From the NCBI RefSeq assembly GCF_017876495.1, contig NZ_JAGIOB010000001.1, forward strand, positions 1,674,001-1,738,000: a DNA stretch of 64,000 nt. The letters are read 5' to 3'. The notes beneath the pieces are model-generated. The model made no database searches, was not told where the DNA came from, and saw nothing but the letters and a program-made list of their open reading frames with translations. The position numbers and the translations under genes were made by a program. Source of the stretch: Microlunatus capsulatus (GTDB lineage: Bacteria > Actinomycetota > Actinomycetes > Propionibacteriales > Propionibacteriaceae). How positions within the stretch are numbered: position 1 is the stretch's first letter; each line of letters starts with the position of its first letter. Below are positions 1 to 64,000 of this stretch, piece by piece.

Positions 1-558
1 ACCGTCCGGGCCGACGACGAGCGCGGCGCCCGGCTGGCCGTCGACCACCTGCTGGCCCTCGGCCACCGGCGGATCGCCTTCATCTCGGGCTGGCCCGGGC
101 TGGGCTCGACCGGGCGACGGCACGAGGGCTACCGCGCCTCGCTGGCCGCCGCCGGGGTGCCGCACGACCCGTCGCTGGACGTCGAGGGCGACGCCACCGA
201 GGAGCGCGCGCACGCCCTGGCCCGCGCGCTGCTGGAGCGCCCGGACCGGCCCACCGCCGTCTTCGCCGGGAACGACATGGCCGCGCTCGGCGTGCTGGAC
301 GCCGCCCGCGACCTCGGCCTCGACGTGCCGGGCCAGCTGTCGGTCGTCGGCTTCGACAACGTGCCCGAGGCCGTGATGTCCACGCCGGCGCTCACCACCG
401 TCGAGCAGCCGATGCAGGCGATGGGCGAGCAGGCGCTGCGGATGCTGCTGGAGCTGCTGCAGGGCGGCACGCCGGCACCCCAGGTCGTGGTGGACACCCG
501 GCTGGTCGTCCGGCACTCCACGGCCCCGCCGCCCGCCGCCCCCGCTCCCCCGCGCTGA
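1..558 (+). CDS. LacI-family transcriptional regulator, C-terminal part (5' end outside window)
   Basis: The reading frame is open from base 1 and ends at TGA 556-558, so only about 185 C-terminal residues are present. They match the periplasmic-binding-protein-like effector domain of LacI/GalR regulators: an early 'LGHRRIAFI' segment, then 'TAVFAGNDMAALGVLDAARD' and 'LSVVGFDNVPEA', and near the end 'LTTVEQPMQAMGEQALRML'. These are the usual sugar-binding and dimer-interface landmarks of the family. The helix-turn-helix lies upstream of the window. The effector and target genes cannot be told. The protein ends in a short Pro/Ala-rich tail. The gene is followed after 50 bases by an unrelated ligase gene with its own promoter. 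Confidence 0.9.
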   Translation, partial: TVRADDERGARLAVDHLLALGHRRIAFISGWPGLGSTGRRHEGYRASLAAAGVPHDPSLDVEGDATEERAHALARALLERPDRPTAVFAGNDMAALGVLDAARDLGLDVPGQLSVVGFDNVPEAVMSTPALTTVEQPMQAMGEQALRMLLELLQGGTPAPQVVVDTRLVVRHSTAPPPAAPAPPR

Positions 559-596
559 TCAGGGCCGATCCTCACCGCTGCGGGGCTGCGCCCGTC

Positions 597-602
597 TACG
601 CT
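597..602 (+). promoter_or_regulatory. -10 box (TACGCT) of a leaderless promoter for the acyl-CoA ligase
   Basis: TACGCT ends 6 bases before the ATG at 609. This matches the actinobacterial TAnnnT -10 element at a distance that puts transcription start on the start codon. No Shine-Dalgarno is present. Inferred from spacing only. Confidence 0.5.
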
Positions 603-608
603 CGGGCC

Positions 609-2105
609 ATGACCGGGAACTCCAACATCGCCGTTTGGGTCGCCGACCGGGCGCTCTCCGACCCGCACCTGCCCGCCATCCAGCAGGGCGAGACGATCCT
701 CAGCTACGCCGCCCTCGACGGGGCCGCGTCGCGCTTCGCCACCCAGCTCGCCGCCCGGGGGGTGCGGGCCGGCGACCGGGTCGCGCTGATCATGCCCAAC
801 GTGGCCTACTTCCCGATCGTCTACTACGCGATCCTGCGGCTCGGCGCCGTCGTGGTGCCGATGAACCCGCTCCTCAAGGCGGGCGAGATCGCCTACACCT
901 GGCAGGACGCCGGCGCCCGCGTCGCCGTCGTCTTCCCGCTGTTCGCCGAGGAGGCCGGCAAGGCCGCCGCGTCGACCGGCACCGACGTCGTGGTCACGGT
1001 GCCGCAGGAGTTCGAGCAGGGCCTCTCGGCCGCCGAGCCGACCGACGAGGTCGCTGCCGTGGAGCCGGGCGACACCGCCGTCATCCTCTACACCTCCGGC
1101 ACCACCGGGCAGCCCAAGGGCGCCGAGCTGAGCCACGCGAACCTGCGCAGCAACGCCACGACCACCCGCGAGACGCTGATGCCCAACGGCCCGGGCGACG
1201 TGCTGTTCGGGGGGCTGCCGCTGTTCCACTCCTTCGGCCAGACCTGCGGCCTCAACGCCGCGATGGCCGGCGGCGCCTGCCTCACCCTGCTGCCCAAGTT
1301 CGACGGCGAGCAGGCCCTGGAGGTCATCCAGCGCGACCGGGTGACGATCTTCCTCGGCGTGCCGACGATGTACATGGCGCTGCTCGCGGTGAAGGACCCC
1401 GGCCGCTTCGACGTCAGCACCGTCAAGCTGGGGGCCTCCGGCGGCGCCTCGCTGCCGGTGGAGGTGCTGCACGGGGTCGAGCGGACCTTCGGGTTCAGCG
1501 TGATCGAGGGCTACGGGCTCTCCGAGACCTCCCCCGTCGCCTCCTTCAACCACCCGGACCGGCCGACCAAGCCGGGCTCGGTCGGCACCCCCATCCGCGG
1601 CGTCGAGTTCGACCTGCACGACGAGGACGGGAACCCCGTCGGCGAGGGGGCGATCGGCGAGATCGTCATCCGCGGCGAGAACATCATGAAGGGCTACTGG
1701 CAGCGGCCGGAGGAGAGCGCCGAGGCGCTGCGCGGGGGCTGGTTCCACTCCGGCGACCTCGCCACCCGGGACGCGGACGGCTTCTACTTCATCGTCGACC
1801 GCAAGAAGGACATGATCATCCGCAACGGCTTCAACGTGTACCCGCGGGAGGTGGAGGAGGTCCTCTACACCCACCCCGCGGTGGCCGAGGCCGCCGTCTT
1901 CGGCATCCCCGACGCCACCCACGGCGAGGAGGTCGCCGCGGTGGTCACCCTCAAGGAGGGCGCCACCGCCACCCCCGAGGAGCTGCGCGACTTCGTCGCC
2001 GACCAGATCGCGGCCTACAAGTACCCGCGCGTGGTCCGGCTGGGCACCCTGCCCAAGGGACCGACGGGGAAGATCCTCAAGCGCGAGATCAAGCTCGAGG
2101 GCTAG
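609..2105 (+). CDS. Long-chain fatty-acid--CoA ligase / acyl-CoA synthetase (AMP-forming)
   Basis: 498 residues, full length for the class I adenylate-forming family. It activates a carboxylic acid to the acyl-adenylate and then to the CoA thioester in the cytoplasm. Visible motifs are the P-loop-like 'YTSGTTGQPKGAEL' (about residues 163-176), the A5 motif 'GYGLSETSPV' (about 301), the hinge 'DRKKDMIIRNGFNVYP' (about 397) and the catalytic lysine in 'PTGKILKREI' near the C terminus. The ATG at 609 is preceded by a leaderless-type -10 box. The gene stands alone, bounded downstream by an inverted repeat and by convergent treZ. Chain length cannot be deduced. The FadD subgroup is likely, but medium-chain or aromatic acids are possible. 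Confidence 0.9.
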   Translation: MTGNSNIAVWVADRALSDPHLPAIQQGETILSYAALDGAASRFATQLAARGVRAGDRVALIMPNVAYFPIVYYAILRLGAVVVPMNPLLKAGEIAYTWQDAGARVAVVFPLFAEEAGKAAASTGTDVVVTVPQEFEQGLSAAEPTDEVAAVEPGDTAVILYTSGTTGQPKGAELSHANLRSNATTTRETLMPNGPGDVLFGGLPLFHSFGQTCGLNAAMAGGACLTLLPKFDGEQALEVIQRDRVTIFLGVPTMYMALLAVKDPGRFDVSTVKLGASGGASLPVEVLHGVERTFGFSVIEGYGLSETSPVASFNHPDRPTKPGSVGTPIRGVEFDLHDEDGNPVGEGAIGEIVIRGENIMKGYWQRPEESAEALRGGWFHSGDLATRDADGFYFIVDRKKDMIIRNGFNVYPREVEEVLYTHPAVAEAAVFGIPDATHGEEVAAVVTLKEGATATPEELRDFVADQIAAYKYPRVVRLGTLPKGPTGKILKREIKLEG

Positions 2106-2124
2106 CCCCGCGCAACCTCCGCGC

Positions 2125-2159
2125 CCTGAGCCTGTCGAAGGGCCTTCGACAGGCTCAGG
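2125..2159. repeat. Inverted pair of the CCTTCGACAGGCTCAGG repeat; probable bidirectional terminator
   Basis: Arms 2125-2141 and 2143-2159 are perfect 17-base reverse complements separated by one base. The element lies between the convergent acyl-CoA ligase and treZ genes. It would form a strong hairpin in RNA from either strand. The same unit recurs elsewhere in the window, again mostly between convergent genes. Confidence 0.8.
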
Positions 2160-2177
2160 CAGCGGTGGTCGGGCGAG

Positions 2178-2194
2178 CCTTCGACAGGCTCAGG
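2178..2194. repeat. Single copy of the CCTTCGACAGGCTCAGG repeat
   Basis: A third copy of the 17-base unit in the same intergenic gap, 18 bases after the inverted pair and 10 bases beyond the treZ stop. It shows that the unit multiplies as a dispersed repeat and is not a unique terminator. Confidence 0.75.
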
Positions 2195-2204
2195 CAGCGG
2201 GGGC

Positions 2205-3992
2205 TCAGTCCTGCTGGCGGAGCAGCGCGGCGGCCGAGTGCGGCGCTAGCCGTACGTGCTCGCCCTCGGTGCTGACGTCGCCGACCACGACGAGGGTCTC
2301 CAGCGGGCCGCCCTCGACGTCGACCTCGCTGGGGGTGTCGCTGAAGTTCGCCACCAGGACGACCGCGCCGCGCTCCAGCACCAGCCAGCCGCCGTCGTCG
2401 TCGGAGGTGGCCCGGCCGTGGTCGAACCGCGGGTCGGTGAGGTCGGGGTAGCTGCGCCGGACGCGGAGCAGCTCGGTGGTGAGCGCCAGCAGCCGGGCGT
2501 GGTCCCCCTCGGCCGGCTCCGACCAGTCGAGCTTGGAGCGGGTGAACGTCTTCGGGTCCTGCGGGTTGGGGACGTCGGAGGTGTCCCACGCCATCTCGGC
2601 GAACTCCTCGAGCCGGCCCTTGGCCACCGCCTCGCCGAGCTCGGGCTCGGGGTGGGAGGTGAAGAACTGCCACGGCGTCGAGGCGCCCCACTCGTCGCCC
2701 ATGAAGATCATCGGGGTGAAGGGGCTGAGCAGCGTCAGCAGGGCCGCGATGCCGATCTGGTCGGTGCTGATCTTGGCCGACAGCCGCTCCCCGGTGGCCC
2801 GGTTGCCGATCTGGTCGTGGTTGTCCCAGCAGACCACCAGCCGCCAGGTCGGGGTGCGGAAGGTGTCGATCGGCTGGCCGTGCGAGCGGTGCCGGAAGCT
2901 GGACCGGGTGCCGTCGTGGAAGTAGCCGGCCTCGAAGACCTTGCCCAGCGCGGCCAGGGAGTCGAAGTCGGCGTAGTAGCCGCTCGTGTCGCCGGTCAGG
3001 CTGACGTACAGCGCGTGGTGGAAGTCGTCGCTCCACTGCGCCGTCAGGCCGTAGCCGCCGCCCTCGCGGGCGGTGATCAGGCGCGGGTCGTTGAGGTCGG
3101 ACTCGGCGATCAGCGGCAGCGGCCGGCCGACGAACGCGCTGAGCGCGTCGACCTCGACGGCCATCTCCTCGAGGAGGTGCATCGCCCGGTTGTCGGCGAG
3201 GGCGTGCACCGCGTCGAGCCGCAGGCCGTCGACGTGGAAGTCGCGCAGCCACATGAGGACGTTGTCGATGATGTAGCGGCGGACCTCGTCGGACTCGGGG
3301 CCGTCGAGGTTCGGCGACTCGCCCCAGGTGTTGACCCCGGCCGCGTTCAGGTACGGGCCGAACAGCGGCAGGTAGTTCCCGCTGGGACCCATGTGGTTGT
3401 AGACGACGTCCTGCAGGACGCCGAGGCCGCGCGCGTGGCAGGCGTCGACGAAGCGCTGGTAGCCCGCCGGGCCGCCGTAGGCCTCGTGCACGGTGTACCA
3501 GAGGACGCCGTCGTAGCCCCAGTTGTGGACGCCGTTGAAGTCGTTGACCGGCATCACCTCGACGAAGTCGACGCCGAGCCCGACGAGGTGGTCGAGCTTG
3601 CCGATCGCCGCGTCGAGGGTCCCCTCGGGGGTGAAGGTGCCGACGTGCATCTCGTAGATGACCCCGCCGGCCAGCTGGCGGCCGGTCCACTTGTCGTCGG
3701 TCCAGCCGAAGGCCGTGGCGTCGTAGGTCCGCGACCACCCGTGCACGCCCTCGGGCTGGCGCTGCGAGCGCGGGTCGGCGACGACGGTGTCGGAGCCGTC
3801 GAGCACGTAGCCGTAGTCGAGCTCGCCCTCCCCGGCGCCGGGGACGGGCGACGCGGGGCGCCACCAGCCCTCCTCGTCGCGCTCCATCGGGACCCGGCTC
3901 ACCTCGCCCGGGCCGTCGGACCCGACCGGGCGGGTCCACAACTCGACGGACTCCGGCAACGGAGCCCAGACGGCGAAGTCGAAGGTTGTCAC
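2205..3992 (-). CDS. treZ: Malto-oligosyltrehalose trehalohydrolase
   Basis: 595 residues, the usual TreZ length. TreZ hydrolyses the alpha-1,4 bond next to the trehalosyl end made by TreY and so releases trehalose from maltodextrin or glycogen. An N-terminal beta-sandwich (about 1-95) precedes a GH13 barrel. '[13 protein letters not shown]' is GH13 region I. '[11 protein letters not shown]' carries the likely nucleophile Asp260, '[10 protein letters not shown]' the acid/base Glu297, and 'WDNHDQIGN' the third Asp (about 393). The GTG start overlaps the murB stop by 4 bases, so the two are probably co-translated. That is an odd pairing, because treX and treY, its normal partners, are not in the window. 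Confidence 0.95.
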
Positions 3993-5038
3993 AGTTCACA
4001 CCCCACAAGGACTGGTTCGGGCACCAAGGTGATGCCGTACGTGCTCTCCACGCCCGCGCGGATCTGCCGCGCGAGGTGGAGGAGGTCACCCGCGGTGGCC
4101 CGACCACGGTTGGTCAGGGCGAGCGAGTGCTTGCTCGATACCCGGGCAGGGCCCTCGCCGAAACCCCGGCCGTAGCCGGCGCGCTCGATCAGCCACGCCG
4201 CGCTGGTCTTGACCCGGCCGTCGGGCTGGGGGAAGCGGGGGGCGTCGGCAGGCAGGGCGTCGGCCCGCTCGGGGTCGAGGACCGGGTTGGTGAAGAAGGA
4301 GCCGGCGCTCCAGGTGTCCGGGTCGGCGTCGTCCAGCACCATCCCCTTGCCCCGGCGCAGCGCCAGCACGGCCTCGGCGACCTCGCGGGCGGGCGCCCGC
4401 TCCCCCACCGCGACGCCGAGAGCGCGGGCCAGCTCGGGGTAGCGGACCGGCGCCGACAGCGACCCCAGCCGCAGCTGGAAGGTCACCGACAGGACGAGGT
4501 GGCGGCCGGGCTCGCTCTTGAACACCGACGAGCGGTAGCCGAAGCGGCACTCGAGGGCGAAGAAGGTGCGGATCGCGCCGGTGCGGCGGTCGAGCGTCCG
4601 GACGGTGGTGATCAGCTGGCCGACCTCGGTGCCGTAGGCCCCGACGTTCTGGATCGGCGTGCCGCCGACCGAGCCGGGGATGCCCGCGAGGGCCTCCAGG
4701 CCCACCTGCTCGTGCTCCAGGGTGTGCCGGACCAGCGACTCCCACGGCTCGCCCGCGGCGACGGTCAGGACGGCGCCCGAGCAGGCGGCGACGTCCTCCT
4801 CGATCCCCCGGGTCACCACCTTGACGACGGTGCCGTCGAACCCGTCGTCGCCCACCAGCAGGTTCGACCCGCCGCCGAGGACGAGCACGGGCTCGCCGGC
4901 GGCGTCGAGGTCGCGGACGGTCGCCACCAGCTCGGCCTCGGTGGCCGGCGCCAGCACGCGCCGCGCGGGACCGCCGACCCGGAGCGTGGTGTGCGCGGCC
5001 AGCAGGGGCGAGAGCGCGTCCCCGGCGGCCTCAGCCAC
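3989..5038 (-). CDS. murB: UDP-N-acetylmuramate dehydrogenase
   Basis: 349 residues, in the usual range for MurB. The enzyme reduces UDP-GlcNAc-enolpyruvate to UDP-MurNAc with NADPH and FAD in the cytoplasm, the second committed step of peptidoglycan synthesis. The FAD-binding 'GGGSNLLV' is at about residues 55-62, followed by '[18 protein letters not shown]' and the active-site serine region 'SAGSFFTNP'. The C-terminal substrate-binding domain is present. The start is GTG at 5036-5038, overlapping the end of hadB by 8 bases. The hadA-hadB-murB order is common in actinobacteria. Type I versus type II MurB was not resolved. Confidence 0.95.
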
Positions 5039-5459
5039 CGAGCTCGACCTGGGCCCGGGCGGCGCCGAGCACCTTCTGGCCGCCGGCGACGACCTCGAGC
5101 GCGACGGTGGCCAGGGTGCCCTCCAGCGCGACGACGGAGGCGGTGACGACGACCTCGGCCCCCACGCCGTCGTCGGGGACCACGACGGGCTTGGTGAAGC
5201 GGACGGCGTAGCTGCGGACGCGCTCCGGGTCGCCCACCCAGTCGGTGACGACGCGCAGCGCCGTGCCCATGGTCAGCAGCCCGTGCGCGACGACGCCCGG
5301 CAGCCCGACGGCGGCGGCGAAGTGCTCGGAGTGGTGGATCGGGTTGAGGTCGCCCGAGGCGCCGGCGTAGCGGACCAGGTCGGTCCGGGTCAGCCGCACC
5401 GTCAGCGGCGGCAGCTCCGTGCCGACGGCGACGTCAGCGGGCACGGCGGCGGCGCTCAC
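5031..5459 (-). CDS. hadB: (3R)-hydroxyacyl-ACP dehydratase subunit HadB (MaoC-like hot-dog protein)
   Basis: 142 residues from a GTG whose last bases overlap the hadA stop (GTGA). The R-hydratase 2 motif 'GDLNPIHHSEHFAAAVGLPG' (about 36-55) supplies the catalytic Asp and His, followed by 'VVAHGLLTMG'. In mycobacteria HadB is the catalytic partner of HadA and dehydrates 3-hydroxyacyl-ACP in fatty-acid synthase II. Here the pair may serve a FAS II-type pathway or another enoyl hydratase role. The same frame runs open further upstream to 5708, but that stretch only shadows hadA. Confidence 0.9.
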   Translation of the reverse strand: MSAAAVPADVAVGTELPPLTVRLTRTDLVRYAGASGDLNPIHHSEHFAAAVGLPGVVAHGLLTMGTALRVVTDWVGDPERVRSYAVRFTKPVVVPDDGVGAEVVVTASVVALEGTLATVALEVVAGGQKVLGAARAQVELGG

Positions 5460-5881
5460 GCGGCGGCCTCGCGGCTGTGGAAGAAGGTGGCGACGGCGGT
5501 GGCGACCGGCTCGTCGTCGAGGGTGCGGATGGCGATCGAGGCGCCGATGATGTCGGCGGCCCCGCGCACCCGGACCTTGTCGATGGTCAGCGTCGCGGTG
5601 ACCCGGTCGCCGACGCGGAGCAGCCGGTGGAAGTCGAAGCGCTGGTCCCCGTGCACCACCCGGCGCAGCGCCAGGTCCAGCTCGGGGTCCTCGAACAGGG
5701 CCTGCCACGCGGTGGCGGCCAGCACGGCGGCGAAGGTGGGGGGTGCGACGGCGTCGGGACCGGCGTACCGGGGGTCCGGGTCGCCGAGGGCGGCCGCGAA
5801 CTCGGCCACCTTGACCGCGGTCACCTCGTACGGCTCGGTCGGGGGGTAGGTGCGCCCGACGTGCTCCTGCGCGATGGCCAT
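5456..5881 (-). CDS. hadA: (3R)-hydroxyacyl-ACP dehydratase subunit HadA (FAS1-like dehydratase domain, UPF0336)
   Basis: 141 residues, single hot-dog fold. Recognisable family features are the start 'VGRTYPPTEPYEVTAVKV', then 'ALGDPDPRY', 'APPTFAAVL' and 'VVHGDQRFDFHRLLRVGD'. In mycobacteria HadA lacks a full catalytic motif and forms a heterodimer with HadB. The ATG at 5881 has a TAGCGT -10 box 7 bases upstream and no Shine-Dalgarno, so the mRNA is probably leaderless. The -10 box overlaps the stop codon of the upstream chelatase-like gene. The rpmG-x-hadA-hadB-murB order resembles the conserved actinobacterial neighbourhood. Confidence 0.9.
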   Translation of the reverse strand: MAIAQEHVGRTYPPTEPYEVTAVKVAEFAAALGDPDPRYAGPDAVAPPTFAAVLAATAWQALFEDPELDLALRRVVHGDQRFDFHRLLRVGDRVTATLTIDKVRVRGAADIIGASIAIRTLDDEPVATAVATFFHSREAAA

Positions 5882-5888
5882 GACGCCA

Positions 5889-5894
5889 ACGCTA
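5889..5894 (-). promoter_or_regulatory. -10 box (TAGCGT) of a leaderless hadA promoter
   Basis: On the minus strand TAGCGT lies 7 bases before the hadA ATG. Its last three plus-strand bases are also the stop codon of the upstream gene. Confidence 0.5.
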
Positions 5895-6653
5895 ACGGAG
5901 TCCGGAGCGCTGCCGCGCCTGCGCGTGGCGGCGCAAGACCAGCGGAGCGGCGAGGTCGCCGAGCGGCGGCAGCAGGGCCCAGCCGCGCTCGTCGGCCAGG
6001 GCGGCCAGCGGGCGGAGCAGCAGGCCCGGGGACAGGAACAGCGGCAGCAGGGCCACGGGGTCGCCCAGCTCGGGCAGCACGGCCGCCGTCCGCGGGTCGG
6101 TGGTGGCGAAGGCGGCTCGGACGCGGCCGGGGCGCTGCCGGTCCAGCCGGGCGGCGAGGTCGTGGACGGCGTCGTTGGCGGCGGCGTTGGAGGACCCGAC
6201 GGCGTAGAGCAGCACGTCGTGCTGGGCGGGGACGGCGGAGCGGGCCAGGCTGGCGCCGACCAGCTCGAGGGTGTCCGCCCCGGTGCCGAGGATGTCGGAG
6301 AGGACGATCTCCAGCCCGGTCGCCGCGGTGGCCTCCGCGACGGCCTCGGGGACGTCGACCGTGGCGTGGAAGGCGACCGTGAACAGCAGCGGGACGACGA
6401 CGGCGCTGCGGTGGCCGGCGGCGACCAGGGCCGCGGCCGTGGTCGTCAGGTCCGGCTCGGCGAGGTCGAGGAAGGCGGTCCGGGCGTCGACGCCGCCGCT
6501 CGTCCCGACCAGCTCCAGCAGCTGCTCGACGGCACGGGTGCCGGCGGCGTCGCGGCTGCCGTGCGCCAGGCCGACCAGCGCCGGCCCGGTCGGGGAAACG
6601 GACGAGCCGCCCGCATCAGCGGACGGCTCGGTCGTGGGTCGGGGACCCGGCAC
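5892..6653 (-). CDS. CbiX/sirohydrochlorin-chelatase-like protein
   Basis: About 253 residues from GTG 6651-6653; the frame is open further upstream but runs into rpmG. The motif 'LVGLAHGSRD' carries the metal-site His of the CbiX/SirB family. 'VVVPLLFTVAFHATVDVPEA' follows, and the second half repeats the pattern with 'PVALLPLFLSPGLLLRPL', so this is a two-repeat long form. Family members insert Fe, Co or Ni into sirohydrochlorin for siroheme or cobalamin synthesis. No other siroheme gene is in the window, so the substrate is uncertain. It sits between rpmG and hadA. The start codon is the weakest part of this call, with no clear ribosome binding site. Confidence 0.75.
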   Translation of the reverse strand: MPGPRPTTEPSADAGGSSVSPTGPALVGLAHGSRDAAGTRAVEQLLELVGTSGGVDARTAFLDLAEPDLTTTAAALVAAGHRSAVVVPLLFTVAFHATVDVPEAVAEATAATGLEIVLSDILGTGADTLELVGASLARSAVPAQHDVLLYAVGSSNAAANDAVHDLAARLDRQRPGRVRAAFATTDPRTAAVLPELGDPVALLPLFLSPGLLLRPLAALADERGWALLPPLGDLAAPLVLRRHAQARQRSGLR

Positions 6654-6664
6654 GCGCGTGGTGC

Positions 6665-6832
6665 TCAGCGGGTCTCGCGGTGCGCGGTGTGCGTGTGGCA
6701 GCGCGGGCAGAACTTGTTCAGCTCCATGCGGTCGGGGTCGTTCCGCCGGTTCTTCTTGGTGATGTAGTTCCGCTCCTTGCACACGGTGCACGCCATCGTG
6801 ATCTTCGGCCGGACGTCAGAGGTCTTCGCCAT
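6665..6832 (-). CDS. rpmG: 50S ribosomal protein L33
   Basis: 55 residues, standard L33 length. The sequence contains '[19 protein letters not shown]' and '[18 protein letters not shown]'. Both CxxC pairs are intact, so this is the zinc-binding C+ form and not the zinc-free paralogue. The ATG at 6830-6832 is preceded by an AAGGAT-like ribosome binding site. It lies just downstream of tRNA-Met on the same strand, as in many actinobacteria. Confidence 0.95.
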
Positions 6833-6934
6833 CGTGGTGATCCTTGTTCTTCTCGGTTGCTCGAACCTACTGGGTGATGCTCGAGCGGGTCGTCCCGGAG
6901 GACGGGTCGTGCTGGTCACGTGGACCGGGCCACC

Positions 6935-7010
6935 TGGTAGCGGGAGCGGGACTCGAACCCGCGACACAGCGATTATGAGCCGCTTGCTCTACCACCTGAG
7001 CTATCCCGCT
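6935..7010 (-). tRNA. tRNA-Met (CAT)
   Basis: Folds as a cloverleaf on the minus strand. Acceptor arms AGCGGGA/TCCCGCT pair perfectly, the anticodon loop is CTCATAA with anticodon CAT, and the T arm is GCGGGTTCGAGTCCCGC. The discriminator is A and the CCA end is encoded. Its place beside tRNA-Thr, tRNA-Tyr and rpmG suggests the elongator species. Confidence 0.93.
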
Positions 7011-7108
7011 CTGGCTCCGCCCTCGGTGACCGACGGGACAACGGCCCGGACCGAGCGCGTATTCCTGCCGGTCGGGCTGCTCGCGCAGCCACCCCGGAGA
7101 CGTTTCCG

Positions 7109-7181
7109 AGCCCCCATGCGGATTCGAACCGCAGACCTTCTCCTTACCATGGAGACGCTCTACCTACTGAGCTATAGGGGC
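7109..7181 (-). tRNA. tRNA-Thr (GGT)
   Basis: Minus-strand cloverleaf. Acceptor GCCCCTA pairs with TGGGGGC (one G-U), the anticodon stem is TCTCC/GGAGA, the loop ATGGTAA gives anticodon GGT, and the T arm is TGCGGTTCGAATCCGCA. The CCA end is not encoded. Confidence 0.93.
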
Positions 7182-7258
7182 CGCACCGGACCTGCCCCGA
7201 GGGGCCAGACCGACAACCAAGGATAGACGACCACCGGGGGTGGACGCGAATCCTCGCG

Positions 7259-7340
<82 letters not shown>

Positions 7341-7525
7341 GTGCCGGCGATCCGGGGATCGGTCGGCGGGAAGGAACGATAGCAACTCCCGTGCCGCGGT
7401 GCGAACCGGTCTCCGGCCCCGTGCGCCCGGCGGAGGGGTTCGGCCATGATGGGGGCGAGCGGCGGGTCCACCCGCGCGGCAGCACCGAGCCGCCGACCGC
7501 CGCACGCACGCGAGGAGGACCGGAC

Positions 7526-8017
7526 GTGGCATCCGAGAGCTCGATGGACGTCGTCAGCAAGGTCGACCGCCAGGAGGTCGACAACGCCCTCAACCAGGCG
7601 GCCAAGGAGGTGCACCAGCGCTTCGACTTCAAGGGCACCGAGGCCTCGATCCGCTGGTCGGGCGAGACGATCGAGATCGAGGCCGTCTCCGAGGAGCGGG
7701 CCAAGGCCGTCCTCGACGTCTTCCAGACCAAGCTGGTCAAGCGCGGCGTCAGCCTCAAGTCCCTCGACGCCGGCGAGCCCCGCTCCTCCGGCAAGCTCTA
7801 CAAGATCACCGCCACCACGACCGAGGGCATCAGCCAGGAGAACGCCAAGAAGGTCACCAAGCTGATCCGCGACGAGGGACCCAAGGGCGTCAAGGCCCAG
7901 ATCCAGGGCGACGAGCTGCGGGTGAGCAGCAAGAGCCGCGACGACCTGCAGGCCGTGCAGGCCCTGCTCAAGGCGCAGGACTACGACTTCGCGGTGCAGT
8001 TCACGAACTACCGCTGA
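7526..8017 (+). CDS. YajQ family cyclic-di-GMP/nucleotide-binding protein
   Basis: 163 residues, the family's usual length. Landmarks are '[20 protein letters not shown]' at the start, '[11 protein letters not shown]', '[10 protein letters not shown]' and the end '[12 protein letters not shown]'. The family has two similar beta-alpha-beta domains and binds nucleotides; a Xanthomonas homologue binds cyclic di-GMP. The cellular role in actinobacteria is unknown. The GTG start at 7526 was chosen because the AGGAGGA ribosome binding site (about 7513-7519) lies 6 to 7 bases upstream. The frame is open further 5' but that part covers tRNA-Tyr. Confidence 0.93.
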
Positions 8018-8027
8018 GCCCTCCACC

Positions 8028-8047
8028 GGGCCCGCGGGCGCGGGCTC
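8028..8047 (+). terminator. Probable terminator hairpin after yajQ
   Basis: GGCCCGC-type stem with a GGGC loop, starting 11 bases after the yajQ stop. GC-rich and without a T-run, as is usual in this group of organisms. Confidence 0.45.
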
Positions 8048-8138
8048 CGCAGACCTCCCGCGCCCCTGGCCCGGGCCGGGCCGGCGTCCTACGATGACCC
8101 CAGCCCGGCCCCGTGCCGGCCACTCCGAGGAGACTGCC

Positions 8139-8483
8139 GTGGGACTGCTGGACGACCTCAAGAGCAAGGCCGGGGAGCTGGGCGAGAAGGTCGAGGAGTC
8201 GCTCGCGGTCGCCAAGGACCGGGCGGGCGACCTGGCCGAGGCGGCCCGGGACCGCGCGGAGGACCTGGGCGGGGCTGCGCAGGAGGTCGTCGAGGTCGCC
8301 CGCGAGCGGGCCGCCGGGCTGGTCGAGGACGTGCGGGACCGCCTCGACGGCGACGACACCCCGGGCACCGCCGACAGCGCGCCCACCGGGGCCGCCGCAC
8401 CGGTCGCCGACCCGCCGCCCGTGGCGGAGCCGCTGGGCTCGGACCCGCTCGACGGACCGGCGGACGGCCCGCGTCCGGCGTGA
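8139..8483 (+). CDS. Hypothetical protein, short coiled-coil N terminus and Pro/Ala-rich tail
   Basis: 114 residues. Residues 1 to about 70 are an uninterrupted charged helix rich in Ala, Glu, Asp, Lys and Arg with a near 11-residue rhythm ('LAEAARDRAEDLGGAAQEV'), like YtxH, LEA or apolipoprotein-type amphipathic helices. Residues 75-114 are low-complexity Ala/Pro/Asp. There is no signal peptide. GTG 8139 was chosen because GAGGAG lies 6 bases upstream. The stop overlaps the GTG of the next gene, so it is translationally coupled to the hydroxy-acid oxidase. No function can be assigned. A stress-protective or membrane-associated helix is a guess. Confidence 0.7.
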   Translation: MGLLDDLKSKAGELGEKVEESLAVAKDRAGDLAEAARDRAEDLGGAAQEVVEVARERAAGLVEDVRDRLDGDDTPGTADSAPTGAAAPVADPPPVAEPLGSDPLDGPADGPRPA

Positions 8484-9562
8484 GCGCACCGCTGACCTCC
8501 GCGCCCGGCGTGCACGACGTCCGTCCCGACCCCGTCGTCGGGTTCGACTACGAGGAGCAGGCCCGGGGGCTGCTGCCGCCGCACGTCAGCGCCTACTACG
8601 GGGCCGCGGCCGGCTCCGGCGGCGGCTCGGCCGAGGGCACCGCCGACTGGTCGGCCGTCCGCTTCCGTCCCCGCGCGCTGCAGGACCTCCGCACCCTCGA
8701 CACGTCGACGACGGTGCTGGGCACCCCGGTCGCCACGCCCGTGCTGGTCGCCCCGATGGCCCAGCAGCTGGGTGCGCACCCCGAGGGCGAGGCGGTGATG
8801 GCCCGGGCCGCGGCCGCGTCCGGCAGCCTGCTGGGGGTCTCGACCAACGTCGCCGTGCCGTTCTCCACCGTCGCCGCCGCCGGCGCGCCCTGGTGGTTCC
8901 AGGTCTACGTCATGCGCGACCACGGGCTCACCGAGCTGCTGGTCCGCCGCGCCGTCGACCACGGCGCCCGCGCCCTGCTGCTGACCGTCGACATGGTCGC
9001 GCTGCTGCCCGCGTCGGTGAACCCGCGGCAGTGGCCGGAGGGGCCGGCGAAGTCCCGGCTCACCAACCTGACCGCCGCCGAGCTGGCCGCGGCCGGACCG
9101 GGGGCGGTCGACATGGACGCCGGCATCAGCCTGGCCACCATCGGCTGGCTGCGCGAGATCAGCGGGCTGCCCGTCCTGGTCAAGGGCGTGCTGCGCGGCG
9201 ACGACGCGGCCGCCTGCGTGGACGCCGGGGCGGCCGGCGTCATCGTGTCCACCCACGGCGGCCGCCGGCTCGGCCCGTCGGTGAGCGCGGCGCGCGCGCT
9301 GCCGGAGGTCGTCGAGGCCGTCGGGGACGCGGGCGAGGTCTACGCCGACAGCGGGATCCGCTCGGCCGAGCACGTGGCCGCCGCGCTGGCGCTGGGCGCC
9401 CGGGCCGTCTTCGTCGGCCGGCCCGCCCTGTGGGCCCTGGCGGCGGACGGCGAGACCGGGGTGCGCGCGGTGCTGGACGGGATGACCGGCGAGCTGCGGC
9501 AGGTGATGACGCAGCTGGGCGCGGCGTCGCTCGACCGGATCACCCGCGATCTGGTCGCCTGA
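8480..9562 (+). CDS. FMN-dependent alpha-hydroxy-acid oxidizing protein (lactate/glycolate oxidase family)
   Basis: 360 residues, family length. The fold is the FMN-binding TIM barrel. 'VLVKGVLRGDDA' carries the conserved FMN-contacting Lys, and 'VSTHGGRRLG' holds the catalytic His and the substrate Arg (about 259 and 262). 'ADSGIRSAEHVAAALALGA' and 'VFVGRPALWALA' are the phosphate-binding end. It oxidises an L-2-hydroxy acid to the 2-oxo acid, with O2 or another acceptor. The usual 'SNHGxRQLD' reads STHGGRRLG here, and the loop after 'LLTVDM' is unusual, so the substrate is unlikely to be plain lactate by default. GTGA overlap with the preceding gene; a P450 follows 13 bases later. Confidence 0.88.
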   Translation: MSAPLTSAPGVHDVRPDPVVGFDYEEQARGLLPPHVSAYYGAAAGSGGGSAEGTADWSAVRFRPRALQDLRTLDTSTTVLGTPVATPVLVAPMAQQLGAHPEGEAVMARAAAASGSLLGVSTNVAVPFSTVAAAGAPWWFQVYVMRDHGLTELLVRRAVDHGARALLLTVDMVALLPASVNPRQWPEGPAKSRLTNLTAAELAAAGPGAVDMDAGISLATIGWLREISGLPVLVKGVLRGDDAAACVDAGAAGVIVSTHGGRRLGPSVSAARALPEVVEAVGDAGEVYADSGIRSAEHVAAALALGARAVFVGRPALWALAADGETGVRAVLDGMTGELRQVMTQLGAASLDRITRDLVA

Positions 9563-9575
9563 GAGGCTGGGCCCC

Positions 9576-10816
<1,241 letters not shown>

Positions 10817-10820
<4 letters not shown>

Positions 10821-11245
10821 CCTCGGGCATCAGCCACACCAGCGTCGACAGCCGGGACGCCTGCGCCCAGTCCCGCTGGTGGGCCGACGTGCTGGGCTTC
10901 GCCGACGACCCGGCCGACCCGAACGAGCCGGGGCACGAGGAGTGCATGATCTTCTCCCCCGACGGCCGGACCCGGCTGCTGTTCATCGAGGTGCCGGAGG
11001 GCAAGGCGGTCAAGAACCGGCTGCACCTGGACCTGCGGCCGACCGACGGCACCCGCGAGCAGGAGGTCGAGCGGCTGACGGCGCTCGGGGCGACCCTGGT
11101 GGGCGACCACCGGCGCCCGGACGGCGGCGGCTGGGTCACCCTGGCCGACCCCGAGGGCAACGAGTTCTGCGTGCTCCGGGGGGTCACCGAGGTGGCCGAC
11201 CCCTACGCGCACCTGGTGACGGACGGGAAGCCCTTTCCCGCCTAG
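10817..11245 (+). CDS. VOC family protein (glyoxalase/bleomycin-resistance/dioxygenase superfamily)
   Basis: 142 residues forming one VOC module. The start 'SGISHTSVDSRDACAQSRWW' is followed by 'EECMIFSPDGRTRLLFIEVP', 'NRLHLDLRPTDG' and the C-terminal 'WVTLADPEGNEFCVLRG'. This DPEGNEFCVL ending is typical of the actinobacterial glyoxalase-like subgroup. Members bind a divalent metal or act as binding proteins; the function here is unknown. ATG 10817 overlaps the P450 stop, which makes translational coupling likely. Confidence 0.88.
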
Positions 11246-11248
11246 GCT
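11243..11248 (+). promoter_or_regulatory. -10 box (TAGGCT) of a leaderless promoter for the hexosaminidase
   Basis: TAGGCT lies 6 bases before GTG 11255 and includes the stop codon of the VOC gene. Confidence 0.5.
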
Positions 11249-11254
11249 GACGGC

Positions 11255-12823
11255 GTGCTGCTACCCCGACCGCGCTCGGTCCACCGCCGTCCCGACACCT
11301 CCTTCACGCTGACGCCCGAGCTGGCCGTGGACGGCCCGCCCGCCTGGGCGGCGATCGTGCGACGGCTGCTCTCCCCGGGCACCGGGCTGGAGCTGCCGCG
11401 GGCCGAGGGCGGGGCCCTGCGGCTCGTCGCCGACGAGGAGCTGCCGGTCGAGGCCTACCGGCTCGCCGTGGACGCCGACGGCATCACCATCACCGCGGGC
11501 GACGACGCCGGGGTCAACTGGGCGGTCCAGACGCTGCGGCAGCTGCTGCCGCCGGCCGTCCTGCGCCCCGCGCCGAGCGGGGCCGCCCTGGTCGTCGAGG
11601 GCGTGGAGGTCGACGACGCCCCCGCCTACGCCTGGCGCGGCGTCCACCTCGACGTCGGCCGGCACTTCATGCCGCTGGCCGACCTCTTCCGGATGGTCGA
11701 CCTCATCGCCCTGCACAAGTACAACGTCCTCCACCTGCACCTCACCGAGGACCAGGGCTGGCGCTTCGAGTCCAAGCGCTACCCGAAGCTGCAGGAGGTG
11801 GCCAGCTGGCGCCGCGAGACGCGCCGGCCCGCCGACGCCGAGGGCGACGGCACCCCGCACGGGGGCTACTACACCCAGGACCAGCTGCGGGCCGTGGTGG
11901 CCTACGCCGACCAGCGCGGCATCACCGTCGTCCCCGAGCTGGAGTTCCCCGGCCACGTGAGCGGCGTGCTGGCGGCCTACCCCGAGCTGGGCAACCACCC
12001 CGAGACCGGCTACGCGACGGCGACGACGTTCGGCGTCTTCGACGAGGTGCTCAACCTCGACGACCGGACGATGGCCGTGGTCTACGACCTGTTCGAGGAG
12101 CTGCTCGACGTCTTCCCCAGCCGCTACGTGCACGTCGGCGGCGACGAGTGCCCGCGCACCGAGTGGCTGGCCAGCGACGCCGCGGGCAAGCTCGCCGCCG
12201 AGCGGGGGCTGCTCGGGCCCGACCAGCTGCAGCGCTGGTTCACCGCCGAGCTGGGCGCCTGGCTCGCCGAGCGCGGGCGGATCCTCGTCGGCTGGGACGA
12301 GATCGCCGACGACGGGCACGTCGCCGACTCCGTGGTGATGGCCTGGCGCGACTCCTCCTACGGCCGGGCCGCGACCGCCGCGGGCCTGCCGACGGTGATG
12401 GCGCCGATGACCCACCTCTACCTCGACTTCTACCCCAGCGCCTCCGACGACGAGCAGTACTCCATCGGCGGTCTGACCACCGTCGAGAAGGTGTACGGCT
12501 TCGACCCGCTGGACGGCATCCCGGCGGACTCGCACCCGCTGGTGCTGGGCACCCAGGTCCAGCTGTGGACCGAGTACATGCCGACCACCCGCCGCGTCGA
12601 CTACATGCTCTTCCCGCGGGCCTGCGCGCACGCCGAGGTCGCGTGGTCGGACCCGGCGGACCGCTCCTGGGACGAGTTCGAGCCCCGGCTGGTCGCCCAT
12701 CTGGAGCGGCTGGACGCCCTCGGCGTCGACTACCGGCCGCTCGCCGGGCCCCACCCCTGGCAGCAGGGCGGCACCGGCCGGATGCGCCGACCCGACGCGC
12801 ACCGGGCGGAGGCGCTCGCCTAG
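11255..12823 (+). CDS. Beta-N-acetylhexosaminidase (GH20)
   Basis: 522 residues. An N-terminal GH20b-like alpha/beta domain (about 1-125) contains 'AYRLAVDADGITITAGDDAG'. The catalytic barrel opens with 'YAWRGVHLDVGRHFMPL'. 'HLHLTEDQGWRFE' and the catalytic Asp-Glu pair in 'YVHVGGDECPRTEW' (about 291-304) are diagnostic of substrate-assisted GH20 enzymes. It removes terminal beta-GlcNAc or GalNAc. No signal peptide is visible, so it probably acts in the cytoplasm on imported chitobiose or muropeptide fragments. GTG start with a leaderless-type promoter. It is not coupled to the thiamine operon that follows. Confidence 0.93.
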   Translation: MLLPRPRSVHRRPDTSFTLTPELAVDGPPAWAAIVRRLLSPGTGLELPRAEGGALRLVADEELPVEAYRLAVDADGITITAGDDAGVNWAVQTLRQLLPPAVLRPAPSGAALVVEGVEVDDAPAYAWRGVHLDVGRHFMPLADLFRMVDLIALHKYNVLHLHLTEDQGWRFESKRYPKLQEVASWRRETRRPADAEGDGTPHGGYYTQDQLRAVVAYADQRGITVVPELEFPGHVSGVLAAYPELGNHPETGYATATTFGVFDEVLNLDDRTMAVVYDLFEELLDVFPSRYVHVGGDECPRTEWLASDAAGKLAAERGLLGPDQLQRWFTAELGAWLAERGRILVGWDEIADDGHVADSVVMAWRDSSYGRAATAAGLPTVMAPMTHLYLDFYPSASDDEQYSIGGLTTVEKVYGFDPLDGIPADSHPLVLGTQVQLWTEYMPTTRRVDYMLFPRACAHAEVAWSDPADRSWDEFEPRLVAHLERLDALGVDYRPLAGPHPWQQGGTGRMRRPDAHRAEALA

Positions 12824-12826
12824 GCT
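12821..12826 (+). promoter_or_regulatory. -10 box (TAGGCT) for the thiamine operon
   Basis: TAGGCT overlaps the hexosaminidase stop codon and lies about 10 bases before the first conserved bases of the TPP riboswitch. A transcript starting at about 12833 would carry the whole aptamer. Confidence 0.5.
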
Positions 12827-12837
12827 GGTGCGGCCAA

Positions 12838-12930
12838 GACGCGGGAGCTCGACGGGATCGGGCTGAGAGGGTGGCTGCCGGCCACCGACCGCTTGAACCT
12901 GAGCCGGGTAATGCCGGCGGAGGAAGTGGG
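12838..12930 (+). promoter_or_regulatory. TPP riboswitch (THI element)
   Basis: The sequence has the TPP aptamer landmarks in order: GCGGGAGCTC at the 5' side, GGGCTGAGAGGG (CTGAGA at 12863-12868) for the pyrimidine-sensing arm, and TTGAACCTGAGCCGGGTAAT followed by GCCGGCGGAGGA for the pyrophosphate-sensing arm. The GGAGGA Shine-Dalgarno (12919-12924) lies inside its 3' end, 8 bases before the tenA GTG. This suggests translational control in which TPP binding hides the ribosome site. It heads tenA-thiM-thiE-thiD. Confidence 0.93.
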
Positions 12931-12932
12931 CC

Positions 12933-13670
12933 GTGCTCGACGTCACCCCAGCTGCCACCCCGCGCGCCCGCGCGCCGCTACCCCCGGCGGCCGCGCCGGC
13001 GCGACCCCTCGGCTCGTGGTCGGAGCGGCTCTGGGCGGTGCTCGCTCCCGTCGACGCGGCCGTGCTCGCCCACCCGTTCCTGACCGGGGTCGCCGACGGC
13101 ACCCTGGCGCCCGCGGTGTTCACCGGCTACCTCGTCCAGGACGCCCACTACCTCGCCGGCTACGCCCGCGCGCTGGCGCTGCTGGGCTCCCGCGCGGAGG
13201 CGCTGGCCGACACCGCCGTCCTGGCCCGGCACGCCGCCGGCACCGTCGAGGGCGAGCTGGTCCTGCACGCAGAGCTGCTGGCCGCCGTCGGCGTCGACGC
13301 GACCGCGCTGCCGGCGGGACCCTCCCCCACCACGCACGCCTACACCGCCCACCTGCTGGCCGCCGCCGCCCTCGGTGCGGTCGCCGACGGGGTGGCCGCC
13401 GTGCTGCCCTGCTTCTGGCTGTACGCCCGGGCCGGCGCCGCGCTGGCGGCCGCGGGGAGTCCCGAGCCGCGCTACCAGCGCTGGGTCGACAGCTACGCCG
13501 GCGAGGCCTTCGCGGCTGTCGTCGAGGAGGTGCTCGCCCTGGTCGACCGGCTGGGGACGGGCCTGACGGCGGCGCAGCGCGCGCACGCCGAGGCCGCGGC
13601 GCTGACCAGCGCCCGGTACGAGTGGATGTTCTTCGACGCCGCGCTGCGGCAGGAGAGGTGGCCGGTGTGA
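12933..13670 (+). CDS. tenA: Thiaminase II (aminopyrimidine aminohydrolase)
   Basis: 245 residues, TenA/THI-4 family. TenA hydrolyses amino-HMP and similar breakdown products to HMP and so salvages the pyrimidine half of thiamine. Visible are the N-terminal '[20 protein letters not shown]', '[19 protein letters not shown]', the catalytic-cysteine segment '[13 protein letters not shown]' and the C-terminal '[10 protein letters not shown]'. The extra 25 Ala/Pro-rich residues at the N terminus may not be structured. Its GTG is directly under the TPP riboswitch, and its stop overlaps the thiM start. Confidence 0.92.
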
Positions 13671-14482
13671 GCGGGACGGACGTGGACAGCGCGGAGGTGC
13701 TGCGGGTGCTGACGGCGGTGCGCGAGCGCGCGCCGCTGGTGCACTGCATGACCAACGTGGTGGTGGCCGGCTTCACCGCCAACGTGCTGCTGGCGGTCGG
13801 CGCGTCGCCGGCGATGGTGGAGAACGCCGAGGAGTCGGCCGAGTTCGCCGGGATCGCGGACGCGCTGCTGGTCAACCTCGGCACCCTGTCGGCCGAGCGC
13901 TCGCGGGCCATGCGGCTGGCCGCGGCCGCCGCGCAGGCCCACGACAAGCCCTGGGTGCTGGACCCGGTGGCCGTCGGGGCGATGACCTTCCGCACCGGCC
14001 TCGCCGCCGACCTGCTGGCCCACCGCCCCGCCGTCGTCCGCGGCAACGCCTCGGAGGTGCTGAGCCTGGCCGGTGCGGCCGGGGCCGGCCGGGGCGTGGA
14101 CAGCACCGTCGGCGCGGAGGCCGCGGTGGGCACCGCCCGCGCGCTGGCCGCGCGGACCGGGGGCGTCGTCGCCGTCAGCGGGGCCGTCGACCAGGTCACC
14201 GACGGCGAGCAGCTGGTGGAGGTCCGCACCGGGCACCCGCTGATGACCCGGGTGACCGGCGTCGGCTGCGCGCTGGGCGCGCTGGTCGCCGCCTGCTGCG
14301 CCGTCGAGGACGACCGGCTGCTGGCCGCCGTCGCCGCGACCACGGTGCTGACCGTCGCCGCCGAGGAGGCCGCGGTCCTCAGCCGCGGGCCGGGCTCCTT
14401 CGCCGTCGCGCTGCTGGACGCGCTCGACGCGCTGGACGGCCCGACGCTGGACGCCCGGACCCGGGCCCGGGCGGCCCGGTGA
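13667..14482 (+). CDS. thiM: Hydroxyethylthiazole kinase
   Basis: 271 residues, family length. It phosphorylates hydroxyethylthiazole (THZ) in thiazole salvage. Landmarks are '[20 protein letters not shown]', '[13 protein letters not shown]', '[13 protein letters not shown]', '[14 protein letters not shown]' and the ATP and catalytic region '[14 protein letters not shown]', which holds the conserved glycine and cysteine. GTG 13667 overlaps the tenA stop (GTGA) and has AGGAGAGG about 8 bases upstream inside tenA. The long open frame upstream of this start is a shadow of tenA. Confidence 0.95.
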
Positions 14483-15102
14483 GCCGGCCGGCGCTGGACC
14501 TCGACCTCTACCTGGTGACCGACAGCGCGCTCTGCGGGCCGCGGGGCGTGGTCGAGACCGTCCGCCGGGCGCTGCCGGGCGGGGTGACCGCGGTCCAGGT
14601 CCGCGAGCCGCGCGCCACGACCCGGGAGCTCTGCGCCCTCAGCCGCGAGCTGCTCGCGGTGCTGGCGGGGACCGGGGTGCCGCTGCTGGTGAACGACCGC
14701 CTCGACGTGGCGCTGGCCGTCGGCGCGCAGGGCGTCCACCTCGGGCAGTCCGACCTGCCGGCGGAGGACGCGCACCGGGTTGCGCCGGAGCTGCTGCTGG
14801 GGCTGTCGGTCTCGACGCCGGAGCAGGTCGCGGCGGCGCCGGACTGGCTGGACTACCTGGGTGTCGGGCCGGTGCGGGCGACGGCGACCAAGCCGGAGGC
14901 TGCGGCACCGCTGGGGCTGGCGGGGACGGCGGCGCTGGTGGCCGCGGCCCGGGTGCCCTGCGTGGCGATCGGCGGGATCGGCCCGGCGAACGCCGCGGAG
15001 GTGCGGTCGACGGGGGTGGCCGGGATCGCCGTCGTGTCCGCGGTCTGCGCCGCCGACGACCCGGCGGCGGCCGCCGCGGCGCTGCGGGGGCGTCGGGCGT
15101 GA
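14479..15102 (+). CDS. thiE: Thiamine-phosphate synthase
   Basis: 207 residues, TIM-barrel family of the usual length. It joins HMP-PP and THZ-P to give thiamine phosphate. Visible motifs are '[14 protein letters not shown]', '[17 protein letters not shown]', '[19 protein letters not shown]', 'VHLGQSDLP', '[15 protein letters not shown]' and '[15 protein letters not shown]'. The usual VQLREK motif reads VQVREP here. GTG start overlapping the thiM stop; the stop overlaps the thiD start. Confidence 0.95.
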
Positions 15103-15905
15103 CGGTGCCTGTGCCGACCGTGCTGACGATCGCCGGCACCGACCCGAGCGGTGGTGCCGGCGTCGCCGCCGACCTCAAGACCTTCGCGGCCCTGGGCGCC
15201 TACGGGACCCTCGTCGTCACCGCCGTGACAGCCCAGAGCACCCGCGGGGTGGACGCGGTGCACCAGCTGGACGGCTCGTTCGTCGAGCAGCAGCTGGAGA
15301 CGCTGCTGGCCGACGTCCGCGTCGACGCGGTGAAGATCGGCATGCTCGGCACCGCCGGGGTGACCCGGGCCGTCGCCGCCGTGCTGCGCCGGCACCGGCT
15401 GCGCCACGTCGTCCTCGACCCGGTGATGGTGGCCACCAGCGGCGACCGGCTGCTGGCCGCCGACGCCGTCGCCGCCCTGCGCGACGAGCTTCTGCCGCTG
15501 GCCGACCTCGTCACCCCCAACCTGCCCGAGGCCGCCGACCTGCTGGGCGTCGCCGAGGCCCGCGACGAGGAGGAGCAGCACGCCCAGGCCGTCCGGCTGG
15601 CCGGGGTGACCGCGCGGGTGCTGCTCAAGGGCGGCCACCTCGGCGGACCGGAGAGCGTCGACCTGCTCGCCGAGGGCGACGCCGTCGTCCGGCTGGCCGC
15701 CCCCCGGGTGGACACCACCAGCACCCACGGGACCGGCTGCACCCTCTCCTCCGCCGTCGCCGCCCTCCGGCCCGCCGCCCCCGACTGGGAGACCGCCGTC
15801 CGCGGGGCGAAGGGCTACCTCACCGCCGCCCTGCGCGCCGCCGACCGGCTCGACGTCGGGACCGGTCACGGCCCCGTCCACCACTTCCACGCCCTCTGGC
15901 CCTGA
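15099..15905 (+). CDS. thiD: Bifunctional hydroxymethylpyrimidine kinase / phosphomethylpyrimidine kinase
   Basis: 268 residues, ribokinase-fold ThiD. It carries out two successive phosphorylations of HMP to HMP-PP. Landmarks are '[20 protein letters not shown]' at the N terminus, '[14 protein letters not shown]', '[10 protein letters not shown]', '[16 protein letters not shown]', '[12 protein letters not shown]' and the anion hole and catalytic Asp in '[17 protein letters not shown]'. It is the last gene of the riboswitch operon. With tenA and thiM this makes a salvage set that feeds thiE. thiC, thiG and thiS are not present in the window. Confidence 0.95.
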
Positions 15906-15913
15906 GCCCCGCG

Positions 15914-16020
15914 CCAACTCCGCCCGGCGGGCGCAGCGAGTGCTGAGAAACGGCAGGAATCAGGCGCCCAGGAGCGCGGTCTTCCAGCACTCGCCCCCCC
16001 GCCCCCACCAGCGGGAGTTG
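15914..16020. repeat. Long imperfect inverted repeat between thiD and the NuoI-like gene
   Basis: Outer arms CAACTCC (15915-15921) and GGAGTTG (16014-16020) and inner arms GCGAGTGCTG (15936-15945) and CAGCACTCGC (15985-15994) are perfect complements. Partly pairing GC-rich sequence lies between them. It sits in the 195-base gap between convergent genes and could terminate both. The remaining bases up to 16100 show no gene. Confidence 0.6.
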
Positions 16021-16100
16021 TCAGAACTGAGGTCGGCCAGGACCGCCGCCACGTCTGACAAGTCGGCACTGAGGTGACCCCGGGGGCGACGCAGGGGCGC

Positions 16101-16424
16101 TCAGGTCGGGGGCGGGCCGGTCAGGTCGTCGATGCCGTGCCGGAGGAGGACGGCGCTGGGGGCGGCGGCGGTGTGCTGGGGCTCCCAGGCGAGGGCGTCG
16201 AAGGGGCACTCGTCGACGCAGATGCCGCAGTACATGCAGAGGCTCCAGTCGATCTCGAAGCGGTCGAGGACGTTCTGGGTCCGCTCGCGGGCACCGGCGG
16301 GCAGGTCCGGGACCGGCTCGGTGTGCGAGTCGATGGTGATGCACCAGGCCGGGCACTCGCGCGCGCAGACCATGCAGGAGGTGCAGGCCGGCTCGATGAG
16401 CCGGATGGAGCCGTGCCCGGTCAC
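16101..16424 (-). CDS. 4Fe-4S ferredoxin, NuoI-like, of the orphan NuoB/C/I set
   Basis: 107 residues with two ferredoxin motifs: Cys14, 17, 20 and 24 ('CTSCMVCARECP') and Cys63, 66, 69 and 73 ('CMYCGICVDECPFDAL'). Each would ligate a 4Fe-4S cluster. It resembles the core of NuoI/HycF but lacks the N-terminal amphipathic segment and long tail of the NuoI in the main nuo operon (212 residues). GTG start overlapping the NuoC-like gene's stop; it is the last gene of the three-gene unit. It probably relays electrons between a ferredoxin-type donor and the NuoB-like subunit. No membrane subunit is nearby. Confidence 0.85.
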   Translation of the reverse strand: MTGHGSIRLIEPACTSCMVCARECPAWCITIDSHTEPVPDLPAGARERTQNVLDRFEIDWSLCMYCGICVDECPFDALAWEPQHTAAAPSAVLLRHGIDDLTGPPPT

Positions 16425-17005
16425 CGGTCAGCCCCGCGTCGTGCGGTACCGGGGCGACGGCGGACCCGGCCCCCGACGGCGGACTCGGCCACCTCGTCGG
16501 GGCTGGCCGGCCCGGCGTCGGGGTCGCGGTCGCCCCAGACGGCCGGGTCAGGTACCCCGGGCGGCACCATCCGACGTCGACTGGGGGACGCGGCGCTCTC
16601 CCCCGGCTCCTTGGCGCCGGGCCAGGCCAGCGCCGTCCGGGCGCCGAGGACGGCGTCCTTGCGCAGCGGCGCGCCCTCGAAGTCGGGGCCGAGCAGCAGC
16701 CGGCGCGGGTCGCCGCCGTCGAAGGTCAGGCCGAACATCTCGGCGGCCTCGCGCTCGGGCCAGCCGGCGCCGGCAACGAGGTCGCGGAGGCTGTCGAGCC
16801 GGCCGCCCTCGCGCGGCACCTCGGTGCCCAGCCGGCGGGTCTCGGCGGGGCGGTCGGGGTGGCGCAGCACGACGACGACCCGCAGGACGTCGGCGCGGCC
16901 CACCTCGTCGACGGCGCCCAGCCACTCGAAGAACGTGAACCCCTCGGACAGCGCGGCGCCGACGGCCTCGCGCCAGCCCGCGGCGGGGACGGTGACGCTG
17001 CTCAC
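16421..17005 (-). CDS. NADH-quinone oxidoreductase subunit C-like protein (orphan set)
   Basis: 194 residues from GTG 17003-17005, which overlaps the NuoB-like stop. The NuoC 30-kDa signature is recognisable: 'FTFFEWLGAVDEVG', 'REAAEMFGLTFDGGDPRRL' and 'APLRKDAVLG' match the ERE..DMFG..F.GHP.L.R.L and LRKD landmarks of the family. The last 60 or so residues are Pro/Arg/Asp-rich and probably disordered. It is much shorter than the operon NuoC (289 residues) and lacks that protein's N-terminal extension. In complex I NuoC docks onto NuoD and NuoB. No NuoD-like gene is present in this unit. Confidence 0.85.
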   Translation of the reverse strand: MSSVTVPAAGWREAVGAALSEGFTFFEWLGAVDEVGRADVLRVVVVLRHPDRPAETRRLGTEVPREGGRLDSLRDLVAGAGWPEREAAEMFGLTFDGGDPRRLLLGPDFEGAPLRKDAVLGARTALAWPGAKEPGESAASPSRRRMVPPGVPDPAVWGDRDPDAGPASPDEVAESAVGGRVRRRPGTARRGADR

Positions 17006-17403
17006 GCCGGCACCCGCAGGTCGTCGAGGACGGCCTGCAGCGCGCCGGGCGGGGGCGGGCAGCCGGGCACGTACACGTCGACCGGGACCAGCGCGTCGAC
17101 GCCCTTGGTCACCGCGTAGGAGTCCCAGTACGGCCCGCCGGAGGAGGCGCAGACGCCGAGCGCAACGACCACCGGCGGGGTCCCGGCCAGCGTGGCGCAG
17201 GCGTCGACGAGCGCGGCGACGGCGGGGGCGAGCCGGTCGGTGACGGTCCCGGAGACGACCACCGCCACGCGGGCGCCGACCGGCAGCGCGACGGGCAGCG
17301 CCGCGGCGGAGAGGGTCGCGGCCTCGACCTCCAGGCTGCAGCAGGCCAGGCCGATCTCCAGCACGTGCAGCGTCCCGTCGCCGTACCAGTCGAGCCACCG
17401 CAT
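17002..17403 (-). CDS. NADH-quinone oxidoreductase subunit B-like protein (orphan set)
   Basis: 133 residues. All four N2-type ligands are kept: Cys21-Cys22 ('GLACCSLEVEA'), Cys85 ('GVCASSGGPYWDSY') and Cys115 ('VPGCPPPPG'). Compared with the operon NuoB, the loop holding '[15 protein letters not shown]' and '[12 protein letters not shown]' is replaced by hydrophobic Ala/Val sequence. In complex I that loop lies by the quinone channel and coupling site. It may therefore pass electrons to a partner other than quinone. ATG 17403 has a TAGCGT -10 box 7 bases upstream. First gene of a three-gene unit, divergent from korA. Confidence 0.85.
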   Translation of the reverse strand: MRWLDWYGDGTLHVLEIGLACCSLEVEAATLSAAALPVALPVGARVAVVVSGTVTDRLAPAVAALVDACATLAGTPPVVVALGVCASSGGPYWDSYAVTKGVDALVPVDVYVPGCPPPPGALQAVLDDLRVPA

Positions 17404-17410
17404 GGGGAAC

Positions 17411-17416
17411 ACGCTA
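17411..17416 (-). promoter_or_regulatory. -10 box (TAGCGT) of a leaderless promoter for the NuoB-like gene
   Basis: On the minus strand TAGCGT lies 7 bases before the ATG at 17403. Confidence 0.5.
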
Positions 17417-17503
17417 ACCCGGTCGGGTGTTGCACCAGGCGTCGCCGCGAGGCAGCGGGGGTTCTCAGCCGATGGATGGTCGGGGGCCCAGGTTAGGGCC
17501 GCC

Positions 17504-17510
17504 TTATCAT
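17504..17510 (+). promoter_or_regulatory. Possible -10 box (TTATCAT) of the korAB promoter
   Basis: TTATCAT is the only AT-rich hexamer-like element in the 251-base divergent gap. It would give a leader of about 135 bases before the korA GTG. The leader is GC-rich and I recognise no riboswitch in it. Confidence 0.3.
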
Positions 17511-17654
17511 GGAACGCTGGGGCACGGTGCCACGCGCGGCGCGAACCAGCATCCGCCGGCACCGCCGGCTCCGAACCATCCCCCGGGCCTCGCGCCCCCG
17601 CGCCGGCCCAGCAGGTCCGTCACGACCCCGTCCGCCACAGAAGGGCACGTAGCT

Positions 17655-19604
17655 GTGAAGCAGGTCCACACCCTCGACCGCGTCGTCATCCGGTTCGCCG
17701 GGGACTCCGGGAACGGGATGCAGCTGACCGGCGACCGGTTCACCGCCGACTCCGCCGTCTTCGGCAACGACATCTCGACGCTGCCGAACTTCCCGGCCGA
17801 GATCCGGGCGCCAGCCGGCACCCTGCCCGGCGTCTCCAGCTTCCAGCTGCACTTCGCCAACTACGACATCATGACCCCGGGCGACCGGCCGGACGTGCTC
17901 GTCGCCATGAACCCGGCGGCGCTCAAGGCCAACATCGCCGACCTGCCGCGCGGGGGCGTCGTCATCGCCGACACCGCGGACTTCACCAAGCGCAACCTGG
18001 CCAAGGTCGGCTACGCGGCGAACCCGCTCGAGGACGACAGCCTCGCCGACTTCCAGGTGCACGCGCTGGACCTGACGGGCATGACCGTCGAGGCCGTCAA
18101 GCCCTTCGGGCTGAGCCGCAAGGACGCCTCCCGGGCCAAGAACATGTTCGCGCTCGGCCTGCTGTCGTGGCTGTACCACCGCCCGACCGAGGGCACGCTG
18201 GCCTTCCTGACCCGCAAGTTCGCCAGCAAGCCGGACATCCGCGACGCCAACGTCACCGCCTTCAAGACCGGTTACGCCTTCGGCGAGACGACCGAGGTGT
18301 TCGCCGTCCGCTACGAGGTGGCCCCGGCCCCCATGCCGCCGGGCCGCTACCGCCAGATCAACGGCAACACCGCGCTGGCGCTGGGCCTGGTCACCGCCGC
18401 CCGCAAGGCCGACCTGCCGCTGTTCCTCGGCGCCTACCCGATCACCCCAGCCTCCGACGTGCTGCACGAGCTGAGCAAGCACAAGCGCTTCGGCGTCACC
18501 ACGTTCCAGGCCGAGGACGAGATCGCCGGCGTCGGCGCCGCGCTGGGCGCCAGCTTCGCCGGCCACCTCGGCGTCACGACGAGCTCGGGCCCCGGCATCG
18601 CGCTCAAGGCCGAGACGATCGGCCTGGCCGTGATGACCGAGCTGCCGCTCGTCGTCATCGACGTCCAGCGCGCCGGCCCCAGCACCGGGATGCCCACCAA
18701 GACCGAGCAGTCGGACCTGCTGCAGGTGATGTACGGCCGCAACGGCGAGGCGCCGGTGCCCGTGCTGGCCGCGCAGTCCCCGTCGGACTGCTTCGACACC
18801 GCCGTGGAGGCCGTTCGGATGGCGGTGAAGTACCGCACCCCGGTGATGCTGCTCTCCGACGGCTACATCGCCAACGGCGCCGAGCCCTGGCACGTGCCGG
18901 ACCTGTCGGCCATCGCGCCGATCGACCCGCAGTTCGCCACCGAGGCCAACGGCACCGACGCGAAGGGCGAGCCGGTCTTCCTGCCCTACCTCCGCGACCC
19001 GGAGACGCTGGCCCGGCCCTGGGCCGCGCCCGGCACCGACGGCCTGCAGCACCGGATCGGCGGCATCGAGAAGGCCAAGGACACCGGCGCGGTGTCCTAC
19101 GACCCGGCGAACCACGACGCGATGGTCCGCACCCGGCAGGCCAAGATCGACGGCATCGTCCGCGACATCCCGGACCTCGTCGTCGACGACCCGGCCGACG
19201 CCGAGGGCCGCACCGCGCGCGTCCTCGTGCTGGGCTGGGGCTCGACCTACGGCCCCGTCACCGCGGCCGTCCGCCGGGTCCGCAACGGCGGCCGGCTGGT
19301 CGCCCAGACCCACCTGCGCCACCTCAACCCGTTCCCGGGCAACCTCGGCGAGGTGCTGCGGAGCTACGACCGCGTCATCGTGCCCGAGATGAACCTCGGC
19401 CAGCTGGCCATGATGCTGCGGGCCAAGTACCTCGTCGACGTGCACAGCTACTCGCGCGTCCGCGGCCTGCCGATCTCGCTGAGCGAGCTGGCCCGCGACC
19501 TCGACGAGGAGATCGACGCCCTGGCGGGCGACCCGGACCGCGAGCCCTCCCCCGACCCGGCCGACGAGCTCACCACCCTCAGCACCGAAGGAGTCCCCGC
19601 GTGA
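17655..19604 (+). CDS. korA: 2-oxoacid:ferredoxin oxidoreductase, fused gamma-alpha subunit
   Basis: 649 residues. Residues 1 to about 190 are the gamma (catalytic, POR_N) domain ('RVVIRFAGDSGNGMQLTGDR', 'TLPNFPAEIRAPAGT', 'NPAALKANI'). The alpha domain follows with 'LPLFLGAYPITPASDVLHEL', 'TFQAEDEIAGVGAALGASFA', 'TTSSGPGIALKAETIGLA' and 'RAGPSTGMPTKTEQSDLL'. KorAB oxidatively decarboxylates 2-oxoglutarate (or a similar 2-oxoacid) to the acyl-CoA and reduces ferredoxin. It is an oxygen-tolerant TCA-cycle variant in mycobacteria. GTG 17655 is preceded by AGAAGGG. The stop overlaps the korB start. Confidence 0.94.
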   Translation: MKQVHTLDRVVIRFAGDSGNGMQLTGDRFTADSAVFGNDISTLPNFPAEIRAPAGTLPGVSSFQLHFANYDIMTPGDRPDVLVAMNPAALKANIADLPRGGVVIADTADFTKRNLAKVGYAANPLEDDSLADFQVHALDLTGMTVEAVKPFGLSRKDASRAKNMFALGLLSWLYHRPTEGTLAFLTRKFASKPDIRDANVTAFKTGYAFGETTEVFAVRYEVAPAPMPPGRYRQINGNTALALGLVTAARKADLPLFLGAYPITPASDVLHELSKHKRFGVTTFQAEDEIAGVGAALGASFAGHLGVTTSSGPGIALKAETIGLAVMTELPLVVIDVQRAGPSTGMPTKTEQSDLLQVMYGRNGEAPVPVLAAQSPSDCFDTAVEAVRMAVKYRTPVMLLSDGYIANGAEPWHVPDLSAIAPIDPQFATEANGTDAKGEPVFLPYLRDPETLARPWAAPGTDGLQHRIGGIEKAKDTGAVSYDPANHDAMVRTRQAKIDGIVRDIPDLVVDDPADAEGRTARVLVLGWGSTYGPVTAAVRRVRNGGRLVAQTHLRHLNPFPGNLGEVLRSYDRVIVPEMNLGQLAMMLRAKYLVDVHSYSRVRGLPISLSELARDLDEEIDALAGDPDREPSPDPADELTTLSTEGVPA

Positions 19605-20707
19605 CCACGCTCGACCGCCCCTCCACCGCTCCCGGCAGCACCCCGCGCTCCGGCATCGCCGGCGTCCCGCTGGCGCTGGAGCCGCTGACGCGCAAGGACT
19701 TCACCTCCGACCAGGAGGTCCGCTGGTGCCCCGGCTGCGGCGACTACGCCGTGCTCGCGGCCTTCCAGGGCTTCATGCCCGAGCTGGGCATCAAGAAGGA
19801 GAACACGATCATCGTGTCGGGCATCGGCTGCTCGTCGCGGTTCCCGTACTACGTCGACTCCTACGGCATGCACTCGATCCACGGCCGGGCGACGGCGATC
19901 GCCACCGGCGTGGCCACCGCCCGCGAGGACGCCGCCGTGTTCGTCATCACCGGTGACGGCGACGCGCTGTCGATCGGCGGCAACCACCTCATCCACATCC
20001 TGCGGCGCAACGTCAACGTGACGATCCTGCTGTTCAACAACCGGATCTACGGCCTGACTAAGGGCCAGTACTCCCCCACGTCCGAGATCGGCAAGGTCAC
20101 CAAGTCGACGCCGCTGGGCTCGCTCGACAACCCGTTCAACCCGGTCTCGCTGGCCCTGGGCGCCGAGGCCACCTTCGTGGCCCGGACCATCGACTCCGAC
20201 CGCAAGCACCTCACCTCGGTGCTGCGCGAGGCCGCCGCCCACCGCGGCACCTCGCTGGTGGAGATCTACCAGAACTGCCCGATCTTCAACGACAACGCCT
20301 TCGACGCGCTGAAGGACCCGAGCACGTCGGCCGACGCGATCATCCCGCTGGTGCACGGCGAGCCGATCCGCTTCGGCACCGACCTGCACCTGGGCGTCGT
20401 CCGCGACCCGGCAACGGGCGAGTTCAGCGTCGTCGAGGTCTCCGACGTGGGCGTCGAGGCCCTGGTGGTGCACGACGCGCACCTGCAGGACCCGTCGTAC
20501 GCGTTCGGGCTCTCCCGGCTGACCGACGCCGGGGTCCTGCACCGCGCGCCGATCGGCATCTTCCGCGACGTCGCGGCCCCGGCCTACGACGACCTCGCCC
20601 GCGAGCAGGTCGCCCTGGCCAGCGCCTCCGGCGGCGACGACGACGCCCTCCAGTCGCTGATCAACGGCGCCGACGCCTGGATGGTGGGCGGCGCACAGGA
20701 GGACTGA
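19601..20707 (+). CDS. korB: 2-oxoacid:ferredoxin oxidoreductase, beta (TPP-binding) subunit
   Basis: 368 residues. 'VRWCPGCGDYAVL' carries the conserved CxxC, 'VSGIGCSSRFPYYVDSYGMH' adds the next cluster Cys, and the Mg-TPP motif is 'GDGDALSIGGNHLIH' followed by 'LLFNNRIYGLTKGQ'. These are the usual features of the beta subunit with one 4Fe-4S cluster. GTG 19601 overlaps the korA stop, with GAAGGAG 7 bases upstream inside korA. The reduced ferredoxin it makes needs an acceptor. The divergent NuoB/C/I-like proteins are the obvious local candidates, which is inference from neighbourhood. Confidence 0.94.
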   Translation: MTTLDRPSTAPGSTPRSGIAGVPLALEPLTRKDFTSDQEVRWCPGCGDYAVLAAFQGFMPELGIKKENTIIVSGIGCSSRFPYYVDSYGMHSIHGRATAIATGVATAREDAAVFVITGDGDALSIGGNHLIHILRRNVNVTILLFNNRIYGLTKGQYSPTSEIGKVTKSTPLGSLDNPFNPVSLALGAEATFVARTIDSDRKHLTSVLREAAAHRGTSLVEIYQNCPIFNDNAFDALKDPSTSADAIIPLVHGEPIRFGTDLHLGVVRDPATGEFSVVEVSDVGVEALVVHDAHLQDPSYAFGLSRLTDAGVLHRAPIGIFRDVAAPAYDDLAREQVALASASGGDDDALQSLINGADAWMVGGAQED

Positions 20708-20718
20708 CCGACCCGTGC

Positions 20719-20753
20719 CCTGAGCCTGTCGAAGGGCCTTCGACAGGCTCAGG
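20719..20753. repeat. Inverted pair of the CCTTCGACAGGCTCAGG repeat; probable bidirectional terminator
   Basis: Arms 20719-20735 and 20737-20753 are the same head-to-head pair as at 2125-2159. It again lies between convergent genes (korB and the lipoprotein). Confidence 0.8.
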
Positions 20754-20768
20754 TAGCGGGGGCGGGGC

Positions 20769-21902
20769 TCAGGGCAGCGTCAGCAGGAAGCCGTCGGCGC
20801 GGATCCCGGTGCCATCGTCGCCGCCGAAGGCGAACAGCCACCGGCCGCCCCCCGCGGACCCCATCGCCTGCCGCTCGTCCGCCGCGGGCAGCGCCGGCAC
20901 CGTGGTCCAGCGCAGGGTCTCGGGATCGAGCAGGTGGCGCCAGAGACCGACGCGACCGCCCACGACCTCTCCCTCGGTCTCGGCCCCACGTCCCCGCGGC
21001 GGCTCCGGGACGGCCGAGACCGTGCCGGTCGCCGGGTCGACGACCTGCCCGTTCCCCGAGGGGTAGGGCGTCGGGCCGCCCATGCCGTCGTAGGAGTAGC
21101 TCGGGAAGACCCACCGGTCCCCCACCGCCACCGCGCCGCCCTCGGCGTCGACCCGCTCCTCGCGCGCCGTCCAGCGGGTGAGGCCCGCGTCCAGGGTGGC
21201 CACCCGTCGACGCCGGTCCGACCCGCTGCGCGGCACCCCCGACAGCACCAGCCGCTCCCCGTCCCAGGCGGCGGCCCGCCCCGTCAGCGGCCCGAGGGGG
21301 TCCGCCGGCAGCGGCCGCCAGCGCGAGGCCCCGGGGTCGAGCACCAGGTCGGGGCCGGCCGGCTCCTCGTACGGGGTGCTGACCACCACCAGCCGCTCCC
21401 CCACGACGACGGGGTCGCCGTGCTCCCCGGCCGGGACCGGCAGCTCCGACCAGCGGTCCTGCGCGGCGTCCCAGGCCAGCAGCACCCCCGGCGCGTCCTC
21501 CTCGCTGACGTCGGTGCTGCGGACGTAGAGGGTGCTGCCGCCGACGGCGGTGGCGGAGCCGCTCACACCCACCGGCGCCGGCGCGATCGGCGCCCAGACC
21601 CCGGTGGCCGGGTCGAAGGCGGCGCCGTCGCGGAGGTCCGGCGTGCGGGGCCGCAGGCAGGCGGCGGCCGGCGGGCAGGGCCGGTCCTCCCGTCCGCCCA
21701 CGACGACGAAGCGGTCACCCACCCAGGCCGTCGCCGGGTCGTGCCGAGCGCTCAGCGGGCCGGCCGGCACGGCCACCCACGACCCGACCCGGTCGCCCGG
21801 CGTCGCAGGCGTCGCCGGGGCGCCGCAGCCGGCCAGCGCGCCGCCGCCGGCGACGAGCAGCAGCGCCGCCAGCCCCAGCCCGCTCCTGCCCCGTCGCCGC
21901 AC
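20769..21902 (-). CDS. Lipoprotein with kelch-like beta-propeller repeats
   Basis: 377 residues from GTG 21900-21902. This start gives a complete lipoprotein signal: 'MRRRGRSGLGLA', a hydrophobic stretch and lipobox 'GGALAGC', with the acylated Cys at about residue 26. An alternative GTG at 21944 lies 14 codons upstream. The mature part repeats blocks of about 45-50 residues ending in GDRFVVVGG, GSTLYVRS, GERLVVVS, GERLVLSG and GDRWVFPS, the pattern of a six- or seven-bladed kelch-type propeller. The last blade is 'WLFAFGGDDGTG'. It would be anchored outside the membrane. The ligand is unknown. It lies downstream of the ABC-F gene on the same strand. Confidence 0.85.
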   Translation of the reverse strand: MRRRGRSGLGLAALLLVAGGGALAGCGAPATPATPGDRVGSWVAVPAGPLSARHDPATAWVGDRFVVVGGREDRPCPPAAACLRPRTPDLRDGAAFDPATGVWAPIAPAPVGVSGSATAVGGSTLYVRSTDVSEEDAPGVLLAWDAAQDRWSELPVPAGEHGDPVVVGERLVVVSTPYEEPAGPDLVLDPGASRWRPLPADPLGPLTGRAAAWDGERLVLSGVPRSGSDRRRRVATLDAGLTRWTAREERVDAEGGAVAVGDRWVFPSYSYDGMGGPTPYPSGNGQVVDPATGTVSAVPEPPRGRGAETEGEVVGGRVGLWRHLLDPETLRWTTVPALPAADERQAMGSAGGGRWLFAFGGDDGTGIRADGFLLTLP

Positions 21903-21970
21903 GGCCTCAGCCTGCCAGCGCGGGGCCGGTCCGGACAGAGCCACGAGGTCACGGTTGAGGGGTCGAGACC

Positions 21971-23608
21971 TCAGGCGACGGTGACCCGCCCGGCCTCGAC
22001 CGACCAGCTCTGGTCGAGGTCGACGTTGCCCAGCAGGCGCCGGTCGTGGCTGACCAGCAGCAGGGCGCCGTCGTAGGAGGCGAGCGCCTGCTCCAGCTGC
22101 TCGATGGCGGGCAGGTCGAGGTGGTTCGTCGGCTCGTCGAGGACCAGCAGGTTGACCCCGCGGGCCTGCAGCAGGGCCATCGCCGCCCGCGTCCGCTCCC
22201 CCGGGGAGAGCCGGCCGACCAGCCGGGTGACCTGGTCGGCCCTGAGGCCGAACTTGGCCAGCAGGGTGCGGACCGCACCGGCGTCCATCGCGGGCACGAC
22301 GGCCTCGAACGCGTCGCCCAGCGGCAGGTCCTCGGCCAGCCCGGTGCGGGCCTGGTCGATCTCGCCGACGGCGACCGACGCGCCCAGCGATGCGCGGCCC
22401 TCGTCGGGCTGGAGCCGGCCCAGCAGCAGCTCCAGCAGTGTCGTCTTGCCCGCCCCGTTGGGCCCGGTGATGCCGATCCGGTCCCGCGCGTCCACCTGCA
22501 GCGAGACGGGGCCGAGGGTGAAGCCGCCGCGCCGCAGCACCGCGCCGTCGAGCACGGCGACGACCGCGCTGGAGCGGGGGGCGGCGCCGACGCTGAACTG
22601 CAGCGCCCACTCCTTGCGCGGCTCCTCGACCTCCTCCAGCCGGGCGATCCGGGACTCCATCTGGCGGACCTTCTGGCCCTGCTTCTCGGCCGACTCCTGG
22701 CTGGCCTTGCGCCGGATCTTGTCGTTGTCCGGGTTCTTCTTGATGGCGTTCCGCACGCCCTGGGAGCTCCACTCGCGCTGGGTGCGCATCCGCGAGACGA
22801 GGTCGGCCTTCTTGTCGGCGAACTCCTCGTAGGCCTCGCGGGCGTGCCGACGGGCCACCGCGCGCTCGGCGAGGAAGGCGTCGTAGCCGCCGTCGTGGAC
22901 GGCGACCTGGTGCTGGGCGAGGTCCAGCTCGACGACCCGGGTGACGACCCGGGCGAGGAACTCGCGGTCGTGGCTGACCAGCACGACCCCGGCGCGCAGC
23001 CCGCGGACGAACGTCTCCAGGGTCTCCAGCCCGGCCAGGTCGAGGTCGTTGGTGGGCTCGTCCAGCAGCACGAGGTCGAAGCGGCTGAGCAGCAGCGCGG
23101 CCAGCCCCGCGCGGGCGGCCTGGCCCCCGGAGAGGCTGGTCATCGCCGCCCCCGGGTCGGCGTCCAGGCCCAGGTCGGCCAGCACGGCCGGGATGCGGTC
23201 CTCGAGGTCGGCCGCGCCGGTGGCCAGCCAGCGGTCCAGGGCGACGGCGTACGCGTCGTCGGCGCCGGGCACGTCCGAGCCGAGCGCGGCGGCGGTCGCC
23301 TCCATCGTGGCCGTCGCCTCGGCGGCCCCGGTGCGGCGGGCGAGGTAGCCGGCGACGGTCTCGCCCGGCACCCGCTCGTGCTCCTGGGGCAGCCAGCCGA
23401 CGAAGGCGTCGGGCGGGGCGGTGCTCACGGTGCCGGCCAGCGGCCCGAGCTCACCGGACAGCAGCCGGAGCAGCGTCGACTTGCCGGCCCCGTTCGCCCC
23501 GACCACCCCGACGACGTCGCCCGGGCCGACGCTGAGGTCGAGACCCTCGAACAGGGTCTGGTGCGCGTACCCGCCCGCCAGGCCCTTGGCCACCAGAGTT
23601 GCGCTCAC
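21971..23608 (-). CDS. ABC-F family ATP-binding protein
   Basis: 545 residues with two ABC domains and no membrane segments. Domain 1: Walker A 'GANGAGKSTLLR', signature 'LSGGQAARAGLAA', Walker B 'LVLLDEPTNDLD'. Domain 2: Walker A 'GPNGAGKTTLLE', signature 'LSPGERTRAAMA', Walker B 'LLVLDEPTNHLD'. The long basic linker (about 245-325, containing 'RTQREWSSQGVRNAIKK') is the P-site-tRNA interaction motif region of ABC-F proteins, which act on the ribosome. Subfamilies include translation factors and antibiotic-protection proteins. Which one this is cannot be settled by eye. GTG start 6 bases after a TACGAT box, so probably leaderless. Confidence 0.93.
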   Translation of the reverse strand: MSATLVAKGLAGGYAHQTLFEGLDLSVGPGDVVGVVGANGAGKSTLLRLLSGELGPLAGTVSTAPPDAFVGWLPQEHERVPGETVAGYLARRTGAAEATATMEATAAALGSDVPGADDAYAVALDRWLATGAADLEDRIPAVLADLGLDADPGAAMTSLSGGQAARAGLAALLLSRFDLVLLDEPTNDLDLAGLETLETFVRGLRAGVVLVSHDREFLARVVTRVVELDLAQHQVAVHDGGYDAFLAERAVARRHAREAYEEFADKKADLVSRMRTQREWSSQGVRNAIKKNPDNDKIRRKASQESAEKQGQKVRQMESRIARLEEVEEPRKEWALQFSVGAAPRSSAVVAVLDGAVLRRGGFTLGPVSLQVDARDRIGITGPNGAGKTTLLELLLGRLQPDEGRASLGASVAVGEIDQARTGLAEDLPLGDAFEAVVPAMDAGAVRTLLAKFGLRADQVTRLVGRLSPGERTRAAMALLQARGVNLLVLDEPTNHLDLPAIEQLEQALASYDGALLLVSHDRRLLGNVDLDQSWSVEAGRVTVA

Positions 23609-23614
23609 CGGCCC

Positions 23615-23620
23615 ATCGTA
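23615..23620 (-). promoter_or_regulatory. -10 box (TACGAT) of a leaderless promoter for the ABC-F gene
   Basis: On the minus strand TACGAT lies 6 bases before GTG 23608. Confidence 0.5.
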
Positions 23621-23713
23621 GGGACGCGGGCCCCGACCGCCGCACGCTTTCCCCAGCACCCCAGCAGGTGGGCCCCGCCCGGGGCCGCGGGCGGGGTGCG
23701 CGAGACTGAGCGG

Positions 23714-24895
23714 ATGCCGGAGAACTCCCTGCCCGCCTCCCTGCCCTGGATCGAGCGGCTCGTCGCGATCGACACGACCAGCCGGAACTCCAACCTCGAG
23801 CTGATCGAGGTGCTGGAGGAGGAGATGACCCGGCTGGGGCTGAGCCCGGAGCGGATCCCCGACGCCACGGGCACCAAGGCCAACCTCGTGCTGACCCTGC
23901 CGGCGTCCGACGGAAGCACCGGGGGCGGGGTCGTGCTGTCCGGGCACACCGACGTCGTGCCCGTCGACGGCCAGACCTGGAGCAGCGACCCCTTCACCCC
24001 GGAGGTCCGCGACGGCCGGCTCTACGGCCGCGGCACCGCCGACATGAAGTCCTTCATCGGCGTGGTCATGCACCAGCTGCCCGAGCTGGCGGCCGCCTCC
24101 CTCGCCGAGCCGGTGCACCTGGCCTTCTCCTACGACGAGGAGGTCGGCTGCCTCGGCGGCGCCCAGATCGCCGCCGCCCTCGGCGCCCGTCCCGAGCCGC
24201 CCCGGGTCTGCATCGTCGGGGAGCCCTCGAGCATGCGCGTGATCGCCGGCCACAAGTCCAGCAACCTCGTCGAGCTGGTCTTCCACGGCCGCTCCGCCCA
24301 CTCCTCGCTGACCCCGCAGGGCGTCAACGCCATCGAGTACGCCGCCCGGGCCGTCACCGCGGTCCGCGACCTGGCCGACCGCCGCCGCGCCGAGGGCCCC
24401 TTCGACGAGGCCTACGTCGTGCCCTTCACCACCGCCGGCGTGAACGTCGTGAGCGGCGGGATCGCCACCAACACCGTGCCCGAGCTGTGCACCGTCCGCT
24501 ACGAGTTCCGCACCGTCGCCGAGGACGACCCGGCCGCCGTGATCGAGGAGATCACCGCCGTGGCCCGCGGGCTGGAGGCCGAGATGCGGGCCGAGCACCC
24601 GTCCGCGTCGGTCGACGTGCGCGTGATGGCCCAGGTGCCGAGCCTGGACTCCAGCCCCGACGGCCCCGCCGCCCGGCTGGCCGTCGAGCTGGGCGGCACC
24701 CCGTCCGGCGACAAGGTCACCTACGGCACCGAGGCCGGGCAGTTCGCGGACGCGGGCATCGACGCCGTCGTCTGCGGTCCCGGCGACATCGCCCAGGCCC
24801 ACGCGGCTGATGAGTACATCGAGCTGGACCAGGTGGTGGCGTGCGAGCAGCTCGTCGCGACCCTGGTGGACCGGCTGACCCGCACCGACGGCTGA
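23714..24895 (+). CDS. argE: Acetylornithine deacetylase / M20 family metallo-deacylase
   Basis: 393 residues. The M20 di-zinc motifs are complete: 'VVLSGHTDVVPVDGQTWSSD' with the first His and Asp, 'GRGTADMKSFIG' with the bridging Asp, 'FSYDEEVGCLGG' with the catalytic and metal Glu pair, 'GEPSSMRVIAGHKS', and the terminal His in 'AQAHAADEYIEL'. The whole sequence follows the ArgE pattern, so N-acetylornithine deacetylation is likely. Another N-acyl amino acid is possible, since no other arg gene is near. ATG 23714. The stop is 8 bases before the transporter ATG, so the two form an operon, and the transporter may import its substrate. Confidence 0.85.
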   Translation: MPENSLPASLPWIERLVAIDTTSRNSNLELIEVLEEEMTRLGLSPERIPDATGTKANLVLTLPASDGSTGGGVVLSGHTDVVPVDGQTWSSDPFTPEVRDGRLYGRGTADMKSFIGVVMHQLPELAAASLAEPVHLAFSYDEEVGCLGGAQIAAALGARPEPPRVCIVGEPSSMRVIAGHKSSNLVELVFHGRSAHSSLTPQGVNAIEYAARAVTAVRDLADRRRAEGPFDEAYVVPFTTAGVNVVSGGIATNTVPELCTVRYEFRTVAEDDPAAVIEEITAVARGLEAEMRAEHPSASVDVRVMAQVPSLDSSPDGPAARLAVELGGTPSGDKVTYGTEAGQFADAGIDAVVCGPGDIAQAHAADEYIELDQVVACEQLVATLVDRLTRTDG

Positions 24896-24903
24896 GGAGC
24901 CCC

Positions 24904-26184
24904 ATGAGCCAGACCGCCACCACGCTGACCCCGCAGCAGCGCAGCACCACCCGCCGGGCCGTCGTCGCCTCCTCCATGGGGAACGCCCTGGAGTGGTTCG
25001 ACATCATCGTCTACGCCTCGTTCGCCGTCGTGATCAGCCGGCTGTTCTTCCCCGAGGCGGGCGGCGTGACCGGGCTGCTGTTCACCTTCGGCGCCTTCGC
25101 GACGTCCTACCTGATCCGGCCCCTCGGCGCCCTCGTGCTGGGCTCCTACGCCGACCGGTCGGGCCGCAAGGCCGCGCTGACGCTGACCATCGCGATCATG
25201 ACCGTCGGCACCGCGATCATGGCCTTCGCCCCGACGGCCGCGACGATCGGCGCCGGCGCCGGGCTGGTCATCCTGCTCTCCCGGCTGCTGCAGGGCTTCT
25301 CGGCCGGCGGCGAGTTCGGCACCGCCACCACCTTCCTGGTGGAGAACGCGCCCCACCGCAAGGCGTTCTACGCGTCCTGGCAGGTGGCCACCCAGGGGCT
25401 GGCCATGCTGCTGGCGTCGTCGTTCGGCTTCGGGCTCAACTACTTCCTCACCACCGCCCAGCTCGACGCCTGGGGCTGGCGGATCCCGTTCCTCTTCGGC
25501 CTGCTGGTGGGCCCGGTCGGGCTCTACATCCGGCTCAAGATGGACGAGACGCCGGAGTTCGCGGCCAGCGAGAAAGTGACGTCGCCGGTGGTGCGCACCC
25601 TCGTCGACCACACCGGCCGGGTGCTGAGCGCCGCGGCCGCCGTCGGGCTGGCCTCCATCTCGGTCTACCTCATCCTCTACATGCCGACCTTCGCGGTGAG
25701 CAACCTCGAGCTGCCCCGCTACGCCGGGTTCCTCGGCGGCATCATCAGCGGCCTCGTCAGCTTCGTCGGCGTGCCGTTCGTCGGACGGCTGGCCGACCGG
25801 GTGGGCCCGCTGCGGATCATGCTGCCCGCCGCGCTCGTCTCGCTGGTGCTGGCGCTGCCGCTGTTCCTCGTCCTGGTGGCCAACCCCTCGGTGCTGGTGC
25901 TCACCCTGGTCCAGGTGGTGCTGGGGATCCAGATGGCCTTCTACTTCGGGCCGCTGCCGGCGCTGCTGTCCTTCATGTACCCGACGGCGATCCGGACGAC
26001 GGGGCTGTCGATCTCCTACAACCTGGGCGTCACCCTGTTCGGCGGGTTCGCCCCGATCGTGCTCACCTGGCTGATCAGCGCCAGCGGCAGCCTGCTGTCG
26101 CCCAGCTACTACTTCATGGCCGTCGCGGTGGTGTCGATCCTCGGCCTGCTCGTCATCCGCAGCCGGGGCTACGTCACCCGCTGA
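24904..26184 (+). CDS. MFS transporter, metabolite:H+ symporter (MHS) family
   Basis: 426 residues with about 12 predicted membrane helices. MHS landmarks are 'MGNALEWFDIIVYASFAVVI' in helix 1, the MFS motif 'GSYADRSGRKAALTLTI' in loop 2-3 and 'LLQGFSAGGEFGTATTFLVE' in helix 4. Known members carry citrate, alpha-ketoglutarate, proline/betaine or shikimate with protons. The substrate cannot be told here. The ATG has GAGGAGC upstream, overlapping the end of the M20 deacylase gene, and is followed by a hairpin. Confidence 0.92.
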   Translation: MSQTATTLTPQQRSTTRRAVVASSMGNALEWFDIIVYASFAVVISRLFFPEAGGVTGLLFTFGAFATSYLIRPLGALVLGSYADRSGRKAALTLTIAIMTVGTAIMAFAPTAATIGAGAGLVILLSRLLQGFSAGGEFGTATTFLVENAPHRKAFYASWQVATQGLAMLLASSFGFGLNYFLTTAQLDAWGWRIPFLFGLLVGPVGLYIRLKMDETPEFAASEKVTSPVVRTLVDHTGRVLSAAAAVGLASISVYLILYMPTFAVSNLELPRYAGFLGGIISGLVSFVGVPFVGRLADRVGPLRIMLPAALVSLVLALPLFLVLVANPSVLVLTLVQVVLGIQMAFYFGPLPALLSFMYPTAIRTTGLSISYNLGVTLFGGFAPIVLTWLISASGSLLSPSYYFMAVAVVSILGLLVIRSRGYVTR

Positions 26185-26195
26185 GGCCGGCGGAC

Positions 26196-26213
26196 CCGGC
26201 GACAGGTCGCCGG
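26196..26213 (+). terminator. Hairpin terminator after the MHS transporter gene
   Basis: CCGGCGAC and GTCGCCGG form a perfect 8-base stem, 12 bases after the stop codon. Confidence 0.55.
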
Positions 26214-26223
26214 CAGGGCTTCC

Positions 26224-26229
26224 TACGCT
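26224..26229 (+). promoter_or_regulatory. -10 box (TACGCT) of a leaderless promoter
   Basis: TACGCT lies 7 bases before the ATG at 26237. Confidence 0.5.
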
Positions 26230-26236
26230 GGGACCC

Positions 26237-26476
26237 ATGGCTGGAGAGCAGCAGGACGTGGACGGCCGCGACGACCCGGCGCTGGCGCAGGCCGCCGCCC
26301 GGCGCAGCAGCGGGATCGCCCGGGAGCAGGACGCCGACGACGCGGGTCACCCGGCCTCGTCCGGCTCCTCCCCGGCCCCGGTGCCGGAGGGCACCGCCGC
26401 CGGCAACCCCGTCGCGGGCCGCGAGGTCGACCCCGGCGCGGCGGCCGCGGCGGTGGAGGCCAGCTCCGAGGAGTAG
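26237..26476 (+). CDS. Small disordered acidic protein, hypothetical (first of a pair)
   Basis: 79 residues rich in Ala, Asp, Glu, Gly and Pro, with no hydrophobic segment and hence probably disordered and cytoplasmic. The segment 'PEGTAAGNPVAGREVDPGAA' resembles 'LDGTADGNPVAGLEMSEDDA' of the next gene, so the two look like diverged tandem copies. A leaderless-type -10 box precedes the ATG, which supports it being a real gene. I recognise no family. Confidence 0.65.
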   Translation: MAGEQQDVDGRDDPALAQAAARRSSGIAREQDADDAGHPASSGSSPAPVPEGTAAGNPVAGREVDPGAAAAAVEASSEE

Positions 26477-26497
26477 GACCCGGTCAGGGCCGCCGTC

Positions 26498-26529
26498 GCA
26501 CGATGACGGCTGCGCACGATGACGGCTGC
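26498..26529. repeat. Perfect tandem duplication of a 16-base unit
   Basis: GCACGATGACGGCTGC occurs twice back to back in the short gap between the two small genes. It may be recent slippage in the upstream region of the second gene. Confidence 0.7.
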
Positions 26530-26544
26530 GGCGGCACCGGCACG

Positions 26545-26550
26545 TAGGGT
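26545..26550 (+). promoter_or_regulatory. -10 box (TAGGGT) of a leaderless promoter
   Basis: TAGGGT lies 6 bases before the ATG at 26557. Confidence 0.5.
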
Positions 26551-26556
26551 CGGGCC

Positions 26557-26847
26557 ATGCCTGATGAGCCGCTCGAGACCGTCGACGTCCGCAACAACCG
26601 GGAGTCCCGCGCCGCCGCGGCCACCCACGCCAGCCCCGTGGCCCGCGCCAGCGACGGCGGCGCCCCGCCCCGTCAGGGCCCGGACGCCGGCGAGCTCCCC
26701 GAGCCCGTCCTCGACGGCACCGCCGACGGCAACCCCGTCGCCGGCCTGGAGATGAGCGAGGACGACGCCGACGAGGCCGTCACCGCCGACAGCGGCCCCG
26801 AGGAGCTCGGCTTCAAGGGCCCGCAGGGGGTCAGCGGGGGTCGCTGA
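26557..26847 (+). CDS. Small disordered acidic protein, hypothetical (second of a pair)
   Basis: 96 residues, acidic and Ala/Pro-rich, without membrane segments. It shares the GTAxGNPVAG core with the preceding small protein but has its own N terminus ('ETVDVRNNRESRAAAATHA'). The C terminus 'GFKGPQGVSGGR' overlaps the end of the convergent hydrolase gene by 17 bases. Leaderless-type promoter. No family recognised. Gene status rests on promoter, length and similarity to its neighbour. Confidence 0.65.
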   Translation: MPDEPLETVDVRNNRESRAAAATHASPVARASDGGAPPRQGPDAGELPEPVLDGTADGNPVAGLEMSEDDADEAVTADSGPEELGFKGPQGVSGGR

Positions 26848-27634
26848 CCCCGGTCGTCAGCGGGTGCTCGGCCAGGAAGCCGAGCACCGCGTCGACGGCG
26901 TCGGCGGACTCGACGTGGTACCCGTGCCGCAACCCGGGCCGGACGTCCAGCACCGCCCCCGGGACCGCCGCCGCCAGCAGCTCCGCGTGCTCGACCGCGG
27001 TGACCGGGTCGTCCGCGCCGTGCTGCACCAGCGTCGGGGCGACCACCCGGCCCAGCACGTCCCAGGCGTCGTGGCCGCGGCTGGCCCGCGCGTGCAGCAG
27101 CCGCGCGGCGCGGTCCCCGCCGGCGGTGAAGACACCCGCCGCCTCCGCCGGGTGCGAGGCCGCGAAGGCGTCGGTGAAGAACAGCGGTGCCACCCGGGCC
27201 GGGTCCCCGCTGAGCAGGGCCCGCGTCACGTCGGCCGGCCGGGGCGCGGTGCGCGCGTCGCCCCCGCTCGTGGCCGCGAGCACCAGGGCGCCGACCCGCT
27301 CCGGGTGGTCCACCGCCAGCCACTGCGCCACCCGGCCGCCCATCGAGTGGCCGAGCACGTGCGCCCGCCCCACCCCCGCGGCGTCCAGCACGGCGACGGC
27401 GTCCCGGGCCAGGTCGCGGGTGGTCGGGCGCCCGGTCGAGCCGGTCGTGGAGCGGCCGATCCCCCGGTGGTCGAACGTCAGCACGCGGTGGTGGGCGGCG
27501 AGGGCGGGCAGCACCGGGTCCCAGCTGCGGTGCCCGACGGCCTGCCCGGCCACCAGCAGCAGCGGCTCCCCGCTCCCGGTCGACCACCAGACGAGCTCGG
27601 CACCGTCCTCGGCCCGGGCCCGACCCGCGCTCAC
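26831..27634 (-). CDS. Alpha/beta-fold hydrolase
   Basis: 267 residues. The nucleophile elbow 'VLGHSMGGRVAQW' gives the catalytic Ser, 'VQHGADDPVTAVEH' the Asp and 'GLRHGYHVESAD' the His. 'FDHRGIGRST' is the usual HGxG-side loop. Likely a carboxylesterase, lactonase or C-C hydrolase; the substrate is unknown. GTG start overlaps the stop of the Ldh2-family gene, so the pair is co-translated. Its 3' end overlaps the convergent small gene by 17 bases. Confidence 0.88.
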   Translation of the reverse strand: MSAGRARAEDGAELVWWSTGSGEPLLLVAGQAVGHRSWDPVLPALAAHHRVLTFDHRGIGRSTTGSTGRPTTRDLARDAVAVLDAAGVGRAHVLGHSMGGRVAQWLAVDHPERVGALVLAATSGGDARTAPRPADVTRALLSGDPARVAPLFFTDAFAASHPAEAAGVFTAGGDRAARLLHARASRGHDAWDVLGRVVAPTLVQHGADDPVTAVEHAELLAAAVPGAVLDVRPGLRHGYHVESADAVDAVLGFLAEHPLTTGVSDPR

Positions 27635-28611
27635 CAGGGGACCGGGACCCCGAGCTCGGCCGCCGCGGCCCCGAGCAGCGCACGGTGCTCCTCGCCCAGC
27701 CCGACGCCGTCCGCGCGGGCCGCGCGCTCGCGCTCGGCCTCGACGCCGCCCGGCAGGTAGGTCGGCTGGCCGGCCACGAAGGGCCGGAGCTCCCGGACGG
27801 CGCGGACGTAGGCGTCCATCTCGGCCCGGAACTGCTCCGGCGGGGCGAACAGCGCGATCTTGACGACGACGACCATCGAGCCCTGGTTGGCCCCCGGCCA
27901 GCGCCGGACCGCCCGGGCGGGGTCGAGCGGGACACCGGCCAGCAGCCCGCCCCAGGCCTGGCAGACCGCCCCCATCCCGATGGCCCGGTGCACCAGCCCG
28001 GGCGCGAGGGCCGCGATCTCGTCGCGGTGCGGGGAGTCGGCGTAGAGGTCGTGCATCGCCCCGAAGTCGAGGACCAGCGGGTCCTCCTCCGCCGTCGGCG
28101 CGGTGAACGCCATGGGCGAGCCGCCCGCGGCGGAGTAGACGGGCTCACCCGGCTGCAGGGCCAGCTGGTGGCCGGAGGTGACGAAGCACAGCACGTCGTG
28201 CCCCAGCGTCATCCGCGCGTAGAGCCCGGCCGCCCCGAAGTGCCCGTGCTGGCGGGTGACCAGGACGGCCACGTCGGCGTCGGCGACCTTGTCCAGCAGC
28301 CGCGCGGTGCCCTCGGCGGCGGCGAAGTAGCCGAGCCCGCCGTCGCCGTCCACCAGGAGGCTGTTCGCCGTCTCGCGGACGACCGCCGGCTCCGGGGCGG
28401 GGTTCAGGGACCCGTCGCGGACCAGCCGGACGTAGGTCGCGAGCTGCTGGGTGCCGTGGCTCCACACCCCGCGCCGGTCGTTGGCCGTGAGCAGCTCGGC
28501 CAGCAGGCCCGCCCGCGCGGGCGGCATCCCGGCCGCCTCGCCCAGCGCGGCGGCGAAGCGCTCCAGCGCCGCGGGGTCGACCCGGACGGCGGTCTCGGGC
28601 GGGATGTTCAC
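27631..28611 (-). CDS. Ldh2 family (malate/L-lactate/ureidoglycolate dehydrogenase-like) oxidoreductase
   Basis: 326 residues of the NAD(P)-dependent Ldh2/MDH2 fold. Landmarks: 'TANDRRGVWSHGTQQLATYV' with the conserved SHG catalytic region, 'VDGDGGLGYFAAAEG', 'LVTRQHGHFGAAGLYARM' and 'DFGAMHDLYAD'. The family includes ureidoglycolate dehydrogenase (AllD), sulfolactate and 2,3-diketogulonate reductases, so the substrate is a 2-hydroxy or 2-oxo acid that cannot be chosen here. GTG 28611 has GAGGAG 6 bases upstream. It is separated from the upstream SDR gene by 158 bases that contain a hairpin. Confidence 0.85.
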   Translation of the reverse strand: MNIPPETAVRVDPAALERFAAALGEAAGMPPARAGLLAELLTANDRRGVWSHGTQQLATYVRLVRDGSLNPAPEPAVVRETANSLLVDGDGGLGYFAAAEGTARLLDKVADADVAVLVTRQHGHFGAAGLYARMTLGHDVLCFVTSGHQLALQPGEPVYSAAGGSPMAFTAPTAEEDPLVLDFGAMHDLYADSPHRDEIAALAPGLVHRAIGMGAVCQAWGGLLAGVPLDPARAVRRWPGANQGSMVVVVKIALFAPPEQFRAEMDAYVRAVRELRPFVAGQPTYLPGGVEAERERAARADGVGLGEEHRALLGAAAAELGVPVPW

Positions 28612-28701
28612 GCGGATCTCCTCGGGGGTGGTGGACCAGGCTGTCGGCGAGTCTGGCAGGAGTGCGCGGGGAGCGGACGGGCACGTCGCACCCCGGCCCC
28701 T

Positions 28702-28742
28702 TGCACCCCGGCCTCCGCGCCGCACCCCGACGCCGGGGTGCA
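28702..28742 (-). terminator. Hairpin between the SDR and Ldh2-family genes
   Basis: TGCACCCCGGC (28702-28712) and GCCGGGGTGCA (28732-28742) form a perfect 11-base stem about 28 bases after the SDR stop. GCACCCCGG-like units occur four times in this gap. It probably ends the permease-amidase-SDR transcript. Confidence 0.5.
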
Positions 28743-28769
28743 GGAGCGGGACCGGGATGCGGGAGCGCC

Positions 28770-29567
28770 TCAGCGCAGGTGGCTCGCCCCGTTGAAGTCG
28801 ACGACGGCGCCGGACGCCCACTCGGCGCCCGGGTCGGCCAGGGCGACGACGGCCCGGGCGACCTCGTCGGGGTCCGCGACCCGGTTGAAGGGGCTCTGGG
28901 CCCGGATCGCGTCGCCCGCGGGGGCGTCGAGCAGGGCGGCGGCCATGTCGGTGGCGATGAAGCCGGGCGCCAGGCTGACCACGGAGATGCCCTCCGGCGC
29001 CAGGGCGACGGCCATCGACTGGCCGAAGGCGTGCAGCCCGGCCTTGCTGGCCCCGTAGGCCGGGACGTCGGGCTCGCCCCGGTAGGCGCCGCGGGACCCG
29101 ACGTTGACGATCCGGCCGCGCGGGGAGCCCGCGGCCGGGGCGACTTCGACCATGTGCCGGGCGACGCACCAGGTGAGGTTGGCCGCCCCCAGCAGGTTCG
29201 TCGCCAGGGTGACCTGCCAGGCCCGGACCCAGGCGTCGTAGTCGACGTCGGTCACGCGGTGGTCGCCGCGGCCGCCGCCCTCGGCGGCCGGGTCGAGGAA
29301 CAGGGCCGCGTTGTTGACCAGGACGTCGACCCGGCCCAGCGCCTCGACGGCCTCGGCGGCCAGCCGCTGGACCTCCGCAGGGTCGGCGACGTCGGCCCGG
29401 ACCAGGGCGTGGCCCTCCCCCGGCAGCGACGCCAGCAGCGCCCGGGCAGGGTCCTCCGCCGTCCGGTAGTGCACGACGACGCGGTCGCCGCGGGCGGCGA
29501 AGGCGCGTGCGGTGGCGGCGCCGACCCCGCGCGACGAGCCGGTGACCAGCACCCCGCGGCCGCTCAC
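28770..29567 (-). CDS. SDR family NAD(P)-dependent oxidoreductase
   Basis: 265 residues. The nucleotide motif TGxxxGxG is 'TGSSRGVGAATARAFA', the structural NNA motif is 'VLVNNAALFLDP', and the active-site Tyr and Lys are in 'VPAYGASKAGLHAFG'. 'DFNGASHLR' is the C terminus. A 20-residue acidic/Gly insert follows NNA. Classical SDR with an unknown alcohol or ketone substrate. GTG start overlaps the stop of the cysteine hydrolase gene (GTGA). It is the third gene behind the NCS1 permease. Confidence 0.9.
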   Translation of the reverse strand: MSGRGVLVTGSSRGVGAATARAFAARGDRVVVHYRTAEDPARALLASLPGEGHALVRADVADPAEVQRLAAEAVEALGRVDVLVNNAALFLDPAAEGGGRGDHRVTDVDYDAWVRAWQVTLATNLLGAANLTWCVARHMVEVAPAAGSPRGRIVNVGSRGAYRGEPDVPAYGASKAGLHAFGQSMAVALAPEGISVVSLAPGFIATDMAAALLDAPAGDAIRAQSPFNRVADPDEVARAVVALADPGAEWASGAVVDFNGASHLR

Positions 29568-30109
29568 CCGAGGACCTCGGCGACCGTGGTCAGGCTGATG
29601 AGCGGCGCGTAGAGGGCCATCGCGTCCAGCGCCCGCTGGTGATCGGCCTCGCTGGCCCCGGCGCACGCGTCGGCCACCACCCGGACGGCCACCCCGGCGT
29701 CGGCGGCGGCCAGCGCCGTCGAGAGCACGCAGCAGTCGGTGGACACCCCGGTCAGCACGATCGTGCCGGCGCCCTGCACGGCGGCCGCCAGGTCGGGACC
29801 CCACTTGCCGAACGTCGGGGCGGTGACGACGGGCAGGCCCGCGCCGCCCAGCTCGGGCGCCAGCGCGTAGAGCGGGTCGTCGTCGGGCACCAGGGCGAAG
29901 GGCCAGTCGGCGTAGTAGGGCACCCAGGCGCCGGACGGCTCGGCGGGCGCGACGAAGCGGGTGAGCACCGTCCGACCCGCGAAGGCCGGCAGCAGCCGCT
30001 GGGTGCCGACGACGGCGCGCGGGTACTGGGCCGAGGCCCACGGGCTGGCCGGGTCGCCGAAGACGTGCTGGAGGTCGATCCCCACCAGCCAGGCGTCGCC
30101 GGCGGTCAC
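29564..30109 (-). CDS. Isochorismatase-family cysteine hydrolase
   Basis: 181 residues. The family triad is visible: Asp in 'LVGIDLQHVFGDP', Lys in 'TFGKWGPDLA' and the nucleophile in 'TGVSTDCCVLSTALAAADAG'. Such enzymes hydrolyse amides, for example nicotinamide, N-carbamoylsarcosine and the ureidoacrylates. With an NCS1 permease directly upstream (overlapping start and stop) an imported N-heterocycle or its amide is a fair guess. GTG start. Confidence 0.88.
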   Translation of the reverse strand: MTAGDAWLVGIDLQHVFGDPASPWASAQYPRAVVGTQRLLPAFAGRTVLTRFVAPAEPSGAWVPYYADWPFALVPDDDPLYALAPELGGAGLPVVTAPTFGKWGPDLAAAVQGAGTIVLTGVSTDCCVLSTALAAADAGVAVRVVADACAGASEADHQRALDAMALYAPLISLTTVAEVLG

Positions 30110-31593
30110 CGGTCCTCCTGCCGGCGGACGGCGCCCGCGGTGAGCGCGAGCGTGCCGACGAAGCCGATCACCAGCGCCAGCAGCACGCCGAGGTTCGCGA
30201 AGGCCCAGGCCCCCTCGCGGCCGCCCAGCGGGCCCAGCAGGTAGCCCTGCCAGCCCAGCCAGCCGGCGTAGGTGTTGGTCACCAGCCCCCAGCCCAGCAC
30301 GGTGGCGACGACCAGCAGCACGACGGGCACGAGCCGGACGTCGCCGTAGCGGCCGCGGACGTCGTAGAGGGCCGGCTCGTCGTAGTCCCGCCGGCGCAGC
30401 GCCACGTCGGCCAGCATGACCCCGCACCATGCGGCCACCGGGACGCCGAGGGTGATGAGGAAGCCCTGGAAGGTGTAGAGGAAGCTGCCGCCGGAGAAGA
30501 CGACGTAGATGGAGCCGAGGACCATCAGCACGCCGTCGACGCCCGCGGCGACGGGCCGCGGGATGCGCACGCCGGCGCTCAGCAGGGCCAGCCCGGAGGA
30601 GTAGATGTCGAGCACGGCCCCGCCGACCAGGCCCAGCACCGCGACGAGGGCGAAGGGGATGAGGAACCAGGTGGGCAGCAGGGTCGTGAGGGCGCCGATG
30701 GGGTCGTCCCCGATGCTGTCGGCGAGGGCGGGCGACGAGCCGGCCAGCAGGACGCCGAAGAAGACGAGCAGGGCCGGCGCGAGGGAGCCGCCGAGCGTCG
30801 TCCACAGCGTCACCCCGGCGCCCGGCGTGCTGCGCGGCAGGTAGCGCGAGTAGTCGGCGGCGGCGTTCACCCAGCCCAGCCCGAAGCCGGTCATCATGAA
30901 CACGAGCGCGCCGACGACGGCCGCGGCCGAGCCCGCCGGGAGGGCGGCGACCGCGCCCAGGTCGATGTCGTCCAGCACCAGCAGGACGTAGGCGACGGTC
31001 AGCACGCCGGTGATGACCGTGATCCAGCGCTGCAGGCGCATGATCGCGCTGAACCCGGCGACGCCGGCCGCGACGACGAGGGCGGCCACCACGACGAGGG
31101 CGACGACCTTGGTCCCCGTCCCGCCGCCGGCCCCCAGCCGGTCGAGCACCGTGGCGGTGCTGAGCACGGCGAGCGAGGTGAGCACCGTCTCCCAGCCCAC
31201 CGTCAGCACCCAGGAGAGCAGCGACGGCAGCCGGTTGCCGCGCACCCCGAAGGCCGCCCGGCTCAGCACCATGGTGGGGGCGGAGCCGCGCTTGCCCGCC
31301 AGGGCGACGAAGCCGCAGAGCAGGAAGGAGATGGCGACCCCGACCACCGCGATGACGGTCGCCTGCGCGAACGAGACGCCGAAGCCGAGCAGGAACGAGC
31401 CGTAGCTGATGCCGAAGACCGAGACGTTGGCCCCGAACCAGGGCCAGAAGAGGTCGCGCGCGGTGCCCCGGCGCTCGCTCTCGTCGATGGTGTTGAGGCC
31501 GTTGACCTCGATGCCGCCGCGGGTGTCCCCCGCGGCGGTCGGGGTGGAGGTGCGGGAACCGCCCGGGTCGGTGCCCGTCGGGGTGCTGGTCAT
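30106..31593 (-). CDS. NCS1 family nucleobase/allantoin/cytosine-type permease
   Basis: 495 residues with about 12 membrane helices. 'FWPWFGANVSVFGISYGSFL' in helix 1, 'RAAFGVRGNRLPSLLSWVLT' and 'NAAADYSRYLPRST' match CodB/PucI-type NCS1 carriers. Members import cytosine, purines, allantoin, hydantoins or thiamine precursors with Na+ or H+. The first 50 residues are a polar Thr/Gly-rich tail. ATG 31593 follows a TAGGAT box by 6 bases and is probably leaderless. First gene of a unit with the cysteine hydrolase and SDR. Confidence 0.9.
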   Translation of the reverse strand: MTSTPTGTDPGGSRTSTPTAAGDTRGGIEVNGLNTIDESERRGTARDLFWPWFGANVSVFGISYGSFLLGFGVSFAQATVIAVVGVAISFLLCGFVALAGKRGSAPTMVLSRAAFGVRGNRLPSLLSWVLTVGWETVLTSLAVLSTATVLDRLGAGGGTGTKVVALVVVAALVVAAGVAGFSAIMRLQRWITVITGVLTVAYVLLVLDDIDLGAVAALPAGSAAAVVGALVFMMTGFGLGWVNAAADYSRYLPRSTPGAGVTLWTTLGGSLAPALLVFFGVLLAGSSPALADSIGDDPIGALTTLLPTWFLIPFALVAVLGLVGGAVLDIYSSGLALLSAGVRIPRPVAAGVDGVLMVLGSIYVVFSGGSFLYTFQGFLITLGVPVAAWCGVMLADVALRRRDYDEPALYDVRGRYGDVRLVPVVLLVVATVLGWGLVTNTYAGWLGWQGYLLGPLGGREGAWAFANLGVLLALVIGFVGTLALTAGAVRRQEDR

Positions 31594-31599
31594 GCTCCG

Positions 31600-31605
31600 A
31601 TCCTA
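31600..31605 (-). promoter_or_regulatory. -10 box (TAGGAT) of a leaderless promoter for the NCS1 permease
   Basis: On the minus strand TAGGAT lies 6 bases before the ATG at 31593. Confidence 0.5.
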
Positions 31606-31630
31606 GGGAGGCGCGACTGCTTCGATCGGC

Positions 31631-31636
31631 TAATCT
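31631..31636 (+). promoter_or_regulatory. -10 box (TAATCT) for rarD
   Basis: TAATCT is followed at 31641-31654 by a GGGGCG/CGCCCC hairpin and at about 31660 by GAGAGGG, the ribosome site for GTG 31674. Confidence 0.45.
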
Positions 31637-31673
31637 CTCCGGGGCGAACGCCCCGCACGAGAGAGGGCCACCG

Positions 31674-32588
31674 GTGAGCGAGCAGGACCGTCAGCGTCGA
31701 GGCATCCTCTACGGGCTCGGGGCCTACGGGCTCTGGGGCGCGGTGCCGCTGTTCTGGCCGCTGGTCGCCCGGGCGGGCTCGCTGGAGCTGCTCGCGCACC
31801 GGGTCGTCTGGTCCCTCGTCATCTCCGCCGTGCTGGCGCTGGTGCTGCTGCCGCGCGGCTGGTTTCGGAGGATGGCGAACCGTCGGACGCTGCTCATGCT
31901 GGGGCTGGCGGCCGCCGTCGTCTCGGTGAACTGGGGCCTCTACATCTGGGCGGTCAACCACGGCCACGTGCTCGAGACGTCGCTGGGCTACTACATCAAC
32001 CCGATCCTCTCGATCCTCGTCGGCGTCGTCGTCCTCGGCGAGCGGATGGCGCCGCTGCAGTGGGTGAGCGTCGGGCTCGCCGCCCTCGCCGTCGTCGTGC
32101 TGACGGTGGAGTACGGCCGGCTGCCCTGGATCTCGCTGGTGCTGGCGGCCAGCTTCGCGACCTACGGGGTGATGAAGAAGCAGGTCAACGGCGGCGCGGT
32201 GGAGACCCTGACCGTCGAGTCGGCCCTGCTCACCCCGGTGGCGCTCGGCTACCTCGTCTACCTGCAGGTGGCCGGCGGCAGCACGTTCGTCTCCCTCGGC
32301 TGGGCGCACAGCCTGCTGCTGGTGGCCACCGGCGTCGTCACGGTGGTGCCGCTGCTGTTCTTCGCCTCCGCGGCCACGCGGCTGCCGCTGACCACGCTGG
32401 GGCTGCTGCAGTACCTGGCGCCGACGCTGCAGTTCCTGCTGGGCGTCCTCTACTTCGGCGAGCAGATGTCGACCGGGCGCTGGGTCGGGTTCGGGCTGGT
32501 CTGGGTGGCGCTGATGCTGATGAGCGGCCACGGGCTGCACCGGGCCAACGCGAACCGTCGCGGACGGCTGGTGCCCGAGCCGGTCTGA
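31674..32588 (+). CDS. rarD: RarD-type EamA/DMT transporter
   Basis: 304 residues with ten predicted membrane helices in two EamA repeats. 'RRGILYGLGAYGLWGAVPLF', 'ELLAHRVVWSLVISAVLA', 'VNWGLYIWAVNHGHVLETSL', 'GYYINPILSILVGVVVLGER' and 'LGLLQYLAPTLQFLLGVLYF' are the characteristic RarD segments. RarD is a putative permease of unknown substrate; the name comes from chloramphenicol-related work in Pseudomonas. GTG start with GAGAGGG upstream. It stands alone and ends before a cluster of intergenic repeats. Confidence 0.92.
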   Translation: MSEQDRQRRGILYGLGAYGLWGAVPLFWPLVARAGSLELLAHRVVWSLVISAVLALVLLPRGWFRRMANRRTLLMLGLAAAVVSVNWGLYIWAVNHGHVLETSLGYYINPILSILVGVVVLGERMAPLQWVSVGLAALAVVVLTVEYGRLPWISLVLAASFATYGVMKKQVNGGAVETLTVESALLTPVALGYLVYLQVAGGSTFVSLGWAHSLLLVATGVVTVVPLLFFASAATRLPLTTLGLLQYLAPTLQFLLGVLYFGEQMSTGRWVGFGLVWVALMLMSGHGLHRANANRRGRLVPEPV

Positions 32589-32591
32589 CGG

Positions 32592-32724
32592 CCCTTCGAC
32601 GGGCTCAGGGCGCAGGGGCGGCTCAGGGCGCGGGGGCGGCCCTGGGCTCGGGCGGGAGCCCTTCGACAGGCTCAGGGAGCGGGGCCTGGGCTCAGGGGGC
32701 GGCGTGGCCCTTCGACGGGCTCAG
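32592..32724. repeat. Three degenerate copies of the CCTTCGACAGGCTCAGG repeat
   Basis: Copies at 32592-32610 (CCCTTCGACGGGCTCAGGG), 32659-32677 (perfect core) and 32708-32724 (ending GGGCTCAG). All are in the same orientation, between convergent rarD and a small minus-strand gene. The rest of the gap is GC-rich filler with partial copies (GGCTCAGGG). Confidence 0.75.
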
Positions 32725-32743
32725 AGCGCAGGGGCGGAGCGGG

Positions 32744-32914
32744 TCAGGGCTGGGCGAGCGCGGGACCGGCGGGACCGGTCGTCGAGCGGGCCGGCCGGAC
32801 CTCGGCGATCTTGCGGATGCCGGCCGGGGTGGGCCGCTTCAGCGAGTCGTTGACGCGGACCAGCAGGCGGGCGCGCTGCACGTCGGCGCTCGTCACCTTC
32901 ACGACCTTGGCCAT
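32744..32914 (-). CDS. Small basic hypothetical protein
   Basis: 56 residues: 'MAKVVKVTSADVQRARLLVR' followed by VNDSLKRPTPAGIRKIAEV and a Thr/Gly/Pro/Ala tail. The N-terminal 40 residues are rich in Lys, Arg and Val and read as a compact basic domain. ATG 32912-32914 overlaps the stop of the upstream gene (TGATG), and GGAGGAGC lies 8 bases upstream, so translation is well supported. I recognise no family. Nucleic-acid binding is only suggested by charge. Confidence 0.65.
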   Translation of the reverse strand: MAKVVKVTSADVQRARLLVRVNDSLKRPTPAGIRKIAEVRPARSTTGPAGPALAQP

Positions 32915-33315
32915 CAGGGTGCTCCTCCGTCTCGTCCGGCACCCCCAGTATCGCGCGGTCCGTCAAGGGCGGCCGGGTCCAGGTCGGCGTCGCCGACCTC
33001 CAGCGCGACGACCGCGTCGGGGTCGGCCTCCATCTCCTCCTGGAGCCGCCGCAGGCCGGCGGTGATGGCCTCGGAGACGGCGTTCAGCTGGGCCTCCGAC
33101 AGGTCGCCGGCGTTCAGCAGGTACTGCAGCTGCGCGATCCCGAGCCGGCAGGTGACGGCGTCGGGCTCCAGGGCCAGGGAGATGTAGCGGTCGACGTCGG
33201 CCTGCAGCCGGGTGGCGGCGGCGGTCCGGGTGACGCTGCGGTAGGCCACGAGCGGCCCGAGGAACGTGCCCACCGCCGCCAGCGCGGCGGCCCCGAACGT
33301 CGCCCACTCCAGCAC
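32914..33315 (-). CDS. Hypothetical membrane-anchored protein
   Basis: 133 residues. One N-terminal membrane helix (about 5-26, 'FGAAALAAVGTFLGPLVAYR') is followed by a helical cytoplasmic or coiled domain ('LLNAGDLSEAQLNAVSEAIT', 'LRRLQEEMEAD') and an acidic/Gly-rich tail. GTG start. Its stop is fused to the next gene's start as TGATG, so the two are translationally coupled. No family recognised. Confidence 0.65.
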   Translation of the reverse strand: MLEWATFGAAALAAVGTFLGPLVAYRSVTRTAAATRLQADVDRYISLALEPDAVTCRLGIAQLQYLLNAGDLSEAQLNAVSEAITAGLRRLQEEMEADPDAVVALEVGDADLDPAALDGPRDTGGAGRDGGAP

Positions 33316-33339
33316 CGCGCCACCCCTCCCCGTCGACCC

Positions 33340-33963
33340 TCAGCCCTGCCCACCGCCGGCCCCCACGCTAGCGGGCGGCAGCGGTCCGGTGAGGTAGCGC
33401 TGCAGCGTCGGGCCCAGCGCGGCGACGAGGTCCGCGTGCGACGCCGAGGCGAGCGGCTCCAGCCGCAGCACGTGCCGGGTGAGCAGCAGCCCGACGACCT
33501 GGCTGGCCACCAGGTCGACGCGCCAGCGCCGCTCCTCCGCGGGCCCGGTGAGCGCGTCGGCGAGGGGCCCGAGCACCTGGTGGGTGACCAGCTCGCGCAG
33601 CAGCCGGGTGCCCTCCTCGTCCTGCAGGGCGGTCCGGACCGCGGCCAGGGTCGCGGCACCGGCGGGGGCGTCCCACAGCACGAGCAGCCGGGTCAGCAGC
33701 CGCTCGGCGAGCGCGTCGGGCGGTCCGGGCAGCACGGCGGCGACCTCGGCGCCGGGGTCGAGCCGGACGTCGAGCACCGCGCGGAACAGCCCGCCCTTGG
33801 AGCCGAAGTGGTGGGTGACCATGGCCGCGTCGACGCCGGCCCGGGCGGCCACCCGGCGCAGCGTCACCGCGTCGAAGCCGCGGGCGGCGAACTCCTCCCG
33901 GGCGGCGACCAGCACGGCCTCGCGGGTCCGGCTGGGGCCCGGCCGGCGGCCGGCGGGCGGCAC
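33340..33963 (-). CDS. TetR family transcriptional regulator
   Basis: 207 residues. The helix-turn-helix is in 'FDAVTLRRVAARAGVDAAMV' (about 30-49) followed by 'THHFGSKGGLFRAVLDVRLD', the typical TetR pattern. The ligand domain is variable. GTG directly follows the stop of the flavin monooxygenase (TGA-GTG), so both come from one message. A palindrome upstream of the monooxygenase gene is the likely operator, giving autorepression relieved by a ligand, perhaps the monooxygenase substrate. Confidence 0.92.
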   Translation of the reverse strand: MPPAGRRPGPSRTREAVLVAAREEFAARGFDAVTLRRVAARAGVDAAMVTHHFGSKGGLFRAVLDVRLDPGAEVAAVLPGPPDALAERLLTRLLVLWDAPAGAATLAAVRTALQDEEGTRLLRELVTHQVLGPLADALTGPAEERRWRVDLVASQVVGLLLTRHVLRLEPLASASHADLVAALGPTLQRYLTGPLPPASVGAGGGQG

Positions 33964-35193
33964 TCAGCCGCCCCGGCGGGCGAACGCCGGGGCGTGCTCG
34001 GGCCGCGGGCCGAAGGCGATCATCCGGGCCGGCAGCGCGGTCACCGCCGGCACCCGGCGGGCGAGCGCCGACACGACGCGCAGCGCCGGCGGGGTCCGGC
34101 CGGCCAGCGCGGGCCGGAAGAGCAGCCGGTGCAGCCCCCGCTGGGCCAGCTGGACCACCGCCGTCGGCCCGCTCCGCCGCCGCTGCACCGCGGCCAGGTG
34201 GTGCTCCTGCACCCGGCGCTCGCGCAGCGGGCCGGCCAGCAGGGTGGCGGTGGCCACGGCGTCCTGCACGGCGAGGTTGATGCCCACCCCGCCCGCGGGC
34301 GACATCGCGTGGGCGGCGTCGCCGATCAGCAGCAGGCCGGGCCGGTGCCAGCGGCGGAGCCGGTCCAGCCGGACGTCGAGGTGGTGCAGGTCGTCGGTGG
34401 AGGCCAGGGCGTCGAGCCGGTCGGCGAAGCCGGGCCGCAGCCGGGCGACGCGGGCGCGGAGCCGCTCGACCCCCTCGGCCCGCAGCTGGCCGTCCATCCC
34501 CTTGCGGTTGAAGTAGGCCACCTGGAAGTAGTCGGTGCGGGGGAAGCTGAGCAGGATCTCCTGGCCGACGAGGGTGGGCACCAGGGAGGCCTGCTCGCGC
34601 TGCTCGGCCGGGGTCCGCGGGAGCCGGAACCACCAGGTGTCGAACGGCACCGGGTAGCTGCGCGGGACCAGCCCGGCCGCCCGGCGCAGGACCGAGCCGC
34701 GGCCGTCGCAGGCGACGACGAGGTCGGCCCGCACCTGGTCCTCGACGCCGTCGGCGGTGCGGGTCCGGACGCCGACGACCCGGCGTCCGTCGCGGAGCAG
34801 GTCGACGGCGGCGGTGCCCATCGCCAGCGTGAAGGTCGGCTCCTGCCGGGCCGCGTCGGCGAGCAGGTCGAGCAGGTCCCACTGCGGGACCATGGCAACG
34901 TGGTCGTAGGGCGGCCGCAGCCGGGAGAAGTCGCCGAGGGTGAGCCGGCTCCCGTCGGGCTGGGGCAGCTCGAGGTTCTGGAGCCGGCTCTGCGGCAGCG
35001 CCGCGAACCGCTCCCCCAGTCCCAGCTCGTCGAGCAGCCGGAGCGTCGAGGCGTGCACGGTGTCACCGCGGAAGTCCCGCAGGAAGTCGTCGTGCTTCTC
35101 CAGCACCACCACCCGCACGCCGGCCCGGGCCAGCAGCAGCCCCAGCACCATCCCCGCCGGTCCCCCGCCGGCCACCACGCACGTCGTCCGCAC
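33964..35193 (-). CDS. FAD-dependent monooxygenase, PHBH-type (class A)
   Basis: 409 residues. The FAD motifs are in order: GxGxxG-like 'VVAGGGPAGMVLGLLLARAG', 'EKHDDFLRDFRGDTVHASTL', the DG motif 'VVACDGRGSVLRRAAGL' and the GD motif 'LLIGDAAHAMSPAGGVGINL'. Such enzymes hydroxylate aromatic or polyketide substrates with NAD(P)H and O2. GTG 35193 was chosen for its AGGAGG ribosome site; the frame is open further upstream without coding signs. It shares a message with the TetR gene and is preceded by the palindromic operator. Confidence 0.92.
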   Translation of the reverse strand: MRTTCVVAGGGPAGMVLGLLLARAGVRVVVLEKHDDFLRDFRGDTVHASTLRLLDELGLGERFAALPQSRLQNLELPQPDGSRLTLGDFSRLRPPYDHVAMVPQWDLLDLLADAARQEPTFTLAMGTAAVDLLRDGRRVVGVRTRTADGVEDQVRADLVVACDGRGSVLRRAAGLVPRSYPVPFDTWWFRLPRTPAEQREQASLVPTLVGQEILLSFPRTDYFQVAYFNRKGMDGQLRAEGVERLRARVARLRPGFADRLDALASTDDLHHLDVRLDRLRRWHRPGLLLIGDAAHAMSPAGGVGINLAVQDAVATATLLAGPLRERRVQEHHLAAVQRRRSGPTAVVQLAQRGLHRLLFRPALAGRTPPALRVVSALARRVPAVTALPARMIAFGPRPEHAPAFARRGG

Positions 35194-35205
35194 CGTCGAC
35201 CTCCT

Positions 35206-35227
35206 GAATTCACCACCGGGTGAATTC
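35206..35227. promoter_or_regulatory. Palindromic operator, probably for the adjacent TetR regulator
   Basis: Perfect 9-base arms GAATTCACC (35206-35214) and GGTGAATTC (35219-35227) with a 4-base spacer. It lies 12 bases upstream of the monooxygenase GTG, just before its AGGAGG. The AT-containing arms stand out from the GC-rich surroundings. Length and symmetry fit a TetR dimer site. Confidence 0.7.
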
Positions 35228-35310
35228 CAGCGTCCTCCCCCGCCGTGCGGTTGTCCAGGGCCCCGCGGCACCGGTCGGGACGCGTCCGCGGCCGGTGGGA
35301 GGGGGCGACG

Positions 35311-35316
35311 TAGGCT
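35311..35316 (+). promoter_or_regulatory. -10 box (TAGGCT) of a leaderless promoter for the M13 peptidase
   Basis: TAGGCT lies 7 bases before GTG 35324. Confidence 0.5.
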
Positions 35317-35323
35317 CGGCGGG

Positions 35324-37288
35324 GTGAGCGAGACCACCCCTGCCCCTGCCTTCCAGTTCGACGACTTCGACACCTCCGTCCGGATCCAGGACGACCTGTT
35401 CCGCCACGTGAACGGCGGCTGGGCGGCCCGCACCGAGATCCCCGACGACAAGCCGCTGGTCGGCTCCTTCGTCGACCTGCGGGACCGCGCCGAGGCCGCC
35501 GTCCGCGACATCATCACCAGCTCCGACGGCGGCGCACCCGGCAGCGACGAGGCCAAGGTCGCCGACCTCTTCGCCAGCTTCATGGACACCGAGAGCATCG
35601 AGGCCGCCGGCGCCGACCCGCTGACCGGACCGCTGGCCGAGGTCGACGCCGTCACCACCCCGGAGGAGCTCGTCCGGCTGGTCGGAGGGTTCGCGCGCCG
35701 CGGCGTCGCCGGCCTGGTCGGCGTCGAGGCCGAGTCGGACCCGGGCGACCCGACCCGCTACGTGATGTTCGTCGAGCAGTCCGGCCTCGGCCTGCCCGAC
35801 GAGGAGTACTACCGGGCCGACACCTACGCGGAGATCCGCACCGCCTACCAGGCGCACGTCGCCGCCTCGCTGGCGCTGGCCGGGATCGAGGACGCCGAGG
35901 CCCGGGCCGCCGACGTCATGGCGCTGGAGACCGACATCGCCGCCGCGCACTGGGACAAGGTCAAGACCCGTGACCTGCGGCTGATGTACAACCTGACCCC
36001 GCTGGAGACGTTCCTGGCCGACGCGCCCGGTCTGCACCTGCGCACCTTCCTCGAGGGGGCGGGCATCCCGGAGGCCGCGACCCAGGAGGTCGTCGTCGCC
36101 CAGCCGTCCTTCTTCCCGGAGGTCGCCGCCCTGCTCACCGAGGACCGGCTGCCGGCCTGGCGGGCCTGGGCGCGCTGGAAGCTCATCTCCTCGATGTCGC
36201 CCTACCTGTCCAGCGCCTTCGTCGACGAGCGTTTCCGCTTCTACGGCACCGTGCTGTCGGGCACCCCGCAGATCAAGGAGCGCTGGAAGCGCGGCGTCGC
36301 CCTGGTCGAGGGCGCCCTGGGCGAGGCCGTCGGCCGCGCCTACGTCGAGCGGCACTTCTCGCCGACGGCGAAGGAGCGGATGGACACCCTCGTCGCCAAC
36401 CTCATCGAGGCCTACCGCCGCTCGATCACCGAGCTCGAGTGGATGACCGAGGCGACCAAGGAGGAGGCGCTCACCAAGCTCGCCAAGTTCCGCCCGCACA
36501 TCGGCTACCCGACCAAGTGGCGCGACTACTCGGCGCTGGAGGTCCGGCGCGACGACCTGCTGGGCAACGTCATGCGGGCGCACGCCTTCGAGGTGGACCG
36601 CTCGGTGGCCAAGATCGGCGCACCCGTGGACCGCGAGGAGTGGCTGATGACCCCGCAGACGGTCAACGCCTACTACCACCCGCTGAAGAACGAGATCGTC
36701 TTCCCGGCCGCCATCCTGCAGCCGCCGTTCTTCAACGAGACCGCCGACGACGCCGTGAACTACGGCGGCATCGGCGCGGTCATCGGGCACGAGATCGGCC
36801 ACGGCTTCGACGACCAGGGCTCGACCTGCGACGGCGACGGCGCCCTGCGGGACTGGTGGACGGCGGCGGACCGGGAGGCCTTCGAGACCCGGACCGCGGC
36901 GCTCGTCGAGCAGTACGACGCCCTGTCGCCCGAGGGCGGGGCCGGGCAGCACGTCAACGGCCGGCTGACCATCGGGGAGAACATCGGCGACCTCGGCGGG
37001 CTGAGCATCGCCCACCTGGCGCACCGGATCGCCACCGAGGGCACCGACGCCGAGCCGGTCGACGGCTACACCCCCGAGCAGCGGCTGTTCCTCAGCTGGG
37101 GCGCCATCTGGCAGTCCAAGGCCCGGCCCGAGACGGTGCAGCAGCGGCTGGCCACCGACCCGCACTCGCCCAACGAGTTCCGCTGCAACCAGATCGTCAA
37201 GAACGTCGACGCCTTCCACACGGCGTTCGGCGTCACCGAGGACGACGGGCTGTGGATGCCGGAGGACCAGCGCGTCAAGATCTGGTGA
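35324..37288 (+). CDS. M13 family zinc metallopeptidase (neprilysin/PepO type)
   Basis: 654 residues, full length for PepO-type oligopeptidases. The zinc motif HEXXH is 'VIGHEIGHGFDDQGS' (about 487-501), the third ligand Glu lies in 'LTIGENIGDLGGLSIAH', and the substrate-binding NAYY is 'TVNAYYHPLKNEIVFPA'. The C-terminal 'FHTAFGVTEDDGLWMPEDQR' is typical. There is no signal peptide, so this is a cytoplasmic oligopeptidase; in actinobacteria many M13 members lack one. The GTG at 35324 begins directly after a leaderless-type -10 box. It shares the divergent region with the TetR operator but is 97 bases away. Confidence 0.93.
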   Translation: MSETTPAPAFQFDDFDTSVRIQDDLFRHVNGGWAARTEIPDDKPLVGSFVDLRDRAEAAVRDIITSSDGGAPGSDEAKVADLFASFMDTESIEAAGADPLTGPLAEVDAVTTPEELVRLVGGFARRGVAGLVGVEAESDPGDPTRYVMFVEQSGLGLPDEEYYRADTYAEIRTAYQAHVAASLALAGIEDAEARAADVMALETDIAAAHWDKVKTRDLRLMYNLTPLETFLADAPGLHLRTFLEGAGIPEAATQEVVVAQPSFFPEVAALLTEDRLPAWRAWARWKLISSMSPYLSSAFVDERFRFYGTVLSGTPQIKERWKRGVALVEGALGEAVGRAYVERHFSPTAKERMDTLVANLIEAYRRSITELEWMTEATKEEALTKLAKFRPHIGYPTKWRDYSALEVRRDDLLGNVMRAHAFEVDRSVAKIGAPVDREEWLMTPQTVNAYYHPLKNEIVFPAAILQPPFFNETADDAVNYGGIGAVIGHEIGHGFDDQGSTCDGDGALRDWWTAADREAFETRTAALVEQYDALSPEGGAGQHVNGRLTIGENIGDLGGLSIAHLAHRIATEGTDAEPVDGYTPEQRLFLSWGAIWQSKARPETVQQRLATDPHSPNEFRCNQIVKNVDAFHTAFGVTEDDGLWMPEDQRVKIW

Positions 37289-37299
37289 GGACGCGGGAG

Positions 37300-37335
37300 G
37301 AGCCGCAGCGGCCCCGGGCGGGGTGGCTGCGGCTC
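37300..37335. terminator. Bidirectional terminator between the M13 peptidase and prenyl synthase genes
   Basis: GAGCCGCAGC (37300-37309) and GCTGCGGCTC (37326-37335) are a perfect 10-base stem around a 16-base GC-rich loop. It lies between convergent genes, and the last base pairs enter the stop codon of the prenyl synthase. Confidence 0.65.
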
Positions 37336-38314
37336 AGACCGCGCGGCTGACGACGGAGTCGCACAGCGCGACCAGCGCCAGCCGGGCGGGCCCCGGCGGC
37401 AGGTCGTCCAGCAGGTCGCGGGCGACCGCCGCGCGGCGCTCGACCTCGGCGCGGGCCTGCTCGATGGCCGGGTGCACCCGGAGCAGGGCCAGCGCCTCGC
37501 CCAGGGCGGCGTCGTCGCTGAGGTCGGAGTCCAGCAGCTCCAGCAGCCGGGCGTCGGCCGGGTCGACGGAGCGGCGGGCCAGCAGCGTCGGCAAGGTGGG
37601 GATGCCCTCGCGCAGGTCGGTGCCGGGCGTCTTGCCGGTGACGTCGGAGGTGATGTCGATGATGTCGTCGCTGAGCTGGAACACCAGCCCGATCTGCTCG
37701 CCGAACTCGGCGACGCGCTGCTGCAGCGCCGGCGAGCAGCCCGACAGCTTGGCCCCGAACAGCGCCGAGGTGGCGATGAGCGCCCCGGTCTTGCCGGCCA
37801 GCACGCCGAGGTAGTGGTCGAGCGGGTCCACACCGGGGGGCGGGCCGACGGTCTCGGCGATCTGGCCCTGGACCAGCCGGGCGAAGGTGCGGGCCTGGAT
37901 GGAGACGTACTCGGGGCCGAGCTCGGACACCAGGTCGGAGGCGCGGGCGAAGAGGAAGTCGCCGACCAGGATGGCGACGGTGTTGCCCCAGCGGGAGTTG
38001 GCGCTGACCGAGCCGCGGCGCATCCGCGCCTCGTCCATCACGTCGTCGTGGTACAGGCTGGCGACGTGGGTGAGCTCGACGACGACGGCCGCCTTGACGA
38101 CCTCCTCCTCCACCGCGTCCGGACCCAGCTGGGCGGTGAGGGCGACGAGCAGGGGGCGGAAACGCTTCCCGCCGGCGGCGATGATGTGCTGCGCCGCCTC
38201 GGTGATCATGGGGGTCTCGGCCTCGGCCGCCTCCAGCAGGGCCGCCTCGATGACGTCCAGCTGACCGCGCAGGGCGATCTCGAAGACGTCGTCCCGCGTA
38301 CCCACTGCTAGCAC
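37334..38314 (-). CDS. Long-chain polyprenyl diphosphate synthase (menaquinone side chain)
   Basis: 326 residues from GTG 38312-38314, chosen because AAGGAG lies close upstream. A GTG at 38305 and a TTG at 38368 are alternatives. The first Asp-rich motif is 'HDDVMDEARMRRG' (about 89), the second 'QLSDDIIDITSD', with 'GGKRFRPLL' at the front. Small residues (Ala, Ser) occupy positions 4-5 before the first Asp, typical of long-chain producers such as hepta- to nonaprenyl synthases. It makes the isoprenoid tail of menaquinone, which the neighbouring complex I reduces. Tail length cannot be read from the sequence. Confidence 0.9.
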   Translation of the reverse strand: MLAVGTRDDVFEIALRGQLDVIEAALLEAAEAETPMITEAAQHIIAAGGKRFRPLLVALTAQLGPDAVEEEVVKAAVVVELTHVASLYHDDVMDEARMRRGSVSANSRWGNTVAILVGDFLFARASDLVSELGPEYVSIQARTFARLVQGQIAETVGPPPGVDPLDHYLGVLAGKTGALIATSALFGAKLSGCSPALQQRVAEFGEQIGLVFQLSDDIIDITSDVTGKTPGTDLREGIPTLPTLLARRSVDPADARLLELLDSDLSDDAALGEALALLRVHPAIEQARAEVERRAAVARDLLDDLPPGPARLALVALCDSVVSRAV

Positions 38315-38400
38315 TTCGCTCCTTCGGCGGACGCCCACTGGCGGGGCCAGCCTATCCGGCGCCGACAACGGACCGGACCCTCACGGGGGTGACCCTGGAC

Positions 38401-39999
38401 TCACCGGATGAACTCGCCGGCCTGCTGCGCGAGGTCCAGGAGCGGGCCCGGGAACACCCCCAGCGCGACCGTGGCGACCACCGCGACGCCGACCGCCAGC
38501 AGGGTCACCGCCTGCGGCCGGCCGACGAGGACGCCCGAGCCGTCGGGCCGTCCGGGCTCGGCGTCGGTGAAGAACATCAGCACGACGACGCGGATGTAGA
38601 AGAACGCGGCGACGACGCTGATGACCACGGCCACCACCACCAGCCAGCGGGCCCCGCCGGTCCAGGCCGCCGCGAAGACGGCCCACTTGCCGATGAAACC
38701 GCTGGTCAGCGGGATGCCGGCGAAGCTCAGCAGGAACAGCGCGAAGACGGCCGCGGTGAGGGGCGAGCGCCGGCCGAGACCGGCCCAGCTGGAGAGCAGG
38801 GTCGCCTCCCCGCTGCTGTCGCGGACCATCGTCACGACGGCGAAGGCGCCGATCGTGGCCGCGCCGTAGGCGACGAGGTAGAACAGGATCGAGGAGACGC
38901 TGGTCAGCGAGCCGGCCGGGGCGCCGTTCGCGGCCTGCGAGGCGCCGACGAACGCGGTCATGATGAAACCGGCGTGCGCGATCGAGGAGTAGGCCAGCAT
39001 CCGCTTGACGTCGGTCTGGGTGATGGCCAGCAGCGAGCCGAGAGCCATGGTGGCCACCGCGACGATCGACATCAGCGGCTGCCAGTCCCAGCGGTCGGCG
39101 CCGAGGCCGACGTAGAACACCCGCAGCAGGGCCCCGATGGCCGCGATCTTCGTGCAGGCGGCCATGAACCCGGTGACCGGGGTCGGGGCGCCGGCGTAGA
39201 CGTCGGGGGTCCAGGAGTGGAACGGGACCGCGCCGAACTTGAACAGCAGCCCGATGGCGACCAGCCCCATCCCGGCCAGCAGCAGGCCGGTGCTCCCGGT
39301 GCCGAGGCTCAGCGCGGCGTCGATGGCGGACAGCTCGAACGAGCCGGCGTAGCCGTAGAGCAGCGCCACGCCGTAGAGGAAGATCGCCGAGGAGAGCGCA
39401 CCCAGCAGGAAGTACTTGAGCGCCGCCTCCTGGGAGAGCAGCCGCCGGCGCCGGGCCAGCCCGCACAGCAGGTAGAGCGGCAGCGACAGCACCTCGAGGC
39501 CGACGAACATGGCCAGCAGGTCGTTCGAGGCGGGGAACATCATCATCCCGGACAGGGCGAACAGCGCCAGCGGGAAGACCTCGGTGTGCTCCACCCGGGC
39601 CTCGACGGCCTCCCGCTCGGCCTGCGTGCCCGGCACCGTGGCGGCCTGGGCCGCGAAGGCGCTGCCGACGGCCCGCTCGCCGAAGGTGAGGATCGAGACC
39701 AGGCCGAGCACCAGCAGCAGGGCCCACATGAACGCGGTGGGCCCGTCGACGGCCAGCGAGCCCTCGGCCGCGACGGCCACCCGGCCCGCGGCCCAGTTGA
39801 GGGCGTTGACGGTGAAGGCCGCGCCGAGGGTCAGCACGGTGAGCACCAGCTGCACCGAGCGGCGCAGGGCCCGCGGCACCAGGGCCTCGACGAGGATGCC
39901 CAGGCAGGCCCCGGCGAAGACGAGGATGAACGGCATCAGCAGGCCGTAGTCCAGGTCGGGGGCGGGGATCGCCAGCAGCGCCCCGGCGGTCGTGGTCAT
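38401..39999 (-). CDS. nuoN: NADH-quinone oxidoreductase subunit N
   Basis: 532 residues with about 14 membrane helices, an antiporter-like proton-channel subunit of the complex I membrane arm. Landmarks are 'MFVGLEVLSLPLYLLCGLAR' with the conserved Glu, 'AALKYFLLGALSSAIFLYGV', 'GLLFKFGAVPFHSWTPDVYA' with the broken helix 7 Lys, and 'RMLAYSSIAHAGFIM'. ATG 39999 overlaps the nuoM stop by one base (TGATG). It is the last gene of the nuo operon; an 86-base gap without a clear hairpin separates it from the prenyl synthase gene. Confidence 0.96.
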   Translation of the reverse strand: MTTTAGALLAIPAPDLDYGLLMPFILVFAGACLGILVEALVPRALRRSVQLVLTVLTLGAAFTVNALNWAAGRVAVAAEGSLAVDGPTAFMWALLLVLGLVSILTFGERAVGSAFAAQAATVPGTQAEREAVEARVEHTEVFPLALFALSGMMMFPASNDLLAMFVGLEVLSLPLYLLCGLARRRRLLSQEAALKYFLLGALSSAIFLYGVALLYGYAGSFELSAIDAALSLGTGSTGLLLAGMGLVAIGLLFKFGAVPFHSWTPDVYAGAPTPVTGFMAACTKIAAIGALLRVFYVGLGADRWDWQPLMSIVAVATMALGSLLAITQTDVKRMLAYSSIAHAGFIMTAFVGASQAANGAPAGSLTSVSSILFYLVAYGAATIGAFAVVTMVRDSSGEATLLSSWAGLGRRSPLTAAVFALFLLSFAGIPLTSGFIGKWAVFAAAWTGGARWLVVVAVVISVVAAFFYIRVVVLMFFTDAEPGRPDGSGVLVGRPQAVTLLAVGVAVVATVALGVFPGPLLDLAQQAGEFIR

Positions 40000-41558
40000 C
40001 AGCGGCCTCCCTCTGCCGTGACCCGCGGCTGCGGGTCGCTCACGCCGACGAGGCTCATGGTCGCCTCGACCGCCGGGTTGATCGCGTCGAGCACCGGCCG
40101 CGGGAAGACCCCGAGCACGATGATCAGCAGCACCAGCGGCGCCATCGCCAGCCGTTCGCGGCCGCTCAGGTCGCGGACCGGCTCGGCCTCCAGCCGCGGG
40201 TTCAGCGGCCCGGTCATCGTGCGCTGGTACATGATCAGGATGTAGAGGGCCGCCAGGACGATCGCCAGCGTGGACACGATCGCGACGCCCGGGTACCGGG
40301 TGAAGGTGCCGGCCAGCACCATGAACTCCGAGACGAAGCTGGACAGCCCCGGCAGCGACAGCGTCGAGAGGCCGGCGAAGAGCATCAGCCCGGCCAGCAC
40401 CGGCGCCACCTTCTGCACCCCGCCGTAGGCCTGGATGTCGCGGGAGCCGCCCCGGCGGACGAGGTAGCCCGCCGCGATGAAGAGCGCCGCCGTCGAGAGC
40501 CCGTGGTTGAGCATGTAGAGCGTCGAGCCCGCCAGGGACTGGGTGGTGAGCGCGAAGATGCCCAGCACGATGAAGCCGAAGTGGCTGATCGAGGTGTAGG
40601 CGATGAAGCGCATGAGGTCGCGGCTGCCGATGGCCAGCACGGCGCCGTAGAGGATCGACAGGGTCGCCAGCGCCAGCACCACCGGGGTGGCCCACTGGCT
40701 GGCCTCGGGGAACAGGCCGAGGCAGAACCGGATCATCCCGAAGGTGCCGATCTTGTCCATGACGCCGACCATCATGGTGGCGCCGCCCGGGCTGGACTCC
40801 TCCGCCGCGTCGGGCAGCCAGGTGTGCAGCGGCACCAGCGGCGCCTTAATCGCGAAGGCGAACATGAACCCGACGAACAGCCAGCGGCCGGTGCCGGTGG
40901 CGATGTCGAGCTGGGTGAGGTCGCTGAGCAGGTAGCTCGGCGATCCGTCGGCGGCGGAGAGCACGTAGAGCCCGATGACCGAGGCCAGCATGACGAAGCC
41001 GCCGAGCAGGCCGAAGATGAGGAACTTCGCCGCGGCCGCCGAGCGCTTCGCCGTCGGTCCGAACCCCCCGATGAGGAAGTACATCGGGATGAGGATGACC
41101 TCGAAGAAGACGTAGAACAGGAAGACGTCGGTGGCCAGGAACAGGAACAGCGCGCAGGTCTCGACGGCCAGCACCAGCGCGAAGAACACCCGGCCGTCGT
41201 ACTTCGGGGCCAGCGGGGCGGTGATGCCGGGGAAGGCGCGGACCGGGTCGTCGAAGTCGCGCCAGCTGGCCAGCACCACGACCGGGGTGACGATGACGAC
41301 CAGCAGCACCAGCGTCAGCCCGATGCCGTCCAGGCCGAGGGCGTAGAACGCGCCGAGCGGCTTGATCCAGGCCACCTGCTCGGTGAGCTGCATGCCGCCG
41401 CCCGGCTCGTAGCGGGCGGCGATGACGAGGGCGAGCACGAGGGTGAGCAGGGACGCGACGAGCGCGACCTGCTTGGCCGCGCGGGCGCCGGCCAGCACGG
41501 CGACCAGACCGCCGAGGGCGGGCAGCACGGCGAGGAGGGTGAGCCAGGGCAGGTTCAT
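39999..41558 (-). CDS. nuoM: NADH-quinone oxidoreductase subunit M
   Basis: 519 residues, about 14 membrane helices, antiporter-like. 'LFLATDVFLFYVFFEVILIP' holds the conserved Glu, 'FAIKAPLVPLHTWLPDAAEE' the central Lys region, and 'LMRFIAYTSISHFGFIVLG' and 'LSTAALFIAAGYLVRRGG' follow. It pumps protons in the middle of the membrane arm. ATG start; 13 bases separate it from nuoL. Confidence 0.96.
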   Translation of the reverse strand: MNLPWLTLLAVLPALGGLVAVLAGARAAKQVALVASLLTLVLALVIAARYEPGGGMQLTEQVAWIKPLGAFYALGLDGIGLTLVLLVVIVTPVVVLASWRDFDDPVRAFPGITAPLAPKYDGRVFFALVLAVETCALFLFLATDVFLFYVFFEVILIPMYFLIGGFGPTAKRSAAAAKFLIFGLLGGFVMLASVIGLYVLSAADGSPSYLLSDLTQLDIATGTGRWLFVGFMFAFAIKAPLVPLHTWLPDAAEESSPGGATMMVGVMDKIGTFGMIRFCLGLFPEASQWATPVVLALATLSILYGAVLAIGSRDLMRFIAYTSISHFGFIVLGIFALTTQSLAGSTLYMLNHGLSTAALFIAAGYLVRRGGSRDIQAYGGVQKVAPVLAGLMLFAGLSTLSLPGLSSFVSEFMVLAGTFTRYPGVAIVSTLAIVLAALYILIMYQRTMTGPLNPRLEAEPVRDLSGRERLAMAPLVLLIIVLGVFPRPVLDAINPAVEATMSLVGVSDPQPRVTAEGGR

Positions 41559-41571
41559 GGTGATCTCTCCC

Positions 41572-43497
41572 TCAGCCCAGCCGGCCGAGCACGAGGACGG
41601 CGCCGACGACGGCCGCGCCGGCCATCATGGTCAGGGCGTAGGTGCGGACGAAGCCGTTCTGCACGCGGCGGAGCCGGCTGGAGAAGTCGGCCAGGGCCAG
41701 CCCGGTCCCCCGGACCACCCCGTCGACGACCCCGAGGTCGAAGCGGGCCAGCAGGGCGGTCATCTTCTGGCCGGGCCGCATGAAGACGGCCTCGTTGACG
41801 GCGTCGCCGTAGAGGTCGCGCCGGCCGGCGATCGTGAGCGGGGAACGGCTGGACGGCGCCTCCCGCGGGATGGCCCGCCGCGGCCCGAAGAGCAGCACGC
41901 TGACCACCACCCCGGCCGCGACCACGAGCAGCGTGACCACGCCGACGAGGGAGACGTGGAACAGCCCGGTCGGCGCGTGCGCGCCCTCGGGTGCCCCGCC
42001 GGTCGCCGGGTGCAGCCAGCCCTCGATCCAGCCGTTGAGCAGGAGGCCGCCGACCACGGAGGCGGCACCGAGCACGACGAGCGGCACCGTCATCACCAGC
42101 GGCGACTCGTGCGGGTGCACGCCGTTCTCCCAGCGCTTCGCGCCGAAGAAGGTCATGAGCATCAGCCGGGTCATGTAGAACGCCGTGACGCCCGCACCCA
42201 GCAGGGCCAGCGAGCCGATGACCGCGTTGTGCTCGAAGGCGGCCTCGATGATGTGGTCCTTGGAGTAGTACCCGGCGAAGAACGGGAAGCCGATGATGGC
42301 GAGGTAGCCGGCGGCGAAGGTCACGAAGGTGATCCGCATGGGCTTGGCCAGCCCGCCGTAGTGGCGCATGTTCACGTCGTCGGCCATCCCGTGCATGACC
42401 GAGCCGGCGCCCAGGAACATGTTGGCCTTGAAGAAGCCGTGGGTCAGCAGGTGGAAGATCGCGAACGCGTAGCCCGCCGGGCCGATGCCGGCGGCCAGCA
42501 TCATGTAGCCGATCTGGCTCATCGTGGAGCCGGCCAGCACCTTCTTGATGTCGTCCTTGGCGCAGCCGATCCAGGCGCCGAAGAGCAGCGTCACGGTGCC
42601 GACCACGACGACGGCCGTGCTGGCCGCCTCGGACTCGGCGAAGACGGCGTGGCTGCGGGTGACCAGGTAGACGCCGGCCGTGACCATGGTGGCCGCGTGG
42701 ATGAGGGCCGACACCGGGGTGGGGCCCTCCATGGCGTCGAGCAGCCAGGACTGCAGCGGCACCTGCGCCGACTTGCCGCAGGCCCCGAGGAGCAGCAGCA
42801 GGCCGAGCACCGTCGCGACCAGCGCCGGCATGGCGGCCGCGCCCTCGTTCACGTCGACGAAGGCCGAGGAGCCGAAGAGGTAGAGCATGAACATGATCGC
42901 CAGGCTCATGCCGATGTCGCCGACGCGGTTGACGACGAAGGCCTTCTTGGCCGCCGTCGCCGCCGACGGCTTGTGCTGCCAGAAGCCGATGAGCAGGTAG
43001 GACGCGAGGCCCACGCCCTCCCAGCCGACGAACAGCACGAGGTAGTTGTCGGCCAGCACCAGCAGCAGCATCGCGGCGACGAAGAGGTTGAGGTAGCCGA
43101 AGAACCGGCGCCGGCGCTCGTCGTGGGCCATGTAGCCGATGGAGTAGACGTGGATGAGCCCGCCGACGCCGGTGATCAGCAGCACGAAGACGATCGAGAG
43201 CTGGTCGACCAGCAGGCCGACGCCGATGCTCCAGCGGCCGCTGCCGAACCACTCGTACAGCGGCACCCCGACCGAGCGCGCGGCCTCGTCGCGGCCCAGC
43301 AGCTGGACGAACAGCAGCAGCCCGACGACGAACGAGGCGAACGGCGCCACCGTCCCCAGCAGGTGCCCCCAGGCGTTGCCCGCCCGGCCGACCAGCAGCA
43401 GGACGGCGGCGCTGGCGGCCGGGATCGCGATCATCAGCCAGGCCCAGGCGAACAGCCCGGTTGCGGCGACGGGGGTGACGACTTCCAGTGCGTGCAT
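41572..43497 (-). CDS. nuoL: NADH-quinone oxidoreductase subunit L
   Basis: 641 residues, the distal antiporter-like subunit with the long lateral helix near the C terminus. Landmarks are '[20 protein letters not shown]', '[20 protein letters not shown]', '[20 protein letters not shown]', '[19 protein letters not shown]' and '[20 protein letters not shown]'. ATG start; a 9-base gap separates it from nuoK. Confidence 0.96.
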
Positions 43498-43506
43498 CGA
43501 CGTCCC

Positions 43507-43806
43507 CTAGAACTTCAGCAGGTTGGCGTCGTCGACCGAGGCCGAGCGGCGGGTGCGGAAGATCGTGATGATGATGGCCAGCCCGACCACGACCTCGGCC
43601 GCGGCCACCACCATGACGAAGAACGCGGCGATCTGCCCGTCGAGGGTGCCGTGCACCCGCGAGAAGGTGACCAGCGCGAGGTTGGACGCGTTGAGCATCA
43701 GCTCGACGCACATGAACGCCACGATGGCGTTGCGGCGCGTCATGAAGCCGACCGTGCCGATCGTGAACAGGATCGCCGACAGCACGATGTAGTGGTCCGG
43801 GTTCAC
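43507..43806 (-). CDS. nuoK: NADH-quinone oxidoreductase subunit K
   Basis: 99 residues with three membrane helices, exact NuoK length. '[10 protein letters not shown]'-type loop (here '[20 protein letters not shown]') contains the conserved Glu of helix 2, and '[20 protein letters not shown]' holds the Glu of helix 3. Both take part in proton transfer. GTG overlaps the nuoJ stop. Confidence 0.96.
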
Positions 43807-44681
43807 CGCGACCCCTCCCCCGGCAGCGGCTCGCTGCGGTGCGGCGGGCGGTCCTCGTCGTCGCCGTCCGCGGCCAGCGCCTTCATCGTGGCGTCGACCG
43901 GCCGGACGAGGTCCTGGCTGTCGAGGATCTCCCCGCGGGCCCGGAGCGTGGCGGAGACCGACAGCTCGGACACGGTGCCGTCGGGCAGCAGGGCCGGGGT
44001 GTCCACCGCGTTGTGCCGGGCGAAGACGCCCGGGGTCGGCAGCGGGCCGGGGTGCTCGCCGTGCTCGGCGTAGCGGCGCAGCCGGTCCGCGGCCAGGTCG
44101 CCCTGGGTGCGCTTCTTGGTCAGCCGCTCGCGGTGCGCCAGCACCATGGCCCCGACGGCGGCGGTGATGAGCAGCGCCGAGGTCGCCTCGAAGATGAAGA
44201 CGTAGCGGTTGAAGAGCAGCGCGGCGATGCCCTGGACGTTGCCGCCGTTCTCGGCGTTGGCGCCGCCGAGGCCCGCCGGCGGCTCGACCACCGCGTTGCC
44301 GATCGCGACGACCAGCAGGGCGCCGAAGGCGAGCCCCGCGAGGATCGCGAGCGGCCGCTGGCCCTTGATCGTCTCCACCAGCGAGTCGGCGGCGTCGACG
44401 CCGACGAGCATCAGCACGAAGAGGAAGAGCATGAGGATCGCGCCGGTGTAGACGATGATCTGCACCGCGAACAGGAACGGCGCGTCCTGGGCGGCGTACT
44501 GCACGGCCAGGGAGATCATCACCGTGGCCAGGCACAGCGCGGAGTGCACCGGCTTGCGGGACAGGATCATCCCCAGCGCGGCCAGCACCATGACGGGGGC
44601 GAGCAGCCAGAAGGCCACCTGCGCCCCGGTCACCATCGGGACGAGCACCATCGCCACCTGCTCGGGGGCCACGCCGCTCAC
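43803..44681 (-). CDS. nuoJ: NADH-quinone oxidoreductase subunit J
   Basis: 292 residues. The first 175 or so form the five-helix NuoJ core, with '[20 protein letters not shown]', '[20 protein letters not shown]' (the pi-bulge helix 3 with conserved Tyr and Gly) and '[20 protein letters not shown]'. The remaining 115 residues are a polar cytoplasmic tail rich in Arg, Asp and Pro, a common actinobacterial extension. GTG overlaps the nuoI stop. Confidence 0.95.
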
Positions 44682-45316
44682 CGCCCCTCGCCCGACGCCA
44701 CGGCGGTGCCGGTGCCGGGCGTCTTGCGCGCCGTCTTCTTCTTGTTCAGGTAGCCCTGGTTCACCGGCTGCGGGACCGCGCCGCTGATGTCGCCGGCCCG
44801 GTCGTCGGGCCGGCCGGAGCCCGGCAGGCCGAGGAAGTAGGCCTGCTCGTCGTCGCCGAGGCGGCGCTCGTGCGGCGGTGCGTCCATCCCGGGCAGCAGC
44901 GGGGCCAGCAGGTCCGACTTCTCGTAGATGAGCGCGGCCCGGCTGTCGTCGGCCAGCTCGAACTCGTTGGTCATCGTGAGCGCCCGCGTCGGGCAGGCCT
45001 CGATGCAGAGCCCGCAGAGGATGCAGCGCAGGTAGTTGATCTGGTAGACGCGGCCGTAGCGCTCGCCCGGGGAGAACCGCTCGTCGTCGGTGTTCTGGGC
45101 GCCCTCGACGTAGATCGCGTCGGCCGGGCAGGCCCAGGCGCAGAGCTCGCAGCCCACGCACTTCTCCAACCCGTCGGGCCAGCGGTTGAGCTGGTGGCGG
45201 CCGTGGAAGCGCGGGGCCGTCACCTTCGGCTTCGTCGGGTAGTCCTCGGTGAAGGTCTTGCGGAACATGGTGCGGAAGGTGACGCCGAAGCCGGCGACCG
45301 GGTCGAACAGGCCCAT
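44678..45316 (-). CDS. nuoI: NADH-quinone oxidoreductase subunit I
   Basis: 212 residues. Two 4Fe-4S motifs (N6a and N6b) are Cys53, 56, 59 and 63 ('[16 protein letters not shown]') and Cys98, 101, 104 and 108 ('[16 protein letters not shown]'). An N-terminal amphipathic segment ('[20 protein letters not shown]') docks it to the membrane arm. The last 60 residues are a polar extension. ATG overlaps the nuoH stop (TGATG). It is a useful contrast to the shorter NuoI-like protein at 16101-16424. Confidence 0.96.
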
Positions 45317-46671
45317 CAGGCCTCTCCCCTCTCGGGTGCGGGTGCGGGCGGGTGGTCGGCGTCGCCGGGCAGGACCTGGGCCAGCTCGGGCAGCTCCTGG
45401 CCGCCCGTGGGGGGCACCGGGTAGCCGCCGGCGAAGGCGTCGAACTCCCCGGCGGGCGCCTCGGCCACGACGGGCTTGTCCTTCTCCCCGCCGAAGAACG
45501 AGGCGACGAGCAGGGCGACGAACACGACGGCGGCGGCCACCCAGAAGACCGGGGTGGCGAACCAGCCGTCGCGGCGGCCGACGCGGAAGGTGGCGACGAG
45601 CAGGATCCAGCCCAGCGAGATCGGGATGAGCCACTTCCAGCCGAAGCGCATGAACTGGTCGTAGCGCAGCCGCGGCAGCGTGCCGCGCAGCCAGACGAAC
45701 ACCGACAGCACGAGCACGACCTTGACGAGGAACCAGAGCAGGCCCCACCAGCCGGCGTCGGCGCCGTCGATCAGGCTGAACGGCAGCGGGGCGTGCCAGC
45801 CCCCGAGGAACAGCGTCGTGGCCAGGGCGGACACCGTGATCATGTTCATGTACTCGGCCATGAAGAACATCGCGAACCGCATCGAGGAGTACTCGGTGTG
45901 GAAGCCGCCCACCAGCTCGCCCTCGGCCTCGGGCAGGTCGAACGGCGCCCGGTTGGTCTCCCCCACCATCGCGATGAGGTAGATGAGGAACGAGGGGATC
46001 AGCTGCACCGCGAACCAGACGGGCAGGTCCTGGCCGAGGATGGTGACGGCCGGCTCGGCCTGCTTGGCCACGATCTCCGACGTGGACAGCGAGCCCGCGT
46101 AGAGGAAGACCGCGACGAGGGCCAGCCCCATCGCCACCTCGTAGCTGATCACCTGGGCGCTGGAGCGCAGGGCGCCCAGCAGGGCGTAGGTGGAGCCCGA
46201 CGACCAGCCGGCCAGCACGATCCCGTAGACCCCGATCGAGGCCACGGCGACGATGAAGAGCACCGAGACCGGCAGGTCGGTGACCTGCAGCGGCGTGGTG
46301 ATGTCGGTGAAGGGGATCCGCACCTCACCGGCCACCGGGATGACCGCGAAGGCCGTGATGGCCGGGACCGCGGTCACGAAGGGGGCCAGCATGAAGACGA
46401 CCTTGTCGGCCGCCTTCGGGGTGAAGTCCTCCTTGAACATGAGCTTCATGCCGTCGGCCAGGGACTGCAGCAGGCCGAACGGGCCGTTCATGTTGGGGCC
46501 CTTGCGGTGCTGCATGAAGCCGACCAGCCGGCGCTCGTACCAGATGGTGAAGAGCGTCAGGAGCAGCAGCAGCACCAGCGCGAGCAGGGCTTTCACCGCC
46601 ACCAGCCACCAGCGGTCGGCGAGGAAGGGGCCGAGGTCCAGCGGGGCCAGGACCAGCGTCGCGGTGCTCAT
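45316..46671 (-). CDS. nuoH: NADH-quinone oxidoreductase subunit H
   Basis: 451 residues with eight core membrane helices. It forms the quinone chamber with NuoB and NuoD. '[20 protein letters not shown]', '[20 protein letters not shown]', '[20 protein letters not shown]' and '[18 protein letters not shown]' hold the conserved Glu and Arg residues of the E-channel. The C-terminal 70 residues are a polar tail. ATG overlaps the nuoG stop. Confidence 0.96.
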
Positions 46672-49169
46672 GCGTGGCTCCTCTGCGCGCTCGGGTCGCC
46701 GGAGACCGACGTCGGCACCGGGACCGACACCTCCACCAGCGCGCCGGAGCCGGCGCCGAGGTGCTCGGCCAGGCCGAGGCCCGGCGCCCGTGCGGGCAGC
46801 CAGACCACGCCGTCGACCATGGCGGCGTCCACCTCCAGCGGGAGGGTGAGGGTGCCGCGGGGGCCGCGGATGGTGACCGCGTCGGTCAGCCCGGCGGCCG
46901 CGGCCGTGGACGCGTTCACCCGGGCCACCGGCGGCCGGGCGGTGGCCAGCAGGAAGGGCTCCCCGTCGGCCGCGCGGCTGTCGTCCAGCGCCAGCCGCCA
47001 GGTGGCCAGCACCAGCGTGGTGACGTCGGGCTCGGCCGGGCGGCCGGGGCCGATGTTCGGTGCGGCGGCGCGGGCGCCCTCCCAGGCGCCGAGCTCGGCC
47101 AGGTCGGCGCGCGCGCCCTCGGTGGTGCGGAAGCCCAGGTCGGCGCCGAAGCCCTCGGCGAGCGCGGCGAGCACCCGCAGGTCCGACATCGCGTTCGGCT
47201 GCGCCAGCACCGCGTCGAAGGGCCGCTCCCGGCCCTCCCAGGTGACGAAGGTGCCGCTGCGTTCGCTGACCAGGGCGACGGGGAAGACGACGTCGGCCCG
47301 CTCGGTGACCTCCGAGGCGCGGGTCTCGAGGCTGACGACGAAGCCGACCTCCTCCAGCGCCCGGCGGGCGGCGTGCGGGTCGGGCAGGTCCTGCAGCTCG
47401 ACGCCGGCGACCAGCAGGGCGCCGAGCCGGCCCTCGAGGGCGGCGTCGACCATCTGGCCGGCGTCGCGGCCGGGGTCGGCGGGCAGCGGGCCGACGCCCC
47501 AGGCGGCCTGGGTGTCGACGCGGGCGGAGGCGTCCAGGACCGGCCGGCCGCCCGGCAGCAGGCCGGGCAGGCAGCCGGCGTCGACGGCCCCGCGGTCCCC
47601 GGCCCGCCGGGGCACCCAGGCGAGCCGGGCCCCCGTCCGGGCGGCGAGCCGCAGGCAGGCGCTGAGGGCGCCGGTCGAGGTGGCGGCCCGCTCGCCGACG
47701 AGGACGACCGAGCGCGCGTCCAGCGGCAGGTCGAGCGCGTCGAGCACCGCGGCCTCACCGCCCGGCACCGCGGGCACGAGGGTGGCGCCCATCTTGGCCG
47801 CGCCGCGGCTGAGCAGCGGGGCGACCGTCCACGAGGTCAGGTCGGCCTTGCGGAAGGCCTTGCGCAGCCGGAGGAACAGCGTGCCGGCCTCCTCCTCGGG
47901 CTCCAGGCAGACCAGCAGCACCGACGAGGCCTGCTCCAGGTCGGCGAAGGTGACCCCGCGGCAGGTGCCGGCGACGGCGGCAGCCAGGAAACGGGCCTCC
48001 TCGTCGGAGTGCGGCCGGGCCCGGAAGTCGACGTCGTTGGTGCCCAGGACGGCGCGGGCGAACTTGGCGTAGCCGTAGGCGTCCTCGCGGGTGAGCCGGC
48101 CGCCGGTCAGCACCCCGACGCCGCGCGCCAGGGGCTCCCCCGCCTCGTCGGTCGACCCCTGCTGCGCGCGGCGCAGGCCCTCCACGGCGACGTCGATCGC
48201 CTCGGGCCAGGAGGCGGGCCGCAGCGTGCCGGCCTCGTGGTCGCGGACCAGCGGCCGGAGCAGCCGGTCCTGGCCGCGACCGGAGGCGAAGGCGAAGCGG
48301 TCCTTGTCGGTGATCCACTCCTCGTTGACCTCGGGGTCGTCACCGGCCAGCCGGCGCACGACGACGCCGCGCCGGTGGTCGACGCGGACCGCGGAGCCGC
48401 ACGCGTCGTGCTCGGCGACCGAGGGCGTCGAGGTGAGGTCGAAGGGGCGGGAGCGGAACCGGTAGGCCGCGTTGGTCAGCGCGCCGACCGGGCAGATCTG
48501 GATGGTGTTGCCCGAGAAGTAGGACTGGAACGGCTCGCGCTCGTAGATGCCGACCTGCTGCAGGGCCCCGCGCTCGACGAGGGCGATGAAGGGGTCGCCG
48601 GCGACCTGCTCGGAGAAGCGGGTGCAGCGGGCGCAGAGGACGCACCGCTCCCGGTCCAGCAGGATGTTCGCCGAGATGTTGACCGGCTTGGGGTAGGTCC
48701 GCTTGACGTCGTGGAACCGGCTCTCGGCGTAGCCGTGCGACATCGCCTGGTTCTGCAGCGGGCACTCCCCGCCCTTGTCGCAGATGGGGCAGTCGAGCGG
48801 GTGGTTGACCAGCAGGAACTCCATGTTCCCGTGCTGCGCCTTGTCCGCGACCGGGGAGGTGACCTGGGTCTTGACGACCATCCCGGCCGCGACCTCGAGG
48901 GTGCAGGAGGCCTGCGGCTTGGGGATGCCGCGGCCGTTGCCGGCGTCGGGCACCTCGACCAGGCACTGCCGGCAGGCGCCGACCGGGTCCAGCAGCGGGT
49001 GGTCGCAGAACCGCGGGATGTCGACGCCGATCAGCTCGGCGGCGCGGATGACCAGGGTGCCCTTGGGCACCGAGACCTCGACGTCGTCGATCGTCAGGGT
49101 GACGAGGTCCTCGCGCTGGGCGAGCTCGCCGCCGCCGCCGGCGCCCGTCGCCGGGCTGGTGACCGTCAT
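46668..49169 (-). CDS. nuoG: NADH-quinone oxidoreductase subunit G
   Basis: 833 residues. The N-terminal part has the 2Fe-2S N1b site ('[20 protein letters not shown]'), the His-ligated N5 region ('[20 protein letters not shown]') and the N4 4Fe-4S ligands ('[13 protein letters not shown]' and '[13 protein letters not shown]'). The C-terminal two thirds are a molybdopterin-oxidoreductase-like fold that has lost its cofactor function, as usual in NuoG. ATG 49169 overlaps the nuoF stop by four bases. Cytoplasmic peripheral arm. Confidence 0.96.
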
Positions 49170-50494
49170 GCCTGACCTCCTCCGGACAGCGCGGGTTCGC
49201 GGACGAACACCGTGCTCCGCTCGTAGGGGAAGAGCTCCCAGGCCGGGGTGTGCATGGCGGCCTCGAACTCGTCCCGGAAGTACTTGATGGCCGAGCTGAT
49301 CGGGGACGTGGCCCCGTCGCCCAGGGCGCAGAAGGAGCGGCCCAGGATGTTCTCGCAGAGGTCGAGCAGCTTCTCGATGTCGCCCTCCTCGCCGCGGCCG
49401 GCCTCCATCCGCCCGAGGATCTGGACCAGCCACCAGGTGCCCTCGCGGCAGGGCGTGCACTTGCCGCAGGACTCGTGCTTGTAGAACTCGGTCCAGCGCA
49501 GCACGGTGCGGACCACCGAGGTGGTCTCGTCGAAGCACTGCAGCGCCTTGGTGCCCAGCATCGACTTCACGCTGGCGACGCCCTCGTAGTCCAGCGGCAC
49601 GTCGAGGTGCTCGGGGGTGAGGATCGGCGTCGACGAGCCGCCCGGGGTCCAGAACTTCAGCTGGTGCCCGGCGCGGATCCCGCCGGCGAGGTCGAGCAGC
49701 TGGCGCAGGGTGATGCCCAGGGGCGCCTCGAACTGCCCCGGCCGGGTGACGTGGCCCGAGAGCGAGTAGATCGTCATGCCCTTGGATTTCTCGGTCCCCA
49801 TCGAGGAGAACCAGGCCGCGCCGCGGGCGAGGATCGAGGGCACCGAGGCGATGGACTCGACGTTGTTGATCACCGTCGGGCTGGCGTAGAGCCCGGCGAC
49901 GGCGGGGAACGGCGGCCGCAGCCGCGGCTGGCCGCGCCGGCCCTCCAGCGAGTCGAGCAGCGCCGTCTCCTCGCCGCAGATGTAGGCGCCCGCACCGGCG
50001 TGCACGATGATCTCCAGGTCGTAGCCGGTGCCGAGGATGTTCTGCCCGGCGTAGCCCGCGGAGTAGGCCTCCCGGACCGCCTGCTGGAGGCGCCGCACCA
50101 CGTGCACGACCTCGCCGCGGACGTAGATGAACGCGGTGTGCGAGCGGATGGCGTAGGCCGAGATGATCACGCCCTCGACGAGCGTGTGCGGCGAGGCCAT
50201 CATCAGCGGGATGTCCTTGCAGGTGCCCGGCTCGGACTCGTCGGCGTTGACGACGAGGTACTTGGGCTTGGGGTTGTCCTGCGGGATGAAGCCCCACTTC
50301 ATGCCCGTCGGGAAGCCCGCGCCGCCGCGGCCGCGCAGGCCGGCGTCCTTGACCTGGGCGACGACGTCGGCGGGGTCCATGGTCAGCGCGGTGCGCAGGC
50401 CCTGGTAGCCGCCGGTGCGCTCGTAGTTCACGAGCTTCCAGGCCCGCTCGTCGCCCCAGTTGGCGGTGAGCACGGGGGTCAGCAGGTCGGTCAT
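49166..50494 (-). CDS. nuoF: NADH-quinone oxidoreductase subunit F
   Basis: 442 residues. The NADH and FMN sites are '[20 protein letters not shown]' and '[20 protein letters not shown]', and the N3 4Fe-4S ligands are in '[16 protein letters not shown]' plus '[16 protein letters not shown]'. It is the electron entry point of complex I, accepting hydride from NADH and working with NuoE. ATG overlaps the nuoE stop. Confidence 0.97.
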
Positions 50495-51318
50495 GGCGTC
50501 TCCGTCGTCGACTCGTCGTCGGGCTGCTCGGGGGGCGGAGCGCTGGGCGCGTGCCAGCCGCGTTCCTTGGCGATCTGCAGGCCGAGCCGGGACGCCGGAC
50601 CCGACGTCGGGCCCTCGTCGGCGCGGCCGTCCGGGAAGCCGGCGAGGATCCGCTCGGTCTCCTTCCAGGTGACCACCCGGGCGCCGCGGGTCGCCTGCAC
50701 CGGCGTGCCGGCGCGCAGGGAGTCCACGACCTCGACAGCCCGCTCGGGCGTCGTGCCGTCGAAGAACTCCCAGTTGACCATCATCACGGGCGCGTAGTCG
50801 CAGGCCGCGTTGCACTCGAGGTGCTCGAGGGTGACCTGGCCGTCGTCGGTCGTCTCGTCGTTCCCGACGCCGAGGTGCTCCTGCAGCCGCGCGTAGACCT
50901 CGTCGCCCCCCATGATCGCGCAGAGCGCGGTGGTGCAGACCCCGACGTGGTACTTCCCGACCGGCCGTCGCTTGTACATCGTGTAGAAGGTCGCGACCCC
51001 GCTGACGTCGGCGGTGCTGATCCCGAGGATCGCGGCGCACGCCTCGATCCCGGCCGGCGTCACCCGCCCCTCGACGCTCTGCACCAGGTGCAGCATCGGC
51101 AGCAGCGCCGACCGCGCCTGCGGGTAGCGCCCCGCGATCATCCGCAGCTCGTCCAGCACCCCGTCGTCGATCAGGCTGACGGGCCCGTCGAAGTCGAGAC
51201 TGGGCTCGTCGAAGTGCGTCTTGAGGTGCCCGTGCCCGGCCAGCTCCTCGCTGGCGTTCGTCCCCGCGGGCGCACCCGCCCGTGCCCCGGGTCCCTGCGG
51301 CTCGACCGGCAGGCTCAT
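50491..51318 (-). CDS. nuoE: NADH-quinone oxidoreductase subunit E
   Basis: 275 residues. The 2Fe-2S (N1a) ligands lie in '[16 protein letters not shown]' and '[16 protein letters not shown]'. The thioredoxin-like core is about 50-215. The N terminus (about 40 residues) and C terminus are polar extensions. ATG 51318 has GAGGAGGA 5 bases upstream. Unlike every other junction between nuoB and nuoK, apart from two short gaps, this gene is separated from its neighbour (nuoD) by 328 bases. Confidence 0.95.
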
Positions 51319-51646
51319 GCCGTCCTCCTCGACCGTGAACGTGCGCCCCAGGGGACGCTGCTGACCGACGTGGTGGTCGCGGTGGCGACCCCCGGGCGGG
51401 GGTGGGCAGTGGACCCGTGCCGGCCGACGACGCGACCCGGGCCCCGCAGACGGCACGGTGGCGCCGGAGGTGCGTGGAGGACGCCCGGCCGGGTGGGTCG
51501 GGCGTTTGGCGCGGCGCGGAGCGCTAGCGGAGCGCCGCGCCGAGGGCGGGCCGGGCGTCCTCCACGGACGTCCGGCGCCGCACACGAGGGCCCTTCGACG
51601 AGCTCAGGGCGCGGGGAGCCGAGCTCGGGGAGCGCCGGGAGCGGGA
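51319..51646. repeat. nuoD-nuoE spacer: inverted copy of the nuoD 3' end, large nested palindrome and one dispersed repeat
   Basis: No gene is seen in these 328 bases. Three elements fill it. Bases 51365-51388 are the exact reverse complement of 51682-51705 inside nuoD. Bases 51461-51578 are a nested palindrome with stems of 8 (51461-51468/51571-51578), 17 (51474-51490/51549-51565) and 10 bases (51508-51517/51532-51541). A copy of the CCTTCGAC..GCTCAGG repeat lies at 51591-51609. The spacer is transcribed if nuo is one operon and would fold strongly. Confidence 0.75.
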
Positions 51647-53037
<1,391 letters not shown>

Positions 53038-53038
<1 letters not shown>

Positions 53039-53907
53039 CAGGTGTAGCTCCTCCGCTGGTCGGGGGGCGCCACGGCGGCCCCCTTGTACTCCACGGGAAT
53101 CCCGCCGAGCGGGTAGTCCTTGCGCTGCGGGTGACCGGGCCAGTCGTCCGGCATGAGGATCCGCGTCAGGGCCGGGTGGCCGTCGAAGATGACGCCGAAC
53201 ATGTCCCACGTCTCGCGCTCGTGCCAGTCGGCCGTGGGGTAGGTGGGGACCACCGAGGGCAGGTGCGGGTCGGCGTCGGGCACGGAGACCTCGAGCCGGA
53301 TCCGCCGGTTGTGGGTCATCGACTGCAGGTGGTAGACGACGTGCAGCTCCGCCCCCGCGTCGGCCGGGTAGTGCACGCCGGACACGCTGCTGCAGAACTC
53401 GAAGCGCAGCTGGGCGTCGTCGCGCAGGTGCCGGACCAGGGCCGGCAGGTGCTGGCGGGCGACGTGGAAGGTGATCTCGCCCCGGTGCACGACGACCTTG
53501 GTGATGACGTCGGAGGAGTTGGGCAGCAGCTCCCCCACTCGGTCGTGCACCGAGTCCCACCAGCCGCCGAAAGGCGGCTGCACGGCGGAGGGGAACTCGA
53601 TCGTCTTCGTCAGGCCGCCGTAGCCGGAGGTGTCGCCGGTGCCGCGGACGCCGAACATCCCGCGCCGGGTCTCCAGCACCTCGGCCGCGGGCTGGCCCGC
53701 GGCGGCCAGCTCGGAGCGGTCCTCCCCGGCCTCGGTCTCGTCGGTGGCCACGTCGGGCGCGGCGCCGGTCAGCGAGCCGGGCTTCGTGCCGGCGTCGGGG
53801 GCCGACTCCCCCTCGGGGACGGCGCCCTTGACGCGCGCCTTGGCGTCGGACTCGGCGTTGATCGGCTCCCCGCTCGCGGTGCGGTCGCCCCGGGTGTCGT
53901 CGCTCAC
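53038..53907 (-). CDS. nuoC: NADH-quinone oxidoreductase subunit C
   Basis: 289 residues. The 30-kDa signature is '[20 protein letters not shown]' followed by '[16 protein letters not shown]'. Residues 1-80 are an acidic, low-complexity extension ('[20 protein letters not shown]' and similar) of the kind seen in actinobacterial NuoC. It bridges NuoD and NuoB in the peripheral arm. GTG overlaps the nuoB stop. Confidence 0.95.
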
Positions 53908-54458
53908 CGCAGCAGGCCCTTGAGCTCGCGCGTCGACGGCGCCTCGAGCTGCGCCTGCTCGGCGGCCGCCGCCACCTCGGCCGCGTGGGTGCCGATCGGG
54001 GTGTGGGCCACCTTGTCCTTGAGCTTGAACATGGCGTCGATCAGCATCTCGGGCCGCGGCGGGCAGCCGGGCAGGTACATGTCGACGGGGACGACGTGGT
54101 CGACGCCCTGGACGATCGCGTAGTTGTTGAACATGCCGCCGGTGCTGGCGCAGACGCCCATGGCGAGCACCCACTTGGGGTTGGGCATCTGGTCGTAGAT
54201 CTGGCGCAGGACCGGGGCCATCTTCTGGCTCACCCGGCCGGCGACGATCATCAGGTCGGCCTGGCGCGGCGAGGCCCGGAAGACCTCCTGGCCCCAGCGG
54301 CCGGAGTCGTAGCGGGGCGCGCCGTAGGTCATCATCTCGATGGCGCAGCAGGCCAGGCCGAAGGTGGCCGGCCAGAAGGCGGCGCTGCGCATGTACCCGA
54401 ACAGGCCCTCGACCGTGGTCAGCAGGACCCCGCTGGGCAGCTTCTCCTCGACACCCAT
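53904..54458 (-). CDS. nuoB: NADH-quinone oxidoreductase subunit B
   Basis: 184 residues. N2 cluster ligands are Cys37-Cys38 ('[11 protein letters not shown]'), Cys103 ('[13 protein letters not shown]') and Cys132 ('[10 protein letters not shown]'). The quinone-side loop '[20 protein letters not shown]' is intact, unlike the orphan NuoB-like protein at 17002-17403. N2 passes electrons to menaquinone. ATG 54458; a 60-base gap separates it from nuoA. Confidence 0.97.
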
Positions 54459-54518
54459 CTCAGCTCTTCCCTCGTGCGGTGGTGGCGGTGCGGTGCGTGG
54501 TGCGCGCGCCGGGCGCGG

Positions 54519-54878
54519 TCAGTCCCATTCCAGGCCCCCGCGCCGCAGGACGTAGATGTAGGCGACGAAGACGGTGACGATGAACAGCACCATCTCGACC
54601 AGCGCGAAGGTGCCCATCAGGTCGAACGAGGCGGCCCACGGGTACAGGAAGACGATCTCGATGTCGAAGACGATGAAGAGCATCGCGGTGATGTAGTACT
54701 TCACCGGGAACCGGCCGCCGCCGACGGGCTGGGGGGTGGGCTCGATGCCGCACTCGTAGGAGTCGTACTTGGCCCGGTTGTAGCGGCCCGGCCCCACCAG
54801 CAGGCTCGTGACGATCGTCAGCGCGACGAAACCGGCCGCGAGGGCCAGCAGGATCACGATGCCGAGGTAGGGGTTCAT
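54519..54878 (-). CDS. nuoA: NADH-quinone oxidoreductase subunit A
   Basis: 119 residues with three membrane helices. The family signature is 'YDSYECGIEPTPQPVGGGRF' followed by 'YYITAMLFIVFDIEIVFLYP', with the conserved Cys, Glu and Asp of the loop and helix 2. First gene of the nuoA-N operon. The ATG has GGAAGGG about 7 bases upstream. The operator-like palindrome at 54929-54948 lies 51-70 bases upstream. Confidence 0.96.
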   Translation of the reverse strand: MNPYLGIVILLALAAGFVALTIVTSLLVGPGRYNRAKYDSYECGIEPTPQPVGGGRFPVKYYITAMLFIVFDIEIVFLYPWAASFDLMGTFALVEMVLFIVTVFVAYIYVLRRGGLEWD

Positions 54879-54928
54879 GACCGCCCTTCCACCGTCGTCG
54901 TCGACGTGTCGTCAGAGGTTCGCGAGTG

Positions 54929-54948
54929 CTCGTGAATGTCTTCACGAG
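54929..54948. promoter_or_regulatory. Rex-like redox operator upstream of nuoA
   Basis: CTCGTGAATGTCTTCACGAG is a perfect palindrome of two 8-base arms with a 4-base spacer. Its core GTGAAnnnnTTCAC matches the Rex operator pattern (TTGTGAAnnnnTTCACAA, and TGTGAACnnnTTCACA in Streptomyces) apart from C for T at the flanks. Rex senses NADH/NAD+ and controls nuo in Streptomyces. The site is in the divergent region shared with the reductase gene at 55126. The rex gene is not in the window. Confidence 0.6.
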
Positions 54949-55125
54949 GTCCGTGCAGGCTCACTGTACGACGCGCTGCCGACACTTCCGCCACCCGGAT
55001 ACGAGGGCGTGCCGCCCGGTTCTTGGAACGATTTACGCAACGGTTCCCGCGCGGAATTGGCGCGCGGCACCCGGTGGCAGGATGGCGGGGTCCGGGCGAC
55101 GGGCACGAGCGACGGGCGGGGGCAG

Positions 55126-56358
55126 ATGACGGGCACGGAGCAGGCCGACGTCCTGGTGGTGGGCGCGGGCCCGGCCGGCGCGTCGGCGGCGGCCTGGGCG
55201 GCCCGGACCGGGGCCCAGGTGGTGCTGGCCGACGCGGCCACCTTCCCCCGCGACAAGACCTGCGGCGACGGCCTGACCCCGCGGGCGCTGGCCGAGCTGG
55301 ACCGGCTGGGTCTGGGCAGCTGGACCCGCGAGCGCGCGACCAACCGGGGCCTGCGGGCGCACGGCTTCGGCCAGGTGCTGGAGCTCCCCTGGCCCGGCGG
55401 CTCGCTGCCCGACCACGGCTCGGCCGTGCCCCGGGCCGACCTCGACGACCGCATCCGCACCGCCGCCCTCGACGCCGGGGCGGCCGCGCTCGACGGCGCC
55501 CGCGCCGTCGACGTCGTCCGCGAGGGCGACCGGGTCTCGGCCGTGGTCTTCGCCACCGCGGACGGGCCGCGGACGGTGGCCTGCCGCCGCCTCGTCGTCG
55601 CCGACGGCGTCCGCTCCCCCCTCGGCCGGCTGCTGGGCCGGACCTGGCACCGCGACACCGTCTACGGGGTGGCGGGGCGCTGCTACGTCGACACCGACCG
55701 GCCGGACGCGTGGATCTCCTCCCACCTCGAGCTGCGCGGCGAGCAGGGCGAGCTGCTGTCGGGCTACGGCTGGATCTTCCCGCTGGGCGGCGGCGAGGTG
55801 AACCTGGGCGTCGGCACGCTGGCCACGGCGAAGCGGCCGGCCGACGTCGCCCTGCGCCCGCTGATGCGCTACTACGCCGACCAGCGCCGCGAGGACTTCG
55901 CCCTGGGCGGCGACCTGCGCGCGCCCACCTCGGCGCTGCTGCCCATGGGCGGCGCCGTGAGCGGGGTGGCGGGGGCCAACTGGGCCCTGGTCGGCGACGC
56001 CGCCGCCTGCGTCAACCCGCTGAACGGCGAGGGCATCGACTACGGGCTGGAGACCGGCCGGCTGCTGGCCGACCTGCTGCCCGGCGACGCCGACCTGACC
56101 CGCGCCTGGCCCGCCCTGCTGACCGGTCACTACGGCGCCTCCTTCAGCATCGCCCGCCGGCTGGCCGGGCTCATCACCGTGCCCGGGCTGCTCGGGGCGC
56201 TGGGTCCGGTCGGGATGCGCTCCCGGCTGCTGATGACCCTCGCCCTGCGGCTGATGGGCAACCTCGTCACCGAGGAGGACCGCGACCTCACGGCCCGGCT
56301 CTGGCGGGCCGCCGGCCGCGTCAGCCGGGTGGTCGACGCCCGCCCGCCCTTCGGCTGA
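55126..56358 (+). CDS. Geranylgeranyl reductase family flavoprotein (MenJ-like)
   Basis: 410 residues. The FAD motif is 'VLVVGAGPAGASAAAWAART', the KxCGxG-like 'FPRDKTCGDGLTPRAL' and the GD motif 'ALVGDAAACVNPLNGEGIDY'. In mycobacteria the related MenJ saturates one isoprene unit of menaquinone; other members reduce geranylgeranyl chains of chlorophyll or archaeal lipids. Its position divergent from nuoA and near menF and the prenyl synthase supports a menaquinone role. ATG 55126 has GGGCGGGGG upstream. The frame is open further 5', into the nuoA promoter, without coding character. Confidence 0.88.
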   Translation: MTGTEQADVLVVGAGPAGASAAAWAARTGAQVVLADAATFPRDKTCGDGLTPRALAELDRLGLGSWTRERATNRGLRAHGFGQVLELPWPGGSLPDHGSAVPRADLDDRIRTAALDAGAAALDGARAVDVVREGDRVSAVVFATADGPRTVACRRLVVADGVRSPLGRLLGRTWHRDTVYGVAGRCYVDTDRPDAWISSHLELRGEQGELLSGYGWIFPLGGGEVNLGVGTLATAKRPADVALRPLMRYYADQRREDFALGGDLRAPTSALLPMGGAVSGVAGANWALVGDAAACVNPLNGEGIDYGLETGRLLADLLPGDADLTRAWPALLTGHYGASFSIARRLAGLITVPGLLGALGPVGMRSRLLMTLALRLMGNLVTEEDRDLTARLWRAAGRVSRVVDARPPFG

Positions 56359-56451
56359 GGCCCGCCCCGCCGGCCCCATCCCCTCGCCGAGCGGTCGGAC
56401 GCCCCGGGGCCAGGGCACCGACCCGTTCTGACAGGTCGGAGGTCACCGGGG

Positions 56452-57084
56452 TCAGCCGCCGGCCGGGCCGCCGTCCAGCCAGAGGTCCAGCTGCGCGCGG
56501 TCGTCGACGTCGAAGGTCGCGGCGGCGGGCAGCGGGCAGGTCGTCGCGGGCGGGTTCAGCCGCTGCACCAGCCGGCGCGCCGACTGGCCGGCCCCGCCGC
56601 CGGGCCCGGCCAGCTCCACCAGCCGTCGGGCCGCGGCGGGCCGCAGGGCCAGCTGCAGGGGCTGCTCCCGGCCCTCGACGTCCACCCCGAGCACGGCGTC
56701 CTGGTCCCGGGCGCGCAGGGCGTCGGCGAGCACGCGGGACCCGGCGCCGGCGCCCGGGGCGTCCCCCGGCAGCACCAGCACCAGCCCGGCGCCCGCCGCC
56801 AGCGCGTGCCGCAGGCCGGTGACCAGCGCGGCGGTCGGGCCGCCGCCGGGCGGCTCCTCGCGGACGTGCACGACCGGGCGGGCCGTCGGCCGGACGGGCC
56901 CGACGAGCACGACGTCGACGTCGGCGGGCAGGCCGGCGAGGGTGTGGTCCAGCAGGGGGCGGCCCGCGACCGGGTGGGCCAGCTTGTCGGTGCCGAAGCG
57001 GCGCGACGTCCCGCCGGCGAGCACGACGGCGACGGTGCGGCCGGCGGGCTCGGCGGGAGCGGGGTGCGGCGGAGCTGGCGTCAC
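56452..57084 (-). CDS. Molybdenum cofactor guanylyltransferase / MobA-like NTP transferase
   Basis: 210 residues. The nucleotide-binding signature 'VVLAGGTSRRFGTDKLAHPV' and 'LVLVLPGDAPGAGAGSRVLA' are MobA-like. The second half is 'EQPLQLALRPAAARRLVELA'. The usual 'GDMP' reads GDAP, so the substrate could differ from molybdopterin (for example a CofC or MocA-like role). The nearby sulfite-oxidase-like molybdoenzyme supports a Mo-cofactor link, although that enzyme class normally uses the mononucleotide form. GTG start 10 bases after the menF stop, so the two are probably co-transcribed. Confidence 0.8.
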   Translation of the reverse strand: MTPAPPHPAPAEPAGRTVAVVLAGGTSRRFGTDKLAHPVAGRPLLDHTLAGLPADVDVVLVGPVRPTARPVVHVREEPPGGGPTAALVTGLRHALAAGAGLVLVLPGDAPGAGAGSRVLADALRARDQDAVLGVDVEGREQPLQLALRPAAARRLVELAGPGGGAGQSARRLVQRLNPPATTCPLPAAATFDVDDRAQLDLWLDGGPAGG

Positions 57085-57094
57085 GGGGCCGGCG

Positions 57095-58393
57095 TCACGG
57101 GGCCGGCGTGGCGACGGGCAGCGGCAGGTCGCCCAGCGCCTCGCGCATGGGCAGCAGCTTGGCCGCCGACTCGGCCAGCTCGGCCGCCGGGTCCGAGCCC
57201 GCGACGATGCCGCAGCCGGCGAACAGCCGGATCCGGCGCGCGTCGGTCTCCTCGACCTGGCCGCAGCGCAGGGCGATGGCCCACTCGCCGTCGCCGGCGG
57301 CGTCGACCCAGCCGACCGGGCCGGCGTAGCGCTCGCGGTCGAGGTGCTCCAGGGCGGGGATCAGGGTGCGGGCGACGTCGGTCGGGGTGCCGCAGACGGC
57401 GGCGCTGGGGTGCAGCGCAGCGGCCAGGCCCAGCGCGGTGGCGCCGGGGCGGGCGACGGCCGTGACGTCGGTGGCCAGGTGCAGCACGTTCGGCAGCTCC
57501 AGCACGTACGGCGCATCGGGGACGTGCACCGCGGAGCAGGACGGGGCCAGGGCCCGCGCCACCGAGGCGACGGCGTACTCGTGCTCCTCGAGGTCCTTGC
57601 TGGACCGGGCCAGGGCGGCGGCCAGGTTGAGGTCGGCGTCACCGCCGGCGGAGCGCCGAATGGTGCCCGCCAGCACCCGGGAGGTGACCAGGCCGCCCTG
57701 GCGGCGGACGAGCATCTCCGGGGTGGCCCCGACGAGGCCGTCGACGAGGTAGGTCCAGCAGCTGGCGTAGCGGTCGGCGAGCCGGCCGACCAGCCAACGG
57801 GGGTCGATCTCGTCCTCGGCGGTGGCGACGACGTCGCGGGCCAGCACCACCTTGTCGAGGGCGCCGGTGCCGATCCGCCGCACCGCCTCGCTGACGGCGT
57901 CCTGCCAGGCCTCCGGAGAGAGGGTGCCGGCGCTCCAGCGCAGCCCGCGCGGGGCCCGCGGCGGCACGGTGGCGGTGGGCACCGGCGGCGCGACGGGCTC
58001 CGGCCCGGCGGTGACCCGGGTCAGCCAGGCCCGGCCGTCGCGGCGGCCGACGACGGTGCTCGGCACGACGAGGGTGGAGCGGCCGGCGGAGTCGGGGTCG
58101 AAGACGAAGCTGCCGAAGGCGAGCAGGCCGGCCCCGGCGGGCGGGTCGTCCAGCGCGTCGGTGACCACGACGTCGCGGCTGAGGCCGGACCACCACTCCT
58201 CGGCGTCGGCGATGCTCGTGGGCTTGTAGCGGTCGGCCTCGCCCCAGGCGACCATCCCGTCGCCGCGGCGGACCCAGGCCAGCGCGCCGTCGGGCGGCAG
58301 CAGGGCCTCCAGCGGCCCCGGGTCGTCGATCTCCGCGGTGCTGACGTGCAGCCGCGGGGGTGCGGTGCCCGTCTCGCCGGCCGTCTCGATCAC
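57095..58393 (-). CDS. menF: Isochorismate synthase
   Basis: 432 residues. The chorismate-binding C-terminal domain (about 165-430) has 'RIGTGALDKVVLARDVVATA', 'ATPEMLVRRQGGLVTSRVLA', 'GTIRR', 'LHPSAAVCGTPTDVA' and 'FAGCGIVAGSDPAAELAESA'. These match the MenF/EntC group and not anthranilate synthase. It makes isochorismate, the first committed step to menaquinone by the Men pathway. A siderophore role is possible but less likely beside nuo and the MenJ-like gene. GTG 58393 follows a TACGCT box by 6 bases and is probably leaderless. Confidence 0.9.
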   Translation of the reverse strand: MIETAGETGTAPPRLHVSTAEIDDPGPLEALLPPDGALAWVRRGDGMVAWGEADRYKPTSIADAEEWWSGLSRDVVVTDALDDPPAGAGLLAFGSFVFDPDSAGRSTLVVPSTVVGRRDGRAWLTRVTAGPEPVAPPVPTATVPPRAPRGLRWSAGTLSPEAWQDAVSEAVRRIGTGALDKVVLARDVVATAEDEIDPRWLVGRLADRYASCWTYLVDGLVGATPEMLVRRQGGLVTSRVLAGTIRRSAGGDADLNLAAALARSSKDLEEHEYAVASVARALAPSCSAVHVPDAPYVLELPNVLHLATDVTAVARPGATALGLAAALHPSAAVCGTPTDVARTLIPALEHLDRERYAGPVGWVDAAGDGEWAIALRCGQVEETDARRIRLFAGCGIVAGSDPAAELAESAAKLLPMREALGDLPLPVATPAP

Positions 58394-58399
58394 CTCGCC

Positions 58400-58405
58400 A
58401 GCGTA
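58400..58405 (-). promoter_or_regulatory. -10 box (TACGCT) of a leaderless menF promoter
   Basis: On the minus strand TACGCT lies 6 bases before GTG 58393. Confidence 0.5.
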
Positions 58406-58499
58406 GTGCGGGCCCCGGCACCGACCCCCCTCCACGAGGGCCGAGGTGCTCAACGTCACGCGCGCCAATCTCCGGGGCCCGCCGCGACGAACTCCCTGC

Positions 58500-60089
58500 G
58501 TGACCACCACCCTCGAACGTCCCGCCGCCCCGGCTCCGGAGTCCCGTCCGGCCCAGCCCGGGCGCGTGCTGCGCGCCCTCAGCGGCGTCGCCGCCGCCGG
58601 CGCGGCCGTGGGGGTGGGCCACCTGGTGGCCGCGCTCACCGACCCCGTCACCTCCCCCGTCCTGGCCGTCGGCTCCGCCCTGATCGACGCCGCGCCCACG
58701 CCGGCGAAGGAGTTCGCCGTCCGCACCTTCGGCACCGCCGACAAGCCGATCCTCGTCGGCAGCGTCGGGGTCGTGCTGCTGGTCTTCGCCGCGGCCGTCG
58801 GGCTGGTCGCCTGGCGCCGGCCGCGGACCGCCGCCGTGGCCATCGGCCTGCTGGGCGTCGCCGGGGCCGTCGCGGCGCTGACCCGCGGCCCGCTGAGCGC
58901 CGCCGTCCCCTCCGTCGTCGCCGGCGTCGTCGGCGTGCTGGCGCTCCAGCTGCTCCGCACCCGCGGTCGGTCCCGCGCCGTCGCCGAGGCCCGACCGGCC
59001 GACGCCACCGACGCGGCCGCTGGCCGCTCCCGGCGCGGCTTCCTGCTGGCCCTGGGCGGGACGGCCGTCGTCGCCGCCCTGGCCGGGGGCGGCGGGGCCG
59101 TCGTCGGGCGGGTCCGCGACGCCGGGGCCGCCGCGCGCCGCGCGCTGGGCCTGCCGACCCCCTCCTCCCCCGCCGCCGCGCTGCCCGAGGGCGTCCAACT
59201 GCCCGGCATGACCCCGTTCACCACGCCCGCCGACGCCTTCTACCGGGTCGACATCAGCCTGGTGACGCCGCGGATCGACGCCTCGTCGTGGTCGCTGACC
59301 ATCGACGGCATGGTCGACGAGCCGGTCACCCTGAGCTACGACGACCTCCTGGCCATGCCGATGATCGAGCGCGACATCACCTTGACCTGCGTCTCCAACG
59401 AGGTGGGCGGGTCCTACGTCAGCACCGGCCGCTGGCTCGGCGTCCCGTTCAGCGCGATCATCGAGCGCGTCGGCGTCCGGGCCGGGGTGGACCAGGTGTA
59501 CTCCTACTCCTCCGACTCGGGCTACACCTGCTCGACGCCCTACCAGGCCGTCAGCGACGGCCGGGACGCCATGGTCGTCGTGGGCCTGAACGGGCAGCCG
59601 CTGGCCGACGAGCGCGGCTACCCCGCGCGGATGCTGGTGCCCGGCCTGTTCGGCTTCGTCTCGGCCACCAAGTGGCTGGAGCGGATCGAGTTCACCACCT
59701 ACGCCGAGCGGACCGCCTACTGGACCGAGCGGGACTGGGCGACCGACGCCCCGGTGCTCACCCAGAGCCGCATCGACATGCCGAAGTCGCTGTCCACGCT
59801 GCCGGCCGACAAGCCCGTGCTGGCGGGCGTGGCCTGGGCCCAGCACCGCGGGATCGCCAAGGTCGAGATCCGCATCGACGAGGGCCCGTGGCAGGAGACG
59901 ACGCTGGCCGCGGACGGCGGCGTCGACCTGTGGCGGCAGTGGTCGTACCGCTACGACGGGCCGGCGGGGCTGCACAGCGCGCAGGTGCGCGCCACCGACC
60001 TCGACGGCGAGACCCAGCCCGAGGAGCGCACCAAGGTGTTCCCCGACGGCGCCCGCGGCTGGCACCAGATCCAGTTCCGGAGCGAGTGA
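58500..60089 (+). CDS. Membrane-anchored molybdopterin-dependent oxidoreductase (sulfite oxidase-like)
   Basis: 529 residues. Four hydrophobic helices (about 22-45, 76-99, 108-125 and 130-150) are followed by a Tat-like segment 'GRSRRGFLLALGGTAVVAAL' (about 178-197). Next comes a sulfite-oxidase fold with the Mo-coordinating Cys in 'DITLTCVSNEVGGSY' and a C-terminal dimerisation domain ('VLAGVAWAQHRGIAKVEIRI'). The catalytic domain should face outside. Oxidation of sulfite or reduction of oxidised sulfur or other substrates are both possible. The GTG at 58500 was chosen; a GTG at 58446 with GAGGG upstream would add 18 residues. Divergent from menF. Confidence 0.88.
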   Translation: MTTTLERPAAPAPESRPAQPGRVLRALSGVAAAGAAVGVGHLVAALTDPVTSPVLAVGSALIDAAPTPAKEFAVRTFGTADKPILVGSVGVVLLVFAAAVGLVAWRRPRTAAVAIGLLGVAGAVAALTRGPLSAAVPSVVAGVVGVLALQLLRTRGRSRAVAEARPADATDAAAGRSRRGFLLALGGTAVVAALAGGGGAVVGRVRDAGAAARRALGLPTPSSPAAALPEGVQLPGMTPFTTPADAFYRVDISLVTPRIDASSWSLTIDGMVDEPVTLSYDDLLAMPMIERDITLTCVSNEVGGSYVSTGRWLGVPFSAIIERVGVRAGVDQVYSYSSDSGYTCSTPYQAVSDGRDAMVVVGLNGQPLADERGYPARMLVPGLFGFVSATKWLERIEFTTYAERTAYWTERDWATDAPVLTQSRIDMPKSLSTLPADKPVLAGVAWAQHRGIAKVEIRIDEGPWQETTLAADGGVDLWRQWSYRYDGPAGLHSAQVRATDLDGETQPEERTKVFPDGARGWHQIQFRSE

Positions 60090-60131
60090 GCTCCCGGCGC
60101 CGCGCGGCGGTCCGGCGGCGCTGAGCCGACC

Positions 60132-62063
60132 TCAGGCCCGCAGCAGCCGGCGCACCCGGCGACGGGCCCCGCGCAGCAGCCGGGCGGGCCGGCTGGTCGG
60201 CGTCAGGGCACCCGGCCGCGGCCAGCGGGCGCCGTCGCCGAGCAGCCCCTGCCAGCTGGAGTTCTCCCAGGCGACGTCGAGCCGGAGCCGGACGTGCTCC
60301 GAGGTCCGCAGGCCGGTGAACAGCGCGCGCGTCGTGCCACCCCGGGCGAGGACGAAGGCCTCCCCGTCGCGGGTCACCCGCAGCGGGAGCCGGCGGTGCT
60401 CACCGCCCTTGTCGCCCAGCGCGGTCAGCGTGACCACGGGCTCCGCCGGGTCCGCGCCGCCGGCCGCGCCGTCGACGACCAGTCGCGCCGCCCACCGGAA
60501 CGGCGGCTCGCCCGGTCCGGCCGCGGTGAGGGCCCGCACCCGCGCCCGGACGCGCTCCCGCCGGGAGCGGGCGGGCGGTGCGGGCGGCACCGGCCGCGTC
60601 AGCGTGGTGACGTCGAGGCGCACCTCGTCGAGCCGGGTCCGGCGTGGCTCCAGCTCCTCGACGCCCTCGAGCACCCGCTGCCAGTCCCGGACGAAGCGGT
60701 CGGGGCCGTGGTCGGCGGCCTTCTGCAGCGCCGCGTCGCTCATCCGGGCCACGAGGGCCGGGTCGTCGAGGAGCCGGACGGCGCGCTCGGCCAGCGCGGC
60801 GACGTCGCCGCGGCGGACCACGTAGCCGTCGACGCCGTCGCTGATCTGCTCGCGGGGGCCGTAGCGGATGTCGTAGGCGACGACGGGGCAGCCGTGCGCG
60901 AGGCTCTCCAGGGTGGCGAGCGGGTAGCCCTCGAAGCGGCTGGTCAGCAGGAACCCCGACGCGGTCCACAGGTCGGCCTCGGCGAGCGGTCGGAACCCGT
61001 GCAGCGTGACGGCGCCCGCCAGGTCCAGCTCGGCGACCAGGGCCTCCACCTGCGGCCGCTCGGGGCCGTCGCCGTAGAGGTCGAGCCGGGCGTCGGGCCG
61101 GGCGTCCAGCACCAGCCGGAAGGCGCGGAGGGCGTCGCCGAGGTTCTTCTGCGGCGCCATCCGCGTGACCATCACCAGGCGGCGCGGGTCACGGGCCGGC
61201 CGCGGCTCGGGGACGGGCACCGGCAGCACCGGGTTGGGCACGGCGAAGACGTGGCTCACCGCGCCGAACCGCAGCCGGACGTCGGCGCGCTGCCGCTCGG
61301 TGAGGGTGACCAGGGCGTGCAGCTCCGGGAGCCGGTCGAGCGCGGCGGCGTAGCTGGGCGACATCGGGGAGTCCCAGCGGCGGGTCCGCGTCGTGTGCTG
61401 GTTGTGCAGCACGTAGAGCGTGCGGAAGCGGGGCGCCGGGGCGGGCAGCACGAGGGGCACGCTCACCCGGCTGTCGAGGAAGACGAAGACGGGACCGGGC
61501 TCGGGGAACAGCACGTCGAGGTGGTGGCGGTGGAACGCGGGCATCGAGCGGAACGCGCGGACGACCCGGCCCTCGGGGTCCACCACCCGGGCGCGCGGGC
61601 CACCGTCGGCCGTGGCGCCCAGCGGCCCGGCCGCCACCCGCAGGTGGACGGTCCCGTCGGCCCGCCGGTAGTCCCAGGCCGCGTCGTCCCCGCTCAGCCG
61701 GTCGCGGTGCACCGTGCGCCAGGGCGAGCCGTCGGGGTAGGTCTCCTCGACCGGCTCGGTGCCGGGGACCTGCGGCAGCACCGGGGCGTCGGCGGGGGCG
61801 GGGCCGGTGGGCGTCGCCCGCAGGTGGTCGAACACCGACAGCACCGGGGTGCGCTCGTCGAGCAGCCCCTCCGCCACCAGCCGGGCGCGGCGCTCGGCGT
61901 AGTCGGGGTAGGGCCGCAGCACGAGGAGCGTCGTCGTCACCCCGGCACGCTCGGCGAAGAGCCGGTTGCGGAGCAGGACGGCGCGGATGAGCCCGCCCGA
62001 GCCGCTGCGGATCTCGTTCATGGCGAAGACGTAGCGTCCCCGTGGCAGCTCGACGTCCGTCAC
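60132..62063 (-). CDS. GT4 family glycosyltransferase, TagE/TarM/GtfA-like
   Basis: 643 residues. 'YVFAMNEIRSGSGGLIRAVL' at the N terminus is the glycine-rich loop of a GT-B retaining transferase; 'RLVMVTRMAPQKNLGDALRA', 'LHGFRPLAEADLWTASGFLL' and the EX7E motif 'SRFEGYPLATLESLAHGCPV' are in place. The overall plan, with a large insert in the N-terminal domain (about 60-230), resembles poly(glycerol/ribitol-phosphate) alpha-glucosyl/GlcNAc transferases. Wall teichoic-acid or glycoprotein glycosylation is possible. The last 120 residues form an extra beta-rich domain of unknown role. GTG follows a TAGGGT box. Confidence 0.85.
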   Translation of the reverse strand: MTDVELPRGRYVFAMNEIRSGSGGLIRAVLLRNRLFAERAGVTTTLLVLRPYPDYAERRARLVAEGLLDERTPVLSVFDHLRATPTGPAPADAPVLPQVPGTEPVEETYPDGSPWRTVHRDRLSGDDAAWDYRRADGTVHLRVAAGPLGATADGGPRARVVDPEGRVVRAFRSMPAFHRHHLDVLFPEPGPVFVFLDSRVSVPLVLPAPAPRFRTLYVLHNQHTTRTRRWDSPMSPSYAAALDRLPELHALVTLTERQRADVRLRFGAVSHVFAVPNPVLPVPVPEPRPARDPRRLVMVTRMAPQKNLGDALRAFRLVLDARPDARLDLYGDGPERPQVEALVAELDLAGAVTLHGFRPLAEADLWTASGFLLTSRFEGYPLATLESLAHGCPVVAYDIRYGPREQISDGVDGYVVRRGDVAALAERAVRLLDDPALVARMSDAALQKAADHGPDRFVRDWQRVLEGVEELEPRRTRLDEVRLDVTTLTRPVPPAPPARSRRERVRARVRALTAAGPGEPPFRWAARLVVDGAAGGADPAEPVVTLTALGDKGGEHRRLPLRVTRDGEAFVLARGGTTRALFTGLRTSEHVRLRLDVAWENSSWQGLLGDGARWPRPGALTPTSRPARLLRGARRRVRRLLRA

Positions 62064-62070
62064 GGACCTC

Positions 62071-62076
62071 ACCCTA
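62071..62076 (-). promoter_or_regulatory. -10 box (TAGGGT) of a leaderless promoter for the glycosyltransferase
   Basis: On the minus strand TAGGGT lies 7 bases before GTG 62063. Confidence 0.5.
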
Positions 62077-62162
62077 GGGGCGACGCCGTCCCGGTGCCGG
62101 GCAGCCACCGGGGGGCCCGGGCGTGTCCGCACCGCCGGCTCCCGGCCGGACCCGGGGACCCG

Positions 62163-63809
62163 TCAGCGCTTGCGCTGCTTGTTCTGGGCGACCGCCGCGT
62201 CGCGCTGTTTGCGCTGCCGCTCCAGCTCCTGGCGCTGCTCCGCCTGGCGGGCGCGGACCGACTCGGCGTCCATCGAGTTGAGCAGCACCAGGGCGGCGAT
62301 GCCGGCGATCAGCAGGGACCAGACCGGGGAGAAGCCCAGCAGCATCGGGGCCGTGACCAGGATCGCGACGTCGAACCCGCGGAAGATGTTGGTCATCAGC
62401 CCGGGCGGGAAGGCGCCCGCCTGGGTGGAGACCATCGGGGCGCTGAAGTCGACGCCCTTGGCCTGGGTCCAGCGGACCGCGGCCAGCAGGCCGGCGGCGG
62501 CGGTGGCCACGGCCATCAGCGAGGCCTCCGGGATGCTCCGGTCCACGGCGCCGTCGCCGAAGCCCCGGTAGGCCGCCGTCGTCAGCACGGCCCAGACGCC
62601 GGCGAGGATGGCCGGCACGGTGATCGAGGCCATCTTGATCTGGGCGAGCGAGAACGGCAGGCAGCGGGCGAGCCCGCCGGTCCGGGTGAGCACCCGCAGG
62701 CCGCCGAGGGTCGGGATCAGGGCGCCGAACAGCGCCAGCGCCGACAGCACCGGCGTCAGCACGCTCATCCCCAGCGCGTCGGCGGCGTAGGGGACGACGA
62801 CGGTCGCCGCCAGCACCACGAGGGGCTGGGGGAACCGGCGCAGCCGCTGCCACTCGCGCCAGGTCAGCGCCTGCACGCCCAGCCCCTGCCCTCGCTGGGG
62901 CTTCACGTGCCCCTTCTCGACCGCCCGCCGCTCGACGACGATGTCACGGGCCAGACCGATGTCGAGGGCGAAGAACGCCCCGGAGATGCCGCTGACCAGC
63001 GCCCCGCCGCTCAGCAGCCGGGTGCGGCGGATCTGCCGCAGCCGGACCCGGGCCAGCAGGTAGCTGGCGGCCAGCACCAGCAGGGAGAAGCCGCCGAGCA
63101 CGAGGGCCACCTCGGCCCCCACGTCGTCGCTGATCCCCAGCCGCACCCACTCCGCGGCCACGGCGACGACGAGGAACAGGGCCGCCACCCCGACGAAGCC
63201 GAAGAGGTAGCCGATGGCCTGGGTGAGCCGGGTGCGCTCGACGCCCTGCTGGGCGGCGGCGAAGGCCACCGCGGCGGCGGCCGAGAGCCCGGTGGCGGCG
63301 GCCCAGACGAGGACCTCCCCGCCGGGCGAGCCGGTCAGCGCGGAGACGAGGGCGCCCAGCGCCGCGCCGAGGGCGAAGGCGCCGGCCACAGCGCCGACCA
63401 GCCGGGCGCCGAGCAGCTGGGCCCGCGAGATCGGGGCGTCGAGCAGCCAGAAGCCCTCGGCGGCCGAGGCCAGCACCGGCCCGAACAGCCGGCTGACCGC
63501 CAGCGCCACCGCGACCGCGGCCGCGAAGCCGGCCCAGGGCAGCACCGTCCGCGCGGACAGGCAGGACACCGAGTCGCACTGGGCGATCGTCCGCTGGGCT
63601 TTGAGGACGACGTTGACCAGCATCGCGCCGATCATGAGCGCGCCGATCAGGGCGACGTAGGCGTCGTGGAAGACCTCGGTGAGGTTCTTGGTGGCCCGGC
63701 CGCGCCGCCAGTCGCGGATCAGCCCCTTGAGCTCGCGGGGCGAGGCCGGGTCCCGCGGCGGGCTGGGCTCGGCCCAGCCGTCGGCCTCGGCGGTGTCGAG
63801 GGTGCTCAT
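62163..63809 (-). CDS. ABC-transporter-associated membrane protein (DUF6297-like permease)
   Basis: 548 residues with about 12 hydrophobic segments, beginning after a 50-residue polar N terminus ('SPRELKGLIRDWRRGRATKN'). The C terminus is a highly charged Gln/Arg/Lys coil ('ELERQRKQRDAAVAQNKQRK'). The pattern matches actinobacterial DUF6297 proteins, from memory, which pair with an ABC ATPase. ATG 63809 overlaps the stop of the upstream ATPase gene (ATGA), so the two form an exporter-type ABC system. The substrate is unknown. Confidence 0.8.
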   Translation of the reverse strand: MSTLDTAEADGWAEPSPPRDPASPRELKGLIRDWRRGRATKNLTEVFHDAYVALIGALMIGAMLVNVVLKAQRTIAQCDSVSCLSARTVLPWAGFAAAVAVALAVSRLFGPVLASAAEGFWLLDAPISRAQLLGARLVGAVAGAFALGAALGALVSALTGSPGGEVLVWAAATGLSAAAAVAFAAAQQGVERTRLTQAIGYLFGFVGVAALFLVVAVAAEWVRLGISDDVGAEVALVLGGFSLLVLAASYLLARVRLRQIRRTRLLSGGALVSGISGAFFALDIGLARDIVVERRAVEKGHVKPQRGQGLGVQALTWREWQRLRRFPQPLVVLAATVVVPYAADALGMSVLTPVLSALALFGALIPTLGGLRVLTRTGGLARCLPFSLAQIKMASITVPAILAGVWAVLTTAAYRGFGDGAVDRSIPEASLMAVATAAAGLLAAVRWTQAKGVDFSAPMVSTQAGAFPPGLMTNIFRGFDVAILVTAPMLLGFSPVWSLLIAGIAALVLLNSMDAESVRARQAEQRQELERQRKQRDAAVAQNKQRKR

Positions 63810-64000
63810 CCGCGCGCCGCCCCCAGCTCGACGACGCGGGTGGCGACGGTCTCGACCAGCGTGGGCTCGTGGCTGGCGAAGACGATGGCGAGGCCCTGCT
63901 GCCGCTCGGCCTTGAGCCGCTGGGCCAGCCAGGCGACGCCCTCGGTGTCGAGGCGCTGCTCGGGCTCGTCGAGGATCAGCAGCTTGCGCGGCCGGACGAA
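63806..64000 (-). CDS. ABC transporter ATP-binding protein, C-terminal fragment (5' part outside window)
   Basis: 64 residues before the stop. Walker B and D-loop are 'KLLILDEPEQRLDTEG' and the H-loop is 'IVFASHEPTLVETVATRVVE'. The gene continues beyond the window edge. The D-loop has 'EQRLD' where 'TNGLD' is usual. Coupled by ATGA to the DUF6297-like permease. Confidence 0.88.
   Translation of the reverse strand, partial: FVRPRKLLILDEPEQRLDTEGVAWLAQRLKAERQQGLAIVFASHEPTLVETVATRVVELGAARG

Follow-up and report, generated by a model that had tools for sequence, protein, structure and literature searches.

What are three genes of a respiratory complex doing on their own beside a 2-oxoacid oxidoreductase? 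The question is raised by a small locus in Microlunatus capsulatus, within a window (the whole stretch of DNA analysed here) of 64,000 nucleotides on contig NZ_JAGIOB010000001.1, positions 1,674,001 to 1,738,000. As described below, a second set of complex I parts is found in many actinobacteria, without the pump and parts of the quinone site but with its Fe-S ligands, and this reduced set points to an electron-transfer enzyme that is soluble and tied to the oxidation of 2-oxoacids.

The trio and its neighbours

The features of the locus, in window coordinates, are as follows.

17002..17403, minus strand: nuoB-like gene (B2), 133 aa; Pfam Oxidored_q6, E 2.3e-15
16421..17002, minus strand: nuoC-like gene (C2), 193 aa; Pfam Complex1_30kDa, E 2.2e-20
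16101..16424, minus strand: nuoI-like gene (I2), 107 aa; two CxxCxxCxxxC (4Fe-4S) motifs
17404..17654, no strand: divergent intergenic stretch from B2 to korA, read from the sequence
17655..19604, plus strand: korA, 2-oxoacid:acceptor oxidoreductase alpha, 649 aa; TIGR03710, 654 bits, above cut-off
19601..20707, plus strand: korB, 2-oxoacid:acceptor oxidoreductase beta, 368 aa; Pfam TPP_enzyme_C

The B2/C2/I2 unit and korAB are arranged head to head, and the unit is followed by thiD. The original prediction, made from the letters of this DNA, had read the trio as NuoB-, NuoC- and NuoI-like proteins transcribed divergently from korAB, and the domain matches, the two 4Fe-4S motifs and the strands listed above agree with it throughout. 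It had also named Cys21, 22, 85 and 115 of B2 as cluster ligands, which are invariant in a 16-row alignment, and had noted that B2 lacks a loop found in the NuoB of the main operon, as alignment confirms; B2 is without the N-terminal segment as well. Each of the 50 PDB matches listed for the AlphaFold model of B2 (pLDDT 83.8) is a chain of complex I or NDH-1. Among NCBIfam families I2 matches TIGR01971 (NuoI, 3.9e-15) and TIGR02179 (PorD/KorD, 2.1e-9), both below their cut-offs, and KorB matches TIGR02177 at 252.5 bits, slightly under the cut-off of 261.9. A profile search of the window genes found no membrane subunit within the trio unit, and a scan of the divergent promoter stretch at 17404..17654 found no sigma-70-type consensus.

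A dedicated NuoD encoded 1.2 Mb away

The trio had been called an orphan. That the unit holds no membrane subunit and ends at thiD stands, but the absence of NuoD does not: the M. capsulatus genome, a single contig of 4,409,943 bases, carries a second NuoD-like gene, D2 (C1:2915704-2916861, 385 aa), 1.2 Mb away from the trio, so that an orphan trio without NuoD is ruled out. D2 is moreover a dedicated partner that co-occurs with the trio. We scored 196 genomes of the order, by table count 75 of the same family (f1, apparently the Propionibacteriaceae), 38 of f2, 75 of f3 and 8 of f4. Presence was read from per-genome tables, at E <= 1e-35 with a long match for D2 and E <= 1e-21 for B2, thresholds that the best main NuoD and NuoB fail to reach. 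By these scores 94 genomes have both B2 and D2 and 99 have neither; the others are G068, with B2 and a broken D2, and G019 and G147, with a broken D2 and no B2. Because B2 and D2 lie apart in M. capsulatus and in the genomes read, this co-occurrence is not mere linkage. C2 was found in all 41 f1 genomes with the trio, and across 36 f1 genomes the distances of D2 track those of B2, C2 and I2 (partial r 0.38, 0.48 and 0.38, respectively, with the korA distance removed; 0/500 permutations as high). The trio is missing from 34/75 f1 genomes and D2 is broken in three genomes, so the trio is dispensable.

A NuoD-like partner together with a full membrane arm elsewhere in the genome, the original prediction had argued, would reduce the trio to an ordinary split complex; the partner was found and the arm was not. 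M. capsulatus has one NuoH only, that of the main complex I. The main nuo operon accounts for three of its five PF00361 stretches; the other two, at ~1.17 Mb, we take to be Mrp antiporter subunits. A hidden second membrane arm is ruled out for this genome, which lacks both another NuoH and another LMN set, and since D2 is present the module is one with NuoD but without a membrane arm of its own. Nor was such an arm found at the 13 trio loci of f1 that were read, and the trio loci read gave no NuoE, NuoF or NuoG matches. Exactly one NuoH is present in 39/41 f1 trio genomes (G176 has two and G188 three), and at least two are present in all 54 D2-carrying genomes of f2 to f4, seven of which were read and proved to have the full gene set described below.

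Distribution and linkage to korAB

Beyond the order, D2 is present at E 1e-36 or better in 153/393 genomes of the class. We read 40 B2 loci from these, picked to cover families and low-scoring D2 rather than at random: 35 are reduced, from 13 families besides the own family (and including G530 and G486, where the contig cuts the unit), and five are full (G201, G222, G342, G428 and G480). The reduced form was thus read in 14 families in all, so that the search of actinobacterial genomes proposed in the original prediction returns a unit that recurs in many families, and this recurrence excludes chance. One NuoH was found in 31 of the 35 reduced class genomes and two in G215, G383, G437 and G486.

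The reading as a minimal electron-transfer module, free of NADH and membrane modules and physically linked to korAB, is supported. In 37/37 f1 genomes with coordinates B2 shares its contig with korA, at a distance of 0.1-10.7 kb (less than 1 kb in 24 of them), and in the remaining 4 of the 41 f1 trio genomes korA falls inside the stretch around the trio. Outside f1, korA matches lie near the trio at 25/35 reduced loci (at L301 as weak pieces only), and none was found in the stretch around the trio at the other 10. The distribution of korA is broader than that of the trio (strong matches in 173/196 genomes vs 95 with B2), and the full-type genomes G064 and G171 have no true korA, both of which speak against a strict link.

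Descent from the nuo2 cluster

A larger relative of the unit, the nuo2 operon of Streptomyces, and its nuoD2 are already published. The operon corresponds to SCO4599-SCO4608 in the excerpted text of PMC9739823, its nuoD2 is described as separate in that of PMC8388888, and SCO4594, which lies close to it, is named an alpha-ketoglutarate ferredoxin oxidoreductase in an extract of PMC8981147. This agrees with the second and larger partial nuo cluster near the korAB genes of Streptomyces named in the original prediction; the gene order is A-B-C-H-I-J-K-L-M-N. The unit studied here belongs to the same gene family, with the same B-C-I order, the same proximity to korAB and, on the literature excerpts just cited, a NuoD2 that is likewise encoded apart; however, nuo2 has A, H, J, K, L, M and N and the NuoB loop, all of which have been lost here. 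In the open-licence literature we came across no description of the reduced trio, of the accompanying NuoD2 or of the lost motifs, and the available portions of two papers on Propionibacterium respiration (PMC8360058, PMC11494915) make no mention of the trio.

The full form, A-B-C-H-I-J-K-L-M-N without D, E, F and G and with D2 elsewhere, occurs at named loci that include those of Streptomyces and Intrasporangiaceae, and at the seven loci read from f2 to f4; the reduced form, B-C-I only, occurs in the window, at 13 further f1 loci and at the named loci L003, L004, L005 and L056, with the reservation that in such neighbourhood gene sets tblastn may miss single genes and genes may lie past the contig end. 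In Fodinicola (L040) D2 and the methyltransferase discussed below are found beside the nuo2 cluster, and at Acidimicrobiia and Actinomarina loci the cluster contains its own D.

A first tree of B2+C2+I2 (70 rows) gathers all 44 reduced rows into a single clade nested within the full form (SH-aLRT 98), on a long stem branch of 0.91; one of the rows, G030, is identical to Tessaracoccus oleiagri L056. A second tree with more families (74 rows) requires at least two changes, with a clade of 48 reduced rows (SH-aLRT 94). L012, L009, L015, L024 and L033, which have pieces missing, were left out of the trees, and the second was built without L286, L293 and L316 and with only 15 of the 41 f1 trio genomes. 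These trees indicate that the reduced unit descends from nuo2 with loss of the membrane arm, and that it arose at least twice, a minimum figure because these are quick trees with long branches.

Residues lost with the arm and residues retained

The full form allowed us to ask which residues are missing along with the arm. We scored 21 full-type D2, from 12 genomes in which a nuo2 cluster was read (for G428 the reading reached only NuoB, and NuoA is present) and nine judged by at least two NuoH, and 40 reduced D2 from f1, the G068 and G147 fragments being dropped. Genomes kept apart as 'U' were G371, G479 and G506, in which no trio was found, and G211, G262, G308, G327 and G344, in which the gene set is not settled. 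The acid-x-G-A-x-T-P motif of D2 is present in 21/21 full-type sequences, in 0/40 f1 reduced sequences and in 0/35 reduced sequences elsewhere (and in 3/8 of the 'U' sequences); aligned by the motif, its acidic residue corresponds to Thermus Asp139. The B2 loop keeps its PRxAD part in 12/12 full-type units, 0/41 of f1 and 3/35 elsewhere (G298, G345 and G215), scored by pattern, which also classes degenerate loops (in G247 and G239, for example) as lost. For the I2 membrane anchor the YPDV part, with the motif placed by the match, gives 11/11, 0/41 and 1/33 (G345), the I2 counts covering 33 of the 35 reduced class loci.

In passages of PMC5938582, His38 and Tyr87 are important for quinone reduction and Asp139 turns to NuoH. 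The quinone His (Nqo4 His38; its distances to Thr64 and Tyr87, 26 and 49 positions, agree with the main NuoD of M. capsulatus) is found in 21/21 full-type D2, 0/40 f1 D2 and 29/35 reduced D2 elsewhere, G371, G479 and G506 being left out. Loss of this His as a mark of every reduced genome is thus ruled out, which is why the acidic NuoD motif was used instead, and in the 29 genomes that keep it quinone reduction is possible. At the position of Tyr87 every D2 aligned has Trp, whether full or reduced, except in a misaligned row of the G068 fragment. The f1 module accordingly lacks the quinone site of complex I (His38, Tyr87 and the NuoB loop).

The cluster ligands, by contrast with these losses, are retained. 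All four B2 cysteines are present in 41/41 f1 units and in 35/35 reduced units elsewhere (34 by the strict pattern, and G383 with GCAP), and both I2 4Fe-4S motifs in 41/41 and 33/33. The module therefore has the same four subunits and cluster ligands as the Q-module of respiratory complex I (NuoB, C, D and I), being made of NuoB/C/D/I homologues with the ligands of N2 and of two 4Fe-4S clusters, but it stands alone and has lost the loop, the anchor and the acidic motif, and in f1 also the quinone His. The clusters of the Q-module are known as N6a, N6b and N2. A soluble pairing of NuoB- and NuoD-like subunits, as in B2-D2, is familiar from the soluble group 3 [NiFe] hydrogenases; the D2 of M. 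capsulatus, however, has no CxxC pair (its three Cys are at 104, 286 and 292) and hence no NiFe site, unlike the large subunit of those enzymes.

A methyltransferase tied to D2

D2 starts 4 bases behind a gene of the Methyltransf_28 (MidA/NDUFAF7) family (E 1.8e-11, 44.4 bits vs a cut-off of 23.3). NDUFAF7/MidA dimethylates Arg85 of NDUFS2, near N2, where Thermus has Thr64, according to the portion of PMC3829151 available. At this N2-proximal position the alignment places Arg67 in D2 and Thr in the main NuoD of M. capsulatus, and the Arg, within an LHRG motif, is kept in 40/40 f1 reduced D2, 38/38 elsewhere (taking in G371, G479 and G506) and 21/21 full-type D2. Methyltransf_28 genes occur in 63/196 genomes of the order, and all 63 also have D2, which ties the methylase to D2. 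Among the f1 trio genomes 9/41 have the family by Pfam, and tblastn adds G123, G125 and G141; the MidA-type methylase thus appears to have been lost or to have diverged in many reduced genomes. The likeness to the known methylase lies in the Methyltransf_28 protein encoded next to D2, and the enzyme may modify Arg67 of D2.

A candidate soluble enzyme and its alternatives

Because the parts that seat the Q-module on the membrane and bind quinone are gone and the electron-carrying parts are kept, a soluble B2-C2-D2-I2 complex is the simplest reading. We consider it probable that the four proteins are the freed Q-module of nuo2, a soluble four-subunit complex fed by KorAB or ferredoxin and delivering to a non-quinone acceptor. 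B2, C2, D2 and I2 would form one complex; electrons released when KorAB oxidizes a 2-oxoacid would reach the two I2 clusters, directly or via ferredoxin, and move on to N2 of B2, and a soluble acceptor other than quinone would collect them where B2 and D2 once enclosed the quinone. A conserved acceptor gene was looked for next to the trio and not found: at the loci listed, what separates it from korA varies (helicase, sulfate assimilation and others). To the further claim, that this is a working, quinone-independent Q-module enzyme, set free from the pump at least twice in the class, with its Fe-S wire and in part a dedicated NuoD methylase retained, and passing 2-oxoacid electrons on to a new acceptor, we give even chances.

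The original prediction had suggested that the trio might join the main complex I by way of the NuoD of that complex. In that form the idea is not supported, because the module comes with a NuoD of its own and is missing NuoH-, membrane- and quinone-facing parts. A version in which the whole BCDI module docks on the main membrane arm, in place of the peripheral arm of that complex, and so makes a ferredoxin:menaquinone pump, could draw on the main complex I being present, with the only NuoH of the genome, and on the quinone His retained in the 29 of 35 reduced genomes outside f1. An 11-subunit complex I-like enzyme lacks the NADH module, as our set does, and ferredoxin has been proposed as its electron source (PMC11238625, in excerpt), a precedent for docking. 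Both a membrane arm and a quinone site belong to that enzyme, whereas B2-C2-D2-I2 is without the arm. Yet the anchor, the loop and the acidic motif, kept in every full-type unit scored, vanish where the module's own membrane arm is missing, which disfavours docking, and we regard it as distinctly unlikely. A role as structural or regulatory partner of KorAB (a dock, an oxygen shield or an electron buffer), with no turnover at a substrate site, is also unlikely: it would explain the head-to-head linkage, the weak likeness of I2 to the PorD/KorD delta subunit (TIGR02179, under its cut-off) and a former quinone pocket that in f1 is without known ligands, but B2 and D2 would be superfluous for a mere dock, and the N2 ligands, the N2-proximal Arg and the D2-linked methyltransferase point to a working redox centre beyond I2.

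Constraint on the genes bears on a last alternative, in which the unit is a relic of nuo2 undergoing decay. In the comparison with G113, the closest relative, dN/dS is 0.11 for B2, 0.19 for C2, 0.29 for I2, 0.23 for D2, 0.30 for the methyltransferase and 0.12 for korA; against the more distant G050 it is 0.47-0.56 for B2, C2, I2, D2 and the methyltransferase and 0.16 for korA, so that the module is less constrained than korA. This looser constraint, the long stem branch, the absence of the trio from 34 f1 genomes and the broken D2 of G019, G068 and G147 are what a relic would leave. Decay is nevertheless hard to square with B2 and I2 ligands retained in 41/41 f1 units, with values of 0.11-0.29 for the module genes against G113, with unlinked B2 and D2 that are kept and lost jointly, and with the same reduced set in many families, and we think it very unlikely.

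The membrane arm is commonly regarded as indispensable to complex I, and in the usual story the pump was built from a soluble hydrogenase; a freed Q-module would be a step in the reverse direction. Were the soluble enzyme real, a second kind of enzyme, with a role outside respiration, would have arisen from complex I. Removal of the arm at least twice, with the electron wire kept, offers a natural experiment that separates residues for quinone and pumping (the NuoB loop, the NuoI anchor, the acidic GAxTP motif and His38 of NuoD) from those for electron transfer, and it makes testable both the destination of KorAB electrons in these actinobacteria and the methylation target of bacterial MidA proteins. 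Two genomes stand close to the full form: G345, which lies alone among full-type rows in the second tree and has one NuoH and a nearly intact loop, looks like a recent loss of the arm, and G211, also with one NuoH and a nearly intact loop, is probably another.

Loss and decay of nuo2 components

Broken copies of NuoD2, the second NuoD-like gene, which is encoded away from the trio, occur in three genomes of genus g2 (G147, G068 and G019; loci L212, L213 and L214), and two of these (G147 and G019) also lack the NuoB-like B2, a case of joint decay within one genus. By appearance, G345 looks like a recent loss of the nuo2 membrane arm, as G211 probably does too (loci L310 and L319). The quinone loop of B2 is nearly intact at these loci, and the NuoD acidic motif (acid-x-G-A-x-T-P) has already changed; at L319 the contig ends past the NuoC-like C2.

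At the Fodinicola feengrottensis locus (L040, noted stretch 8420-20285), NuoD2 and an adjoining MidA-like methyltransferase gene lie together on one side of a full nuo2 cluster. The NuoD2 match is split over two frames (18323-19198 and 19198-19479), and NuoF-like matches lie on the opposite side (8420-9198).

Neighbours of the trio and korAB

A protein of 495-529 aa adjoins the reduced (B-C-I) trio at five loci, sharing a motif in its N-terminal region (SLSPAYLPQ or close); two of the five copies were tested, and neither has a Pfam match.

Loci of the trio-flanking protein
L162, 7117-8658
L163, 7975-9564
L158, 7611-9161
L198, 2674-4161
L209, 1357-2853

Sulfate-assimilation genes separate the trio from korA in one genus of Propionibacteriaceae, the family of M. 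capsulatus (L158, 11031-16651; L163, 11168-14684).

Genes between the trio and korA
PAPS reductase (PF01507), L158 and L163
Sulfite reductase (PF01077), L163
TauE, L158

Sulfite reductase could be an electron acceptor in this genus, though not generally across trio loci. Directly 3' of korB in the window lies an inverted repeat with arms of 17 bases (20719-20753), possibly a terminator.
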